From contig NC_049981.1 in the NCBI RefSeq assembly GCF_000003815.2, positions 1,480,481 to 1,544,480 on the forward strand: DNA of 64,000 bases, given 5' to 3'. Below, piece after piece: positions 1 to 64,000 of this stretch. Position numbers and translations under genes: made by a program. The notes under the pieces are model-generated. The model saw only the letters and a program-made list of their open reading frames with translations, had not been told where the DNA came from and did not search any database. The number at the start of each line of letters is the position of its first letter. Positions within the stretch are counted from its first letter, which is position 1. This DNA is from Branchiostoma floridae (Eukaryota > Chordata > Leptocardii > Amphioxiformes > Branchiostomatidae).

Positions 1-60
1 TCTATCGCTGTGTCTCATACTAGTAATTTTTGAGGACCATTGCTATTTTTTTTCTTTTCT

Positions 61-1827
61 ACTTTATCATAGTTTATTTTTTTTTTTTTTTTTTTTTTTT
101 TTTATTCAATATAACTTTCAAATACAGAAAAGAAACCCTGTGGCAAGCCCCCTAATATAACATAATATACATAATGAGGAGTAACTAATTACAAAGAATG
201 TTGGTCTCGAAAGTTAATAACAGAAGATTGTGTCACAAAAATAAGGCTTAGTATTCGAAGATACATTCTTAAATATGGCATATTTTGCATGTAATAAACA
301 TTGATTCAAGTATTTATTCATTTTCTGCTTGTTAACCTTACCATACATAATATCAGTTTTCGTTAATACAATATGTTCTGAAAAGGTTTTGAGCCACCAT
401 GAGCAAAAGTCGTTCCAATAACTAATAACATAGATACAATCTACAAACAGGTGGTTTAGGTTTGGTTTGTTGTTACAAAAAGGACATTTATCTGAGTCTG
501 TAACTTTGATTTTCTTTAAATAGCAATTTGTCGGCAAAAATCTATGTATGATCTTATACTGAAAGTACTGTAGTTTAACATTCTTAGTACATGTGAAAGG
601 TAATAAATACACTTTTTCCAAGTTGTTTTCATTTTCTAGAACGCTTAACAATTCATCTTGGCCCGTTGGGGGTTCAAATGTTTGTTTTAAATATATATCA
701 TATAATTGTTTACAAGAGAAGGCCTGAGAAGCGATGGTGTTTTCCACCGAATCACCGAGCTGATCCTTTTTTACTGTATTTTTCCAACCATTTGGGATAG
801 CTGACTTCAGGCTAGAGTATCTGAGCATATCAACAGGTGTAAAGACTATTTCATGTTTCTGGGCCAGCTCACCCAATGTTAGGAAGTTACCATCGCTTGA
901 CATAACATCACATATTTTCAGAATACCAGCTTGGCACCACCGGTTGTACAATACAGATTTCCGGCCTATTAATATAAATCTGTTATTCCAGATAATTTGT
1001 TTACTTATGTCATCTTTAGATTTCGGAACCGATTGCACAATCGACTGCCATGCCTGCAGTACTTGACAGTAGAACAATGGTAAATTAGATAGATCTAAAC
1101 ATGTTATATCATAGTTACATTGAAATAGTAATTTCCCTCCCCACTGACTTAACATATAGGAACAACTTTCACTTTTCTCGAGTCTCTTAATCCATGACGC
1201 CTTAAGGGCTTTACATTTAATGGAAAAATCCACCATAGTTAGACCACCTTGGTCTTTTTTCCCTATTACTGTCTTCATTTTCACCTTTGGCTTTTTTTCA
1301 TCCCAAATAAATTTGAAAATATAACCATTTACTTTCTCAGAAAAGCCAGCGGGAACCGGCAGAACCGTACAATTATAAATTAGTTTAGAAATACCAAGTG
1401 TTTTAACAAGAACAATTCTCCCAATTGTAGTTAGATCTCTTATCCTCCATACATTTAGCAGTTTCTCCATAGCTTTCAGGTGATAATCAAAGTTTAACTT
1501 ATCACAGTCTTCCTGGTTGTATGAGAAATAAGTACCCAGTGCATATATAGGCCCACGTGGCCACAGAACCTCCAAAGGCTCATCGATCCTATGTCTGCTT
1601 GCTCCCATCCACATAGCTTTAGTTTTTTTTTTACTGACCTCTAGGCCACTACAGAGTTTAAAATGATCTAGAATGTCTAGTAAGCTTTTAGCGGAGTTTT
1701 CATCTTTGACAAGACCGGTTAAATCATCAGCATACATGGATAGTTTTCGCTTGCAGCCATAGATCGATATACCTTCGACAGAAGGATCGGCCCTTATTCT
1801 ACAGGCTACAACTTTATCATAGTTTAT
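61..1827 (-). mobile_element. 5'-truncated LINE insertion with target-site duplication
   Basis: A 17-bp direct repeat, ACTTTATCATAGTTTAT, lies at 61-77 and again at 1811-1827. Just inside the left copy is a run of about 27 T (poly(A) tail on the minus strand), then a short 3' UTR, then the stop codon at 214-216. These are the hallmarks of target-primed reverse transcription. The 5' end is cut off inside the reverse transcriptase, so the upstream RT palm, endonuclease and ORF1 are absent. The insertion sits in a hAT-like element, so it is younger than that element. The long open frame and perfect target duplication suggest a recent event. Confidence 0.9.
214..1810 (-). CDS. LINE reverse transcriptase, C-terminal part (L1/Tx1-like), 5'-truncated
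   Basis: About 530 LINE-derived codons are open without a stop or frameshift. The first roughly 20 codons of the longest frame (start at 1872) come from the target element and should not be counted. Visible features in order: the catalytic YADD box near the start of the LINE part; a thumb-like stretch with GRIVLVKTLGISKLIYN and GGLTMVDFSIKCKALK; and a C-terminal C-x2-C-x7-H-x4-C knuckle (CPFC..HLFVDC) near residue 470. The order YADD, thumb, connection, CCHC is usual for L1/Tx1-type elements. The fragment cannot be an active enzyme because the fingers and most of the palm are missing. The clade call is from motif style only. Confidence 0.85.
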
Positions 1828-2143
1828 GGTGGTAACTAAAACATTCAATTCCCAATTCCCATACACATACACCTACATTATATGACACTTAATAAAACCC
1901 AGTACATGGACCAGTGCAGGTTAGGTGCAGGTAGACACCAGAAATACCTGCACAGCTCCATTTTTACCTGCACTAACCTGCATATGCAGGTAGTATTTCG
2001 AGCCCTGATTTTCCTTTGTAGCTTTGATATCTCGCCATTACCATTACACAGCTAGGCTAAGATAAAATCCTGGTTACATGTAGTACGCTGTGCACAGTAT
2101 GCAGAAACAAAATATAACCTTGTGCTGAACTAACTGTCGACAG

Positions 2144-5100
2144 GTTCAACTCTACCGACACACCACAGAAGATTTACGAGGATGAGAACAACCCTCCGAC
2201 GGTTACCATAGCGACCAGCGCGTCTCCGGAAGAGAAGCTGGTCAAGGCACAGAAGGTAAGAACCTTCTTTGTCAGGGTCTCATTTGCTACATTTATGTAC
2301 CTTACTGTCTCAAAACACAACTATGGGTACTATTAGTATCTTTAAAAAGCGTCATGCGTCATCTCAATTGAGGATGACAGCCTTACCTTATCTTTACTTT
2401 ATGTATTTCCTTTTTTTATGTGCAAATAAAATCAAACAAACAAACAAACCTTTAGTCTTTACTGAAACAAACCTTTAGGCTTTACTGTTCCTGTTGTTTC
2501 AGGACCTGCAGGAAAAGGACCAGCTGATTATCCAGCTGCAGCAACAGCTGGCACAGCTGCAGCTGACCAGCCCTGCACGACTGCAGGGGAAACTTGCAGC
2601 ATCCCTGTCTGCAGCCCAGCAGCCGACAGTCCAAGGTACATACAATTGTTCAAAATACCAAAGACTGGAGTTTGACAATCCAAAACTTGGATATGTCCTA
2701 TTTCTTGTACGTGTGTTGATAATTTACAGTTCAGCTTTTATCCATAGGATTTTTCATTACCGTTAACCATCCAACAACAGTAGCATCTTTTGCTTCTCAA
2801 TTGTTGAGCTAAAGCAAATGTTTCCTCATGTTCACTACAGGCCTCCCGGTGATGGCGGATGGAACTGCAGCTAGCACAGAGGGTGTGCCAGCAGAAGACC
2901 GGTCCCTTGACTCGTGCTCTGGTGATGTGCCGTCAAACACTACAACGGACATCCCAACCATCGCTGTCTCTCCCTGTGACAACATGGACAAGGAACCGGA
3001 TGGTTACAGGTTCGGTCCCAACTCAGACGACACTGATGAAACCATGAACCTGGTCAACATGCCGTCAATGTTTGTTCCATGTTACCCCGGCAACAAGGTA
3101 AACGACCACGAGGAGGAGGAGGAAGATACCATGCAGATCCTGGGGGAGGCGTCTGCATTTGTGAGAGAGACATTGGGTGACCCCGCACCCCCTTCAGAAG
3201 GAATGGAAGCATCCAGCACGGCATCTGTGAGCTCAGCGGACCGTACCAAACCTGAGGCTGTGCAGGGTGGTCAGAATGGATTCTCCACCAGCGTAGGTAG
3301 GTACGTGGATGGAGTCATTGCTCAGGCAGTAACAAACGTCTTAGAAGATCAGTTTAAGACGTCTGGGTATTCCGTCGAAGACGAGGCCGCGTCTGAAGAC
3401 GAGCTGACAGAAAGCTCCCCCTGTCGGAACCTGCAGGACATTGCAGCGGAGCTCCAGGCAGACCTTTCCTACTCGTCTCCATTGCCACAGGCATCAGTGA
3501 TGACCGTCAGCAAGATGGGCGAGTCACAGAGCTCCCCAGCAGGCAAGGTGCCACCTAGCACAGACACAGGAACTGCAGGAGGCTTCTCTACTGTAAATGT
3601 TGAAGTTCCCCCTAGCCCAGTGGCCCATGCTGCAGGTGACTCCACTCTTGATGATGAAGCTGTAGCTGCAGAAGCTCCGTCTAGTCCTGTGACCCATACT
3701 GCAGGAAACTCCACCATTAGTGATGAAGATGTGGGAGCATTTGTTGATGACATCATCACCAGTGCAGCAGAGCAGCTCCAGCCCACCCCTAGCTGCGCCC
3801 CCTGGAGGAACCTGCATGGCATTGCAGTCCAGCTGCAGGCAGACCTGTCCTTCTCGTCTCCTGTACAGCCACCCAGCAAAGCACGGGAAAACGCTCCAGA
3901 CTCGGACTCCACACGGGGCATGGAGGTCGCCACGAGAGATGCTCACTCCGTCATCGACCACGCCTTCCAGTTCCTGGACGAACAGGACCAACGGGTAACC
4001 GAGGAAACTGTAACCATGGCAACAGCTGATGGCCGGGAGCAGCCTGTAACCGCAGAAACAGCACCCATGGCAACACCAAAGGACCAGGCTGTATCCATGG
4101 AAACAGTTACCATGGATACACAAAGCTCACCCCCGGCCACACCAGAGAAGTTAACAGACAGCGCTACAGCAATGTCTCCTGTGGCGATGGTCGTCAAGGA
4201 GACAGAGATGACACCAAAACGTCACATCAGTGTTGCCACGGCAACCACACCAGCCAGGCTTGTCACCATGGCAGTGGGAACGTCTCCCGTGGCAACGGTA
4301 AGCAAGGAGACGGGAATGACTCCCACTAAGTTCTGTGACGCAGCAGCAGGGACGACGCCCCCTCCAGCCTTGGTCACCGTGGCAACAGTAACCACCCCCA
4401 TCCAGCAGGTTACCATGGAAACGGTGATGACCCCTGTTAGGGTGATGGAGGAGGGAACAGCCACCACTCCAGGTCAGTGACCTCACCACACAACCTCCTT
4501 TTCTCTTTCCTTCTATCATAACACAAAACGTTATGTCCATAATTCACAACTTCATCCTCATCTTTATTATTTCCATTACTGATGAATTAGCAGCCAAACA
4601 AGACATAAGAGAAACTGGCAGAATTGCATATTTTTTTGGCTGGTATTTCTGCTTCTATGCAGTACAATTACTACAAAGTAAAGCCCCTTGTGGGGCATAA
4701 CTTGCAGGGGAGTGAAAGCCCTAGTGTGATTGGCAATGGTATGCTAACAAAAATTGGTGCATGAAAACCAAAAAAAAGATGAAGTGATTTGTACATATTG
4801 CCACCCAACTAGTAGCAGCTGACACAGTCCCTACAGCTGGGTACGATCGAGTCGAGAATCCGTTATGCTTGACTCTCCCAGCTGTAAACCGCTCTACAGA
4901 GTTAGCCAATACTAGAACTAGACCTCTGCTTACAAACAATGCCAAGCAGCTGTCATTGCTTTAGCACGACAAAGTTGATGTTAGATTTTCCCCTTCCCCC
5001 CCACAGGCCTGGTGCCCCACATGACCACAGGTACAGCCATGACGCCAGGACAGGAGACCCTGCAGGATGACAGCGAGACTGTGGAGTCAGTACTCTTCTG

Positions 5101-8100
5101 TGCTTTTCCAAGTTCTCCACTTAAATATTGTCATTTCTCTTATTTTCTATTAATTTGTCATTTCTACATAAGAAGAAGGTGGTCAGCTGTACTTTCTTTG
5201 GTCCAATCCTCCCAATTTAATGAATGTAGCTACAGTCAAACCTGTACTGGTAACTACCCCTACAAAAGTACTAGTAGTAGTAGTGTACCACCTTTTTGGT
5301 GGTTTCTTAGCTTGACCAGAAACCTCTTCTCCTTATCATAACGACTACCAGTCTACTGTGACTACTTTTTCTGTTAGTCCATTGAGTGGTTGCTTTACAC
5401 AAGTATGATTGTACATGTAATGGAAATACAGATAGAGTAGATAACTAAACATGAGCTTGAGTGCATGTTCATCTGTAAATACTCTCATCAGGTTGGAAAA
5501 TCACTCAAAGTCCTTTGCACACAAACAGGGTTAATCCCTAGCCAACGTTTTGGCATCACTGTCTGTCACCTTCCTCAGGGCAATACTGAAGCTGTTTATA
5601 CTTCGCACCACTCTGGACATGAAATGTGATGAGGGGGATACAAACTCAGTCACATTTGGGATCACATTCTTCACACTGCAACGCCACCTAGGTGCAGTAC
5701 CAAGTATTGCCCTGAGGAAGGTGACAGACAGTCAAAAAACATCTGCAGGTATTATTGCCTTGGTATTTGTGTCTAAGGAATTTTGTGTTTCATGCAGTTT
5801 CTCCACCCTGGATGAATCCGGTGTGCGTCGGCGTGCCCAGACACTCGCCATCAGTAACGAGCTCCTACGGAACGACGTCCGCGCACTGAGGGAGGACCGT
5901 GCCAAGCTCAGCCAATCAGTGAACACCCTCCAACAGAGGCTGGAGAACAGTAACGCTGACCTCAGGTAACCTCTCCACATAACCTTGACCTCAGGTAAAC
6001 CCTCCACTTTACAGTGACCTCAGGTTAACCCTCCAGATTACACTTGAACTCAGGTAACCCTTCCAAGTTGAAGTATGGTCTAGACATGAAATTATTGTTC
6101 CTTGCTGATCGCCATGCTGGTAGGGTCACAAAGCAATATGGGTAAGGTGCTGAAGTCTGCCATCTCTGATTGCCTTGCTGTTGTTGTTCCAGAGCTGATG
6201 TTGCCAGGCTGGCTGTGGAGAAGGGGGAGCAAGCAGCCCTGATTGGTCAGCTGAAGAAGAAGAATAGCCAATTAGAGGAGGACCTGCTTCGGTCTTACCA
6301 GCAGCACAAGGCAGAGGTGGGATCATCTCAAACTGTTCTGTCGTCTTCTCAACAAAGTCCTTTGACTATTACTTTTCCTCTTCATATGACCCATTTGACA
6401 TGTTACCTTTCCCCCACATAACTTGACCTATGACTTTATCCAAGTGACCTTTTTCCTGCAAATAGCACATGTGACCCTTTATGTTTCAAACAGCTAAGTA
6501 TAACTTTGACCTTTGACTCTTTGTTGTGTCCTGACCTGTGACTCTTTGTTTTGACCTGTGACCTGACCTGTAACCTTTCCCCTCCAGCTGAGCGGTGTGA
6601 CCCATGAGAGGGACCGGTACTGCCGGCTGCTGGAGAGGAGCCAGATGGAGCTTGTTATGACCTGTGACCTGACCTCTAACCTTTCCCCTCCAGCTGAGTG
6701 GTGTGACCCATGAGAGGTACCGGTACCATCCGCTGCTGGAGAGGAGCCAGGTGTAATTTGTAATGACCTGTGACCTGACCTGTAACCTTTCCCCCTCCAT
6801 TTGAGCGGTGTGACCCATGAGAGAGATCGTTACTGTCGGCAGCTGGAGAGGAGCCAGGTGTAATTTGTTATGACCTGTGACCTGACCTGTAACCTTTCCC
6901 CCTGCAGCTGAGCGGTGTGACCCATGAGAGAGACCGTTACTGTCGGCAGCTGGAGAGGAGCCAGGTGTAATTTGTTATGACCTGTGACCTGACCTGTAAC
7001 CTTTCCCCCTGCAGCTGAGCGGTGTGACCCATGAGAGAGACAGGTACTGTCGGCAGCTGGAGAGGAGCCAGGTGGAGATGATGCAGCTGGAGGAAGACCT
7101 GCAGGTGTACATCGACATGTTCCAGGAGATGGAGGAGACAAAAGACTTTAACGTAAGCCTATCATCATCTTCATCATCTTCGTCAGATATACTCGCACAG
7201 AGTTGTCAGTGTAGCAGTGATCTCGAAGCAGTATAGCTCGCTGAACTGGTCATGACAGAGAGGACAGATACTATGTTTAGTATATACAGGTTCATTGTAC
7301 CGGGAAAATTCCCTCTTTTCGATAAGTGCAATGAACAGTGGACCATGGTTTCCCATCCTAAAGACTGGAACCCATTCTAGTATAGTGCATGTCGGGTGAG
7401 CGACACAGCAGGGATTCAAGCCCATGACTTGTACCCTTTTTTTCTATCGGTACATTACCATAAATGCAATGTTACTAAGTCACTGAGCCACACATACACC
7501 CGTGTTCACCTCGTATCTGTGTCTTACAGAACGATAACACCCAACTGAACAAGGAGTGTGCTGAGCATCTCCAAGAGATGGTCACCAATGTGGAGAAGGA
7601 TCGGGAGAGTCTACTCCAGGAGAGGGGGGAACTGGACCGTCTGCGGGACGATTGTGATCGCCGCACAAAAGACTTAGCTGAACGGGAAGAGGCGATGCTC
7701 GCCGAGAATAAGAGATTAAAGTTTATTGCAGAAGATGCTGAAAGGAAAGAAAGTCAGGTGGGAGAAATACTGTGAATTTATTTATTTTTGCTGCGATTTA
7801 ATTTTGGAATAAGAATATGTCGATCATCCTCACACTCAGGGTTGACAATCACGGCAAAGCCTATGATATCACCCCTGACAACTCAGCCACAGTATTCGGT
7901 TATTAGGGGTGCCTTGCTTATGAATATTAATGAGCTTACCCTTATATGGGCAGTCAGCCATTGGGGATCGGGCGTCGGCATGGTGAGCAAACAAAGCCAT
8001 GGGAATACGTAACATGATTGGCTGATAGCTTCCCAGCGGCCATTGCGGGACAGCTTTAGCCTGTTTAAAGCTCTCTCATCGCCTGTTCTCTGATTGGCTG

Positions 8101-11100
8101 GCAGCTGGTTTGTGGCGATGCCCCCGGTACCCATATATTAACCTCAGGCAAGCAGAGGTGAAAACAGATGGAGTCCCTCTGACGACTCTGTTTCGCCTTT
8201 GCGTAGGAGAATGATGTTGATTTGATTTTATGGATGGCATCCTCTTGGAACCCCAAAACTGATGTTGGCACGAGATTGCAGAATGCTATCTTATTGGTCG
8301 AATGTTTCTAACCTCTGATTGGTTGATTGTTTCAGACCAATGAGGACCTGTTTGCAACAATGTCGCAGGTTTCCGACCTCAGTGCGGACGTCGCCCTTCT
8401 CACAGCCGGTAAGATACCTAAGATTAGAGTTACATATAAGCATTACTTTGTCTGTAAAATGACATATGGTGACTTGTATCCCCTACAATTTGATTTTTGT
8501 ATCCCATATGCTGAATTGGGCCCCTTCGTTGTGATTTAACTAGCGTAGAGGTCTTTTCTATTCTTTTGCGGCAAAGGTAACATTTGTGGGCTATATTCCA
8601 TCAAGGGAAGGATGTCTACATACTCCCTTGGCCTTACAATGCTCATACGTCAGCCGAGTACCACGTGGCATTGCTGGGCTAAGATGCCCCCTGCACTGAA
8701 AAAATCCTGGTAGATTTGCAGGGCTCGAAATACTTTTTTTTTGCATACCTGCACTGGTGCAGGTATTATTGAAATTTACCTGCACCAGACAAATTTTACA
8801 TGCAACACTCTGAACCTAAGAATTATAAATCATATTAAAATTGTTCAGGAACCATACATTGCTATTTTTTCTTTCATACTTTATCAATGCAGCTAATAAC
8901 AATCCATACACACCTACATCATAGAACATTTATGTATAAAGCCCAGTACATGGACCAGTGCAGGTTAGGTGCAGGTAGACATCAGAAATACCTGCACAGC
9001 TCTAATTTTACCTGCACTAACCTGCATATGCAGGTGGTATTTCGAGCCCTGATTTGTTTCTAAACCATCTGTTCCTGCAGCTGAACAGGAGGCGAGTACG
9101 AAGCTGCAGGAAGCTGTGTCACGCTGCGAGGCGCTGCAGAGGGAGACTGAGGAGAAAGGGGCTGAGCTGGTGGGTCTCCAGGCAACCCTGAGTCTCCAGG
9201 AAATGGAGAACGTGACACTACAGGAGAGGTACGGGCTAGTCCACTACTGGTGAGGGGGTGTGGGTGGAGATGGCTAGTCCACTACTGATGAAGGGGTGTG
9301 GCTGCAGAGGGCTAGTTCATTATTGGTGCAGGTGGAATGGTTGGAGAGGGCTAGTCCACTACTGGTGAGGGGGTGTGGCTGCAGAGGGCTAATCCACTAC
9401 TGGTTAGGGGGTGTGGATGCAGAGGGCTACTCCACTACTAGTGAGGGAGTGTGGGTGGAGAGGGCTAGTCCACTACTATTAAGTTACAGGGGTGTGGATG
9501 GTGAGGGCAAATCCACCACTGGTGAGGATGGAGATAGCTAGTTCACTACTGGTTACAGGGGTGGGGTTGGAGAGGGCAGGTTCTTTACTGTTGCAGAGTG
9601 TAGGGGAAAGGGCTAGTTCATTACTGGTGGATGGGGAGGGCCAGTCCAATAGTGGTAACAGGACATGAAAGTAGACAGGGGGACTGCTATTGTAGACAGG
9701 GTTCTTAGTATTTTGTAATGCACGAAGCATTGAATAATCTAAGGGACCAGAAAAAGTGCCCTCAGTAGTAGGGGTGGGTACCAGTACAGAAAATTCAGGT
9801 CCAGGACCGGTTCAGGTCCAGAGGATCAGGTCTAGGTCAAACCTGAACCTGGACCTGATTCATTATGTGAAAACTTGTGAATGGACGATGCTCTAAACAA
9901 TGGTTCATTTTGCTACAAAGAAGTCTGTTCTGTGTAGTATGTAGACTCCCACTGGCATTTTAAAAATCATACAAGGCTAACTACCTCTGAATGATTGACT
10001 ATAAAAGTTGGTAAAAATGACTATATAGAGTCTACTCTGATTCGCTCTTGTTATTTTCCTAGACAGGTAACCCCGGAAACGTGTGAATGCCTGATCATAT
10101 AATCAGGTCATTTCCCAACATCTGGTCCGCCAAATTTTTTCAGGTCCGTTTTTTCTGGACTGGTCCAATGAGAAAAAACAGTTTTGTACCGGTACCGGAA
10201 CCCAACGCTACTCATTAGCCTATATGGTCCTCATGCAGATTTGGTTACTTGTACAGGTCTGCATTAATTAGGTCTTACTATTTGGTGCCAAATAAATGAA
10301 TGTCTCTTTTCCTTAGGTTGAGAGAGTCCGAGTCAAAGTTGTCCAAGTTGAACGAACAGCTAGATGCTGAGTTTGAAAGGTAAGTTGTTATTTTCTTTGC
10401 TAATTTTTGTTTCTTTATGATAAATATTCAGTCTGGTTTTACTTTTTCTTGTTTTTGTTTTATGAGGTTTTGTTTACATCATGCTTTGTTTACATGATGT
10501 CTTGCACAGGTTCGAAACGGAAATGCAGACAACTTCCAACAACCTTCAGGCAGCCAATCAGGAGCGAGAACAGCTGCGTCGCGACCTTGAGAACTGCCTG
10601 TCCATCATGGAGGAGAACGAGAGGGTTGCTAAGCAACAGAAACAGGAGCTGGAAGCTAAGGATGAAATCCAGGCTCAGCTCTACAGATGCAGGGAACAGC
10701 TAGAGGTGGGTGCCTGCAGTACTGTTTAAAACTGAAAGGTGGTGCTAATGTGTAGTGTTCAAACAAGTAAAAAAAATGATCCACTGGCAAATTGGGCCCC
10801 TGCTTGTATTTCAAAAATTGTAGCTTGAAAGTTTTTTTTTTACCCTTAGTTCTGAGGGGGAGGGATTCAGTCTGCATTTATAAGCAATTAATGCTAACAT
10901 GTTTGTTAGATAGTTGTTTGTTTTTTTGTTATCCTACATGTAGGACAGTGAGGCTCAGTACCATTATCAGGTGAGATTAGTTATTTGTTTAGCTATTTGT
11001 TTATTCAACTGTTTATTTCCAGGCCAGCGAAGCTTAGTAGCAAAAACAGCTGCTTGTTTGTTTGTTTGTCTAATTATTTGCTTACTTCCAGACCAGTGAG

Positions 11101-14100
11101 GCTCAGTGCCACAAACAGCTCTAATTGAATGTATGTTTGTTTGTTTAATTGTTTGTTTATTTATTTCCAGGCAAGTGAAGCTCAGTATCACAAACAGCTC
11201 TAATTGAATGTTTGTTTGTTTGTTTAATTGTTTGTTTATTTATTTCCAGGCAAGTGAAGCTCAGTACCACAAACAGCTCTAATTGAATGTTTGTTTGTTT
11301 GTTTGTTTGTTTAATTGTTTGTTTATTTCCAGGCAAGTGAAGCTCAGTACCACAAACAGCTCTAATTGAATGTTTGTTTCTTTGTTTGTTTGTTTAATTG
11401 TTTGTTTATTTCCAGGCAAGTGAAGCTCAGTACCACAAACAGCTCTAATTGAATGTTTGTTTCTTTGTTTGTTTGTTTAATTGTTTGTTTATTTCCAGGC
11501 AAGTGAAGCTCAGTACCACAAACAGCTCTAATTGAATGTTTGTTTGTTTGTTTATTTTCAGGCAAGTGAAGCTCAGTACCACAAACAGCTGTAATTAAAT
11601 GTTTGTTTATTTATTTATTTACTTGTTTATTTCCAGGCCAGCGAGGCTCAGTACCATGAGCAGCTGGCGTTCCACGAGGCTGAGCGAGACACGCAGTCGG
11701 AGTCTCTACGGGAGACAGAGGAGGCGTTATCACAGGAGACAGAGAGGGCACAGAAGTTCCAGAGGGAGTGTGAGGACAGACAGAAGGCACTGGTTACCCT
11801 CCAGGGGGACACCCAGGAACTCAAGTAGGTTACTTTTACTCTCTAGCAGGGCTCAAAATACTTTTCTATACATACATACACTGGTGCAGGTAACATTTAA
11901 AATTACCTGCACCAGACAAATTTTACCTGCACCACTCTGAATTTATGAAGTATGGATCATACTAAAGTTGTTCAGGAACCACTGTTATTTTTTTTTTCTT
12001 TTATATTTATAGGTGGTAACAGTCAATGCAGTTAATAACAATCCAAATACGCCTAAATCGTTGGATATTCATGTCTAAACCCAGTACATGGATCAGTGCA
12101 GGTTAGGTGCAGGTAGACACCAGAAATACCTGCACAGCTCCAATTTTACCTGCACTAACCTGCATATGCAGGTGGTATTTCGAGCCCTGTCTAGGAACTC
12201 ATGTAGGGTGTTCTATTGATGAGTGTATAAGAGTCACCAGAGCTTCAAACAGTCATTTTCTTCTTCTTTTTGCATTCATCGCGCTGTCTGAAAAATGACT
12301 CTGGCCCCAAACATGTTCAATAGAGTTTTCAGTTATTTTGAAATTCTTCTAGTCTCTCCTCGAATGAGAACTCTTCCACTCTTTCCTGTTTATTTCCTTC
12401 TCTGGTAATCTTCCCATGTGTCCAAGGTGCAACAGTTTTTCATAACTGCAGAAAAAGAATCCAAAGAAAATTCAATTTGAGCCTGCACAATCTCGTTTCT
12501 GTCTGTTTTCAGAGCAAAGCTATCAGAAACCCTTCAGGAGCTGGATAGCATCAAGACCTCAGCTCAGCACATGCTTCTGCAGCAAGGCCAGGAGATGCAG
12601 GCCACCCGCGAGGAGCTGGGAGCCGTTCAGGGTCGCCTGGAGGGGCTGGCCAACAGCCTAAAGGACAGGATTGGTGCCGGGAAAGAGGCGAAAGAGATGC
12701 CAGCTGTTGCCATGGCAACACCGGCTAAGGTTGCTCCCGGCAACGGCTCCTTGGTTACGCCGGCAAAGGCGGTGTCGCTGGTTTCCTCGATCATGTACGC
12801 GGTACGAGAGACGGTTATGGGAACACCGTCACCGCGACCAGACAGGCACAACGCTGCGTCATCAGAGGAACAGAACACCACACAGGGTTTGTTTGTTTGT
12901 TTGTTTGTTTATTTGTTTTGCAAAGCCTTCTTTATACACCATTTTTGTATAGTATGTACAAGCTCTGTAAGACTGGACAGTAAAGTTTGATCCACTCACA
13001 CAAGGATGGGTCCCCAGTCTTCACAAAAATGTGGTAGAATGCTAGTGTATTGTGTATTATTTATCACATAAACAAGCAAGTTTGAATTTTTCTTGCCCCT
13101 ATATCAGATGCAGTTGACCAATTGGAGAGCTCCTCTGAAGAGGAAGCTGGGAAGGAGAAGGAGCCAGACCAATCAGAGCAGAGCCTGGTGTCCCAGACTG
13201 AGGCTGTGAGTGCTCTTGTGACCAGGGTACTCGGGATGATGAAGATGCTGGAGAAAGCCAGTGACCTTGCCCTGAGTGACCTTCAAACAGAAAAGTGAGT
13301 CAAATTGTTCTTTCAATTCTTTTATTTGTATTACTTTTAATAGTACAAACAATTTTCCCATAGAAATTGGAGGTTATTATCTTTTTAAAGATTTGTTTTG
13401 ACAATTATTTTTCAAAGTCAAATGTTAATTCTAAAACCAAATGCTTTTTTTACTTCTCTACCTGCAAAACTAGTTGATAAGCTCATTGACTAGCTAGTAA
13501 CTTGTGTTGTTTGTCCTCAGTATGACCTTGAAACGTAAGCTGGGTCGGATCCATGAGGACCACGATGGCGCCATCCACGATGTCACCTCTGACCTCATGC
13601 AGTCAGAGCAGAGGTGAGAGGGCAGAGGTCATGCCTAGAATAATAAGAAGAAAAAATTGAATTTACAATTGCTTATCTTTCAAAAGGTCATTTTGTGCAA
13701 GGTTTGATCTTTCGAATTTTTGAATTATGGGAAGGTTTGTAGAGGAACATGCATTGTCCCACAGACACATATCTGTCAGAAGACACAACGCTCTGAAGAA
13801 ACTGCTAATCACTGCACATGTTTAAGTTATTCTTGGTTAAGAATTTGATAGCTTGTAACTAAGTTTTATTAATAGGTTTTTCTGACATTCTACTTAGATT
13901 TAAGTGGTGCACCCAAATTTTTTTTGGTGCACACAATTTTTTAAGCTGGGTGCACCAGTGCACCTAATCCCAAAAATGAATTTCGAGCCCTGAAACCTTA
14001 GCAAACTCAATTTACAATTTGCATATTTTGAAAAATTCACCTTGGGCAAGTTTTGATCTGTTAAACTTTTACGGGGAATGATTGTAGAGAAACATGCTTT

Positions 14101-17100
14101 ATCACATAGACGCATATCTGTCNNNNNNNNNNNNNNNNNNNNNNNNNNNNNNNNNNNNNNNNNNNNNNNNNNNNNNNNNNNNNNNNNNNNNNNNNNNNNN
14201 NNNNNNNNNNNNNNNNNNNNNNNNNNNNNNNNNNNNNNNNNNNNNNNNNNNNNNNNNNNNNNNNNNNNNNNNNNNNNNNNNNNNNNNNNNNNNNNNNNNN
14301 NNNNNNNNNNNNNNNNNNNNNNNNNNNNNNNNNNNNNNTTTCATTGCTTATCTTTCAAAGGTCATTTTGTGCAAGGTTTGATCTTTCGAATTTTTGAATT
14401 ATGGGAAGGTTTGTAGAGGAACATGCATTGTCCCACAGACACATATCTGTCAGAAGACACAACGCTCTGAAGAAACTGCTAATCACTGCACATGTTTAAG
14501 TTATTCTTGGTCAGGGTTGAACGTTAAACTCCAACACAAAGAATTGGACTTATCCCAATTTCCACAGACGAAGTGGAACTCCAGTCCCAGTTAATGAGAT
14601 CAATCGAATTCCTTGACAATGACTTTTTGTGTTGGAAATTTCTTTTCAATTGTGTTCCAGAATGACTTTTACCAACACAGATGAACTTTCATGTTTACGT
14701 TATAATCATGTATTTCATCATGTCACCTACAAAATCTAGATTGATTGGTTTGGATAGAAACCACACTGTAAGCTCCAGGCAACAGCGATTTATTTCGTAT
14801 TGTTTGAACAGAGCTGGGTTTTCACCAGGATTTTGTCACAGTGCAGAGGGTATGTAAGACTGGCAAAGTCACGTAGCAACCAGCACAGGATTGACATTCT
14901 TTGAAAATTTATAACTCTCAGACAGACTATTTTCTACATTTTGAGGACCAGATGTTATTAGATAAAGCCAACCTTTTCAACAATTGTTACAAAACAACAG
15001 AAAAGCCCCCTACACTGTTTGAAACACACCCTAGGGGTCCAAATTGCAGCGTAGAAATACAAATTACAGCATAGGAGCCTCCACGATCCCTCCAGGAAGG
15101 CACCACACGCCAGTTATGTACGACAACCAGACATTATTTTTCCTGTTTACAGGGAGGAGAAGCTGCGTGTTGAGCTGAACTTGAAGCGTGAGGAGCTGAC
15201 AGCGGTACAGCAGGCCCTGGAGTACAGCAAGGACAAACTCACCCAGCTGTCTGACAACATGGGCAGTCTGAGCGATGCACAGGCTACCTGCAAGGTAAGG
15301 TACTAGTTACATGCAAGTATAGTATAGAGTACAGCAAGGACAAACTCACTCAGCTGTCTGACAACATGCGCAGTCTGAACGATGCACAGGCAACCTGCCA
15401 GGAAAGTACTAGTTACAAGTATGGAGTACAGCAAGGACAAATTCACTCAACTGTCTGACAACATGGGCAGTCTGAGCGATGCACAGGCTACCTGCAAGGT
15501 AAGGTACTAGTGCCAGGTGAGATACAGGTGAAGTGTTGCCATGGCAGCACACCTGATAGGTGAGATACAGGTGTGTCTGCATTTGTGTACTGGTACTGTA
15601 CTGTAATTATTGAATTCAGTACAGGTCCAAAATACTGGACTGCTGAATGGTGGAATGCTGGAATGCTGAAGTACTGCACTGTACCAATATAAAGGTACAC
15701 CAAGTATATGCTTATTTTGTGACTGAAGGTAAGTCCTACCACAAAGACGAAAATTTAGAAAGGAAAATATATGAAACACTGTGCTGAAACTTTGAAATCA
15801 GAGCCATCTTTGAAATTAAAATGTTTTAGTTTTCATCTTTTTACTTCATGGCCTCATGCGAAAAGCAAACGTGACCAAAGCAACACTTAGAGATAGTTTA
15901 ACTAATATGCAACAGATCTTTCAGGTGGGGAGTTTTGTGTAACTGTGGTTACCAATAAGCCGCTACAGTTACTCTCACGATTGGTTACCATGGTGTTTCT
16001 ACGGTTACAGAAGCAGACCGCAGAGCTGGAGAAGTTGCGTGTCAACCTGCGCTCCCGCGAGGAGGAAAATCGGCTACTGAAGGAGGAGTTAGAGTCAGCG
16101 CTGGGTCAGAGGTCGCACCATGGACACAGCAGCCGGGGGTCAGATGTCACACTAGTCAAGGAGAGGATTGCTCTAAAAGCAGAGGTGACTTGAATTGTTT
16201 CTTTTGGGGAATGAAGGGAATATGCCAAACAGTTACATATATGATAGAATTGTTCGGATTCACATTCTTTTGCTTCTTGTTGTCTCACTTTTTTTGTTGT
16301 TGAGAACTTCAAGGTTACTGTAAATGCAGAAATTTTTGCGTTGTTTTTTTGTTAGTGGTTTTCGCGGTGAACACTTAACCGTAAACTTAAAACCACCGCG
16401 AACATTTTTCCGTGGCAGCAAGAGACTACAGTGAATGGTGCTGCCGCAAACTTAAAACCACCGCAAATGTTTTTTTTTCCGGCTACTGCGAAATTAAATC
16501 CCCGCGAATTTAAATGCATTTGCAGTATTGGATTTGGAACAGATTGTGGTGACTTTCTGGTTGCACCTATCTTCATTCCTGACTAACCTGTAACCCGCTC
16601 CCTGTTCCTCCACCACATTCGTAGGTGACTGAACTACGGCTGAAGCTGATGGACAAAGAAGAGGAGATGAACCAGGTCCTGGCCACAGCAAACAGAAGGG
16701 TAACAACAATCTTTCCCTGTGTTTTTTTCCTCATACCCCTCATAGTGGAGTAGTGTGACTGTGGCATAACTGCAGGGTGTCCTAAGTTCCTATCCTGTAT
16801 TAAATGCTACCGTTCTTTTGCCCTTGGAAAAGGCATTTTACACGACATTCCTTACTCCACCCAGGTGTAAAAATGGGTACCTGGCTTCAGTTGGGAGATA
16901 AAAGGGGTGGAAGGAGAGAGATGGGCTCCACCTTCCAATACCATGTCCTAGACACAGTGGATAACAGCCCACTACCCCTTGAAAATGGCTATGTCACTGC
17001 CTTTACTACCCCTACAGAGTACTTTTTTTTTCTTCTCAAAATCTTCACAAACCCCATTGACATGTGTCTGTCTCTAACCTAATTTGATTGATATGTGTCT

Positions 17101-17548
17101 AATTTGATTAACATGTGTCACCAGATGAAGGCTCATGAGAACAACCAACAGAAGGCAGAGAACGAAGTCTGCCGACTGGACAACATCATAGAAGCCATAA
17201 GAAAGGTGCGTACAGAAACGCCCTCTTGCAGTTCACTTACAAAATGCAGCCTTCTCTCTTTTGTGTCGTAATGTTTTTTCATGAGTAACCACAGAAGTCT
17301 CATTGAACTTCATTTTACTGCAATTTCCCCTTTGTATAGAAACCTTTTTATCAGCATAACCTCTTTTATTGTTTGAAGTGTTGGTTCAGCACTGCCATCT
17401 AGTGGTTTTGTTTGGAAGTACAACCTTGACTGTTCTTTTCTTGCAGACTCTCCACAAGCACAATGACATTGTGCAAACTTGTCACGAACTAGCTGAACTT
17501 CTGCAAGACTTAGACGGAGACAGCAACTCCGGGGAAGTTTTTGTATAA
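2144..17548 (+). CDS. spag5: Sperm-associated antigen 5 (astrin)-like, 3' part of gene, at least 21 coding exons
   Basis: Exons: 2144-2255, 2503-2635, 2841-4472, 5007-5089, 5798-5965 (or from 5778), 6193-6316, 7015-7152, 7530-7757, 8336-8408, 9081-9228, 10317-10379, 10510-10705, 11637-11824, 12513-12886, 13108-13294, 13521-13613, 15153-15294, 16011-16184, 16625-16699, 17125-17205, 17447-17548 (TAA at 17546). All junctions are AG/GT and phases agree, except at 5089/5798. About 1,500 codons are visible (human astrin 1193 aa). The 2144 exon starts in mid-codon, so the start lies upstream of the window. The N-terminal half is Ser/Thr-Pro-rich; from 5798 on it is almost pure coiled coil. The C-terminus (LDNIIEAIRKTL, then CHELAELLQDL) parallels the human C-terminus (LDDIVQHIYKTL, CKELQGLLEFL). 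DAAAGTTP parallels human DAAIGTTP. Known role of the family: astrin-SKAP complex at spindle and bioriented kinetochores. The assignment rests on remembered human sequence. Confidence 0.85.
2841..4472 (+). other. spag5: Giant N-terminal exon of the spag5-like gene
   Basis: This 1,632-nt exon (phase 1 in, phase 1 out) encodes about 543 residues of acidic, Ser/Thr/Pro-rich, probably disordered protein. It includes an EEEEED run near the start and many S-P and T-P sites, as expected for mitotic kinase phosphorylation. It contains a duplicated block: NL(Q/H)(D/G)IA followed by LQADLS and SSP, at 3427-3482 and 3808-3863. A second pair, SPV(A/T)H(A/T)AG(D/N)ST, lies at about 3616-3650 and 3688-3722. 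From about 4000 the translation becomes a degenerate Thr/Val/Met repeat (VTMAT, VTMET, TPxxxVT). Human astrin also has a large non-coiled N-terminal region. The functional reading is inference. Confidence 0.8.
5546..5739. mobile_element. Small inverted-repeat element in intron
   Basis: The arms CTGTCTGTCACCTTCCTCAG (about 5558-5577) and its reverse complement (about 5713-5732) extend to roughly 40 bp each, with GGGCAATACT at their inner ends. The whole is about 194 bp. No clear target duplication. It ends just before the acceptor region of the 5798 exon. Confidence 0.7.
5958..6060 (+). repeat. Tandem repeat spanning a splice donor (four copies, ~30 bp)
   Basis: The exon end GACCTCAG followed by GTAACC (donor at 5966) recurs at 5995 (CTCAG/GTAAAC), 6024 (CTCAG/GTTAAC) and 6054 (CTCAG/GTAACC), each followed by a CTCCA- or TTCCA-like stretch. 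The copies hold look-alike donors downstream of the one that keeps the reading frame. In the coding frame the codon after CTC AGG is TAA, so use of a later donor would truncate the protein. Confidence 0.8.
6588..7014 (+). repeat. Four tandem partial copies of the next exon and its acceptor (106-107 bp period)
   Basis: Copies of the 5' part of exon 7015-7152, each with flanking intron, start at 6588, 6694, 6801 and 6908. Acceptor AG is kept at 6588, 6694 and 6908 and lost at 6801 (CCAT). The copy at 6908-6964 is 57 nt, open in the exon frame (LSGVTHERDRYCRQLERSQ), preceded by CCCCCTGCAG and followed by GTGTAA. It could therefore splice as a 19-residue cassette. The intron part of the unit is the CCTGTGACCTGACCTGTAAC stretch. 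Confidence 0.9.
8719..9051 (+). mobile_element. Non-autonomous hAT5-like element, copy 2
   Basis: 333 bp with termini CAGGGCTCGAAATAC and the matching right end TATTTCGAGCCCTG, flanked by the 5-bp direct repeat ATTTG (8714-8718 and 9052-9056). It lies in an intron of the spag5-like gene, 29 bp before the acceptor of exon 9081. A 5-bp duplication fits the hAT5 group better than classical 8-bp hAT. Confidence 0.8.
9229..9650 (+). repeat. Minisatellite starting at a splice donor (~35-40 bp unit)
   Basis: The unit is close to GGGCTAGTCCACTACTGGTG followed by AGGGGGTGTGG and GGAGA, repeated about ten times with decay. The first unit starts at the donor itself (GTACGGGCTAGTCC at 9229). Many units contain GGTGAGG, a potential donor. 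Confidence 0.85.
9769..10210. mobile_element. Non-autonomous hAT element with 8-bp target duplication
   Basis: The left end is TAGGGGTGGGTACCAGTAC and the right end reads, in reverse, TAGCGTTGGGTTCCGGTACC. It is flanked by CTCAGTAG (9761-9768) and CTCATTAG (10211-10218), 7 of 8 identical. The interior has repeated GGTCCAGG and CAGGTC motifs. The same family recurs at 18281-19388. Confidence 0.8.
10944..10970 (+). other. Possible 27-nt cassette micro-exon
   Basis: TACATGTAG precedes and GTGAGA follows a 27-nt block encoding DSEAQYHYQ. It is open and in phase 0, between exon 10510-10705 (ends phase 0) and exon 11637 (starts phase 0). It is the most distal copy in the 10944-11637 repeat array and resembles the start of exon 11637 (ASEAQYHEQ). 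It may simply be a decayed duplicate; use is unproven. Confidence 0.4.
10944..11636 (+). repeat. Tandem partial copies of exon start plus acceptor (nine copies, ~62-84 bp)
   Basis: Copies of the start of exon 11637 (GCCAGCGAGGCTCAGTACCA) preceded by TTTATTTCCAG begin at 10944, 11023, 11091, 11171, 11250, 11333, 11415, 11499 and 11561. All keep the AG. Copies 11171-11561 are very alike and read in frame to CTC TAA, a stop, so splicing to them would truncate the protein. The linkers are GTTT-rich. Confidence 0.9.
11847..12189 (+). mobile_element. Non-autonomous hAT5-like element, copy 3
   Basis: 343 bp, termini CAGGGCTCAAAATAC and GTATTTCGAGCCCTG, flanked by the 5-bp repeat TCTAG (11842-11846 and 12190-12194). 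It is close to copies 1 and 2 and lies in the intron after exon 11637-11824. Confidence 0.8.
13899..13992 (+). mobile_element. hAT-like element fragment (right end)
   Basis: The stretch ends AATTTCGAGCCCTG, the same terminus as the CAGGGCTCGAAAT elements, with GGTGCACCAGTGCACC inside. No left terminus was found, so it is probably truncated or part of the local duplication. Confidence 0.45.
14123..14338. other. Assembly gap (216 N)
   Basis: Run of N inside the intron between exons 13521-13613 and 15153-15294. No sequence information. Confidence 1.
15220..15510 (+). repeat. Tandem partial copies of exon end plus donor
   Basis: The last 75 nt of exon 15153-15294 and its donor recur at 15327 and 15424 (GAGTACAGCAAGGACAAA, then a stretch close to GATGCACAGGCTACCTGCAA). 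The copy ending at 15498 keeps an intact donor, AAG/GTAAGG. The middle copy has lost it. Reading through from 15295 meets TAG within four codons, so the first donor should be the functional one. Confidence 0.9.
16316..16527 (+). mobile_element. MITE with TA flanks (CTGTAAATGCAG family), copy 1
   Basis: About 212 bp, starting TACTGTAAATGCAGAAAT and ending AAATGCATTTGCAGTA. It contains several TTCGCGGT/ACCGCGAA and TTAAAACCACCGC motifs that form sub-hairpins. Two further copies are at 28895-29102 and 52769-52980. Flanking TA dinucleotides suggest a Tc1/mariner-type origin. Confidence 0.8.
16808..17020 (+). mobile_element. SINE fragment (central/3' domain)
   Basis: The run TTTGCCCTTGGAAAAGGCA, ACTCCACCCAGGTGTAAAAA, GGGTACCTGGCTTCAGTTGG, AGATGGGCTCCACCTTCCAA, CAGTGGATAACAGCCCAC is shared with the copies at 34190-34445 (minus) and 21480-21622. 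The tRNA-like head is missing here. Confidence 0.7.
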
Positions 17549-18280
17549 TTGGGAACTTCGACCTATTGCATGTGTAGATATATATGTTTGTATGTTATGG
17601 TTATTCGAGCGCATTTTCCTGATATTCTGTCTGAATTTTTTCCCTATAACGTTAGAGTAAGAAAAACTATTTTTCCATGTTATTTCGATAAATGTCTGGT
17701 ACCATTCAAAGTGTGATAGGGTCTTGTTCATGGTTGGAAGGGAACGGTTAATGCTCAACAGTGTTTTGTTTAAATAATGTAATTAATTCACAGTTCAATA
17801 ATGAATGTATAATATGTAATGAAGACAAAACTGACAAAGGAAGATTGAAAATTCAAAAGTGAAATCAGCAAAACAGTTAGTTAGTAAGTAAGTCTTAGAT
17901 GGGTCCTGTTGTAACAGACAGTTCTAAATCTGAGTACCAAGCCTGTATAACAAAGCATTGTATGTTTGACAACTGATGATGTTGTATTTTTTGCATGTTA
18001 CCTCACCAAAAGCATTCATTGTTTTATAAAACATGGTCATACGTGGTCAGTACTACCTGCAAATGTCTACTTCTGTAGTTAATATTCCTCTTGATAATGC
18101 TATGGAATGATCCCACTGTACTCTCACTTAATTGTTGGTTCTTAAGAGGATCCCATCATCTTGTTTTGGAAATATAATTTACAAAAAATTCCATTTTGTT
18201 CTTCCTTGCCTCAATAGCTATTTTTAACCCAAAATATGCCACAAGAAGTCCATCCATCTACGCACTCCTTGAGTTCACAC
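17549..18280 (+). other. 3' UTR / downstream region of the spag5-like gene
   Basis: AT-rich sequence after the stop codon with no frame of note and no repeat that I recognise. I see no canonical AATAAA close to the stop, so the 3' end of the transcript cannot be placed. Confidence 0.4.
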
Positions 18281-18282
18281 TA

Positions 18283-18897
18283 GGAGTACTGTAGCCTGGT
18301 TACCAAACCCCAGCCCGATCTCAAAGTATCTATGGTTCAGGGGTCTGGCCGGATGACGTAGGGCATCTTCTCAATTTTGCCCAAATGGCGGGCAAAAAAA
18401 ACACCAATAGGACAGCAGCAGGATCAGCAGGAGGTAATTACACCCCTGCCATGATTGGTTGAAGGCCCCCAGCTGTCTTATTTGAATCCATTACAGTGAC
18501 CACTTACAGATAAAATTTAGCAGTTATTGTACATAAGATACCCTTTGTCCTTGCTGAGTTAGAGACTGTTACCTCATTGAGATCTATGTTCATGGAACAG
18601 GATAACCAGAGGTACAAAGCTTGTAGTTTGGAACAAAGTACTGTTGTTATCTTGAAAAATAACTCAATATATAACTTCAGCCATATCTAGTCCCTGATTC
18701 CCTGATTGTGATAGCCTGCTGACCAACTGTGGTGTGTTGCAACTGGCTACCTGGGGTGTGAGAGGTCATCAATCCTAGGTTCTCCTCCCTCTGATCAAGG
18801 ACCTTTGAGAAACTTTCTACAGTCATCCTGCCAGACCCCTGCATGATAGATACTTTTGAGATCGGGTTGGGGTATGGTATCCAGGCTAGGAGTACTG
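18283..18897. mobile_element. Mutator-like MITE with 9-bp target duplication (TAGCCTGG family)
   Basis: Terminal inverted repeats of about 65 bp: TAGCCTGGTTACCAAACCCC at 18292 and, at the right end, GGGGTATGGTATCCAGGCTA ending 18888. The 9-bp direct repeat GGAGTACTG flanks it (18283-18291, 18889-18897). A smaller relative at 40348-40633 also has a 9-bp duplication, which supports a MuDR-type mechanism. Confidence 0.85.
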
Positions 18898-19321
18898 CAT
18901 GGTACAAAACCACTTTTTTCTTGTTGGACCAGTCTTGAAAAAATGGACCTGAAAAAATCAGTGACCGGATGTTGGACCGATTCGAAAATGAATAAATTAT
19001 GCTGACAGGCATTCGTGCATTTTGGGGCTTAAATGTCCATGCAAATAACGAGCAAAGCAGACAAGAGTTGATAGTCATTTTTGCCAAATTTCCACTGTCA
19101 AAGTTGGTCTAAAACAGAGGCAGATTTTTACATGAAGATAGGATATTGAAATGCCAATGGACATCCAACCAATACCATACTCCACCTAACCAAGGGTGAT
19201 GTATAATGTCCTTGACCTAACAGAATCCTTGTTAGCGAAATGGACCATTGTTATGAGTATGATATAGAGTCAATCAGGTTTAGGTCTGGATCTGGACATT
19301 ACCTGTACCTGAATTTTCTGT

Positions 19322-19380
19322 ACCGGTGTGACAGCGATCTCACCACCCCCCACCCCCCGTGAGATCGCTGTCACACCGGT
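19322..19380. mobile_element. Short perfect hairpin insert
   Basis: 22-bp perfect inverted arms (ACCGGTGTGACAGCGATCTC plus AC) around a 15-bp CACCCCC-rich loop. ACCGGT at both ends could be a 6-bp target duplication or part of the arms. Comparison with the element at 9769-10210 shows that the hairpin interrupts ACCGGTACCCACCC. Confidence 0.7.
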
Positions 19381-19388
19381 ACCCACCC

Positions 19389-20048
19389 CTCGTTCATGCA
19401 CATAATAATTGCAGCACATTCACACAATATATACACACAGTGACACATATACACGTGCATGCACAGACACGCATACATGTACAAACACTTAAAATGTAGG
19501 TTATTATCCATAAAAAGTTTTAAAAAAGAACACTTGTTTTTCACAGAGCAACCTGCGAAACCAGTTAGGGTCTATGCCTTCCCATTATATTTGCGTCATT
19601 CGATTGATGACATCCATAAATGGAGACTGTTTGCCAAATCACAGCACACACATTAATGATTTACCCCCTTCTTTCGAGTTCCCTAAGCAATAACGGTTTG
19701 CCCCCAGTAAAACTTTTGTATCGCCTTGAGGTCGGAAGTGCCAACAACAGGGCACGGAACCCGGCTGCCGTGGGCTACTAAATAATTAAAGACCCGGTTC
19801 GACAATAATGTCAGTACCGTCCTGTTAGCGTTAATCTAGCCCGGTAACTATTCTCACTCAATGTGTCCGGTTAGGGGTATTGTACCAGGCCATGTTCATT
19901 TGATTATACAGATGACATCCTCTGAAAATCCCAAAACTGATGCGACACAAAACGCCCCCAAAAAGAAATCAAACAGCATGCCTTGTGCACATCTATTGGC
20001 ATAAACTTTTTCATTGTTTCCGCAAACATGTACAGCCCGGGTGGGAAA
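19389..20048. other. No gene seen
   Basis: The stretch starts with a CACA-rich run (about 19400-19480), followed by ordinary sequence with no coding signal or repeat that I recognise. Confidence 0.4.
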
Positions 20049-20109
20049 TGTTAATCTCCAAGCAGATTCCTCCGGTGGCATAAAACAGTAACATAAGGTG
20101 GGGAAGGAC
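20049..20109. mobile_element. Half of a palindromic MITE (TAATCTCCAAGCAG family)
   Basis: TTAATCTCCAAGCAGATTCC, then GGCATAAAACAGTAACATAA and GCCGGCAGAGG, nearly matches one arm of the element at 30656-30829. The other arm is missing. Confidence 0.65.
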
Positions 20110-20269
20110 TTAAGCCGGCAGAGGGAAATGTGACGTTAGTCTAATTAAGGAGTTAACAAATTGACTCGTCTACGCTATCCTCTACCGTTATCATCACCTC
20201 ATCCCTTCTCATTTAAATGTAGCTCCCCAACATTTCCACACAGGCTCAGACCTCAGGCACACGGATTCA

Positions 20270-20472
20270 TGGGATTACTACTCTCCAAGCAGAGGTTAGG
20301 CTCCGGCTGTATCTTCAACGTTTTTTTAGTCGTTTTAATCGGGCTTTCTATTTTATATTCTATATTGCTGTTTGGATGGCGTACTTCAAGAAAAGTGACA
20401 AAATAGAAAGCCCGATAAAAACGACTAAAAAACAGCCGGAGCCTAACCTCTGCTTGGAGAGTAACGGATTAC
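20270..20472. mobile_element. Palindromic MITE (TACTCTCCAAGCAG)
   Basis: 20279-20463: arms TACTCTCCAAGCAGAGGTTA / GGCTCCGGCTGT pair with the right half and continue to GGGCTTTCTATTTT, giving a near-complete foldback of about 185 bp. Flanks TGGGATTAC (20270-20278) and ACGGATTAC (20464-20472) agree at 7 of 9, consistent with a decayed 9-bp duplication as in its relatives. A solo end of the same family lies at 45890-45903. Confidence 0.75.
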
Positions 20473-20639
20473 CACACAATCGGGTGGATTCGGGGTCCTT
20501 TAGTAACGTAAGTATCTCTGCCGTCTGTTGTAGAGTCGTAGCGAAAGGTACTTGCTCTGGGCATCAGACAACTGTGCGATTCATGTGAAGTCTGTATCCT
20601 AGTCTGACTAGACTTTTCAATACTGGGCAGGTCGGGCAA

Positions 20640-21115
20640 AGCCCCCTTTACAAATCAAGAATTTAGCTCGGACGATCCGGCACTGAGCAGGCTGTGCCAC
20701 ATCGGCAAAGGATGTATCCACCATACCTAGATTGCCCATACTCTAAGACAAGGTATTAACCACTTGTATCTCATTGTTTAAGTAACAAAATGTCCGTAGA
20801 ACATGTGCTACATTGTCAAGACACAACGAAATGGACAAGGGTGACCACTACATCACGGACGGGGAATTAATTATTTTAAAAATGGACTTTTCATGGTGCA
20901 CAGTTTTCNNNNNNNNNNNNNNNNNNNNNNNNNNNNNNNNNNNNNNNNNNNNNNNNNNNNNNNNNNNNNNNNNNNNNNNNNNNNNNNNNNNNNNNNNNNN
21001 NNNNNNNNCGAAGAAACTCTGCCATTTGTTCATAGGCATCAGGCTCATGCCTCCTCGTAATTTAGAGCTCGCTGATAACTCGGCCGAGCTAGATTCTTGA
21101 TTTGTAAAGGGGGCT
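20640..21115. mobile_element. Palindromic Harbinger-like MITE with gap in the middle
   Basis: The left arm AGCCCCCTTTACAAATCAAG, AAT, TTAGCTCGG pairs with the right arm ending CTTGATTTGTAAAGGGGGCT at 21115. The inner right part (GCATCAGGCTCATGCCTCCT, CGTAATTTAGAGCTCGC) is shared with the element at 40434-40622. Flanks are CAA / TAA. Confidence 0.65.
20909..21008. other. Assembly gap (100 N)
   Basis: Exactly 100 N, probably a gap of unknown size, located in the palindromic element where foldback sequence may have blocked assembly. Confidence 1.
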
Positions 21116-21479
21116 TAATGGAGGAGGAGGTCGGTCTGAAGGACCACAACCCGTACCGGGCGTACGCTAGCCGTCATGCTAGACAGAGATGCATGGTCGG
21201 ACATCGTTAATGGCACCTCTTCTACCCTTGTCACATCATCCATGATCTACGGGCGTATCGATGGAAGGTCGGCCATACTTAAGATCGGGTTGCACGTATT
21301 TTTCACCTGAAAACCGTCCCTGTCACATTTAAGCCATACTTTTTACCTTGTACAAGTGTTGTGCAATAAAGTTACTATTACAAGCGAGGCTCGGGCGATT
21401 GCCGCAGAATCGTCGTCCGATCGGTTTTCGCCAAATGTTACAGGGGTATTACGAGGATGAATTGAACTGAACTGGAAGT

Positions 21480-21622
21480 CGCGTGGCGAAACGAAAGCAT
21501 GATTGGTCCATAGGTGCAGGGTTCTAATCCTGTCACGTCACCGATCTTGTGCCCTTGAGAAAGGCACTAAACACTTCTTCCCTCTCTTTACTCGCAAATG
21601 AGTACCTGGCTTCGGTTAGGGA
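21480..21622 (+). mobile_element. tRNA-derived SINE fragment
   Basis: GGTTCTAATCC at 21520-21530 resembles a Pol III B box. It is followed by TGTGCCCTTGAGAAAGGCAC and TGAGTACCTGGCTTCGGTTA, the central domain shared with the copies at 16808 and 34190. It stops abruptly where LINE 3' sequence begins. Confidence 0.6.
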
Positions 21623-21629
21623 CATCAAT

Positions 21630-21998
21630 CGGATATTCTATCGCTACTTCCATGGTAAATGCTCGGCAGAACTTCACTCATCTGTGCCTCCAATACGAAC
21701 CTTCACTGCAAGAACACGTTTAGCCACTTCCACGGAAGCAAATCATCCTTTTTTCCTCCACAATCCTCCTTCTAGGAGGAAGTTCAACGCTCAGAGCCTT
21801 TTTCCAAGAACAACTTCGCTATGGAATGAGCTTCCACGGACCTGCTTTCCCATGGGATACAATCTTCAACTGTTTAAGTCAAGGGTTAACACACATCTTT
21901 CTTCACTATACAGTATTGTAACCCAAAACGTCTAAGTGGCTCCAACAGCCTTGTTTTGCGGTGAACTCTAAGTAAATAAAATAAAAAAAAATAAAAAT
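21630..21998 (+). mobile_element. LINE 3' end (C-terminus of a second, unrelated reverse transcriptase)
   Basis: The frame up to TAA at 21933 encodes FHGKCSAELHSSVPP, RTRLATSTEANHPFFLH, FPRTTSLWNELPRTCFP and LQLFKSRVNTHL. This resembles the conserved C-terminal tail of CR1/L2/RTE-type LINE proteins (SLWNxLP, then an LFKSRV tail). It is followed by 3' UTR and an A-rich tail from about 21973. It is a 5'-truncated copy and differs from the LINE at 61-1827. Confidence 0.6.
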
Positions 21999-21999
21999 G

Positions 22000-23510
22000 G
22001 AGGTTCTATCACATTTCAAGCACGTGAAAGAACCCACCACACTTATGAAAAACGTATGGATCCTTCCCATGACGGATTAAACCTTACTGTTGGTATATAG
22101 CCTACAGAATCTTAGAACTGCAAGTTGAAGTTGGTAGCCTCAAAAGACAGAAGAAGTCTCAGTGGGTTGTTGGTACATATTGGTGAACGGAGTTGTCAAT
22201 TATAACCGATGGTTTGTACTTTATAATCTTGTAATGAATAAATCTGTACTCCAGTGTCCGACCGTTGATAGAATGGTTCCCCTAAGTTAGTCTTTTTATA
22301 CTTTTTGTGTCACTCTACCAATAGGTCTTGTCCAGACACAGCCGAAGCTTCAGTGGAGTAACCCCGAAGTTAGCCTGACTTGACAATGCTAAAAGGGACT
22401 GCATTAGTTCGTCTTTGTGATGAAACGTCTATCAAATAAACGTTTCACCTATTCCCTAGAAAATCTAAAGATCAGAAAATCCCTGCTGAGCCATTGATAT
22501 GAATCCAAGCCCATGATATGAACTAATGCCATAATGAACCGACTCAAGGCAGTTTTAAGCCTGAGGATCACCATATCTTCGGTCGTCTTTAATCTCTTCA
22601 TTTACAACACGGAAAACCAATTAAGTAAGAGTCTAATGATCACCCAATATAATGCTGCCTGTTACAGCTTTTTGTATATAGATGATTATCATCATCATCT
22701 TAGCGAGGTATATTTTCCAGGACAGTAATTGAGAGCGACTGGGAAATAATTGTAAGCAACATGCTTCACGCCATTTAAAGGTATGCTACGTAATTTTTTG
22801 GAGTAGTGTATTGTCCAAATATTACGTAGCATAGCTTTAAGGATGACAAAAGCAGAAGAAGGCGGAACACATGGGTGCCATCATCGAAGGCAATGGACAA
22901 TCAAATGGACGTCTTTGAAAGTAATGCTCGTTCATTTTGCTTCATGTCTACACTAGATTCACATTCACTTTACTTCATTTTACTGAGTTTGGCTTTCCAC
23001 AGTTATGTAATGATAACAAGTACTACAATGTGCACGTGCCTTCGCTAGTCCTGACCCTGGAACCTAACCCCCATCCAAACGGAGATCTAAAATCCTTTAA
23101 ACCCTTCCTTTTCCATCATTTGTACCTCCCAGAGTCCCTCCCGGGATTTGAGGACTCTTTCAGATCGATAAAGACATCCTTAAACCCCTCCCTGAACACC
23201 CGGATACAGGTGGATCTCTGCTCTATTGTTCTCCTGTTTATTGTTCTTTTGATGGATGTTCTGTTGCCGTCACCCAGAGGTCGGATTGCATCAAATCGAG
23301 AGGGCGGGAATTTCATTGGTCTCTACCAAACCAGATTGAACCGCAGCGTAGAAGAAAATTAGACACAGAGAATCTAGAAAAAGAACTTTGCAACAGATCT
23401 AAGCTAGTCTACAAATGTGCCCTATGTGGCAGAGACTATCAGTTTCGTATAGATCTGTTTGTTTAGTCATAGCCGAAGCTGTATATCAAGTAAGTAACCA
23501 AGTTCCAATT
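22000..23510. other. No gene seen; one short hairpin
   Basis: The only clear structure is an inverted repeat at 22778-22837 (TTAAAGGTATGCTACGTAAT pairing with ATTACGTAGCATAGCTTTAA), a possible small MITE. The remaining short frames look random. Confidence 0.5.
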
Positions 23511-23850
23511 TTTCTGTCATTGGGAGTCCCTGGTTCAAATCCTGGGAAGGGCATCTCGGTTGAGGTTGCACCCATCTTTCGGAAGGGACGTGAAATGGGG
23601 GGTCCCTGGCTCGAGGAGGTGCCTGGAACACCTCAAAGAGGAAGGTATAGCAACCCTTCCCTGTAAGGATATTCCCTAATATACTAAACATGCAGTTGTA
23701 CATATAGTACAATAAATGTACCAAATTATGATATGAGAACAGGGGGGACACACCGTTCAATCCTTGGAAGGGCATCTCAGTTGGGGCTTCAACCATCTTT
23801 CGGAAGGGACGAAAATGTTGGTCCCGTGCTCGAAAGAAGGTTTTGGTCAA
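23511..23850 (+). mobile_element. Two partial copies of a second tRNA-derived SINE
   Basis: 23515-23670 has GGTTCAAATCCTGG (B box-like), then GAAGGGCATCTCGGTTGAGG, CATCTTTCGGAAGGGACGTG and a tail with AGGAAGGTATAGCAACCCTT. 23753-23850 repeats the first part (GGAAGGGCATCTCAGTTGGG, CATCTTTCGGAAGGGACGAA) and is cut short. Assignment is by B box plus repetition. Confidence 0.6.
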
Positions 23851-26585
23851 AATAGAGGAACTACTTTATCAGAGAGCTGAGACGGTCACTGGAGTAATCA
23901 TTTGGCCATCGATTGCACTGAATGGCACCCTATGCACGTGCCCTATGTCCAGCTAGCCTTCGTTACAGTCTTCGAAAGGCGAATTTCAATGTTGGCTATG
24001 TTCTCTTGTGTAGGGTAAGGGAATTTGCCGTGGAAAGAAGCTCCTTTCCATGGCAAACAAATAAAAACCAGCCCCGCTCGAAGGCTGCAACGGAGGCTAC
24101 TATTTTCCCAGCAACACACGGACTCGGATTTCGTGTCAACTCAAAACAATCGTATCGGCTCTGGAAAGTGCAGCTTCAAATTCCTAAAAAAATAATCAAG
24201 TTACTAACCAACATCTGGTTTTTGAAAACGGTGTCATTTTTTAAAGCAATTTACTACATTTTTCCCGACAATTATGCCAATTTGTGCTTTAATTTTGAAA
24301 TCTAACGGTTCCTCGGGCGACCCAACCACTGAGCTGTGTTATTGTATCGTTTTAGTTTCAACACCAAAGGAATTTCCTGAAAACAACGCCAATCAAACCA
24401 CTTTTTCTTTGATATGTCTAAACAAATAGACTTCTACAATGTCACCCTTCTGCTCTAAAACATTACACCACCGTTGTTGTGTCTAAGCTATAATATTGTT
24501 GAACGGAGAAAATTGAAAGAAGAATTAATCGAGTTTGCATAAAGACCCTGCAACAATGGCGGCCTGTTGGTCCGTAATAAATTTAAAATTATTTCAAATC
24601 GTCCCAGGCGATTTATGACGTCATAGTTACGCTAAGAAAGGGATCGTTTCAACTTCACCTTTCCGTTTCAAAGGAACATGTTTGCTAATGGGGTTGGTGG
24701 CGATGCATATGCATACATAAAACATTATTGTTCTACATAGTTGAGTTCCAAAATAATTGAAAAATCTACATGCTTCACATCAATTGATGATGACTGCTTT
24801 GCCCTTCTTTATCATGGTGTTGAATATTGTTTAGAGGAGACCATGATTTTTGGGGCGATCCCTGCTGACGTCACCACGGTTCCTTTGGAGCGCCGTCCCA
24901 ACAGAACAGAGCAGGTCAGTCTCCTCCCGACTTGCTTCGACTCAAGACGGTCCTCTCCTTAGTCTCACAAGACGTCAGCAAGGCTCCTCAAGGTATGTCT
25001 TGGATTTACTTACAAACATCTTATGAACTCTACAGTCTTAACCCTACGGACGAAGTAATTCTTGAAAGTTTTCTTCATGAAAAGTAGTCATTTGTTTCAA
25101 TTTCGTACTGCGAACACTTGGCGAACGCTGAAGAGAGAGAATTTTCTGGGTTAAGTACCGTATAATCATTATCATGCCGTAGCCATTGTTTAGGGATACG
25201 CTATACTATTTGTCAATACATCAATGCCTTTTTCTCAGCAATCATACTGGATTTCCAGTTGTGCGGGTTTGGTTCGTTTTTGTACGTTTTGAATGCCTTC
25301 ATAGTTTGCGAGCATTCGTAATATATATGGCGTCTTGGTCGGTCTTTTTTTGCTGGTTATGTGCTGCATTTCAGTTTGGATTGTAACAAATTTCTAACAG
25401 TCCCAAACAGAAGAAAGCAGAACATGACAAGACCTGAAAAAAGCCTAACCAAGAAACTCCCATGGTCCAGTAGCCGCTGTATAACCAGGCTACTACAGAA
25501 GCAAACCGTACCGCTGTCTCACTGGCGTGCAGAAACGACCATGCCTCGCACTTTTGCTTGCAAACAGTGTCTCATACACACCTTATACAACTTTCAAACC
25601 CTCACATCGCTTAACTAGTCTTATCTCTAAGCAGACGTTAATTACATGTTCTCAGCTCTGCGTCTGTTTTTGCAACATTGGTATTGTATTTTAACGGTTC
25701 GCCTCCTACCGCTGGAAAAAACAAGTTGCAAAGTCAGACGTATAACATTGAGAATGAGCCACAGGCATAAAAATACGATCATTCACCCTTACATCTACTT
25801 GGAGATTATAAACACTACATGTATACACACCTGCACAAGAGAGCGTTTTTTTTAAATGTTTCCTCGGACGAGGTCTTTTAAGTAGTTCACATGTCACACA
25901 CACGTCTTACACGCGCCAAGACGGCTGCACACTTGCGTCATCATCTTAGCAACAATCTACAGATGTCTTACTCAGCTCAAGACGTTTGGTTTATGTCTTG
26001 AGACACTTCCGAGGGCTTTGAGTAGTGGTCTGGAACTGCTATATTGATTACTGAAGTGCTTTCATGTCTTTCCGAAATTGGACTTGTTTCAAACTTCATT
26101 TGTTTACCATCAACTCTTTTGTACATTAAGAGTAGTTGTTTCTGTACAAAGATCTTGTTTTTCTTATCCCGTAGCTCTTTACAGCGTAGTTTGCTATATA
26201 TGCAGGTTCCTGCTGACATGCCATTTAAAGTGATATAGTGAAGTAAACTGTTACCCGTAGAATATTTAGTGGAGCTGTTAATTGTGTGAAAAAGACGCGC
26301 TAAAAACATTTTTTCCAACCTTGCGTTCTAAATCTGAGTAAAGGTACTGATTTTTATTGCCCTTATATTCAAACATCTCCAGAAAGACAGCAACTACCTA
26401 AAGAAAGATTAGAAACTTACCAAAATCTGTTTCACCTACACTAGCTTGTGTCTCTGACATTCCTTTAGACAGGCACGTTTTTATCTCGTGGGTTCTTCCT
26501 CTCGTTTCCCGCCCAATTATGCCACCATTTTACCTTAAACCCTCCGATCTTAATCAGCCCTGGCATTAAAGCGCGTTTAATCCGT
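23851..26585. other. No gene supported
   Basis: Short open frames only. At 24993 a good donor-like CCTCAAG/GTATGT follows a GC-richer stretch (24840-24992). It could be an untranslated upstream exon of a gene to the right, but nothing else supports it. Confidence 0.35.
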
Positions 26586-26597
26586 CTCCTAGCAACC

Positions 26598-26610
26598 GTT
26601 GCCAGGTAAC
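26598..26610. promoter_or_regulatory. RFX X-box-like site
   Basis: GTTGCCAGGTAAC fits the X-box consensus GTNRCC-N(0-3)-RGYAAC with a 1-bp spacer. CTAGCAAC lies just upstream. Binding and target gene are inference. Confidence 0.35.
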
Positions 26611-26757
26611 GATCCCACCGGCACACCTGGCTGTCTCACCTGGATGAACCTATTGTTTGACGTGCATTGTTCTCACTGCCGTGGATATGGATCTCCAGGT
26701 GGTGCTTAAAAATGGTTGACATAAAGAGAATCCATGTTTTTCTAAAGGAAGAAAGAC

Positions 26758-26787
26758 AAAATGGAAAGAGACAGAGAGAGAGACAGG

Positions 26788-26860
<73 letters not shown>

Positions 26861-26940
26861 GAAGAGACAAAGAGAGAGAGAGAGGGAGAGACAGAGAAAG
26901 GGGGGAGAAACAGAGGGAGAGATAGAGAGAAAGAAAGAAC
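26758..26940. repeat. GA-rich simple repeat
   Basis: About 180 bp of nearly pure (GA)n with A and G interruptions on the + strand. Frames through it (long E/R/K runs) are artefacts. Confidence 0.95.
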
Positions 26941-27975
26941 ATCAGCAAAGAAACAGAACGAAAGAAGTGAAGAAATTTATTTCTATGTCACAAAATCTGA
27001 AGATATGTAAGATAATAGTGGATATATTAATATACATTAAAGAATGATCAGTCTCTATAGCCACTGTAAAATTATGAATTTTTGTAAAAATGATGAGTAC
27101 TAACCCCGGATTGTAATACAATTATTAAAGTAAAGATGCAACATAGAAAGAAGAGCATCATTTAATATTCTTTGACATCTCGAGTAGTTACAATGTACCA
27201 ATAATGATAGATTATGAAACAGCAATAACTTTCAATCAGGTAAATCAGCATTCACAATTTCTTTGGGAACACATTTCTGTACATATATATATTTGTGCTG
27301 CAATTATGAATTCACGTACATTTGATAAAGTTGCTAATATTGACGCTACAACGCAATTATGATATCAATAAAACAATAAGCATACAGTAAAGGGTATGAT
27401 ATCATGAAATCCTTCTGAAAATAATGAATATAATAGTCATAATACTACCATAATCCTGACAAACATAGAGGAAATATTATTTCAATACCTAACTTTCGAA
27501 TCCACAATCGCAACACATTGCAATTCATAATGCCATTTATATTCCTGTCATATTTCATTATGACCGTTACATGACAATAATGCCCACTGTACATACGTGC
27601 CGTTATGTCTACATTCCTCTACTTTTTGTGCGGAACAAAAGGCTGGAATAAATCTCTTCAGTTCTCACGAGATACCCGACAACACACGAACCTGTCAGTT
27701 ATGATTTAAACCTTCCTGCTGTGGAATATGAATTATGATGATTATATATCTGTATAGCTGGTATAACCATCTCTTCAGGCGCGCGGCGTGGCAGCAGCTG
27801 GTTATATTACACTGAACGACATGTCACACCTAACCTTTGCACATTTAACAACAAGCTCTGTTTTAAGCTTGACGTTTTGAAAAACGGCTTAGGGAAAAGA
27901 TGTATCAAAGGTAAATAAAGGTAACAAAATACTATTTGGTGAGGATGCTTCTACAGTACAGCGAGTTCCATTCCA
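26941..27975. other. AT-rich non-coding stretch
   Basis: Rich in A and T with many ATTATGA-like words; no coding signal or repeat family that I recognise. Confidence 0.4.
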
Positions 27976-28196
27976 AGGGCGCGGTCACATAGGTCGTGCG
28001 ATCGTCGCACGATTTTGCAATTTTTTGATGCCATAAGATTTTCAAGCAGGCCGTGACAGAACCAACCACCGACATGGATCCAAAACAACATTCTGTGTAC
28101 TAAGACAGTTGAACTTTGCAGGAAACGTACATTTTTGTCCTCTAAATTGCCCGAATTTAGCGATCGTACGACGATCGACATATGTGACCGCGCCCT
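27976..28196. mobile_element. MITE with AGGGCGCGGTCACAT termini
   Basis: About 221 bp with inverted ends AGGGCGCGGTCACATAGGTC and GACATATGTGACCGCGCCCT. CGATCGT and GCGATCGTCGCACG-like sub-palindromes lie inside each end. No target duplication could be fixed. Confidence 0.75.
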
Positions 28197-28894
28197 AAGC
28201 CTAAGACATTACTAGAAAACAATTAACCTTTTGAATCAATCCTGAGTTGATAGAAAAGGATTCTACTTTCTTCTAACAGAATGAAATTATGGATCCTTAA
28301 ATGGTGAAAACTGATATACTTCTCTATTATTCACACAAAACAGTAATTGCTCAAATAGGGGTAATGAATTACAAAACGAGTAACACAGAAAAGGTCTAAA
28401 GGTTAACGCTGAACAAATAATTTCTAAATACGTTGTTGAAAACATCACGTAATTCACCAATTCATTATAACAGCACAACCATTACAGTGAGATAGCAGCA
28501 AAGGCATCTCGGCCTTACCCTATTGTTCACCTGTCTATCTCTATTGTTGTTGCTAACATCCAGGTGTACTTAAGATGATACATTTAAGTGTCTCTGGGGA
28601 GAGATTTCATCCATATCGTTTTAATCGACACGCAAATTGGTCGTCCAGCTTTTCAGCATACTATTAGCATGTTATAGAAAATTCTTCTTTTTCTTCCTCT
28701 TTTAATTTGTCTTTTCCTTCTTCCTCTTTCATAATGTAGAGCCCCATAAAATGAGATTTTGGGAAGACGGTGCATGTGTTAGTTAAAATACAAGTCACAT
28801 ATATAAATAAACAATGGAAGATAATGGATAAGGACAAGGAACATACTCAACTGATTTTTGAGTGTGCAAAGTACAAGACAGGTGGATTCAATAA

Positions 28895-29102
28895 TACTGT
28901 AAATGCAGAAATGTTCGCGGTGGATTAATGTTCGCGGTTTTCGCGGTGACCACTTCACCGCGAACTTAAATCCACCGCGAACATCTTTCTATTATTATAT
29001 TAGACTGCAGTCTATGGTGTTACCGCGAACTTAAATCCATCGCGAAAAGTCCTTTTACCCGCTACCGCGAAATTAAATCCCCGCGAAATTAAATGCAATG
29101 TA
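28895..29102 (+). mobile_element. MITE with TA flanks (CTGTAAATGCAG family), copy 2
   Basis: TACTGTAAATGCAGAAATGT to AAATGCAATGTA, with GTTCGCGGTTTTCGCGGTGA and ACCGCGAACTTAAATCCACC inside. Same family as 16316-16527. Confidence 0.85.
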
Positions 29103-30532
29103 CGTCAACGCTTCGATGAAGGGCACTCATTCTGATAATCACAACTTTATTGCAAGTTCGAATGCTCGACAAACAAAGCAAAACAGTTGTATACATAATT
29201 GTGTACCACTTAACAAAGAAGGAAAATGAGATTTATTGATAAATCAAAGGGGAAATAACATCTATTCTAAACCTACTTCTACTTAAACTGTCTGAAGGGC
29301 TTGACTTCTTTTTCGTATGCAGTGGGAGATAAATTGTCCATCATTTTCATAGATAGAATAAGATACACTAAATAGCAACTGGATATGATTTTGGAAGCGA
29401 TCAGAGCGTTCAGATAGCGCGTACGTTTTGTATGGTACTCTCCATCATAGATTCGAGGGTGACAAACATCAGATTTAGGACGCAGTGACGCCGTCAACGT
29501 GCCACAGATTCAATGAGATACCCGCTTAAGAGGTATATATAGGGTGTACTTATGTTGATAATCCATAGAAGTCTCTAAATGGGGATTAACCCTGGATCAG
29601 TTTAATGGAATCCGCGGTGCCATCTTCGCTGACTGTCCGGCGGAAAAACAAAGGCCGCTGACCGCCGAATTGCTGCATAGCTGATGGTAAAACTTACCCG
29701 AAGTGACAGCTCACGGCACAGTTACAATGTACTGTACTGACCGGAGAATTGTTACATGACTGATGGCAACATTTCCCCAATGTGACAGGTCACGGCAAGA
29801 CTGTTGTTACACCTTTGTCTGTTGCATTGTAGCCCCACACGCGACTGACAAGGCATTTCCTCTAAGTGACGAAAAACTTCAAGTAGATACGACGTGTCGG
29901 ACAGTGTTTTGACTTTTGAACGTCTTTTTTTATATTCTGCTTTTACCTTTTCGGTCCAGTTTCTTTCTCTTCATTGAATGCAGGCCAGAAATGGAAGAAA
30001 CTGGCAAGAGAGTCGCTATGAGGGAGCATTTTTCTGCGACAAACAAGAATGGAAACTTGTCAATGTATAATGTATAACATACTTAAAACATACCAAATAT
30101 AACAAAGATCCGTCCACAGTTTCTCGAGTTACAAGTATGCTGTCCACAAACAGACAGACAGACCGAAAGACGAACAGTACCTTCATGTCGAAGGTAATAA
30201 GAAACTCGGTAAAACTACACGACTTATAGAACGAGCATAAATCGAACAAAAATGTCGGGCTTCATATATCTGCTTCCCATTAATCGTAAAGATATTGGAA
30301 AACAAAGCGATACGCAGATGAAAAATAGGGTCACTATGTCAATTAAAAATGATCGATCATCAAATTGCTTGTGTAATCATTTATCCGCACGAGGTGCAAT
30401 CATTACAAACATGAGATGGATGGAGTTTTTACAGATATGATCGTAAACAAATACAAAAATCTATCATAATTTCCATGTGATTTGTCAGGTCGTTCCAGAT
30501 CTGTCTGATGACATATGGGAGTTTGTATTCAC
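29103..30532. other. No gene seen
   Basis: A diverged tandem duplication of about 75 bp at 29655-29800 (CTGACCGCCGAATTGCTGCA versus CTGACCGGAGAATTGTTACA). Otherwise nothing recognised. Confidence 0.4.
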
Positions 30533-31055
30533 GTGACTCTGACGTCAATATTACATACTATGCTGATTGATTAAACCTAGACGTTGCCAGGTGAAGTTGG
30601 TTTCGTGTATGTACGTTAGGCCAATGTGACTGACCTACAGTAGAATACATCTACCTAATCTCCAAGCAGATTCCTCCTGTGGCATAAAACAGTAACATAA
30701 GCTGAGGAAGGAATTTAGCCGGCAGAGGAGTAAAATTGGCCACCGCGTATTTTACTGCTCTGCCGGCTAAACTCCTTCCCCAGCTTATGTTACTGTTTTA
30801 TGCCACCGGAGGAATCTGCTTGGAGATTAACATCTACCCATGGCCAAGTATGCACCTAAGTTTGCGCTTAGGTGACTCTGACGTCACTATTGTCCGCCAT
30901 GATGATGGACGTTGCCAGATGAATTTGGTTTCGTGTATGTTATCATGTAACGTTAGGCCAATGTGACTGACCTACAGTAGAATACATCTGCCCAAATATG
31001 GTCTGTGCTTACGTGACTCTGACGTAGGCACGTCCGCCATATTGGATGGTTAAAA
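30533..31055 (+). repeat. Tandem duplication, first copy split by a MITE
   Basis: The block GTGACTCTGACGTCA, GACGTTGCCAG, TTGGTTTCGTGTATGT, GTTAGGCCAATGTGACTGAC, CTACAGTAGAATACATCT occurs at 30533-30655 and 30871-30995, with a third start at 31013-31055. The palindromic MITE at 30656-30829 lies in the first copy only. Confidence 0.85.
30647..30838. mobile_element. Palindromic MITE with perfect 9-bp target duplication
   Basis: 30656-30829: near-perfect foldback with ends TAATCTCCAAGCAGATTCCT, then GGCATAAAACAGTAACATAA and GCCGGCAGAG. It is flanked by ACATCTACC at 30647-30655 and 30830-30838. The matching empty site (ACATCTGCC) is seen in the second tandem copy at about 30983. The 9-bp duplication suggests a Mutator-like mechanism. 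Confidence 0.9.
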
Positions 31056-31824
31056 TTGGAAGTCTTGATGGTTAAAACCAAGGATAAAATCTCCTTGTTA
31101 AAACCAAGGAGGTTCAACCTCCTTGTTAAAACCTAGTACCTGAAAGTTGAAAGGTGAATTTGAAGTGGTTAGATTCTGGCCCCCTAGCGGCTTTCCGTGG
31201 TACTAATTTCAGGACTGTTTTGATATCTCGTCAGATTTGCCGCTGAGATCTCGGAGTTTTTTTTTTTTAAGACAAGCCCCTCAGGGTAGTTGTGTTGCTC
31301 TAATGAGTCCTTTTGTAGCTCTGCTCCGCGCATATTCATCGGTTCGATGACTCAGAAAGACTAGTAGCCCGGGGGTTGGGGCTTGTTGATGTACATAACA
31401 ACAGCTACGTATCAATTAGGGAGGTCAGGAAGGACTAAAAACAGAACGGTGACGATCCTTTGTTCTCACGGCATAGTGAAAACTGTAGAATCAAAATAAT
31501 GCCGTTTCTAATGCTTTTGTGAAGTAAAGAAGTCAGTCATGATGGACAAATGTTTCTTAAGTCAGGAAATGAAATGGAGTACCGGTAATACACTATATAG
31601 ACTTGTACAAAACCATATTTCCCTATTTTTATCCACTTAAAGAAGTTCTGTATACAACTTCATATTTCTGGAAATAAATATGCAGCTTGATAAGCCTTCC
31701 ATTGCAATACACATCTGTTCTTACCTTTTAATTCTATTGTACCTAAAAAGCGATGCACAGTAATGTTAGTTAGATGTAGTGTCCCTTGTATGTTTGGTGT
31801 GACCTGTTCGCATGATCCCATTGT
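31056..31824. other. No gene seen
   Basis: Short direct repeats of CTCCTTGTTAAAACC at 31090-31135. No coding signal. Confidence 0.4.
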
Positions 31825-32735
31825 NNNNNNNNNNNNNNNNNNNNNNNNNNNNNNNNNNNNNNNNNNNNNNNNNNNNNNNNNNNNNNNNNNNNNNNNNNNN
31901 NNNNNNNNNNNNNNNNNNNNNNNNNNNNNNNNNNNNNNNNNNNNNNNNNNNNNNNNNNNNNNNNNNNNNNNNNNNNNNNNNNNNNNNNNNNNNNNNNNNN
32001 NNNNNNNNNNNNNNNNNNNNNNNNNNNNNNNNNNNNNNNNNNNNNNNNNNNNNNNNNNNNNNNNNNNNNNNNNNNNNNNNNNNNNNNNNNNNNNNNNNNN
32101 NNNNNNNNNNNNNNNNNNNNNNNNNNNNNNNNNNNNNNNNNNNNNNNNNNNNNNNNNNNNNNNNNNNNNNNNNNNNNNNNNNNNNNNNNNNNNNNNNNNN
32201 NNNNNNNNNNNNNNNNNNNNNNNNNNNNNNNNNNNNNNNNNNNNNNNNNNNNNNNNNNNNNNNNNNNNNNNNNNNNNNNNNNNNNNNNNNNNNNNNNNNN
32301 NNNNNNNNNNNNNNNNNNNNNNNNNNNNNNNNNNNNNNNNNNNNNNNNNNNNNNNNNNNNNNNNNNNNNNNNNNNNNNNNNNNNNNNNNNNNNNNNNNNN
32401 NNNNNNNNNNNNNNNNNNNNNNNNNNNNNNNNNNNNNNNNNNNNNNNNNNNNNNNNNNNNNNNNNNNNNNNNNNNNNNNNNNNNNNNNNNNNNNNNNNNN
32501 NNNNNNNNNNNNNNNNNNNNNNNNNNNNNNNNNNNNNNNNNNNNNNNNNNNNNNNNNNNNNNNNNNNNNNNNNNNNNNNNNNNNNNNNNNNNNNNNNNNN
32601 NNNNNNNNNNNNNNNNNNNNNNNNNNNNNNNNNNNNNNNNNNNNNNNNNNNNNNNNNNNNNNNNNNNNNNNNNNNNNNNNNNNNNNNNNNNNNNNNNNNN
32701 NNNNNNNNNNNNNNNNNNNNNNNNNNNNNNNNNNN
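31825..32735. other. Assembly gap (911 N)
   Basis: Run of N; frames through it are meaningless. Confidence 1.
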
Positions 32736-34189
32736 CACACGCCTCGCCACTGGCACCTTCAAATCGCTGGCGATACTGACAGCGCACAGGACCAGTCTGA
32801 CATCTGCTTATAGCTATCTATTGAACAGAACCGTAGTTATCTACATACAGCAGGTTCTGATAACTCAGTGTATACATAATCTCGTCCATTAAATGTAACA
32901 TGCATTGGCATAATACCGGTCATAAGCCTTATACCGGTCGATTAAAAATAGTGGAACTTAAAGAGATCTACACATGCAACAATAGTTATTTCTGAGGTAT
33001 GCACACTTCAGACATCTAGGTGTCCAATACATCATTTACAAAGCATCGATAACAATGCATTCGAAGACAACAAGGCCAAAAGTTTTCAGGTCATTTTCCG
33101 GGCAGGCGAGCTCGTCGTGGGACAAACACACTGTCACGTTCATCGTCAGATTTGTAGATAATAATCACATGTGCTCACGGCACAAGACGAGCATGATTCA
33201 ACAGCAATCTTGAATTTCTTTTGGTGACCTACAACTCGTGTAAAAGTGTGAGGAACCGTTGCATTATCGCCCGGATCTACGGCTGAATGGGTCAAATTGA
33301 ACGTACGCCGCCATTTTCCCGCCATTTTTAATGCTACGGCCAGCAGTAAAGTTTTTACGTCATAGCGGTTGTGACGGACCAAAATTAAATGAAAATTCGT
33401 GTCAGTATACGCCCATTTTCTCATGACTTTTTGTATGCTCATGCAGATTTTTGTTTTGTGCAACTACTAACAGGAAAGAAAGGAACAACAGAGGATGTAT
33501 AAATGTACATAGCGGCAGTTAATTGTGCCGTGTTTCGTTCGGCCGGTATAGTGCACCCCCTTCCAACCACGCGCCCGTTCTCCGTGCAATTCCGCGGTGT
33601 GTTCCAATTACGATATTATGTTTTTAGCAGGACCAGAGAGACAAAATAATTTACACAGAAGAAGTGGCAAAGGTAAGCTGTAACAGCAACATGTAACTGG
33701 AGAAAATGATGCGTTGATCATTTGCCAAATTAGCATTGCTTGAGAAATTGCAGTAAACCGACCGGTATTATGCCAATGGATGTTACAATTTGTCGCTAGT
33801 CTTTCCAACACAAAAACAACAATCTAGCGTTCCATACAAAGGACATTAAAGTTATTGCAGCTACCATAAACGTTATTGACTAGGCCAGTGCCCCTCGGTA
33901 CCGTAGGATCTGCTTGGAGATTAAAGTTTCTGCCGAAACTTGGTCTTGGTTGCAGAAGTTATATCTCACGTGCATATGCATAATGTTACATGGCAAACTA
34001 TTCCATGTACAGGTATATGGATATTTCGTGCCGTTTGCTTTGGTTGTATTTGCCTGTAATCTTCATATTCTGGCGTTGCGTGTCTTGTAACTGTGTGTGC
34101 TGTGTCATAAGACTGGTTGTAGTGTGGTATAAACAACAATGCCTACAACGGTGCCGTTTTATGTTCTAATTATCTGCAAGTTGTCGGTA
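32736..34189. other. No gene seen; one solo MITE end
   Basis: At about 33897-33926, ACCGTAGGATCTGCTTGGAG plus ATTA is a single terminus of the palindromic family at 38190-38341. Otherwise unannotated. Confidence 0.4.
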
Positions 34190-34445
34190 AACGTACTAGT
34201 CTCCAGCGTTTTGGAGGCAGTAGGAGCAGTGGGTTGTTATCCACTGTGCCCAGGGTATGGTATTGGAAGGTGGAGCCCATCTCTCTCCTTTCACTGCCTT
34301 TACCTCCCCAACTGAAGTCAGGTACCCGTTGTGTAGTGAGGAAAGTCTTTACATAAAGTGTCTTGATAAAGAACACAGCGCCTTTCTTGTCAGGAATCGA
34401 ACCAGCGACCTCTAGATATCTTGCCCACTATTCTAGCTACCCTTC
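34190..34445 (-). mobile_element. tRNA-derived SINE, fuller copy
   Basis: Read on the minus strand it has a tRNA-like head (GTAGCTAGAATAGTGGGCAA), a B box GGTTCGATTCC (34393-34403 complement), the central domain with GGGTACCTGACTTCAGTTGG, then AGATGGGCTCCACCTTCCAA and CAGTGGATAACAACCCAC. This is the best copy for defining the family also seen at 16808 and 21480. Confidence 0.75.
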
Positions 34446-34617
34446 CGTTCAATGCTACAAAGAAAGTAAGTCATCTGTAAGAAAAATAGAAGACAATGAA
34501 ACCCTTTCTGACCAAGACCCCATCACGCCCCCCTCCCCCTCGGGGGCTCGCGCCATCCTCCCCTAGTTCCTGTCAGCCGCAGACGACACTTGTACCCCGT
34601 CGTCCTCAAGATGCCTC

Positions 34618-34631
34618 GTCGCCATGGCAAC
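34618..34631. promoter_or_regulatory. RFX X-box-like site
   Basis: GTCGCCATGGCAAC, a near-palindromic match to GTNRCC-N2-RGYAAC, 34.6 kb into the window. Function is inference. Confidence 0.35.
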
Positions 34632-35390
34632 CGCCGAACAGCCCCTGGCCAAGTTCAATGCCTATATCTTGAGACACCGCAGCTGGGGATAAGGAGGGGA
34701 CCGTCCATATTTTCCCGGGACCGTCCATTCTACACTGGTCTTGAAAACTCTGGATGCTTTTGTTGTTGTCGCTGTTCTTCCTTTCCGCCACTTTCTTCTT
34801 ATTCCCATTATTCTATCATTCTATTCTTCTTACTTCGTTTCTATATATTAATTCTATGCATTTAGCTATTCAGTACGTACGGTCAGGGCTGACCAACTAG
34901 CCTGTTGTATCTATTACAAACAAGCAAAGGGTTAGCCCTGCTGACGGAAACAGTACGCATGGAATTTGACATGGACAGAGCAACTATCAACTTAACAACA
35001 ACGCTTGCTTCGTTTTCATTTCATCTTCTTGCTTTTCTTCTTACGTTTTGTCAAGTTCTTGATACATTTTTCGCTCTCCCTTTTCAGTTCTTATCTCTCA
35101 TTCTCCTTTATCTATTTCTTCGCCTGCCAGCAATTTCAAGAACACTTGACAACGTCTTCCGAAAAGTACGCAGACATACAGTCATACTGATAATCTCGGC
35201 TTGCACTCGGACGTTGAAAATCACCAAGAGGTGTTTTCGGACGGGGGAAATATAATCCCGACACTTTGTAGTGGGTGTAGTTCGTATCTCTTGTCATTTA
35301 GCTCCAGTTATCTGATGTTTTTTGACAGTCCGTTTCAAGTTGATGATTCTGTTTTGCCATTCTGCGTCAATGGTGTATATTTGTGTAGAG
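34632..35390. other. No gene seen
   Basis: CT-rich stretch (34790-35130) producing long hydrophobic frames without other support. Confidence 0.4.
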
Positions 35391-35672
35391 ATATGGGCGA
35401 GAGTGCAAATGGACAAGGCGGTAATTTTTGGACAGAAAAAAATGACGTATTTGCATTTATCCAACGATAGTGTGATTTTGTATCTCTTAACTGTATCTAC
35501 ATGTATTTAACATGTCTTGTTTGGACCTCTACTTTGCCCTGTGTGACAAAAATGTGGAATAGATGTCTTCATTCAATTAAAGGCGAGATACGAGTATGGA
35601 CGAGAGTGCACAGGACACAGTAGTAATTTTTGCACAGAAAAACTGACGCGGCCGAATCTATCCAACGATAGT
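35391..35672 (+). repeat. Diverged duplication abutting a gap
   Basis: GAGAGTGCAAATGGACAAGG, AATTTTTGGACAGAAAAA, ATCCAACGATAGT (35398-35471) recurs as GAGAGTGCACAGGACACAGT, AATTTTTGCACAGAAAAA, ATCCAACGATAGT (35599-35672). The second copy runs straight into the N run. Confidence 0.75.
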
Positions 35673-36193
35673 NNNNNNNNNNNNNNNNNNNNNNNNNNNN
35701 NNNNNNNNNNNNNNNNNNNNNNNNNNNNNNNNNNNNNNNNNNNNNNNNNNNNNNNNNNNNNNNNNNNNNNNNNNNNNNNNNNNNNNNNNNNNNNNNNNNN
35801 NNNNNNNNNNNNNNNNNNNNNNNNNNNNNNNNNNNNNNNNNNNNNNNNNNNNNNNNNNNNNNNNNNNNNNNNNNNNNNNNNNNNNNNNNNNNNNNNNNNN
35901 NNNNNNNNNNNNNNNNNNNNNNNNNNNNNNNNNNNNNNNNNNNNNNNNNNNNNNNNNNNNNNNNNNNNNNNNNNNNNNNNNNNNNNNNNNNNNNNNNNNN
36001 NNNNNNNNNNNNNNNNNNNNNNNNNNNNNNNNNNNNNNNNNNNNNNNNNNNNNNNNNNNNNNNNNNNNNNNNNNNNNNNNNNNNNNNNNNNNNNNNNNNN
36101 NNNNNNNNNNNNNNNNNNNNNNNNNNNNNNNNNNNNNNNNNNNNNNNNNNNNNNNNNNNNNNNNNNNNNNNNNNNNNNNNNNNNNNNNNNNNN
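35673..36193. other. Assembly gap (521 N)
   Basis: Run of N next to a local duplication. Confidence 1.
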
Positions 36194-36706
36194 TTCCCTG
36201 CTACAGACCAAAGGCTATCAGTTATCGCTGACACGTTATTTACATTCCACAATGTTCAACAAAACGGCACCGAGAATGCAAACAAATACGTGCAGATAAG
36301 ATAGGAGAAAGGAGGCTAGGGCTTCCTAGTATTTCCGGGGTTTGCAAATCTTACAAAAGTTGATAAAATCTGTCATGTCGTGGGTGGCATAGAGGCTACA
36401 TTGTTAGGAGGGAAAACCCGGAAAGCTAGAGGAACCAGACAAAACTAGCCGTCAACATTCGCGTAATAAAATCATTTATAGATTTCAAATTTTTTCTTGG
36501 ACTACCAATCTTTACCTTTGCTTTGTTGGAATTAAACCTAACAAACACAAAAATTGTTAACGGTCGAGAAAACTTTCGGTTGTTTCTTGTCCGTGACGAT
36601 TTCGACACAAGGTGCCCATGACAACTTTGATTGGCAGGTGAAAGGGACGATCGTCGACGTCAGATCCTGAGTGCAAATCCGGCTAATCAAAGAGACAGCT
36701 ACACTG

Positions 36707-36801
36707 AGCACCGTCCTTCGTAGTAGCCAATGGTTCAATCTTTTCGCTTGCTATTAACCACGAAACGATTGAGCCAGTGGTTACTACAGAGGATGGCACC
36801 C
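36707..36801. repeat. Imperfect palindrome (possible MITE)
   Basis: CACCGTCCTTCGTAGTAGCC, AATGGTTCAATCTTTTCG pairs with the segment ending GGTTACTACAGAGGATGGCA. About 38-bp arms. A CCTCTACCAGGGC motif 90 bp further on resembles the termini at 38428-38548. Confidence 0.6.
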
Positions 36802-38180
36802 AGGCTAAAACATAGTTTGATAGCCGAATTTCAATCTCGTATCTGTGGAGAGGACAAACTAGCAGCTCGGATACCAGTCTATGAAAACAGCCTCTACCAG
36901 GGCCCACGGGTCGCTTGTGACGGAAAAACTTTGCCCTATATCCTTGCCGTTGGTTGGTTGGTTCTCTTTGAAAATTATAGTACACAATTTAACCGTTTGA
37001 CGAATGTGACATCCTCATTTGTTTATCATTGAGATTTTATCAAAACCTCCCTTTTCATTCATTTTTTTCTTCGTTCTGTTCATCTCTTGGCCTATCTACT
37101 ACTTCTTGACCCGCAGATCTATAAGAATCCATCAATCCTAATCAAAGCTGCCTGCCAGTTTTTACAACAGGCCCTTACAGGAAAATAAAGCAGCTCCTAG
37201 CGTAGAACCGACCTCGAATCAATTCCAGAAATTGCCCCGCCGAACAAAAGAGGTCCGACCCATCAATTTACACGCAAAGGCCAATTGCTTGCAGTTGGCA
37301 TTTTCTAAATCCAGGGTTTCCACTCAGACAACCCGCATGGCTATAGAAGTGTAGCGATCTCTTTTGCATAATTGATGGGTCCATTCTGAGCATGACAGGC
37401 GGACAGGTGTATACCCAGGGCCGCCACAATGTAACAACAATGTAGCGGTCTGCAGGGCTATCATTTATTCATCACGACTCAGAAAGTGGCGGGAAATTGA
37501 TACATCAGTGACGCCGCCTCACAAATCCCTATCTTGTAACAATGTGCGTGGCGGATCGATACATATTACTCCGGTACATTTGTGGCTGTGACAATATAGG
37601 GCGGGATCATTATAGGTTTGATACGGCGACATGAAGGGGCAATTTTGGCGGGAAATGCGCGGAGGTTTGATGACAGACCTCCACGACACTAGAGCCGACT
37701 TCGTTAAAATTCAATCTGCAACTCAATTGGGATTGCAAGGGGAGCGTGTCTAAATCAGGATGCCTACGCTTCAAGAAGTCGATATTCTTTTCGTTTCAGT
37801 TCAATGAAGAATGGACCCATGCAATGTTGCTTTCTTCCAATGAAATTCTAATTTTTACCACGAAAAAAGCTGCTAGACCATTGTCGACTTCACCGTGAAG
37901 ATAAACTTTTAGATGACCAGGGCGTCGCCTAGCAACTGCTACCATGGTAACGTCCCCACATATACCTTAATTCAATAGTCCAAAAGCCGGTCCAAGTTCA
38001 GGACCGGACCACTATAAACAGCGGGGGTGTACACTTGGTACTGTTTGATTGACTTTAGTACGAATTCGAAGGTAAAGATGAATGGAACACCTGTAGGATT
38101 ATACATGTAGGAAACGTTGGTTACATTCTCCGGGAGTTTGGTATTGGTAACCCTCGACAGCAGAAATCTTGGTCGGGTGT
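36802..38180. other. No gene; E2F-like and X-box-like sites
   Basis: The stretch holds GTGGCGGGAAATT (37496-37508) and TTTTGGCGGGAAATG (37643-37657), both close to the E2F consensus TTTSSCGC, and GCTACCATGGTAAC (37938-37951), an X-box-like palindrome. It could be regulatory DNA; no transcript is visible. Confidence 0.3.
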
Positions 38181-38350
38181 TTCTTTTCGTAATCTGCAAA
38201 CAGATCCTACGGTGCCATAAGATAGTATAAAAGCTGGCAAAGGAGTATAGCCGGCCAAAGGGAGTCGGCGGACATCCACACCGGCTTCACTCCTCTGACA
38301 GTTTTTGATACTACGCTACCGTAGGATCTCCTTGGAGGTTATTATTTTCG
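38181..38350. mobile_element. Palindromic MITE, 9-bp duplication (8 of 9)
   Basis: 38190-38341: ends TAATCTGCAAACAGATCCTA and, reversed, TAACCTCCAAGGAGATCCTA. Flanks TTCTTTTCG (38181-38189) and TTATTTTCG (38342-38350). Related to the elements at 20279 and 30656. Confidence 0.8.
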
Positions 38351-38427
38351 TCATGTATTTCCTTTGATATTCCATAACCACTCTGATGATTATTGCTGAC
38401 TAAAGCGAAAAGACTCCAGGCTAGTTC

Positions 38428-38548
38428 TAGCCTCTACCAGGCTCTACATGTCGCTTGAAAATGGTATGAATTGGCCAAATAGATAACACACCAGAGGAGC
38501 TAGCTTGATTTTTTTCCAGCGATATGTTGGGCCTGGTAGAGGCTATCC
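38428..38548. repeat. Inverted-repeat element with short arms
   Basis: TAGCCTCTACCAGGC and GCCTGGTAGAGGCTA frame about 120 bp. A small MITE is likely; no target duplication seen. Confidence 0.55.
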
Positions 38549-38932
38549 ATGCCAGATTTTATTTGGGTTTACAGTGATTTACTGCATTTAGTGCTTGTCG
38601 GCTGCCAGAAAACAGGTAGCTGTCAGAATTACATATACAAACAGAGCACCATGAGCCTGAATACAGTGATAAAGCCTGCTTTGGACGTGAAAACTGGGCA
38701 GCCAAATTTCTAGCCTTTTATACAGGCCTTCTGGTGGCTGGCGTTTTTCTATTTCAGTACTAGTATTTATTTTCATGCCTCCAAGCAGATCTGAGCAATC
38801 TTTATTTGCCCCAGCAGTTGTTCTAGATACTAGCCACGTGTAGCTATATGGCTAGCTCCAATAGAGATATCAGTTGGAGATGAGCTTTCTATGCCGTTTT
38901 TTTTTCCTTGCGAAGCTTGAGCGGTACAACTA

Positions 38933-39116
38933 GTCTCCTTCGCAGACTTCTAGCAGCCCTGGCTTTTATTTTTCTGTACTGTGGGAGCACTTATTAGGAA
39001 TTTTCCACATGGGCTCTCTTGGCATTAGAGAACCATATAGTCAATGTTCAAAATCGCAAATCAGCGTTCCTGCAAAAAGGCAAAGCTAGCCCTGCTAGAA
39101 GTCTGCAAAGGAGGCT
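38933..39116. mobile_element. Foldback element
   Basis: The left arm CTCCTTCGCAGACTTCTAGC, AGCCCTGGCTTT pairs with the right arm ending GCTAGAAGTCTGCAAAGGAG. The centre carries CATGGGCTCTCTTGGC. A related foldback is at 39681-39900. Confidence 0.65.
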
Positions 39117-39680
39117 ACTCTACACCAACCTCCTTCCCCTGCTGGCCACCCGGAAAGCCTGAAGGAGGCTACCAATTTCCGGTGCCAGCCCGGAGCCTTG
39201 GTACTCTCATTCACACCGTACCAACACCCTGCGGCGTGCGCCTGCCACCTGTCACGGACCTACCACTTACGCGGCGAACAGGGGGTGTTTTCTGGAGTGA
39301 TTTACGTTCATCAACTTCAATGAATATTTCCAGCGACCCATGGAGTCTGGTTGAGCTTATACTTATCTCCAATCATATGTGTGGATTTGGCTTCTTTGGT
39401 ACGTCTTTTTGTGCGTTTTTACTGAAAAATTGTAGAAGCTGACCAAAATAAGATCGAGGACGTAGACATCATAGGATCTAGGAACATCCATTTGTCCAGG
39501 CTATCATTTGTTTCCTTCCCGACGTCTGCTTGAGTGTCCATCCTCGGTTTGTCAAAACGCCGGAACCCCCGTGAGGCTTTCCGGCCTAACTTAGCGGGTT
39601 TTCCTTCCTTCGTACCCGGGTAACCTAGCCTTCACACCGGGTCCCTTCGCAGGCTTTTTTCAGTATTTCGGTAGCCTCCT

Positions 39681-39900
39681 TTACAGACTTCTAGAGCGCC
39701 AGTGTTTATTTTTTGGGAGCCCTGATTCGCGATTTTTAACATGGGCCAAGGTTCTCTATGCCCGGGATAGGGAGTTTCGCCGAACCTCCATTCCCAGTTG
39801 GACAGTATGACCACTAGCCCGTGTTGAAAATCGCGAATCAGTGCTCGCAAAAGATAAAGAAGATAAATGCAAAAGCTCCAGAAGTCTGCAAATGAGACTA
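39681..39900. mobile_element. Foldback element, related to 38933-39116
   Basis: AGCCTCCTTTACAGACTTCT, then CCCTGATTCGCGATTTTTAACATGGGC, pairs with GCCCGTGTTGAAAATCGCGA and AGAAGTCTGCAAATGAG at the right. Same terminal word family as the preceding foldback. Confidence 0.65.
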
Positions 39901-40338
39901 ACTTCAGTCCGTGTTTTCATATTTCCCCTTATTTCCAAGCAGATGTAGTGTCTGGTTCGTGTTTTTGCAGTATCTCGTGCGCCTTTCATTCGTTTTTCAT
40001 ATGACAGGCTTAGTCGCCTTGGAGGGACAACTGTAAACACTAGGAAGACTAGATTCTAGAAAGACACGAAAATACAGCGAAATACAGATAAAGAAATAAG
40101 CCTACTTGGAAATTAATTTCTGTTTTCTCTGATGATACAATGTACACTTCGTATAATCCGCCGCCATCCTCAGTGGCTATCATTTTGTATTCTCCAAGTA
40201 GAGCTTTCGCTCGGGGCTATAGCTACTACTGACTGTGATTTCTTGCGTTTGCCTCCATGGCCTCTGTCAACACAAACGAAAGAAATCGCTTCCTCTGTTA
40301 GATACTAGTGCCCCCACCCCCGACCGAAGCCTCTGCTT

Positions 40339-40642
40339 GAAGAAGAGTAGCCTGGATACCATACCCCAACCTCAAAAATATATTTTGAGTTGCCTGCACG
40401 ATAGATACTTGAGATCGGGCTGGGGTTTGGTAATACCCCCTTCACATTAGGCGCGATTCGATCGGACGATGAGTCTGCGAGCTCTAAATTACGAGGAGGC
40501 ATGACCCTGACGGGAAGGGGGAACTCAGCCATTTCTTCGTCGGCATCAGGGTCATGCCTCCTCGTAAATTAGAGCTCGCAGGCTCGTCGTCCGATCGAAT
40601 CGCGCCTAATGTGAAGGGGGTATAACCAGGCTAGAAGAAGAG
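40339..40642. mobile_element. Short Mutator-like MITE (TAGCCTGG family) with nested element
   Basis: Ends TAGCCTGGATACCATACCCC (40348) and AACCAGGCTA (40633), flanked by the perfect 9-bp repeat GAAGAAGAG (40339-40347, 40634-40642). The right inverted repeat is split by the element at 40434-40622. The homologue at 18292-18888 shows the unbroken end. Confidence 0.9.
40431..40625. mobile_element. Palindromic PIF/Harbinger-like MITE with TAA duplication
   Basis: 40434-40622 (189 bp): arms of about 80 bp starting TACCCCCTTCACATTAGGCG, then CGATTCGATCGGACGA and GCGAGCTCTAAATTACGAGG. It is flanked by TAA on both sides (40431-40433, 40623-40625), as expected for the TWA target of PIF/Harbinger. Removing it and one TAA restores the end of the host element. 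Confidence 0.9.
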
Positions 40643-41410
40643 TGGCTATCTGTCACACCATCGCTTCCTCACACAGCGGAGACCAACCTTCCCGCCGAAT
40701 GGAATAATCAGCACAGGCTGTCAGATAAAACTATCTGTCGTCTGATCGAACTGTCAATCAGAAACCCAACCTTCCGCCTTGTCTCACGTTTCTTGTTTAC
40801 AACTGAAGCAAAACTGTTTGTAAACAGATGACCAAACGAAAAAAGGGGTGTTCTGTTTTAGATAAATCTCACTTTAATTCACGTATACCTGTGCGATACT
40901 GATATCTGATATTTGATCTCAAGTTACGGGTACAGTAAGTTACGAGTGAAATACGTAAAGATACATTCATACAGCCACTGACATAAGTGTTGATTTATGC
41001 AAACTAGTTCCAAACGTATCCAATTATAGTGAACATAAATCTAGTGTTAGTACTAAATTTCATCTGGTTTCGTTTACTTTAGTGGTGTATTCCAAAGTGG
41101 TACATGGAAATGCCTCTAGTAGGCACTAGCTACTTCGAGCTTCTTCATGTTCGCATAGCCTGATTAAATCTCGCTTATAGCAGCCCGCCAAACATCCGCC
41201 GGCCCACTATCATCCGCGGGGAGGGGCCAGTTAGAGCCCTGGACAGCGGAGTTTGTGTTACACAGACTAATGTTCGCATGACCAGTGACTTGATTATGTG
41301 ACCTTGATAACTACAGGCGTCACCATTTTGAACTTGATAGACTATGTTGTTGAATTCGAAGTTTAGTCTGTTGTTTTTAGCAAGGGTTCGGAACACAGAA
41401 ATTTAACGGT
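40643..41410. other. No gene seen
   Basis: Ordinary sequence; no supported coding or repeat feature. Confidence 0.4.
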
Positions 41411-41613
41411 AGTTCATCTTTATCCACATGGTACCCTATATCCGTTGGTTTTAAGAATTATGTATTTGCGGATATCTAGTCGACAGACATTGGTTTCAAA
41501 TTGCATTTTTCATAGCATTCCAGTGTAAAACAGCCGTTTGTCGACTTGATATCCCCAAATACTCTGATTTTACCTACAACGGATAAAGGTTACCCAGCGG
41601 ATAAAGGTGAACT
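41411..41613. mobile_element. MITE with AGTTCAYCTTTATCC termini
   Basis: AGTTCATCTTTATCCACATG, then ATATCCGTTG and GGATATCTAGTCGAC pair with GTCGACTTGATATCC, CAACGGATAAAGGTTACCCA and GGATAAAGGTGAACT. About 203 bp, near-complete foldback, about 500 bp upstream of the candidate first exon. Confidence 0.75.
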
Positions 41614-41629
41614 AGCTTATATATTGCTA

Positions 41630-42117
41630 TGGAGGACAATAGATTACTAGTGCGTACTCAGGTGTTGTCCACCCCCGCGCGGTGGTTGGACGGGTCCATG
41701 ACGTCAGAGTGTGCCTGTATGAGTGAAATCAGTGCAGCTCGTCAGTACAGTTGGGTTCAGCCTGGTGGTGTTACACCGCACATGGTTCTCATGCACGTAC
41801 GCACCGGCGTTCACACATACATAGAACCCTGCTCACACACACACACACATACACCTACACACACGCGCACGCACGCACGCTCACCTAAAGTCTGCTGACT
41901 CCGTCTCAGTCCCAACCGCCGTACCGTCTTGACTACAGGCTCGGTGACACACGCGCTCTCGCCCGAAGCACTTCCTGCCAGGCCCCGCTGCTGTGTTCTT
42001 GCCGACTCCCGGACTAAGTACGACCACCCGCTCCTTCCCGTCGGATTTCAACGGTAGCTCCTCGGCGGTACACGCACCTCGACCCGAAGGATTTTCGTAC
42101 TCGGCTCGGTGAACTGA
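41630..42117 (+). promoter_or_regulatory. Candidate promoter / 5' UTR region
   Basis: GC-richer than its surroundings, with a (CA)n/(GCAC)n microsatellite at 41837-41880 and CpG-rich sequence from 41886 to the ATG at 42118. No TATA box that I would defend. The assignment rests on position upstream of the candidate first exon. Confidence 0.35.
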
Positions 42118-42180
42118 ATGGCGACGGACACGGAGAGGAGAATGAGCTTGGAGTCCAGCTCCGGCATTATCGAAGAAGAG
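42118..42180 (+). CDS. Probable first coding exon of an unidentified gene
   Basis: ATG at 42118 with an in-frame TGA immediately upstream opens a 21-codon frame, MATDTERRMSLES continuing to IIEEE, ending in GAG/GTTAGT, a plausible donor in phase 0. The peptide is hydrophilic, acidic at its end, with no signal peptide or membrane segment, as in the N-terminus of a cytosolic or nuclear protein. No downstream exon in the remaining 21.8 kb can be joined with confidence, which would imply a very long first intron, common for developmental regulators. The gene cannot be named from 21 residues. The Kozak context is weak at -3 (T) with G at +4. Confidence 0.45.
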
Positions 42181-45100
42181 GTTAGTGGTCTGTCTTGTTT
42201 CTGTCTTCCCCCTGTGTGTGTATGTTTGTAATTTCGCGCCAGGGCCTCGGGTTTCCCTCCTACAAGCGCCCGTGTAGTGAAAGCACACATGTTAGGAATC
42301 TGAGCCGAGTTGTACATGTCCCCAACACACACACACTTTACAGAAACGCACCCCGCTCTACTCTCAAGTACCCCGCCTTTTGTGTTCTTATGTAGCGTAA
42401 ACTATCTCGTGTTACATGACTGTGTTAGGGAGGACATACTTTCACTCGCCGTGTAACAACACTACACGGATAACGTGTAGCAAAGTGTAACAATGTGGTA
42501 AAGAGAGAGAGAGAGGGATACATTTAGGTGTAGCAAAGTATAACATAAATTTTGAGACGATGACATGGTTACATGGGGTCGGCTCGTGTTACAACTACCT
42601 CGCTGGTGGTTGTGTTTGTGTTGTGTTGTAGTGATGTATCGTAGCGAATCGGTGTTGTATCGGTGTGAAAAGACGACAAATGTTGCGTATCGGTCGGGTG
42701 GAAGTTGGCAACATGTCGCGAGTCTCCCCGGTGTGACACTGTTGATGTAAATCCGACCACCAGGCAAGAGTTGTTAGTTTAGTCGGAGATACTAGTAAAT
42801 CCCTGCCTGTTGCTTCAAGCGGTGAACACAAAAACTCTCCCTCAAAATCCCTCCACACACAGCCATTAAATCCCTCTCTAAACCAGCTGGGAGCGACTTT
42901 CTTGTCCAGGTTTTTTCTTTCCTCGTTTGGGGACCAAAACAGTCGGTGTAACCTGCCCATGTTTGGACAAGGAAGGGCTGCGCTTTGTCAAATTGTGTCC
43001 GACGTAGTCTGGCCTGTAAACTACACTTAAACCACAACTTCCTGTCCTTCCAGTGCGATTTTTATCCCGCCCGAGGCTTGATTACCGCTAGCTTAGGAGG
43101 TAAAAACCGTTGTGTTGTCGTTTTGGAGGATTTTTTGGGTGTATTTCAGGTGTTTGTTGAGGTGAAAACGGCCGGTGTCACCCCCGGGTACGTACCTGTC
43201 AGTGTGGCCATTTGTCATGGCGACATGTCGGCCCGCTACATGTCAACTTTCACTTACGGTGCATCAACAAAGAAAGCAAGGCAACAGTCTTCCTACACAC
43301 ACACACAAACACGACCTAGAAACCTGTCTCCACAATCGATACAGAGTAAAAATGTGTTTTTCTTTCTCTCTCTCGCCATCTTTGCCACCATCACGACAAT
43401 AACAACAAAGGAGACCCCGCAGACAATTTTACGGTGATTCATAAATTTTGCAGGGCGCCTCCTCCCCTGCCCTTGTCCAAACAGACCGCCCTTTCTGTGT
43501 GCCATGTGCCGCTCTATAGCAGCTCAATAGGTGCAAAGTTCGGCACACAGGACCTTTTATAGCCTTCAATAGCGGGTTATTGTGTAGGAAAACAGCACAG
43601 GTCGCGTTTGTGTGTGTGTACACCCCGCCCTTCTTATGTTTACACGGCTAGTCCGACCCAAATCACACTTTGATAAGGTAGATATGAAGTCGTGGCCCTG
43701 GTTCGTGTGACGTGTGTTTTTTGAGGCGGATATTTTTTTCTTGTGGGAACGGGGTGATATTTTGGCGGGGTTCCCTTCTCGGGTAGTCTCCCCCAGGCTA
43801 TACGGCAATTAGCCCGATTCGCTCCGCTGAGCTAAACACACCGCGTACCGGCTGACAAGTTTTTACAACACCCAGAATCTTTCAGAGAATTTCTGTCCAA
43901 AAACTGCGCCGTTGTAGCAGAGATTCCTCTCAGATATGTGGATATAAGGGCTGTAGAAGCCTATACACGTTCATTGTTTCCAGTTTTGCAGTCTATAAAT
44001 GTTACATTAAAAAACACGTAGTTGGTAATTGTTTTGAACCGACCGACTTCTAGCTGATTTCTAGACCATTTCTGTTCAAAAGCTACACCAATATAGAAAA
44101 GTTTCCACCCAGAAATGTTGTATTGACCCTTGTAGAAGCCTGTACAAGCCGAAATGTTTCCGGTAAATGGTTCCTGTGTTCCTCAGATAGGCTCCAAAAA
44201 ACACGTTGTTGTCCGATAGGCGGCAGATCTGAGACGTAAAACCCACCCAGGAGACAAACCGTGTGGTATCCCTGTAACATCTCAGACTTACCAAGACATC
44301 TTGACCCCATATAACACCAGATTTTACGTCTCCAACTCAAGACACACTAGCTCAAATTGTTGTGCTACACACTGACTCAGTTTTTTAATAACCCACAATT
44401 GTATGGGTGCCTTCTGGACCCTTTCCAGACAAATTGCTACGTTGTAAATCACATTTCAGATGCAACTTTGTGGCAAATTACTGGCTCATTTGCCACAGAC
44501 CCGGGCTTAATTGGGTTAGTCAAGCATTAATTCTACAGGGAAGAGCTACAGTATCTAAACTCCACCCAAATCTACACCTCTGTATGGCTAATGCATGTAA
44601 TTTCCACCCGTCCACAAGGTAGTAATCTGAAACAAATCTACATGGAAAACACTCTAGAGCAACTACCTTGGGTGCTACGATGTTTGGGCTTGTTGTCAGA
44701 ATGCTTGTACCACTCAGAAATATTGAACCAAAAGCACTGATTAAAACACTGAAAAATATAGATGTAGAATAATCACAAAATTTGCATGTAAATCACCAAA
44801 GTCATCACTACCTCAGATGCTGCAATGTTTGCCTTGTGTTTGGAGTGTTTGTACCATTCCAGAATATTAGATTATAAACACCGATTGCATCATAACAAAA
44901 AAACTGATTATAACACTGAATTCAAAACACACTGATTTCTAGTAATGGTTAGCCAGTCTGCATTTAAAACCAAGGAGTTTTTATCACCAAGGAGTTTTTA
45001 TCAAGAAAACTCATTTGTAAAACTGAAACAATCCAACTCCTAGTCATTGCTGAGGGCACTATGGTATTCAGATTGTTTCTGACATGCTTGTATCAAAATA

Positions 45101-46069
45101 TTGAGCTAAAAACACTCGTTAAAACATACCAAAACAGTAATTAAAATTCTGAAACACTCAGGTTGATATCTGATACAATGACTTCCTACATAGTCCAATC
45201 CATTTATGTTTACAGCCAACAAAACGACTAAATAACTTCGCCCGGCCAAAGACCCTTTCCCAGTCCTTTGACGTTTACGTAACTGGTAACCGTGGTAACA
45301 GGGCAGGTGTTTTACCGTTAGAACCAAATCAAATGTAGCCGTTGCCATGGCAAGGATTGTTGTGGTGACCGCCGGAGAGGTAATCTGCACCAATCCAATT
45401 AGAGAAGCTTCTCCCTGTAGAGTGTGAGTAGGACATTTGATATCGCACCTGTTTCCGTGGTAACGGTTACCAACAATCCTTCTCCATAGCGACTGTTACA
45501 AAGGTTTGCCGGACGAGAATTCACGACACGAAGAGGTTTTCTTGTAATTGTCGTTTTTTAATTCCTGGACTGTAATTGCTGTCCGTGCACACCTGTTTGT
45601 GCCAGGGCAGGTAATTGGTTACCTGTACCTGACGGAAATGCAGGTGTAATTACCTTAGTGTTACCTGGGAAAATTAGAAGGGTCGGTGGGAAAGTGGGCC
45701 ACTCTTACGATATGGTTATCGTCTCGATAACAGAGTTCCTTCATCATCATAGTCATCATCTGGCCGAGTTTGTGTCTTGGATGTTTGTTCAAGGATTCTT
45801 GATTCACAACTGCCATGAAGAAAACAACACAAAATTGAAAGCCAGACAGAAACGCATAAAACACATAAGAACAGCCAGAGCCAAACCTCTGCTTGGAGAG
45901 TAAGATGGGTGGTCAGTTTACTATATAGTCTCTGAGCAGCTTACACTGTAGTAGTTACACCGATTCATTTCCACGTAGACAAAAGCTAAGTGGACAACTT
46001 CTGAATATGAACAGAACAAAGTAGACTTCGTCGATTGGGTAGGACTCCTAGGAGTGTCGCTCCAGTCTT
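42181..46069 (+). other. Non-coding, probably first intron of the 42118 gene
   Basis: CpG-rich near the exon (to about 43800), then AT-rich. X-box-like palindromes occur at 45286-45299 (GTAACCGTGGTAAC), 45341-45354 (GTTGCCATGGCAAG) and 45451-45464 (GTTTCCGTGGTAAC). A solo palindromic-MITE end is at 45890-45903. Confidence 0.35.
45286..45464. promoter_or_regulatory. Cluster of three RFX X-box-like sites
   Basis: Within 180 bp: GTAACCGTGGTAAC, GTTGCCATGGCAAG and GTTTCCGTGGTAAC. The first fits GTNRCC-N2-RGYAAC fully; the others have one deviation each. CCAATTAG lies between the second and third. Clustering makes chance less likely, but a decayed repeat is possible. Confidence 0.35.
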
Positions 46070-46247
46070 GGGGCCGGTTTATACGAGGCAAAAAAATGAT
46101 CTCTTCACAGAGTGTCGTTTTTGTTTTAAAGCATCGTTTTTGTTTTTACCCTGACAAAAAAGTGTCTTAGGACGCGTGTTGAACGTCGTAGGACATTTTT
46201 AAGACAAGACACAAGTCTTTTTTTTGCCTCGTGTAACTCGACCCTTA
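46070..46247. mobile_element. MITE with inverted ends
   Basis: GGGGCCGGTTTATACGAGGC, AAAAAA at the left pairs imperfectly with TTTTTTGCCTCGTGTAACTC, GACCCTTA at the right. No target duplication resolved. Confidence 0.6.
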
Positions 46248-47104
46248 GAAATTTATCTGTACCAAGGCGTAGACTCTCCCCTCCACTGCAATTCTGTTTC
46301 TCTGGTCCCGGATAAGAAAATAACTGGAAGATCCACATAAAAGCAGAGTCTGAGGTCACATTGTAGATATGGGAAACTTACAGCGTTATCAGATCCGGGA
46401 ACCAAGAAACAGACCTGGTGTGGCATACAACAGGTTGTAAACAGCACTGTGTGGTATCATTATATGGGTGGTCAGTAGACAAATGTGAAATGACAGGGCG
46501 GACGCCCCGCCCCCTTCCTACTCACAGTCGAACCAAGCTTTGATCTCGGTTGATTACAGGTTGTTGTTTTTATGGTACATTAGCTTTATTGGACCCCTGC
46601 ATTTATAGGGTATTGTAGGGCATTGAAACAATTGACACTAGGGATCACACAAAGGTATGTAAATAGGGTACTTTTTATTGGAGCCTAGATTTCTGCGTGA
46701 AATTTTTGAAGCGAGAATTTTTTTTTTGAAAAGACGGATCTAGTAGATCTAGTAGTTTAATAAGGGGTAGGCTTTGGGGCTGTGGTTAGCATTTTCTTGT
46801 TTGATACCCATTTTTATGCTCAATCTGTCATTTGTTTATGCCAAAAGTTACCCCAAAATTAGTGTTCATTTGATAGCATACACAGAATTGTATATGTTTG
46901 TCCCAACACATATGCAGAACATTCATTTTACACAGACATATTTTAACATTGCAGAAAAAAAACATCACCAAGTTATTGTTTGGTAAGCTTGAAGAATATA
47001 GGCTTCAATATCATGACACAATTTTATTGCAGAAAAGTGAAGTAAATCATTTGGAAAATTGCTGTACTGTCAGCTGCAGTGTTGCATGTTTTCTGATAAA
47101 TTGA

Positions 47105-47510
47105 CTTTGAATAGTCCACCTTTGCAATAATCTTTACTTGACTGTCAGATTTCAGCTCAAAACAGGACAAATAAGTCTATCCAATAGTCTATCCTTGCAA
47201 TAATGATATCTTACATGACAGTTTCTGATCCAAACTGAAAACTGTCAACTGAAAGTTTCGATTTTTGGACAGGCTGTCGGTTATATTTGCCAATAACGCA
47301 AGATTTTCGCCTTGTTCCTTGCGGTACTATCGGCATTATGGTTGTGTATTGTTTTCTGACAAATCTATAGCCTAATAGTCCACCGTTGCAATAATCTTGT
47401 ATTTGACAGAAAGGTGAAAATGCGGTGTCAACTGAAAGTTTTGATTTTTGGATGGACCATCATCTCTCATATTTGTCAATAACGCAAGATTTCACCACGT
47501 TTCTTGCGAG
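47105..47510 (+). repeat. Diverged tandem repeat (~185 bp)
   Basis: GTCAACTGAAAGTTTCGATT, TTTGG, TATTTGCCAATAACGCAAGA, TTGTTCCTTGCG (47246-47322) recurs at 47428-47508. AATAGTCCACCTTTGCAATA recurs at about 47371. The open frame at 47425-47778 begins in this repeat. Confidence 0.65.
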
Positions 47511-50178
47511 CGAAGCATCAGCATTCCGAGTCGCCGACGGCGATTGTTGGAGGGTCGGCAATTTTCTCGCCACTCGGCGTGATTTTATCGCAGTTCTAGC
47601 AGACGATACCGGAGTTGTGAGAGAAAAACCAATACGATCAATATCAGACCCATTCTGGAGACGCAGCCTGATTACAGGAAGACTTATTTTCGCCCTGGGC
47701 TGTGAGAAAAATTCCGGCAGATTGCAGCTTCAATGCAAGGGTATTGATCAGAAAACTGACTTACGTGCAAAGAGGTGATTCAAACTTGGTCACTTTGCCA
47801 AAAAACGGTGTAAAAAACTTAGAGATCCACCGTGGTGTCCAGAAAACTGTGAGAGTAACTCTAATTGGTAGAAGCTTCTGTAGAAGGGTATTGATTCGCA
47901 AACCATCTTACAGGCAAAGATGGGAGGGGAACATCCTCACAAAAATTTGTCTCACGTTCAGCAAAGTCTACCTCATGGCTTGAAAAGCACTGCACTTAAC
48001 TTAAACTTCTTCTAAAGGGTTTTAGAGTTAAGCTCTGTGGATGGAAAAGTTGGGATCTTTATACTATTTAAAACTTTGAAATGTTTTAACAAACAGTATA
48101 AAAACTGATAAATCTGTCTAAAATGTTCTATCTTGTTACAATTACCGATTCATGGCATAATGGCATAGCTGTCAAGATGAATTGTGTCTGAAAAAAAGAA
48201 GTTAAAGAAGAAATAAGAAATAAAAGTAACCCTTGAAGTCGCATCTTAATTCCCAATTCCGGAGCAAGAATGTACAAACGATGGGGATGTAAAAATCAGT
48301 GACCTTCTCATAATTGTATACAGCACTTTGTCAAAGTGTTGAGTCTTCATCCCAGTAATAAGGCAGTATTATCTTCTTACATCGACCTATTTCTGCACTA
48401 CCTCCTTCATAACAAAATCTTTCTTTGAAGTAAAATGTGCCAGCTCTGAGATGCCGACTACTATTTTTGTCCAACTCTTTCCACATCTTCAGATAACATA
48501 TTCCATCTCTTCCTTCTGCTTTGAAGTTAGAAAATGGGTTGTTCCAAGGCCCCCTAGGGTCCATAGGCCATGCATTGGAGTGCATTGATCTGGGATGATT
48601 GGCGGCTCCTTCAGGTGGTTTATGGGTGCTTGGTTGCCATGGGAGACGTGAGAGGGATGGGGATGGATAACGATGAAGCCCTGAGGGTGATGAGAAAGTC
48701 TTATGTGTTTCTGGGCTATACTAAGTCTATTGCTTATTTGGTACAAAGATGATACTAACCTAGAAGATCAACATGGGGAAAGTTGTACCTTGGTACACAC
48801 GTTTTCTGGTTTAAGTTTCCCTAAACCTATCAGTTTATTTTTTACATCAGAAATACATCTTGTCAGTTACTACATTTGTTGTACATGGACCCATAAACTT
48901 AACCTACAATGTAACAAAAAGACATAGATCTGTTTTTATAATGTTGATAGGAGAGAAACACTCAGTAATTGACACTAGTAGACACAAAAGACAATGAACT
49001 TGCTACACACAAGGCATGTATTCTAGTCTCTACTCTTTACTTCTGTGCCACCCTTTCTCACATCACTTTGCCATCTAGCTCTAAATGAGAAGTGATAAGG
49101 AATCTTATTACCTGTGAAGCGAGGGGATAAGACGGATGATCTGACCTCACCTGAGGATAATCCACTGGGGATCCACTAATCCAGGAATTAGCACTTCCCT
49201 AATCCACTAGTCTGGTTCTGTAAGCAGCTTGTGGGAGGATCCGTCCAACATGGCGGACTTCATCTGATCTGGTCCAAGCCCATCATTTGTCTTGGTTGCC
49301 GTTGGCTTTCTATTAGATCCAGTTCTTTGAGAGAAGCTGAGAAGAGCTGAAGGTTGGCCTTTCTGACTGTCTCTGCTCTTTTGATCTTGACGTTGATAAA
49401 GAAGGAGTTGATGTAGGCTGCGCAAAATTATTTCATTGGTTTTCGGGCATCTTTTTTTGTGAAAATGGAAGAAGACAAGATGAAAACAGAAGGCTGATAA
49501 TAAATTTTGTTTATCCAAGTACAGCCTTTTTCCTCAGACTGTTTTCAGGCCAAATTTATTCTTTTGAATCCTAGAACAAACATTTCCCTCTGAGAAACGA
49601 CATGTTTTCCTCCCAGCCCTCTTTTTCAGCTTGTCCTCTTACTTAAGAATTATCCGAGACCTCTATTTTTATCATGGCTATGTGTTAAAGTTTTTCTTCA
49701 AAATCAAGAACAAAGGAAGAAATATAAAAGTAAGAATGTAAATTGGTCTGAATTCTCTATCTCATACAACATACATGTAATATGGAGACTGTAATGCAAT
49801 ATGTTATGATTTCTGTAGAAAGGGTGGAAGTCAGGACCACCTGCTCAGTTACCGTATATCTTGAATTATTTGAGAATTGTTTTATTTTTTAAATGACCTT
49901 TTCAGTACAAATTCATGACACATCAGACAAGTGTTTTCAATGTATTACTAATATACCACAAAATAGTTTCATCTGCAAACTTAAAACACATGTGGAAAAG
50001 CCCTTTTGAGAAATTAAGTCTGCAAAAATATAATAATTTACAGTAGCTGAACAAATAGTATGTTGGTGTCGCAGCAATCCGAACTGTAATCCAGGATAAC
50101 ACCGCAGCTGGGAACGGTAAACAATAAATCTCATTACCTCCGCCGTTGCCATGGATACACGTAATCCATCATAATAAT
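47511..50178. other. No gene supported
   Basis: The GC-richer run at 47511-47778 is open on the + strand but matches nothing that I know and has no splice context. The rest is AT-rich non-coding DNA. Confidence 0.3.
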
Positions 50179-50192
50179 GTTGCCATGGCAAC
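50179..50192. promoter_or_regulatory. Perfect palindromic X-box-like site
   Basis: GTTGCCATGGCAAC, an exact inverted repeat matching the RFX X-box. A half-site GTTGCCATGGATAC lies about 35 bp upstream. Confidence 0.45.
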
Positions 50193-50794
50193 AGGATTAC
50201 CACAGCAACAGTATATTCTGTGTCTTGAAGATATAAATATTTCATATGGAATTGTGTTTTTTGGTATTCTGAACTAAGAGATCTCGCCTGCAAATTTCTG
50301 AAGACACGTTTTCAACACATAACTGAATTCTTTAGCATGCTAAATTGTAACTTGTTTGTATTTTCATTGTCAGTCGCAACATTTTTCTCCCAATCACACG
50401 TGGGTGTTTCGAACCAAGGTACAGGATCTATCTGCATACACAATTAGACTAAATGTGTACAAAAGTTGCTAAGAGTTGCCGAAATATGCATTATGTGAAG
50501 GTAGTCTGGCTTGAGCCAGGGCTGTAGTATTATGTTCTGTGTCTCAGAAGTCCATTAGGAAACAAAATTTTTGTCTTTTGGGATCAAATATGTTTGAACT
50601 AGGGCGACCAAACATGGTGCTAGCATTACAGAACTTTTTCTGTTGTACCAAACTATGGTGGAAACGTGGCAATCAGAGATGGCAGACTTCACCCCCTTTA
50701 GTTACCCATACTTCTCAGTTGTATCCCTTCGAGTCCTAAGACAAATACAACAGTAAGGATGTTTAATTGGCAATGGTAATCGCAGGAACACACC

Positions 50795-50890
50795 GAATCA
50801 CATACACACACACATACACACACACACATAGACAAAAAAAAAACACATACAGACAGACACACACATACAACATATCCAGACACACAAAGA
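50795..50890. repeat. CA microsatellite
   Basis: Interrupted (CA)n with CAGA and CATA variants over about 95 bp. Confidence 0.9.
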
Positions 50891-52768
50891 CACGGACGAG
50901 CATAAAACCAGTACTTCACTCACTTGTGGTGAAGTAATTACATAAGTTGTTTTTGCTGGACTAACAAGTGGAAATTAAGTGAGTTACTCAGTCAAAAGCT
51001 CGATGAACTGTGCGTCCGCGGCGCTGCTGTTATTGTCCAGGTCGGGTCTTTTGTTTGACAACTGGAAGCAAATACGGTGGTGTGAGTTGTGGGCAGGTCC
51101 CAAACAACATTCCTACGTTGTCTGGTTGGGATGAAAACAGGAGAGATATCTCCATGTTATACCCGGGCTATTATACACTGATTACTCCACACTTACCTTC
51201 GCAAAGAAGGTTATAGTTTTGGTATAGTGTTTGTATATTTGTATATACGTAATATAACGCTTTGTATGTACATGTATGTATTGGGATAAATAGCATATCT
51301 GGAGAAAGCCTAGACGGATTGTATTGATACTTGGTATGGGGGAACTAGACGAGACCACCGAATATCAACACATTGGGCCCTCTAGCAGCTTGTTTTGGTA
51401 CTACAGCAGAGCATCCCATTTTGATATTTCGCTTTTACTTCTTTGCTACCTTGGGCTTTCTATAATGAAGATTAGGAAAGTTGGGAAGCCAGTATGAACC
51501 CAGACTTGTGAATGACTACTAGTAAGTTGACTTCCTGAAAGTGTGGGAACCAAGACGAGTACAGACTTCCCCCTCAGGCACTGTTGTCATGTTCATCTTC
51601 CAGTTCAGCAAGTCTGAAAAGAATCTGAATTTGTGTAGCATAAATTATAGACCTGTTACAGAGAAAACCTGTCTAACACCTGACCTCACCTAGGTAGCAC
51701 ACCTGTGTTTTTAGAAGGTGCGGCGACAGGTGAGAAAATACCTGGGACTTGGGTGGCACCAATCTTGGTTTTTAGCCATACTTGGTCAACAAAATTGAAA
51801 ATTTACCTTCCAATACACTGACTGCTTCTACTTCCCACTTCTAGTTGGATAGCCAAAATGTTGGATGTGTCTATGAAAAAACAAAATGATTCCTAACTGT
51901 AGTCACAGCAATTTCCATATATCTATATTGCTCAAGAGGTTTAACTGTTCTTTTTATTAATTGTAACACATCAACCCTATTGCTACTTGAAAAAAATAGC
52001 AGCACAGAAAATATATAGCAATTTTAGATGAAGAATTTCAGACACACAGACAGACCGCAGACAGACACACAGATAGAAAATTGAAAATAACACTTTTGGG
52101 ATATTTAAGTTAGAAGTCTAGGAACTGCAAGTTCTTTTCAAAAAGGGATCCGCCAAAGTTTTACAAAACAGTATTGTCAGCATTGTCCTTGCATTTTTAG
52201 CCCCTTAAGAAGATTTGGTAATGAACTTATTATTTTTCTGAATAATTTAACCAGTTATTGTTGCATTCTAGCAGAGTGACAAAGTAGAATGGGTAAAGGG
52301 TGTGAAGTCTGCCATCTCTGATTAAATCTAAAGTGTCGTTCAAGGCTGTTTAATTAAAAGGGCTCCATATAAAGCAAAAGGAATTTTAAAACACACAAAG
52401 TTTTGGAAACAGCAGTGGTAGAAGGCCGTCATGGCAGGGTTGATAACACAATGTTTGGGTTCTGGTTAATGTCAGATTTGTCATAAACTTAGGTGGCAGC
52501 TAAAACTGTGCAGGGCCTGTGTGATAACTTAAAGTAACTGTGTGCAGAAACAATCACAAGAAACTATGATTACATCCTTCAGAGATGATGTACTAGCAAA
52601 AATTCCTGGTCCCCTGAGTGGTATTCTTGGGCAGTTTTGACTTTAGATAATAAGCAATGCCTGGTCTTAGGTAAGCAATTGTATAGGTGTAACAGGTCTT
52701 TGACATGTGTTATAGTTGTGTTTTACCGCAAGGTAGTCACACCAGCCCACAGATAGTGATCTCAATGG
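50891..52768. other. No gene seen
   Basis: AT-rich intronic or intergenic sequence; an ACAGACAGACCGCAGACAGA run at about 52044. Nothing coding. Confidence 0.4.
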
Positions 52769-52980
52769 TACTGTAAATGTATTTAAGTTTGCGGGGATTT
52801 AATTTCACGGTAGCGGGAAAAGGGACTTTTCGCGGTGGATTTAAGTTTGCGGTAACACCATAGACTGCAGTCTAATACCATGATAGAAAAATGTTCGCGA
52901 TGGTTTTAAGTTCGCGGTAAAGTGGTCACCGCGAAAACCGCGAACATTAATCCACCACGAACATTTCTGCATTTACAGTA
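52769..52980 (-). mobile_element. MITE with TA flanks (CTGTAAATGCAG family), copy 3
   Basis: TACTGTAAATGTATTTAAGT to TTTCTGCATTTACAGTA, in reverse orientation to copies 1 and 2, with the same TTCGCGGT and AACATTAATCCACC words. Confidence 0.85.
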
Positions 52981-54231
52981 ACTGGTTCAAATGTGGGGAC
53001 TGGTAATATGGCAACTTTTTCCAATCTTTCCTACATTCTTACTACAAGGGGTCCTAAGATGTTGAACTAAAAGCAATGTAGGGAAAATCCTAAGAACTAC
53101 AATACCATCTACCTGGTTAAAATTTTTGAATTTAGGGGTTCTCAAAACCCCTCCTGAAGGGCGTTGCAAGGTGAAAAGTTTCTGCATTGACCTTTGCACC
53201 CCTTAACAGCTTGTGGACATTAAACCGATTGACCCCCGAACGACCTTGATAATGGCATAGTTTGACCGATTATCCAAACATCGACCGCGATCAAACACCA
53301 AATGATGGTCAGATATAAAAACATTAATGCACTCCCCCATTAAAACACTTTCTTCGACAAGCGAGTTCAATTGTCCATTGTCACAGTCCTTAAACCCACT
53401 AAACTGTATATATACTGTGGAAACATGTAAAAGAGTACCTTGTTAGTAGATACTCTACTATGAATTGTTTGATCTTACCTGGTCCTAATCGTATGTAGAT
53501 TGTGCACTTAAATCTAATTATTCTGAAATAGGTCGGGCACATTATGTATTCCAAACTTTGTCTTAGGTTTGACACTGTAACAGGTTGCTCTCTGGTTGTC
53601 TCACAACCTGTTACCCAAGGAAATCTGATAGATTTTGATTGAAATTCTTCCAAACAACCTTCAGGAAACGTTCTTTTTATTCACCTGATTCTGTATCAAA
53701 ACTTGTGTTTTCACTATGTACCAGATTTTGAATTGGAAAGTTGCAAACCTTTCCAGATCTGGAAAGTACCATTATACAAGTGCTACAACTGCATTTCTTG
53801 CAACTGAATGCACAGTCTTTTAGCTAGGTTCCGACCCTTTTATTTTGTGACAACTTTACATCTGTCTTAAGACATATAAGTTAGAGACATTTGCCATTAA
53901 AAGACTTCTTAGAAATAAGAAAAAGACTGCGATCTCTCCAGATCTTGACTTGGCCTCTTGCTTATCTGTGTATCATCACAACCTTGCGTTTGTCCTTGGC
54001 AATTTCTGGTGACATCTGTTTTGTTGAAATCCTTCGCATTTTTTTCCTGCACATGTTCCCACACTTATACAGTGGCTGATACCATTTTTGTAGGTCACGA
54101 CTATACTACTAGCACTAGAGCAATTCTTTCTAAACATCGCTGGAAACAAGTGCTACTAAGAGTAAGACCAACATTGGTCACAAGTCAGCAAAATACAATC
54201 TCAACCATAGATGACTGTAGGGAATAGCTTA
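52981..54231. other. No gene seen
   Basis: No repeat or coding sequence that I can support. Confidence 0.4.
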
Positions 54232-55190
54232 GGAACCAGTGGCGGCGGCACCGTGGGGGCAGTGGGGGCGGTCGCCCCCACAAGAAATAGGTCGTGGGGG
54301 CGACGCCCCCACGATAAAATAAGCTTAAACACACAAAATCAAGCTGAAACTCTTGTGTATATTTTCACTAATGGAAATTTCATCAAATCTCGCTAGTCTA
54401 CTGGCAAAATTTGGCCCTGAAAATGCAGGAAATGACGTTTCAGAGGGTCCAGATTTCAAAATTTCAAAGGACCTCCCTTGTGAGGATTCGCGCCTTCGGC
54501 ACTGGACATGGTGGGAAAATGCTACGGAGCGTCGTCCCCCACAACCTTTCTCTAGTAGAAATTTCATTATCAAACTTTAGATTTGTTTACAAGCAAAATG
54601 TTCCCCTCAAATGCAGGAAAGGGCATTCAAAGTGTCCTGATTTAAAAGTTTCTCCAGAACTCCCTTGCGGCGGCTTGCGTCTTCGGGGCTCACGACGACG
54701 TAGTGCAAAATATGTTGGTGCTTGGGTCGTCGCCCTCAAAAATCGTTTTCTCTACTCGAAGTTTAATTGAATTCAGCTTAGTCTGTCTGCAAAATTTGTC
54801 CCTCAAAATACAGGAAATGGCGTTTCAGAGGGTCTAGATTTTAAAAATTTCCAGAACCTACCCTGCAACGGCTCGTACCTTCGCCGCTCGAGATAGTGAA
54901 AATATGTTGGGGGTGTCGCCCTCAATAACTAAAGTTAAAACTATACATGTATTTTTGATAGAAATGCCATTGAAGTGAGCTTAATCTGGCAGCAAAATTT
55001 GCCCCTCAAAATGCAGGAAATAGCGTTTCAGAGGGTTTAGATTTGAAATTTTTCCGGGGGTGCATGCCCCCGGACCCCCCTAGAATGGTCACGCCTCCGG
55101 CGCGACGCCTCGGGCCTTCGGCCCTCGATTTAGTGATATGACAAATATTCGCCCCCACAACTGAAAAACGGTGCCGCCGCCTCTGGGAAC
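54232..55190. mobile_element. 949-bp non-autonomous hAT5-like element with internal tandem repeat
   Basis: 54237-55185: ends CAGTGGCGGCGGCACCGT and, reversed, CAGAGGCGGCGGCACCGT (17 of 18), flanked by the 5-bp repeat GGAAC (54232-54236, 55186-55190). Inside are about four diverged ~200-bp units carrying AAAATGCAGGAAATGGCGTT, TCAGAGGGTC, then a GC-rich hairpin word such as GCGCCTTCGGCGC. Just inside the left end lie strong GTGGGGGCG/CGCCCCCAC hairpins. No transposase frame. Confidence 0.85.
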
Positions 55191-55439
55191 ATTGTAAACA
55201 TATGTTTTTTGTAACGTCCTTCGCATTTCGACTTACCCCTTTTCGTATATACTTCCTGATACTACTTATCTGGGAATGTCGTTGTGCCGTGTACAACCGC
55301 TGATAACCGACCAATCAGAGCACCCAGAGCAAATATACAGCTGTCACTTCAAAGGAAGCCCAGCGCGGCTCTTAGCGACCGCCCCGCAACCGACACTCAT
55401 ACCCGCAAGGTTGATACGTTTTGAAAAAGTGCCGAGTAA

Positions 55440-55935
55440 CGAAAAATGGACTGCCTTGTAAAACAGATGTTCTTCCAACAACAGGCACTTTCCAGAGGAA
55501 GAGCTTCTCATAAATCACTCGTGTAAAGTTTACAAAGGAAAAGACTGTAGGTTGTTTGTCCACTTTGTTTTCCGTACAAAAAACTGACTTGCCAGGTATA
55601 CAGACCTGTTATAGCTGCCAAGTTTTGTCATACTCTTTCGCAGATTTTGGATACAAGGCAAAATAGCAGCCCTTCCAATGGCAAGTACTTTGAGCAGGAA
55701 AACCTCATCATTTATCATCACATGTAAAGTTTACAAAGGATAATACAATATGACAGTGTTTGTCTATATCTAGGTCGAAAGGGTTTTTACGGGGAAATGG
55801 TCTACCCTTTCAAACAGATGTTCTTTGAACAACCCATACTTTGAGCAGGAAGAAGTGGTCATAGATCATTGGGAAAAGTTTACTAAACCGTCAGTAAACC
55901 ACAGATAGACTCTGTAGTGTGTTTGACTACTTGCT
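55440..55935 (+). repeat. Diverged tandem repeat, three copies
   Basis: AAACAGATGTTCTT, ACTTT(C/G)(C/A)(A/G)(A/C)(A/G)AGGA, TAAAGTTTACAAAGGA, GTTTGTC recurs around 55440-55560, 55675-55770 and 55805-55930. Old, non-coding. Confidence 0.55.
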
Positions 55936-56969
55936 TTTTTATGTCGGCAAGGAGGTTTTTTTTATAGCGGTTGTTAACTCAAAAAGACATGCAGTTCTTA
56001 TGAGAATTTGGCAGTAAAAGGTCTTCATCAAAGGAAGAAATCATAATGTTTTGATCAGGATCTGTAACTTGATTGTTGTTAATTTCAAAGGGACCTGAAT
56101 ATGTCATGCTTTGAAGTGACATTCTTTGTGAAAGATGTTCTTGGAACTGAGCGTATGATACACACATTACACAGATAAAGAAAACTATTGTCGGAAATTG
56201 ATATAGTCTGTAAGATTTTTCTCTCAAACTTATCTTAGGACTTGTTCTGGACTTTAAGGAGTTTGTTAGCAAGACATTTTTCTCAGACTTATCTGTCTAT
56301 GTGATTTGTCCATCAAACTTGTGAGGAATGGAGCTCGTTTAGTCCTTACAGATTACTCAGTAGCTGGTATGTAATCAGGAGGAGTGATTCTGTAGGGTCA
56401 TGTTAAGATGTACATTCCAGACATCTTCAAGACATACCAAGATATTAAGGAATCGTCCAAGAAAGTGGCTGACAGCTTCTGTATGTTTCCGGCCACTCGG
56501 GAGGGACTTACCAAGGTGGACAAACTTAAGGGTCTAATCTTAGAACTTGTTCTTGGCTGTAAGAAGTTTGCTAGCTAAGATTGGCACTAACTTCCTTAGT
56601 TAATGTAGGCCTTGTTTTGAAATAGCAGTTAGTTTTGCATCTTGAAGTTGAGAGATTTTTTGACAATATTTGAGAATCTGAGGAAAATGTAACTAAGGTT
56701 AATGTTTTTACCATAGAAAGAGGATAGAAAGGTTGAAATGTCAGTCTATCATGAGCAAAAAAATTCTGTAGGTTTAGATATAGATTACCAGGCTAAAAGA
56801 AAAAAGGACAGAACAGACCAGCCTCCCCCCCTTTGGGTTGCCCACTCCCAGCATGCCCCGCCCCTGCAATTACCAAGGTCAGTGCCCTCTGTGTAAGCTG
56901 TCAATCATCCAGGATAAACTGTCTGGTCAGGGCATGACCTCTGACCCCCCTGGGGTGCAAACCCCTAAA

Positions 56970-57240
56970 TATGCCTACTTGTGCTGCTATTCCACATGAA
57001 CTGGATTTCACGCATGAGTTATAGACACTAAATCTAAAACCTTGGCAGTTCCATACATATTAAGTTACTGTACATGTATGTCTTGTTCCTTTCTTCTTTA
57101 TTTCTTTGACAACAGCATTGCCTCCTATGATAGAAACCTCTCAAAAGTTGCTGCTATTCCACATAAACTGGATTTCGTGGTTGACAACTTCTGTAGAAAA
57201 TTGATCTAAAACCCTTGGCTGCCTGATAATATATACAGTA
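56970..57240 (+). repeat. Diverged tandem duplication
   Basis: GCTGCTATTCCACATGAACT, GGATTTC, ATCTAAAACCTTGGC (56981-57048) recurs as GCTGCTATTCCACATAAACT, GGATTTC, ATCTAAAACCCTTGGC (57150-57222). Confidence 0.7.
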
Positions 57241-57829
57241 TAACTTAGACTCAATGTATTTTCCCTTGTACTCTTTGATAACCTTGTTGATGAACATGTG
57301 CTGATAATGCACTACTGTTCCATGTTTGCAAACTTGATGTCACAGTTTAAGTAGATCTCATTTTTGTAAAAAAAATATTTTTCTACATTTAAAGCTGAAA
57401 TGACTGTTAGAAGACATCTTTGATATAGACCACAGGCCTGGGCTGTCTTCAGTGTACATCATTCCATCCCAAGGCACAACAGAGCAAAAACATGTTTTTC
57501 ATTGAACAAAATAGCATCAGAGTTGGCCTTCTTTCAGTCATGCCCCACTCTGTCAGTATCTCTGTCCTTTCTTAAGGTACAAAATGTATTTATAGCAAAG
57601 AACCTTATTTTTGCATAACCACAGATAACACAATATAAACATTTACCATTTTTCACTGCAAACCATTATCTTTTATTTTATCCCTAAAACGCAGAGGCAT
57701 AGATATATTTTTGGATGAAAAACCTAATGTTTTCGTAGATAGAATGGTCAAGAAAATTGTCCTTTTTCGCTGCCAACCCTGTTATTATCTGTCCGCTGTC
57801 CACCAACCACTTCCGTCAGGCCCGATTAC
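57241..57829. other. No gene seen
   Basis: AT-rich non-coding sequence. Confidence 0.4.
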
Positions 57830-58060
57830 TGCTGTTACTGACAGCTTACCTTACCTGTAATTATGTGGGCCGGTCCGCCGGGGTAATGACGTGTGAAGGC
57901 ATACCTTTGGAATGACTCAATGCGGAGGGGATTATAGGGGGGTGAGGGCTGAATGGGGACGTCTGCGATTGAAGACGAGATAAAAGCGACGTGTCGGCGA
58001 CGCGATTTGTTGGCAGGGATTTGGCGTGATTTTCGCTGTCGACACGTATCAATGTTGAAA
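57830..58060. promoter_or_regulatory. GC-rich island, possible conserved regulatory element
   Basis: Sharp rise in GC in an AT-rich background, with CCTGTAATTATGTGGG, GTAATGACGTGTG and TTTGGCGTGATTTTCGC. No open frame of note. The regulatory reading is inference only. Confidence 0.3.
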
Positions 58061-59089
58061 GGCTAAACTGTATCCCCAACACTTTGAAGATGTTTTTGTG
58101 GATCAACGCCGAATCTATTTGGTCTATTTTTTTATCCCAACCAGGACTTTGATGCTCAAATTCTCAAAATTAATATTGTATGAATGTTGTATGTATTTTT
58201 TAAGAGACTGCTTAGTATGATGATATCATGAAACTATAGAAGAGATATTTTGAAGAGTCTTTGTTTGATCTCCAATGAATGTAGTTGACCTTTTTTTCAT
58301 TTGAAGCTGCTAGGTTTGCATTGTGGACTAAAAAGTCTCCGAATCGATGTTATATAAAGTAGTTACATCGAAAACCTTTTAGGAACAAGGTCCAGAATTT
58401 TCCAAGATTTTACTGTGGAACATCTGACTTCAATGAATGTTTAAATGAATGACCTCAATGAAAAGCGACCTTCAGGTCAATATCAGTCCCAAATAAAGGC
58501 CCAAACAATATCAGTCCATTTTGAGAACAAGAAACAAGTAGCCATCTTAGTAAGGCCTCTTAAAAGTAGTAAAATCAGTCTTTACAACATCTTACAAGAA
58601 AAATGACACATAATATGTAACAGAGTGATGATTGTTATTAGGTTACATTATACTACCAAATATGGGCAGTGGAAACTCACCTGAAAACAGCAATTTGTGT
58701 AGAGAAGCTAAAATTGCAGGTTAAACAATGTGGAGACCTATAATTTAACGGGCTGAAAAAAATCTACTACTGGATGTTGTCATGCGAACCACCATTTAGC
58801 CAGATGTAATTTGGGTATTTTTTTAGCTTCATTCACATGAAAATATTGTGATATGATATCAACCTCTATAATTACTTGTAGTTGCACTGCTCTTTCAGTC
58901 CTTGGTAGACAATTTTACCAAATTGCATGAGAAAATTGTGGCAATGTGCAATTTATCAGTGTTGTAATGAAGTGTGAAGTCAAACAAATTATCTTTTAGC
59001 TCAGACCACAACAATTCAATTTGTCTGTTCAAGGACTGTCTTAGAATAATTCTGCGTATCATCATGAAAACATAGTCTAAGGGGAAGTC

Positions 59090-60310
59090 TACACCTTGGT
59101 CCACACAGATCCTCTGTTCGACTTTTTAATAACTTTTTGCTTCAAAACATCTGAAAACCAAGAAAATACATTTGTGTAGCATAGATCTAAATTAGACTAT
59201 TTTTTCCAATGCGGCTCTCGTATCTGTTTTTTGAATTTGTATTGACATTTGCCTGATGATGCCTAAAAAAATTATTGTAGTCTAAAATTGCAACATTTTT
59301 TCCAAGCTTACATCCAAACCTCCATACATATGTACAGGTGATTCTTCGAATTTGGCTCTCATATCTCTTTTGCTGAATTTGTATTAAAATTCCTGATAAC
59401 CAAGAAAATTCATTTGTAGTCTAAAATTACACCCTTTTTCTTAGCTTACATATCCAAAGCTCCACACGTACGCGTACATGCAGGTAATTTCTCCCTGTCA
59501 CGAGATATGAGCGATCGTCACACAACCTGACGTGAAAATTACAGGTTTGTTTGCCGAGATTGCGGTATGGAGAAGGATGTCGTGTCGAGAGATCAACTTA
59601 ACAAGCCACAAGCCTCGGATGATGTGTTAGGCCATTTGAAATCATCTCTATGGTCTGTCATTTTAGGAAAAAAATTCATCAAGAAGACAGGGTTTAAAAA
59701 GGAACACTTGAATTTGTTGCGTTCAAAAATCGACTAGCATCGAACTATGATGATGTTACATTCCTGAGTTAGGCCGTTCCAAATTTTCTTTGTTTCTATA
59801 CATTTTAGTGTAAAATGTAGGCCATGGTAGAATACAGAGAGTTGAAGGAAAAGTTGAATCTTAAAGAATTTTGTGCATCTCCAGAACCATATTGTCATCT
59901 TGATAACTTGGTATAGAGATTGGTTAAGACATGAATACAACCTTAGTCTTTTAAAGAAATGTCTAGGATGATTCAGACAATACTTGTGCTCCTCTTGGAC
60001 TTGATTGTCATCTTATTAAGTAAGTAATAGAGATTGACAGAGACTGAAATACGTTCTATCCTTGTAAGAACGACTTCATCTCAACTTATACTCATAACTG
60101 TCCTATGACATCTGAAGCAAAATCTTTGTACTTCAGGAAAATGTCTTAGATGAAGGAGACAATCCTTGTGCACATATAAGACATTATTACTTCTTGATGA
60201 ATGGTTAACGATATTTACTAAGACTGAGAGTCAATCTTGTCCTTGTAAGGAATTGTCTTCCATCTTACGTTGCGCTCGTAACTCTCCCGTGACATCCGAG
60301 AGGTGAAAGT
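59090..60310 (+). repeat. Two sets of diverged tandem duplications
   Basis: 59150-59290 and 59340-59440 share GGCTCTCGTATCT, TTGAATTTGTATT, GTAGTCTAAAATT. 59960-60120 and 60150-60300 share GTCTTAGATGAAGGAGACAA/GTCTAGGATGATTCAGACAA, ACTTGTGC, CTTGTAAG, CTCGTAACT-like words. Unit about 190-200 bp. Confidence 0.55.
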
Positions 60311-62039
60311 AATGAGATTTATTCGTCTCCTCGGAAATCTGGCGCATCTAAACGAGGAAGCTTTGTTGGTAAAGGTCAGGCATGCTTCATAATTTCATAA
60401 ACTATTCATAATTATCATCAGTATTACACAGGGAAGTTCATATAGAGAGAGGTGCATTAATATTGCAGAGGGTCTGAAATGGTAATACGCAGCTTTTGCT
60501 AATGTTTGAAGTGGATGTCTTTATTGGGTTTGATAAGGTCACGATGATTTACATGTAATTTGTTGCTTCTCGAATTAAGAATGATTCCGCTTAACTGGGA
60601 GATCGATATGGAAAGGGAGTGTTAGGCCAAAGATTATATTCTGATATACACAGTTTCAGGAATGGAATATAATCAGATTAATGTATCACACCCCACACAA
60701 ATTGTACTTAGAATCACTAGATGTATATTATTCACCTTGACCTGTACTTAGCTTGTTAGAAAGCAAAAATGTACAATAAAGGTCTTCATTAAAAATTCAA
60801 TATTCAGTTAATAGTAAGGTATGAGAATTTTGAAAGTAAATCTGAACTAGGAAGTCCTCTATCCTTTGATCAAGAGATATGGAAGAATGAAATAAGAAGA
60901 ATTGATCATAGAAGCTCATCTGTGTTGGTAGTAATCATAGTACAATGCTAAACTTTCTTCCAACACAAAGATACGCAAGTATCAAATTTTTTAACGACCA
61001 CTGTTGCCTTCTTCAGGATCTATACGAAGAACATGTCCAATCGTTGTTCATTGTAGTGGTGAAAGATAGCAACATAGTCAAGAGTACATTTCCTTGTACA
61101 TTGTACCTGTAACATATAACAGTATCAGGGCTAACTTACTCTAGTCTGTAGTTTGTTTTTTGCAGTATTCAAATTTTCAATTCATAATCATGTCTTTGCA
61201 AATCCTGCAGTGTTGCCAATCTTGTAGTCTTTTTCTGTGATCTTAACAATTTTCTACAAATCGCAGATACACTGAGATATATGTATATTGATTACAGAAT
61301 GTTGTGTCGTTTGTTCGAATTACAACCAGTAGCTTTTATGTAGCTGAACCCGGATTAACCAGTGTTTTCAGTTGCCTCGCGATTTTGGGTCGAGGCCGTC
61401 ACCGCACGACTGTTCGCCGAGCACTTCAATTCCACTTACAGCCCATCACCACACGAGCATTACGGTGTTCATGAATTTATTATCTGCGTGTCGCATACAG
61501 CAGTGTTTCCCTTGCTATTACTAGTATTAGGCCATAGCAATCTATAGCTTTGGTTCTCATTTGCTACGTTGACATAAGACAGTACAGTCTAAGTGTTAGA
61601 GAAAAAAGCAGACTACACAGTATGCAAGTCAACTGTTACTCAAGCAATTGGATGAAATTAGGATAAGATATATTGTGGAATATATTTTTCTAGAATTGGT
61701 AAAGAGTACTTAAAGTTGCCAAATGTTTTATCTTGCACAATTTAGGTACCGGTATAAAGTTATTATGATATTACATAAGACAAGGACAACATAAAAAAGG
61801 GGTGCTTTTTTTCAGACTCTGTTATCATGTTTATATTTCACTTCAGCATCATTTTTTCAAATCCAAAATTAGAAACCTTGAAACAAAATCCACACAGTCT
61901 TTCTGCACACCATATGCATATTAAAGGTTTTTTTGATGTATACAAATACTTTGGCCTTTTGTGAGTTTGAAACCAGGTAGTTCCATAATCGTGGCCCATA
62001 TGGGTAGGTACTCTCCATCTATTGTTGAATTGTAGTTTT
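60311..62039. other. No gene supported
   Basis: Mostly AT-rich. A small GC-richer patch at about 61370-61480 is non-coding as far as I can tell. Confidence 0.4.
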
Positions 62040-62210
62040 CGTTGTGCCGATCTGCCGACCGATCGCTTCTAATTAGGGACGGAGTCCCCCGGGATCGGAA
62101 AGGTCGCGCCGTGCGGCGCGGTGAGGGACGATCAGACGCGCCGCGGAAAATGTCATGACTCTGAGGTGTGCGCCGCACCGCACATACTAATCGGCGGGGA
62201 AATCTGCATA
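62040..62210. promoter_or_regulatory. GC-rich island, possible conserved element
   Basis: About 170 bp with CCGACCGATCGCTTCTAATTAG, GCGCCGTGCGGCGCGG and TGCGCCGCACCGCAC in an AT-rich intron. TAATTAG is a homeodomain-type core. A long minus-strand frame through it has no recognisable motif. Confidence 0.3.
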
Positions 62211-64000
62211 TAGAATCTTTCCTGGCTTTCCTCTGACCTTTATTCTCAATAGGAAAAGAATTGAATATATATAGAGGCCACAACAATTTAGTTTGTTTCT
62301 GGAACAATTTTAAGCAAGGAACACCATGGAAGGAAAAGCTTTTTATTATTTAAGCATTATAGAAGAGATATTCTCTTTAGTTCGTTTCGCTATCTCACCG
62401 TTATTTTCTAAAACAAAGAGGATTGAATGCATCTAGAAGCCACACCAGTTCATTTGATAGAAAAATTAAGCAAAGAAGAATATGGAAATAGAAAGCTGGC
62501 AGAAGATATTATGGACTTTCCTTGTTCACTTCAGACCATTCTTATCAATTGGAAAAGGATGGAAAGTTTGTATAATTATTATACGTCGATGAAGGTTAGA
62601 CATGCAGGTAGTAAATTAAGGAAAATAACAGTTACTTAAACAACTAAAAAGGTTTTGGAAATGGTCAGATGTTTAAGACAGTATTCACTGTCTGTTGTCA
62701 GTACCTAAACTGTAACAAAGAATGTCTGAGTAATAAAAATGTTATGCATGCTCTCATGACCTTTTCGTTAATTGAGCTGTTTCTACATTCACTGTTACAC
62801 TGCACTGCACAAACTAATTAAAACCGAAATCTGCGTAAAACATTTTTATTTCCCCTGTGACCATCTTTTTGCATACACGTCCATGAAATTTTTACCAGTA
62901 AAAGTATGCATTCATCAAGTTATTACATGTTTAAATTGTAACGCATAATTATAGGTATCTCGGGCTTTAATGTCAAACATAATTTGTATCACTGTAAAAA
63001 ACTGAACATAATTATTAGTGATAATTGAGATACATGGATGAACTCATGTATGTAATTTCATGTTTATGAACTTGGAAACTTATGGAAATATTAATTGTTA
63101 CAAAAGGAAATGAAGCTAGATTTGAGATATGAAAAAAAGTCTTGTTGTAAGTTTGTTTTTGTAATTGTCTAGAAATTGTGCTTTTTAACAATGTGCTAAA
63201 TGATATTCTCTTTTTTTCATGTTGATGCCCTCTGTATGCTACCCACCCCCTTCCACCACTTGGACTCTTCCACCTGTGTGCTATGTGATCTGAACTCTAC
63301 TCCTAAATCCAGGTATGGCACTTGTCAGTTTTAACATTGTAACACTGTAACAACATTCTAACACATGTGGCAGAGTTGCATACTGTACAGATTAATTGTT
63401 GCAGAGTTTCGCTACACTGAATCATCCGTCTGGAGTGGGTTGATTTAGAGTGGTGACATTTTGCCGACGTTGACTGTTCCAGAAATGTATGTAGCGTACA
63501 GGGCAGGGTGGCTGTGATGTAGAAGGTTTGTCACAAGGAGTGTGGCATAGCTGGTGCAGCAAGTCTGCAAGTTGTTAAAAAGTGTCTTAAGATCTATTTG
63601 CTAACCTTGTTGAACATTGGGAACTCCAATTTTGTGCATCGTTCAGTAATTGGGAAAACGTTTTTCTCCAATATTCGGTAGGTCGTAAGTTTGATCCCTG
63701 GCCATGTTATAGCAAAGACTTAAAAATAGTTACAAGAAAACTTTGCTTATAGCACTCACATTTTGGATAGAGTATGGGAGTTAAACAACACATCACTACT
63801 AGTTGCTCCCTTGCTGTAGTAATTGCACAAAGTTGTGTGGCTCAAGGCTATTGAATGGAGATGGGCACCGCCCTATGTATCATCTGGTGCGAGAAGGACT
63901 TAAACTGATTAAAAGGGAAATGTTGCACCTATAATAGTCTGTTTTCTGGCTATATCAAAATGGAAGGTGTTGCTAGCTGAAATGAACAAGAAATGGTTTT
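62211..64000. other. No gene supported
   Basis: AT-rich non-coding sequence to the window end. A tRNA-like word, CGTAAGTTTGATCCCTGG at 63684, might be a SINE B-box remnant. Confidence 0.35.

Follow-up and report, generated by a model that had tools for sequence, protein, structure and literature searches.

Four exon/intron boundaries of a single gene of Branchiostoma floridae are copied by tandem arrays, and a fifth array adjoins a splice donor without copying it. These arrays probably represent 'mirages' of the amphioxus type, i.e. independent, minisatellite-like tandem duplications that are tolerated by-products. The gene lies in a window of 64,000 nucleotides:

2144-17548, + strand: gene of 21 exons, hand-made model with 20 GT-AG introns

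The splice sites of this model were picked by eye so as to hold the frame. When each junction is resolved at its exon-proximal site, a single open frame of 1502 amino acids results within the window, with its stop at 17548. The acceptor of exon 1 has a poor score (-3.82, splice-site score built from the same gene) and the 5' end of the gene may lie outside the window. The product is a long, largely coiled-coil-looking protein, which may be SPAG5/astrin-like. The 850 residues encoded from exon 5 on recovered one Pfam family, ANG-1, under its cut-off; the open reading frame containing exon 3 matched no Pfam family and the last 105 residues of the product gave no match in PDB. Beyond the gene (17.6-64 kb), the analysis covered lists of open reading frames and a Pfam search with one of them (21528-21932), which matched no family. 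The window contains four N gaps, one of them inside the gene.

Five sizeable tandem arrays were detected in the gene with TRF:

5957-6061, + strand: array 1, at donor 5966 (TRF and sequence inspection)
6545-7074, + strand: array 2, at acceptor 7015 (TRF and edge-window copies)
9233-9527, + strand: array 3, after donor 9229, with a G-rich 38-bp unit (TRF)
about 10943-11665, + strand: array 4, at acceptor 11637 (TRF and sequence inspection)
15220-15511, + strand: array 5, at donor 15295 (TRF, edge-window copies and unit comparison)

The corresponding TRF rows are 5957-6061 (period 29, 3.6 copies), 6545-7074 (period 107, 5.0 copies), 9233-9527 (period 38 or 76), 11054-11620 (periods 83 and 63) and 15321-15511 (period 97). 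The unit of array 1 (about 29 bp) comprises the 9 last bases of the exon and 20 intron bases, and its repetition creates three extra donors, every one CAG|GT. The 107-bp unit of array 2 combines about 47 intron bases and 60 exon bases; among its four extra copies, the acceptor AG is kept in three and lost in the copy expected at 6801. Array 4 exceeds the extent given by TRF and consists of ten copies (nine extra and the real one) spaced by 63-83 bp. Its unit contains about 50 intron and 29 exon bases, and the AG is kept in all nine extra copies. Copies 4 to 8 of this array display a mutual identity of 0.86-1.00, and copies 1, 2, 9 and the authentic copy 10 an identity of 0.61-0.83 to every other copy. 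Array 5 is composed of three copies of about 75 exon bases and the intron start, with the GT lost in the middle copy and kept in the last one (15499). Array 3 begins 4 bp into the intron. Where the real edge is GGAGAG|GTACGGGCTAG, a number of the 38-bp units have GGAGAGGGCTAG, and the donor GT is thus not copied. Other GT sites are present in array 3, the first of which (9250) is in frame with 21 additional nucleotides.

A 24-bp window across each of the 41 exon edges was used to look for copies of at least 19/24 within 700 bp. Such copies were found at four edges: donor 5966 (21/24), acceptor 7015 (24/24), acceptor 11637 (23/24) and donor 15295 (24/24). The best copy of donor 9229 reaches 17/24, as for donors 4473 and 16700, and is below those of acceptor 8336 and donor 11825 (18/24); this score and the unit sequence rule out array 3 as a copied donor. 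A preliminary description of this DNA had proposed that arrays at donors 5966, 9229 and 15295 and at acceptors 7015 and 11637 all copy the exon edge. The gene model reproduces these positions exactly and all five arrays are present, but the array at 9229 only adjoins its junction. The same description had considered the units at the several edges as unrelated, and indeed no sequence match between units of different arrays exceeds 8-bp words, which rules out one spreading repeat family. Within the window, the matches of each unit are confined to its own array or to the sequence directly beside it, except that part of the array-4 unit, rich in GTTT, also matches 12887-12918. The units of all five arrays fold no better than shuffled sequences (z from -0.99 to 0.69), and hairpin-driven slippage is therefore unsupported.

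Repeats of the mirage type have already been described in amphioxus and were named years ago, a point absent from the preliminary description. According to excerpts of two papers (PMC3087553, PMC3902484), mirages are tandem duplications of exon/intron boundaries in the genes of Adh3, troponin C (TnC), globins and PGBD5; they are minisatellite-like, span the 5' or the 3' boundary with units of 10-160 bp, keep the AG or GT in many but not all copies, and have edge copies that escape homogenisation. Mirages would further be expected to leave regular splicing intact and to vary in length between alleles. The same excerpts cite Canestro 2002 (Adh) and Yuasa 1998 (TnC) for mirages, and the excerpt of PMC3087553 places the globin mirages in BflGb6 and BflGb9, where the cluster edges escape homogenisation. 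In our gene, the unit likewise spans the boundary in four of the five arrays (5966, 7015, 11637 and 15295), with units of 29-107 bp and 3-10 imperfect copies, and array 4 displays the turnover of the globin mirages, with a homogenised middle and diverged edge copies. Contrary to mirages, the array at 9229 spans no boundary and is not classed as one. The presence of four straddling arrays, with adjacent ones, in one gene also differs from the mirages described. Our literature search found no genome-wide count of boundary-straddling arrays.

The gene also contains smaller arrays detected with TRF:

2442-2487, + strand: two copies of a 23-bp unit, purely intronic, 15 bp before acceptor 2503
10469-10499, + strand: 1.9 copies of a 16-bp unit, purely intronic, 10 bp before acceptor 10510
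12887-12918, + strand: GTTT microsatellite beginning exactly at donor 12887
17079-17119, + strand: two copies of a 20-bp unit, purely intronic, 5 bp before acceptor 17125

Unlike these, the small array 13905-13942 is 291 bp from the nearest junction. If mutation favoured splice junctions, for example through co-transcriptional structures at the boundary, duplications would arise there more often than elsewhere in introns; we regard such a process as unlikely, and the tie of the arrays to junctions as suggested by the counts. With random placement of tolerated units and corrected array ends, 4 of 10 arrays straddle a junction against 1.4 expected (P 0.03), and 4 of 5 against 1.1 when only the large arrays are considered (P 0.007); placing whole arrays instead of units raises the value for the ten arrays to P 0.056. 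Nine of the ten TRF arrays are localized at 30 bp or less from a junction (1.9, 3.8 and 4.3 expected under three nulls), and seven straddle one or lie within 5 bp of it (1.6 expected, in a comparison of whole observed arrays with single random units that favours an excess), these closeness cut-offs having been set after the data were seen and the gene having been selected because it shows the pattern. However, two of the three nulls, which allow any gene position or up to 80 exonic bases, are not exceeded: three of the ten arrays are at distance 0 against 3.3 and 2.6 expected, and five are within 5 bp (P 0.20 and 0.10). This three-null test relied on the array limits set by TRF, in which the authentic copies of arrays 4 and 5 are missing, and it counted the exonic repeat 7052-7092 and the rows at 6505-6562 as parts of array 2. 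The answer depends on the null chosen. Weak TRF arrays (score 30-49) may also argue against such a process: among the ten rows that are intronic or straddling, two are at a junction or within 9 bp of it. These ten, of which two overlap each other, remain from 13 rows after removal of three exonic ones; weak rows inside arrays 2 and 4 or overlapping them were omitted beforehand. Close copies (at least 22/24) were obtained for a fraction of 0.174 of deep-intron windows (at least 100 bp from a junction), against 0.083 near junctions and 0.051 across them, a comparison given little weight because the deep class is partly filled by the arrays and by a duplication flanking an N gap. Moreover, sequence near acceptors is rich in pyrimidines, and simple repeats tend to arise there in any case. 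For the recurrent junction-tied process put forward in the preliminary description, the evidence is suggestive only.

The extra boundary copies number 18, of which 16 have kept the GT or AG. Computation of the frame reveals that each of these 16 duplicate sites leads to a premature stop when it replaces the real one, which mostly contradicts the earlier proposal that the gene has decoy or optional sites in reserve. Three boundary copies are formally possible as in-frame cassette exons, as predicted from their splice-site scores:

6694-6750, + strand: candidate in-frame cassette of 57 nt in array 2 (acceptor 7.05; donor 4.0, CAG|GTGTAA, weak)
6908-6964, + strand: candidate in-frame cassette of 57 nt in array 2, LSGVTHERDRYCRQLERSQ (acceptor 11.48; donor 4.0)
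10944-10970, + strand: candidate in-frame microexon of 27 nt, DSEAQYHYQ (acceptor 6.33; donor 10.87, CAG|GTGAGA, strong)

The last one is the array-4 copy farthest from the exon and is among the most diverged. That the copies act as usable alternative sites, through the 57-nt or 27-nt cassettes or the +21 donor 9250, appears improbable, and equally so the further idea that they provide in-frame variants of the coiled coil and an initial stage in the birth of exons or introns. All four options hold the frame and pass the splice-site score derived from the gene. The formerly exonic CAG|GT of array 2 could act as a donor beside the inherited acceptor, as in a potato intron that, according to the abstract describing it, was gained through a boundary-crossing duplication; in contrast to that case, the array-2 sites are predicted from sequence. 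Similarly, variable internal tandem repeats in human segmental-duplication genes have minisatellite units and may create novel introns when located at an exon-intron boundary, but these concern recent paralogs with reported support from alternative transcripts (excerpt of PMC2812944). Against usable copies, the array-2 donor is weak (4.0) and an insertion of 19 or 9 residues does not amount to a whole number of heptads. The scan detected 13 in-frame cassettes; apart from the three candidates, none is a copied exon edge that inherited its boundaries, the other ten lying in array 1 (two), within array 3 or directly behind it (six) and in intron 10 outside the arrays (two). Passing the scan is therefore cheap, and the presence of both an acceptor and a donor at the three candidate cassettes weighs little. 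Less probable still is an assembly artefact, i.e. false tandem copies from joined haplotypes or collapsed repeats. The gap in intron 16 is flanked by a 170-bp duplication with 99.4% identity, a usual sign of false duplication, and together with the N gaps this indicates that the copy numbers of the arrays may be wrong. In the excerpts of the amphioxus papers, the BflGb6 mirage seems aberrantly assembled in the draft genome (PMC3087553) and the number of PGBD5 repeats is unequal between two B. floridae sequences (PMC3902484). Nevertheless, arrays 2 and 4 contain many graded, diverged copies and are gap-free inside, and the PGBD5 repeats were confirmed in re-examined Sanger and Illumina data, although their authors do not wholly exclude an assembly error (excerpt of PMC3902484). 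The excerpt of a huntingtin paper (PMC2206037) mentions tandem repeats and assembly errors; boundary duplications are not among the subjects of that excerpt.

If the arrays are mirages, as we favour, each founding unit would have straddled an exon/intron boundary (or lain beside one at 9229), and the arrays would then have expanded and been partly homogenised by ordinary tandem-repeat turnover, through slippage or unequal exchange. After duplication, the copy adjoining the rest of the exon would stay usable, leaving the protein unchanged, and the extra copies would join the intron. This geometry would render boundary duplications tolerable, since the exon-proximal copy can still be used, and purely exonic duplications would be purged by selection. 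Most copied splice sites would be neutral or mildly harmful, and the arrays presumably without function. An observation against the mirage reading is that the arrays, including small ones free of exon sequence, are nearer to junctions than would be expected if they were simply placed at random. Tolerance alone is insufficient as an explanation, given the small arrays near junctions that copy no exon.

Among the ways in which introns and exons have been proposed to arise is tandem duplication across a boundary. With four boundary duplications, a gene such as this would be a good place to see whether copies become spliced, and it would let one ask if lancelet junctions are prone to duplication. 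It is doubtful that lancelets have a process that repeatedly duplicates junction sequence, with at least four independent boundary duplications in one gene, some of them in-frame exons in the making (with 10944-10970 as the best candidate). If true, such a process would be a natural source from which new exons and introns continue to arise.

The gene model (2144-17548, + strand) was built by eye from the sequence, with splice sites picked to preserve the frame, and comprises 21 exons, 20 GT-AG introns and a single open frame of 1502 amino acids. Short introns (median 487 bp) separate the exons. Because the acceptor of exon 1 has a poor score with the splice-site matrix, the model is uncertain at its 5' end. 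The encoded protein looks largely coiled coil. The product may be SPAG5/astrin-like; the parts of the protein searched against Pfam and PDB gave nothing firm.

Ten of the merged TRF arrays with a score of at least 50 start within this 15.4-kb gene, versus five in the remaining 48.6 kb of the window. The preliminary description held that five junctions are each edged by a tandem array copying the exon edge. This stands for donors 5966 and 15295 (arrays 1 and 5) and acceptors 7015 and 11637 (arrays 2 and 4): among the 41 exon edges of the model, only these four have, within 700 bp, a copy that agrees in 19 or more of 24 bases; acceptor 8336 and donor 11825 come next (18/24 each). It does not hold for donor 9229, where array 3 starts 4 bp into the intron and the donor GT is not duplicated. 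The units were rightly described as unrelated between arrays, their matches in the window (E up to 0.001) being confined to their own array or adjoining it, except that 12887-12918 is matched too, by a GTTT-rich segment within the unit of array 4. No unusual folding was detected in any of the five units. A 15-bp coding repeat (2.7 copies, 7052-7092, detected by TRF) lies inside exon 7, where the exon-derived portion of the array-2 unit ends.

Beyond the authentic sites, the boundary is copied three times in array 1, four times in array 2, nine times in array 4 and twice in array 5. The GT or AG is retained in 16 of these 18 extra copies; it is missing from the middle copy of array 5 and from the array-2 copy that should lie at 6801. 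According to the computed frame, each of the 16 retained sites leads to an early stop when substituted for the real site. The same is observed for 14 of the 15 donor-like GT sites that score at least 3 across 9229-9679, which covers array 3 together with its extension downstream, the sole exception being the site 9250 (in frame, +21 nt). Five introns were also scanned for cassettes of 15-250 nt (acceptor score of at least 3, donor score of at least 2). The scan printed 13 frame-keeping cassettes, some with peptides in the wrong phase, and three of them are copies of authentic exon edges:

6694-6750, + strand, candidate cassette of 57 nt, donor 4.0
6908-6964, + strand, candidate cassette of 57 nt, donor 4.0
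10944-10970, + strand, candidate cassette of 27 nt, acceptor 6.33, donor 10.87

The scan is easily passed, since ten further cassettes pass too (two in array 1, six within or just past array 3 and, not belonging to any array, two in intron 10). The scores derive from a small matrix of the gene's own sites (leave-one-out ranges of 0.96 to 11.55 for donors and -3.82 to 13.51 for acceptors), and close copies of real sites are favoured because these sites were kept in the matrix.

The association with junctions was compared with chance. When the founding unit is allowed anywhere purely intronic or across exactly one boundary, 1.36 straddling arrays are expected versus 4 of 10 observed (P 0.028), and 1.08 versus 4 for the five large arrays only (P 0.007); random placement of whole arrays gives 1.72 expected (P 0.056). 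Seven of the ten arrays straddle a junction or lie within 5 bp of one versus 1.57 expected (P 7e-5), a comparison of whole observed arrays with single random units that is biased toward excess. Within 30 bp, nine are observed versus 2.81 for whole arrays randomly placed, a count reached in none of 20000 placements. The small P values overstate the link, because the 5- and 30-bp limits were fixed after the data had been seen and the gene was chosen for its pattern. Three earlier nulls using uncorrected array ends disagree with one another (expected 3.3, 0.6 and 2.6 versus 3 observed at distance 0; 4.3, 1.9 and 3.8 versus 9 within 30 bp). Of 10 weak array rows (score 30-49) that are intronic or straddle a junction, 2 lie at a junction or within 9 bp of one, and close copies are more frequent for deep-intron windows than for junction windows. 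With introns this short, tolerated units of roughly 100 bp would each straddle a junction with a chance of nearly one third.

Array 4 comprises ten copies and extends back to about 10943. Its copies 4-8 share identities of 0.86-1.00, whereas the identities to all others are 0.61-0.83 for copies 1, 2, 9 and 10 (the last being the authentic one) and 0.67-0.87 for copy 3. The copies of array 5 are 0.88-0.95 identical. The pattern of array 4 agrees with that reported for the amphioxus globin mirages (duplicated exon/intron boundaries), in which turnover is concerted in the middle of the cluster and the edges escape (PMC3087553); the authentic copy of array 2, 0.98 identical to its neighbour, does not fit this picture.

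The window contains four N gaps. In intron 16, the two copies of a 170-bp direct duplication (13668-13837 and 14343-14511, 99.4% identical) enclose the gap 14123-14338. They look like a false (haplotype) duplication, so errors of this kind are a real concern where exact copy numbers are at stake, though less for the graded arrays. Read by eye, three places at about 1850-2010 (upstream of exon 1), 8720-9050 and 11850-12190 (introns 9 and 13) share one CCTGCAC/GTGCAGG-rich sequence, which terminates close to tatttcgagccctg and resembles a dispersed transposable element. Immediately upstream of the gene model, a 552-aa ORF (214-1872, - strand) is, judging from its domains (zf-RVT above the cut-off, partial RVT_1 below it), a LINE-like remnant. 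A long MITE-like inverted repeat (about 20279-20460) and an inverted repeat with a C-rich core (about 19325-19385) were also noticed by eye.

Minisatellite-like duplications of intron/exon boundaries were described in amphioxus globin genes by Ebner et al. 2010 (PMC3087553), who took the term "mirages" from work on Adh3, cite other loci and state that mirages can arise at both boundaries. Repeats of 60 and 108 bp occur at splice sites of lancelet PGBD5, with copy numbers varying between two sequence versions, and TnC is also named (PMC3902484). Four straddling arrays within one gene may be new, the literature searched showing no such case, in itself weak evidence. According to the globin study, its own RT-PCR and the Adh3 data suggest that mirages leave regular splicing undisturbed, and its authors proposed them as a source of new introns (PMC3087553). 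In a potato gene, an intron was gained via a boundary-crossing duplication with a donor derived from exonic sequence (PMC4974935), and such an exon-derived donor would be required for the 57-nt copies of array 2 too.
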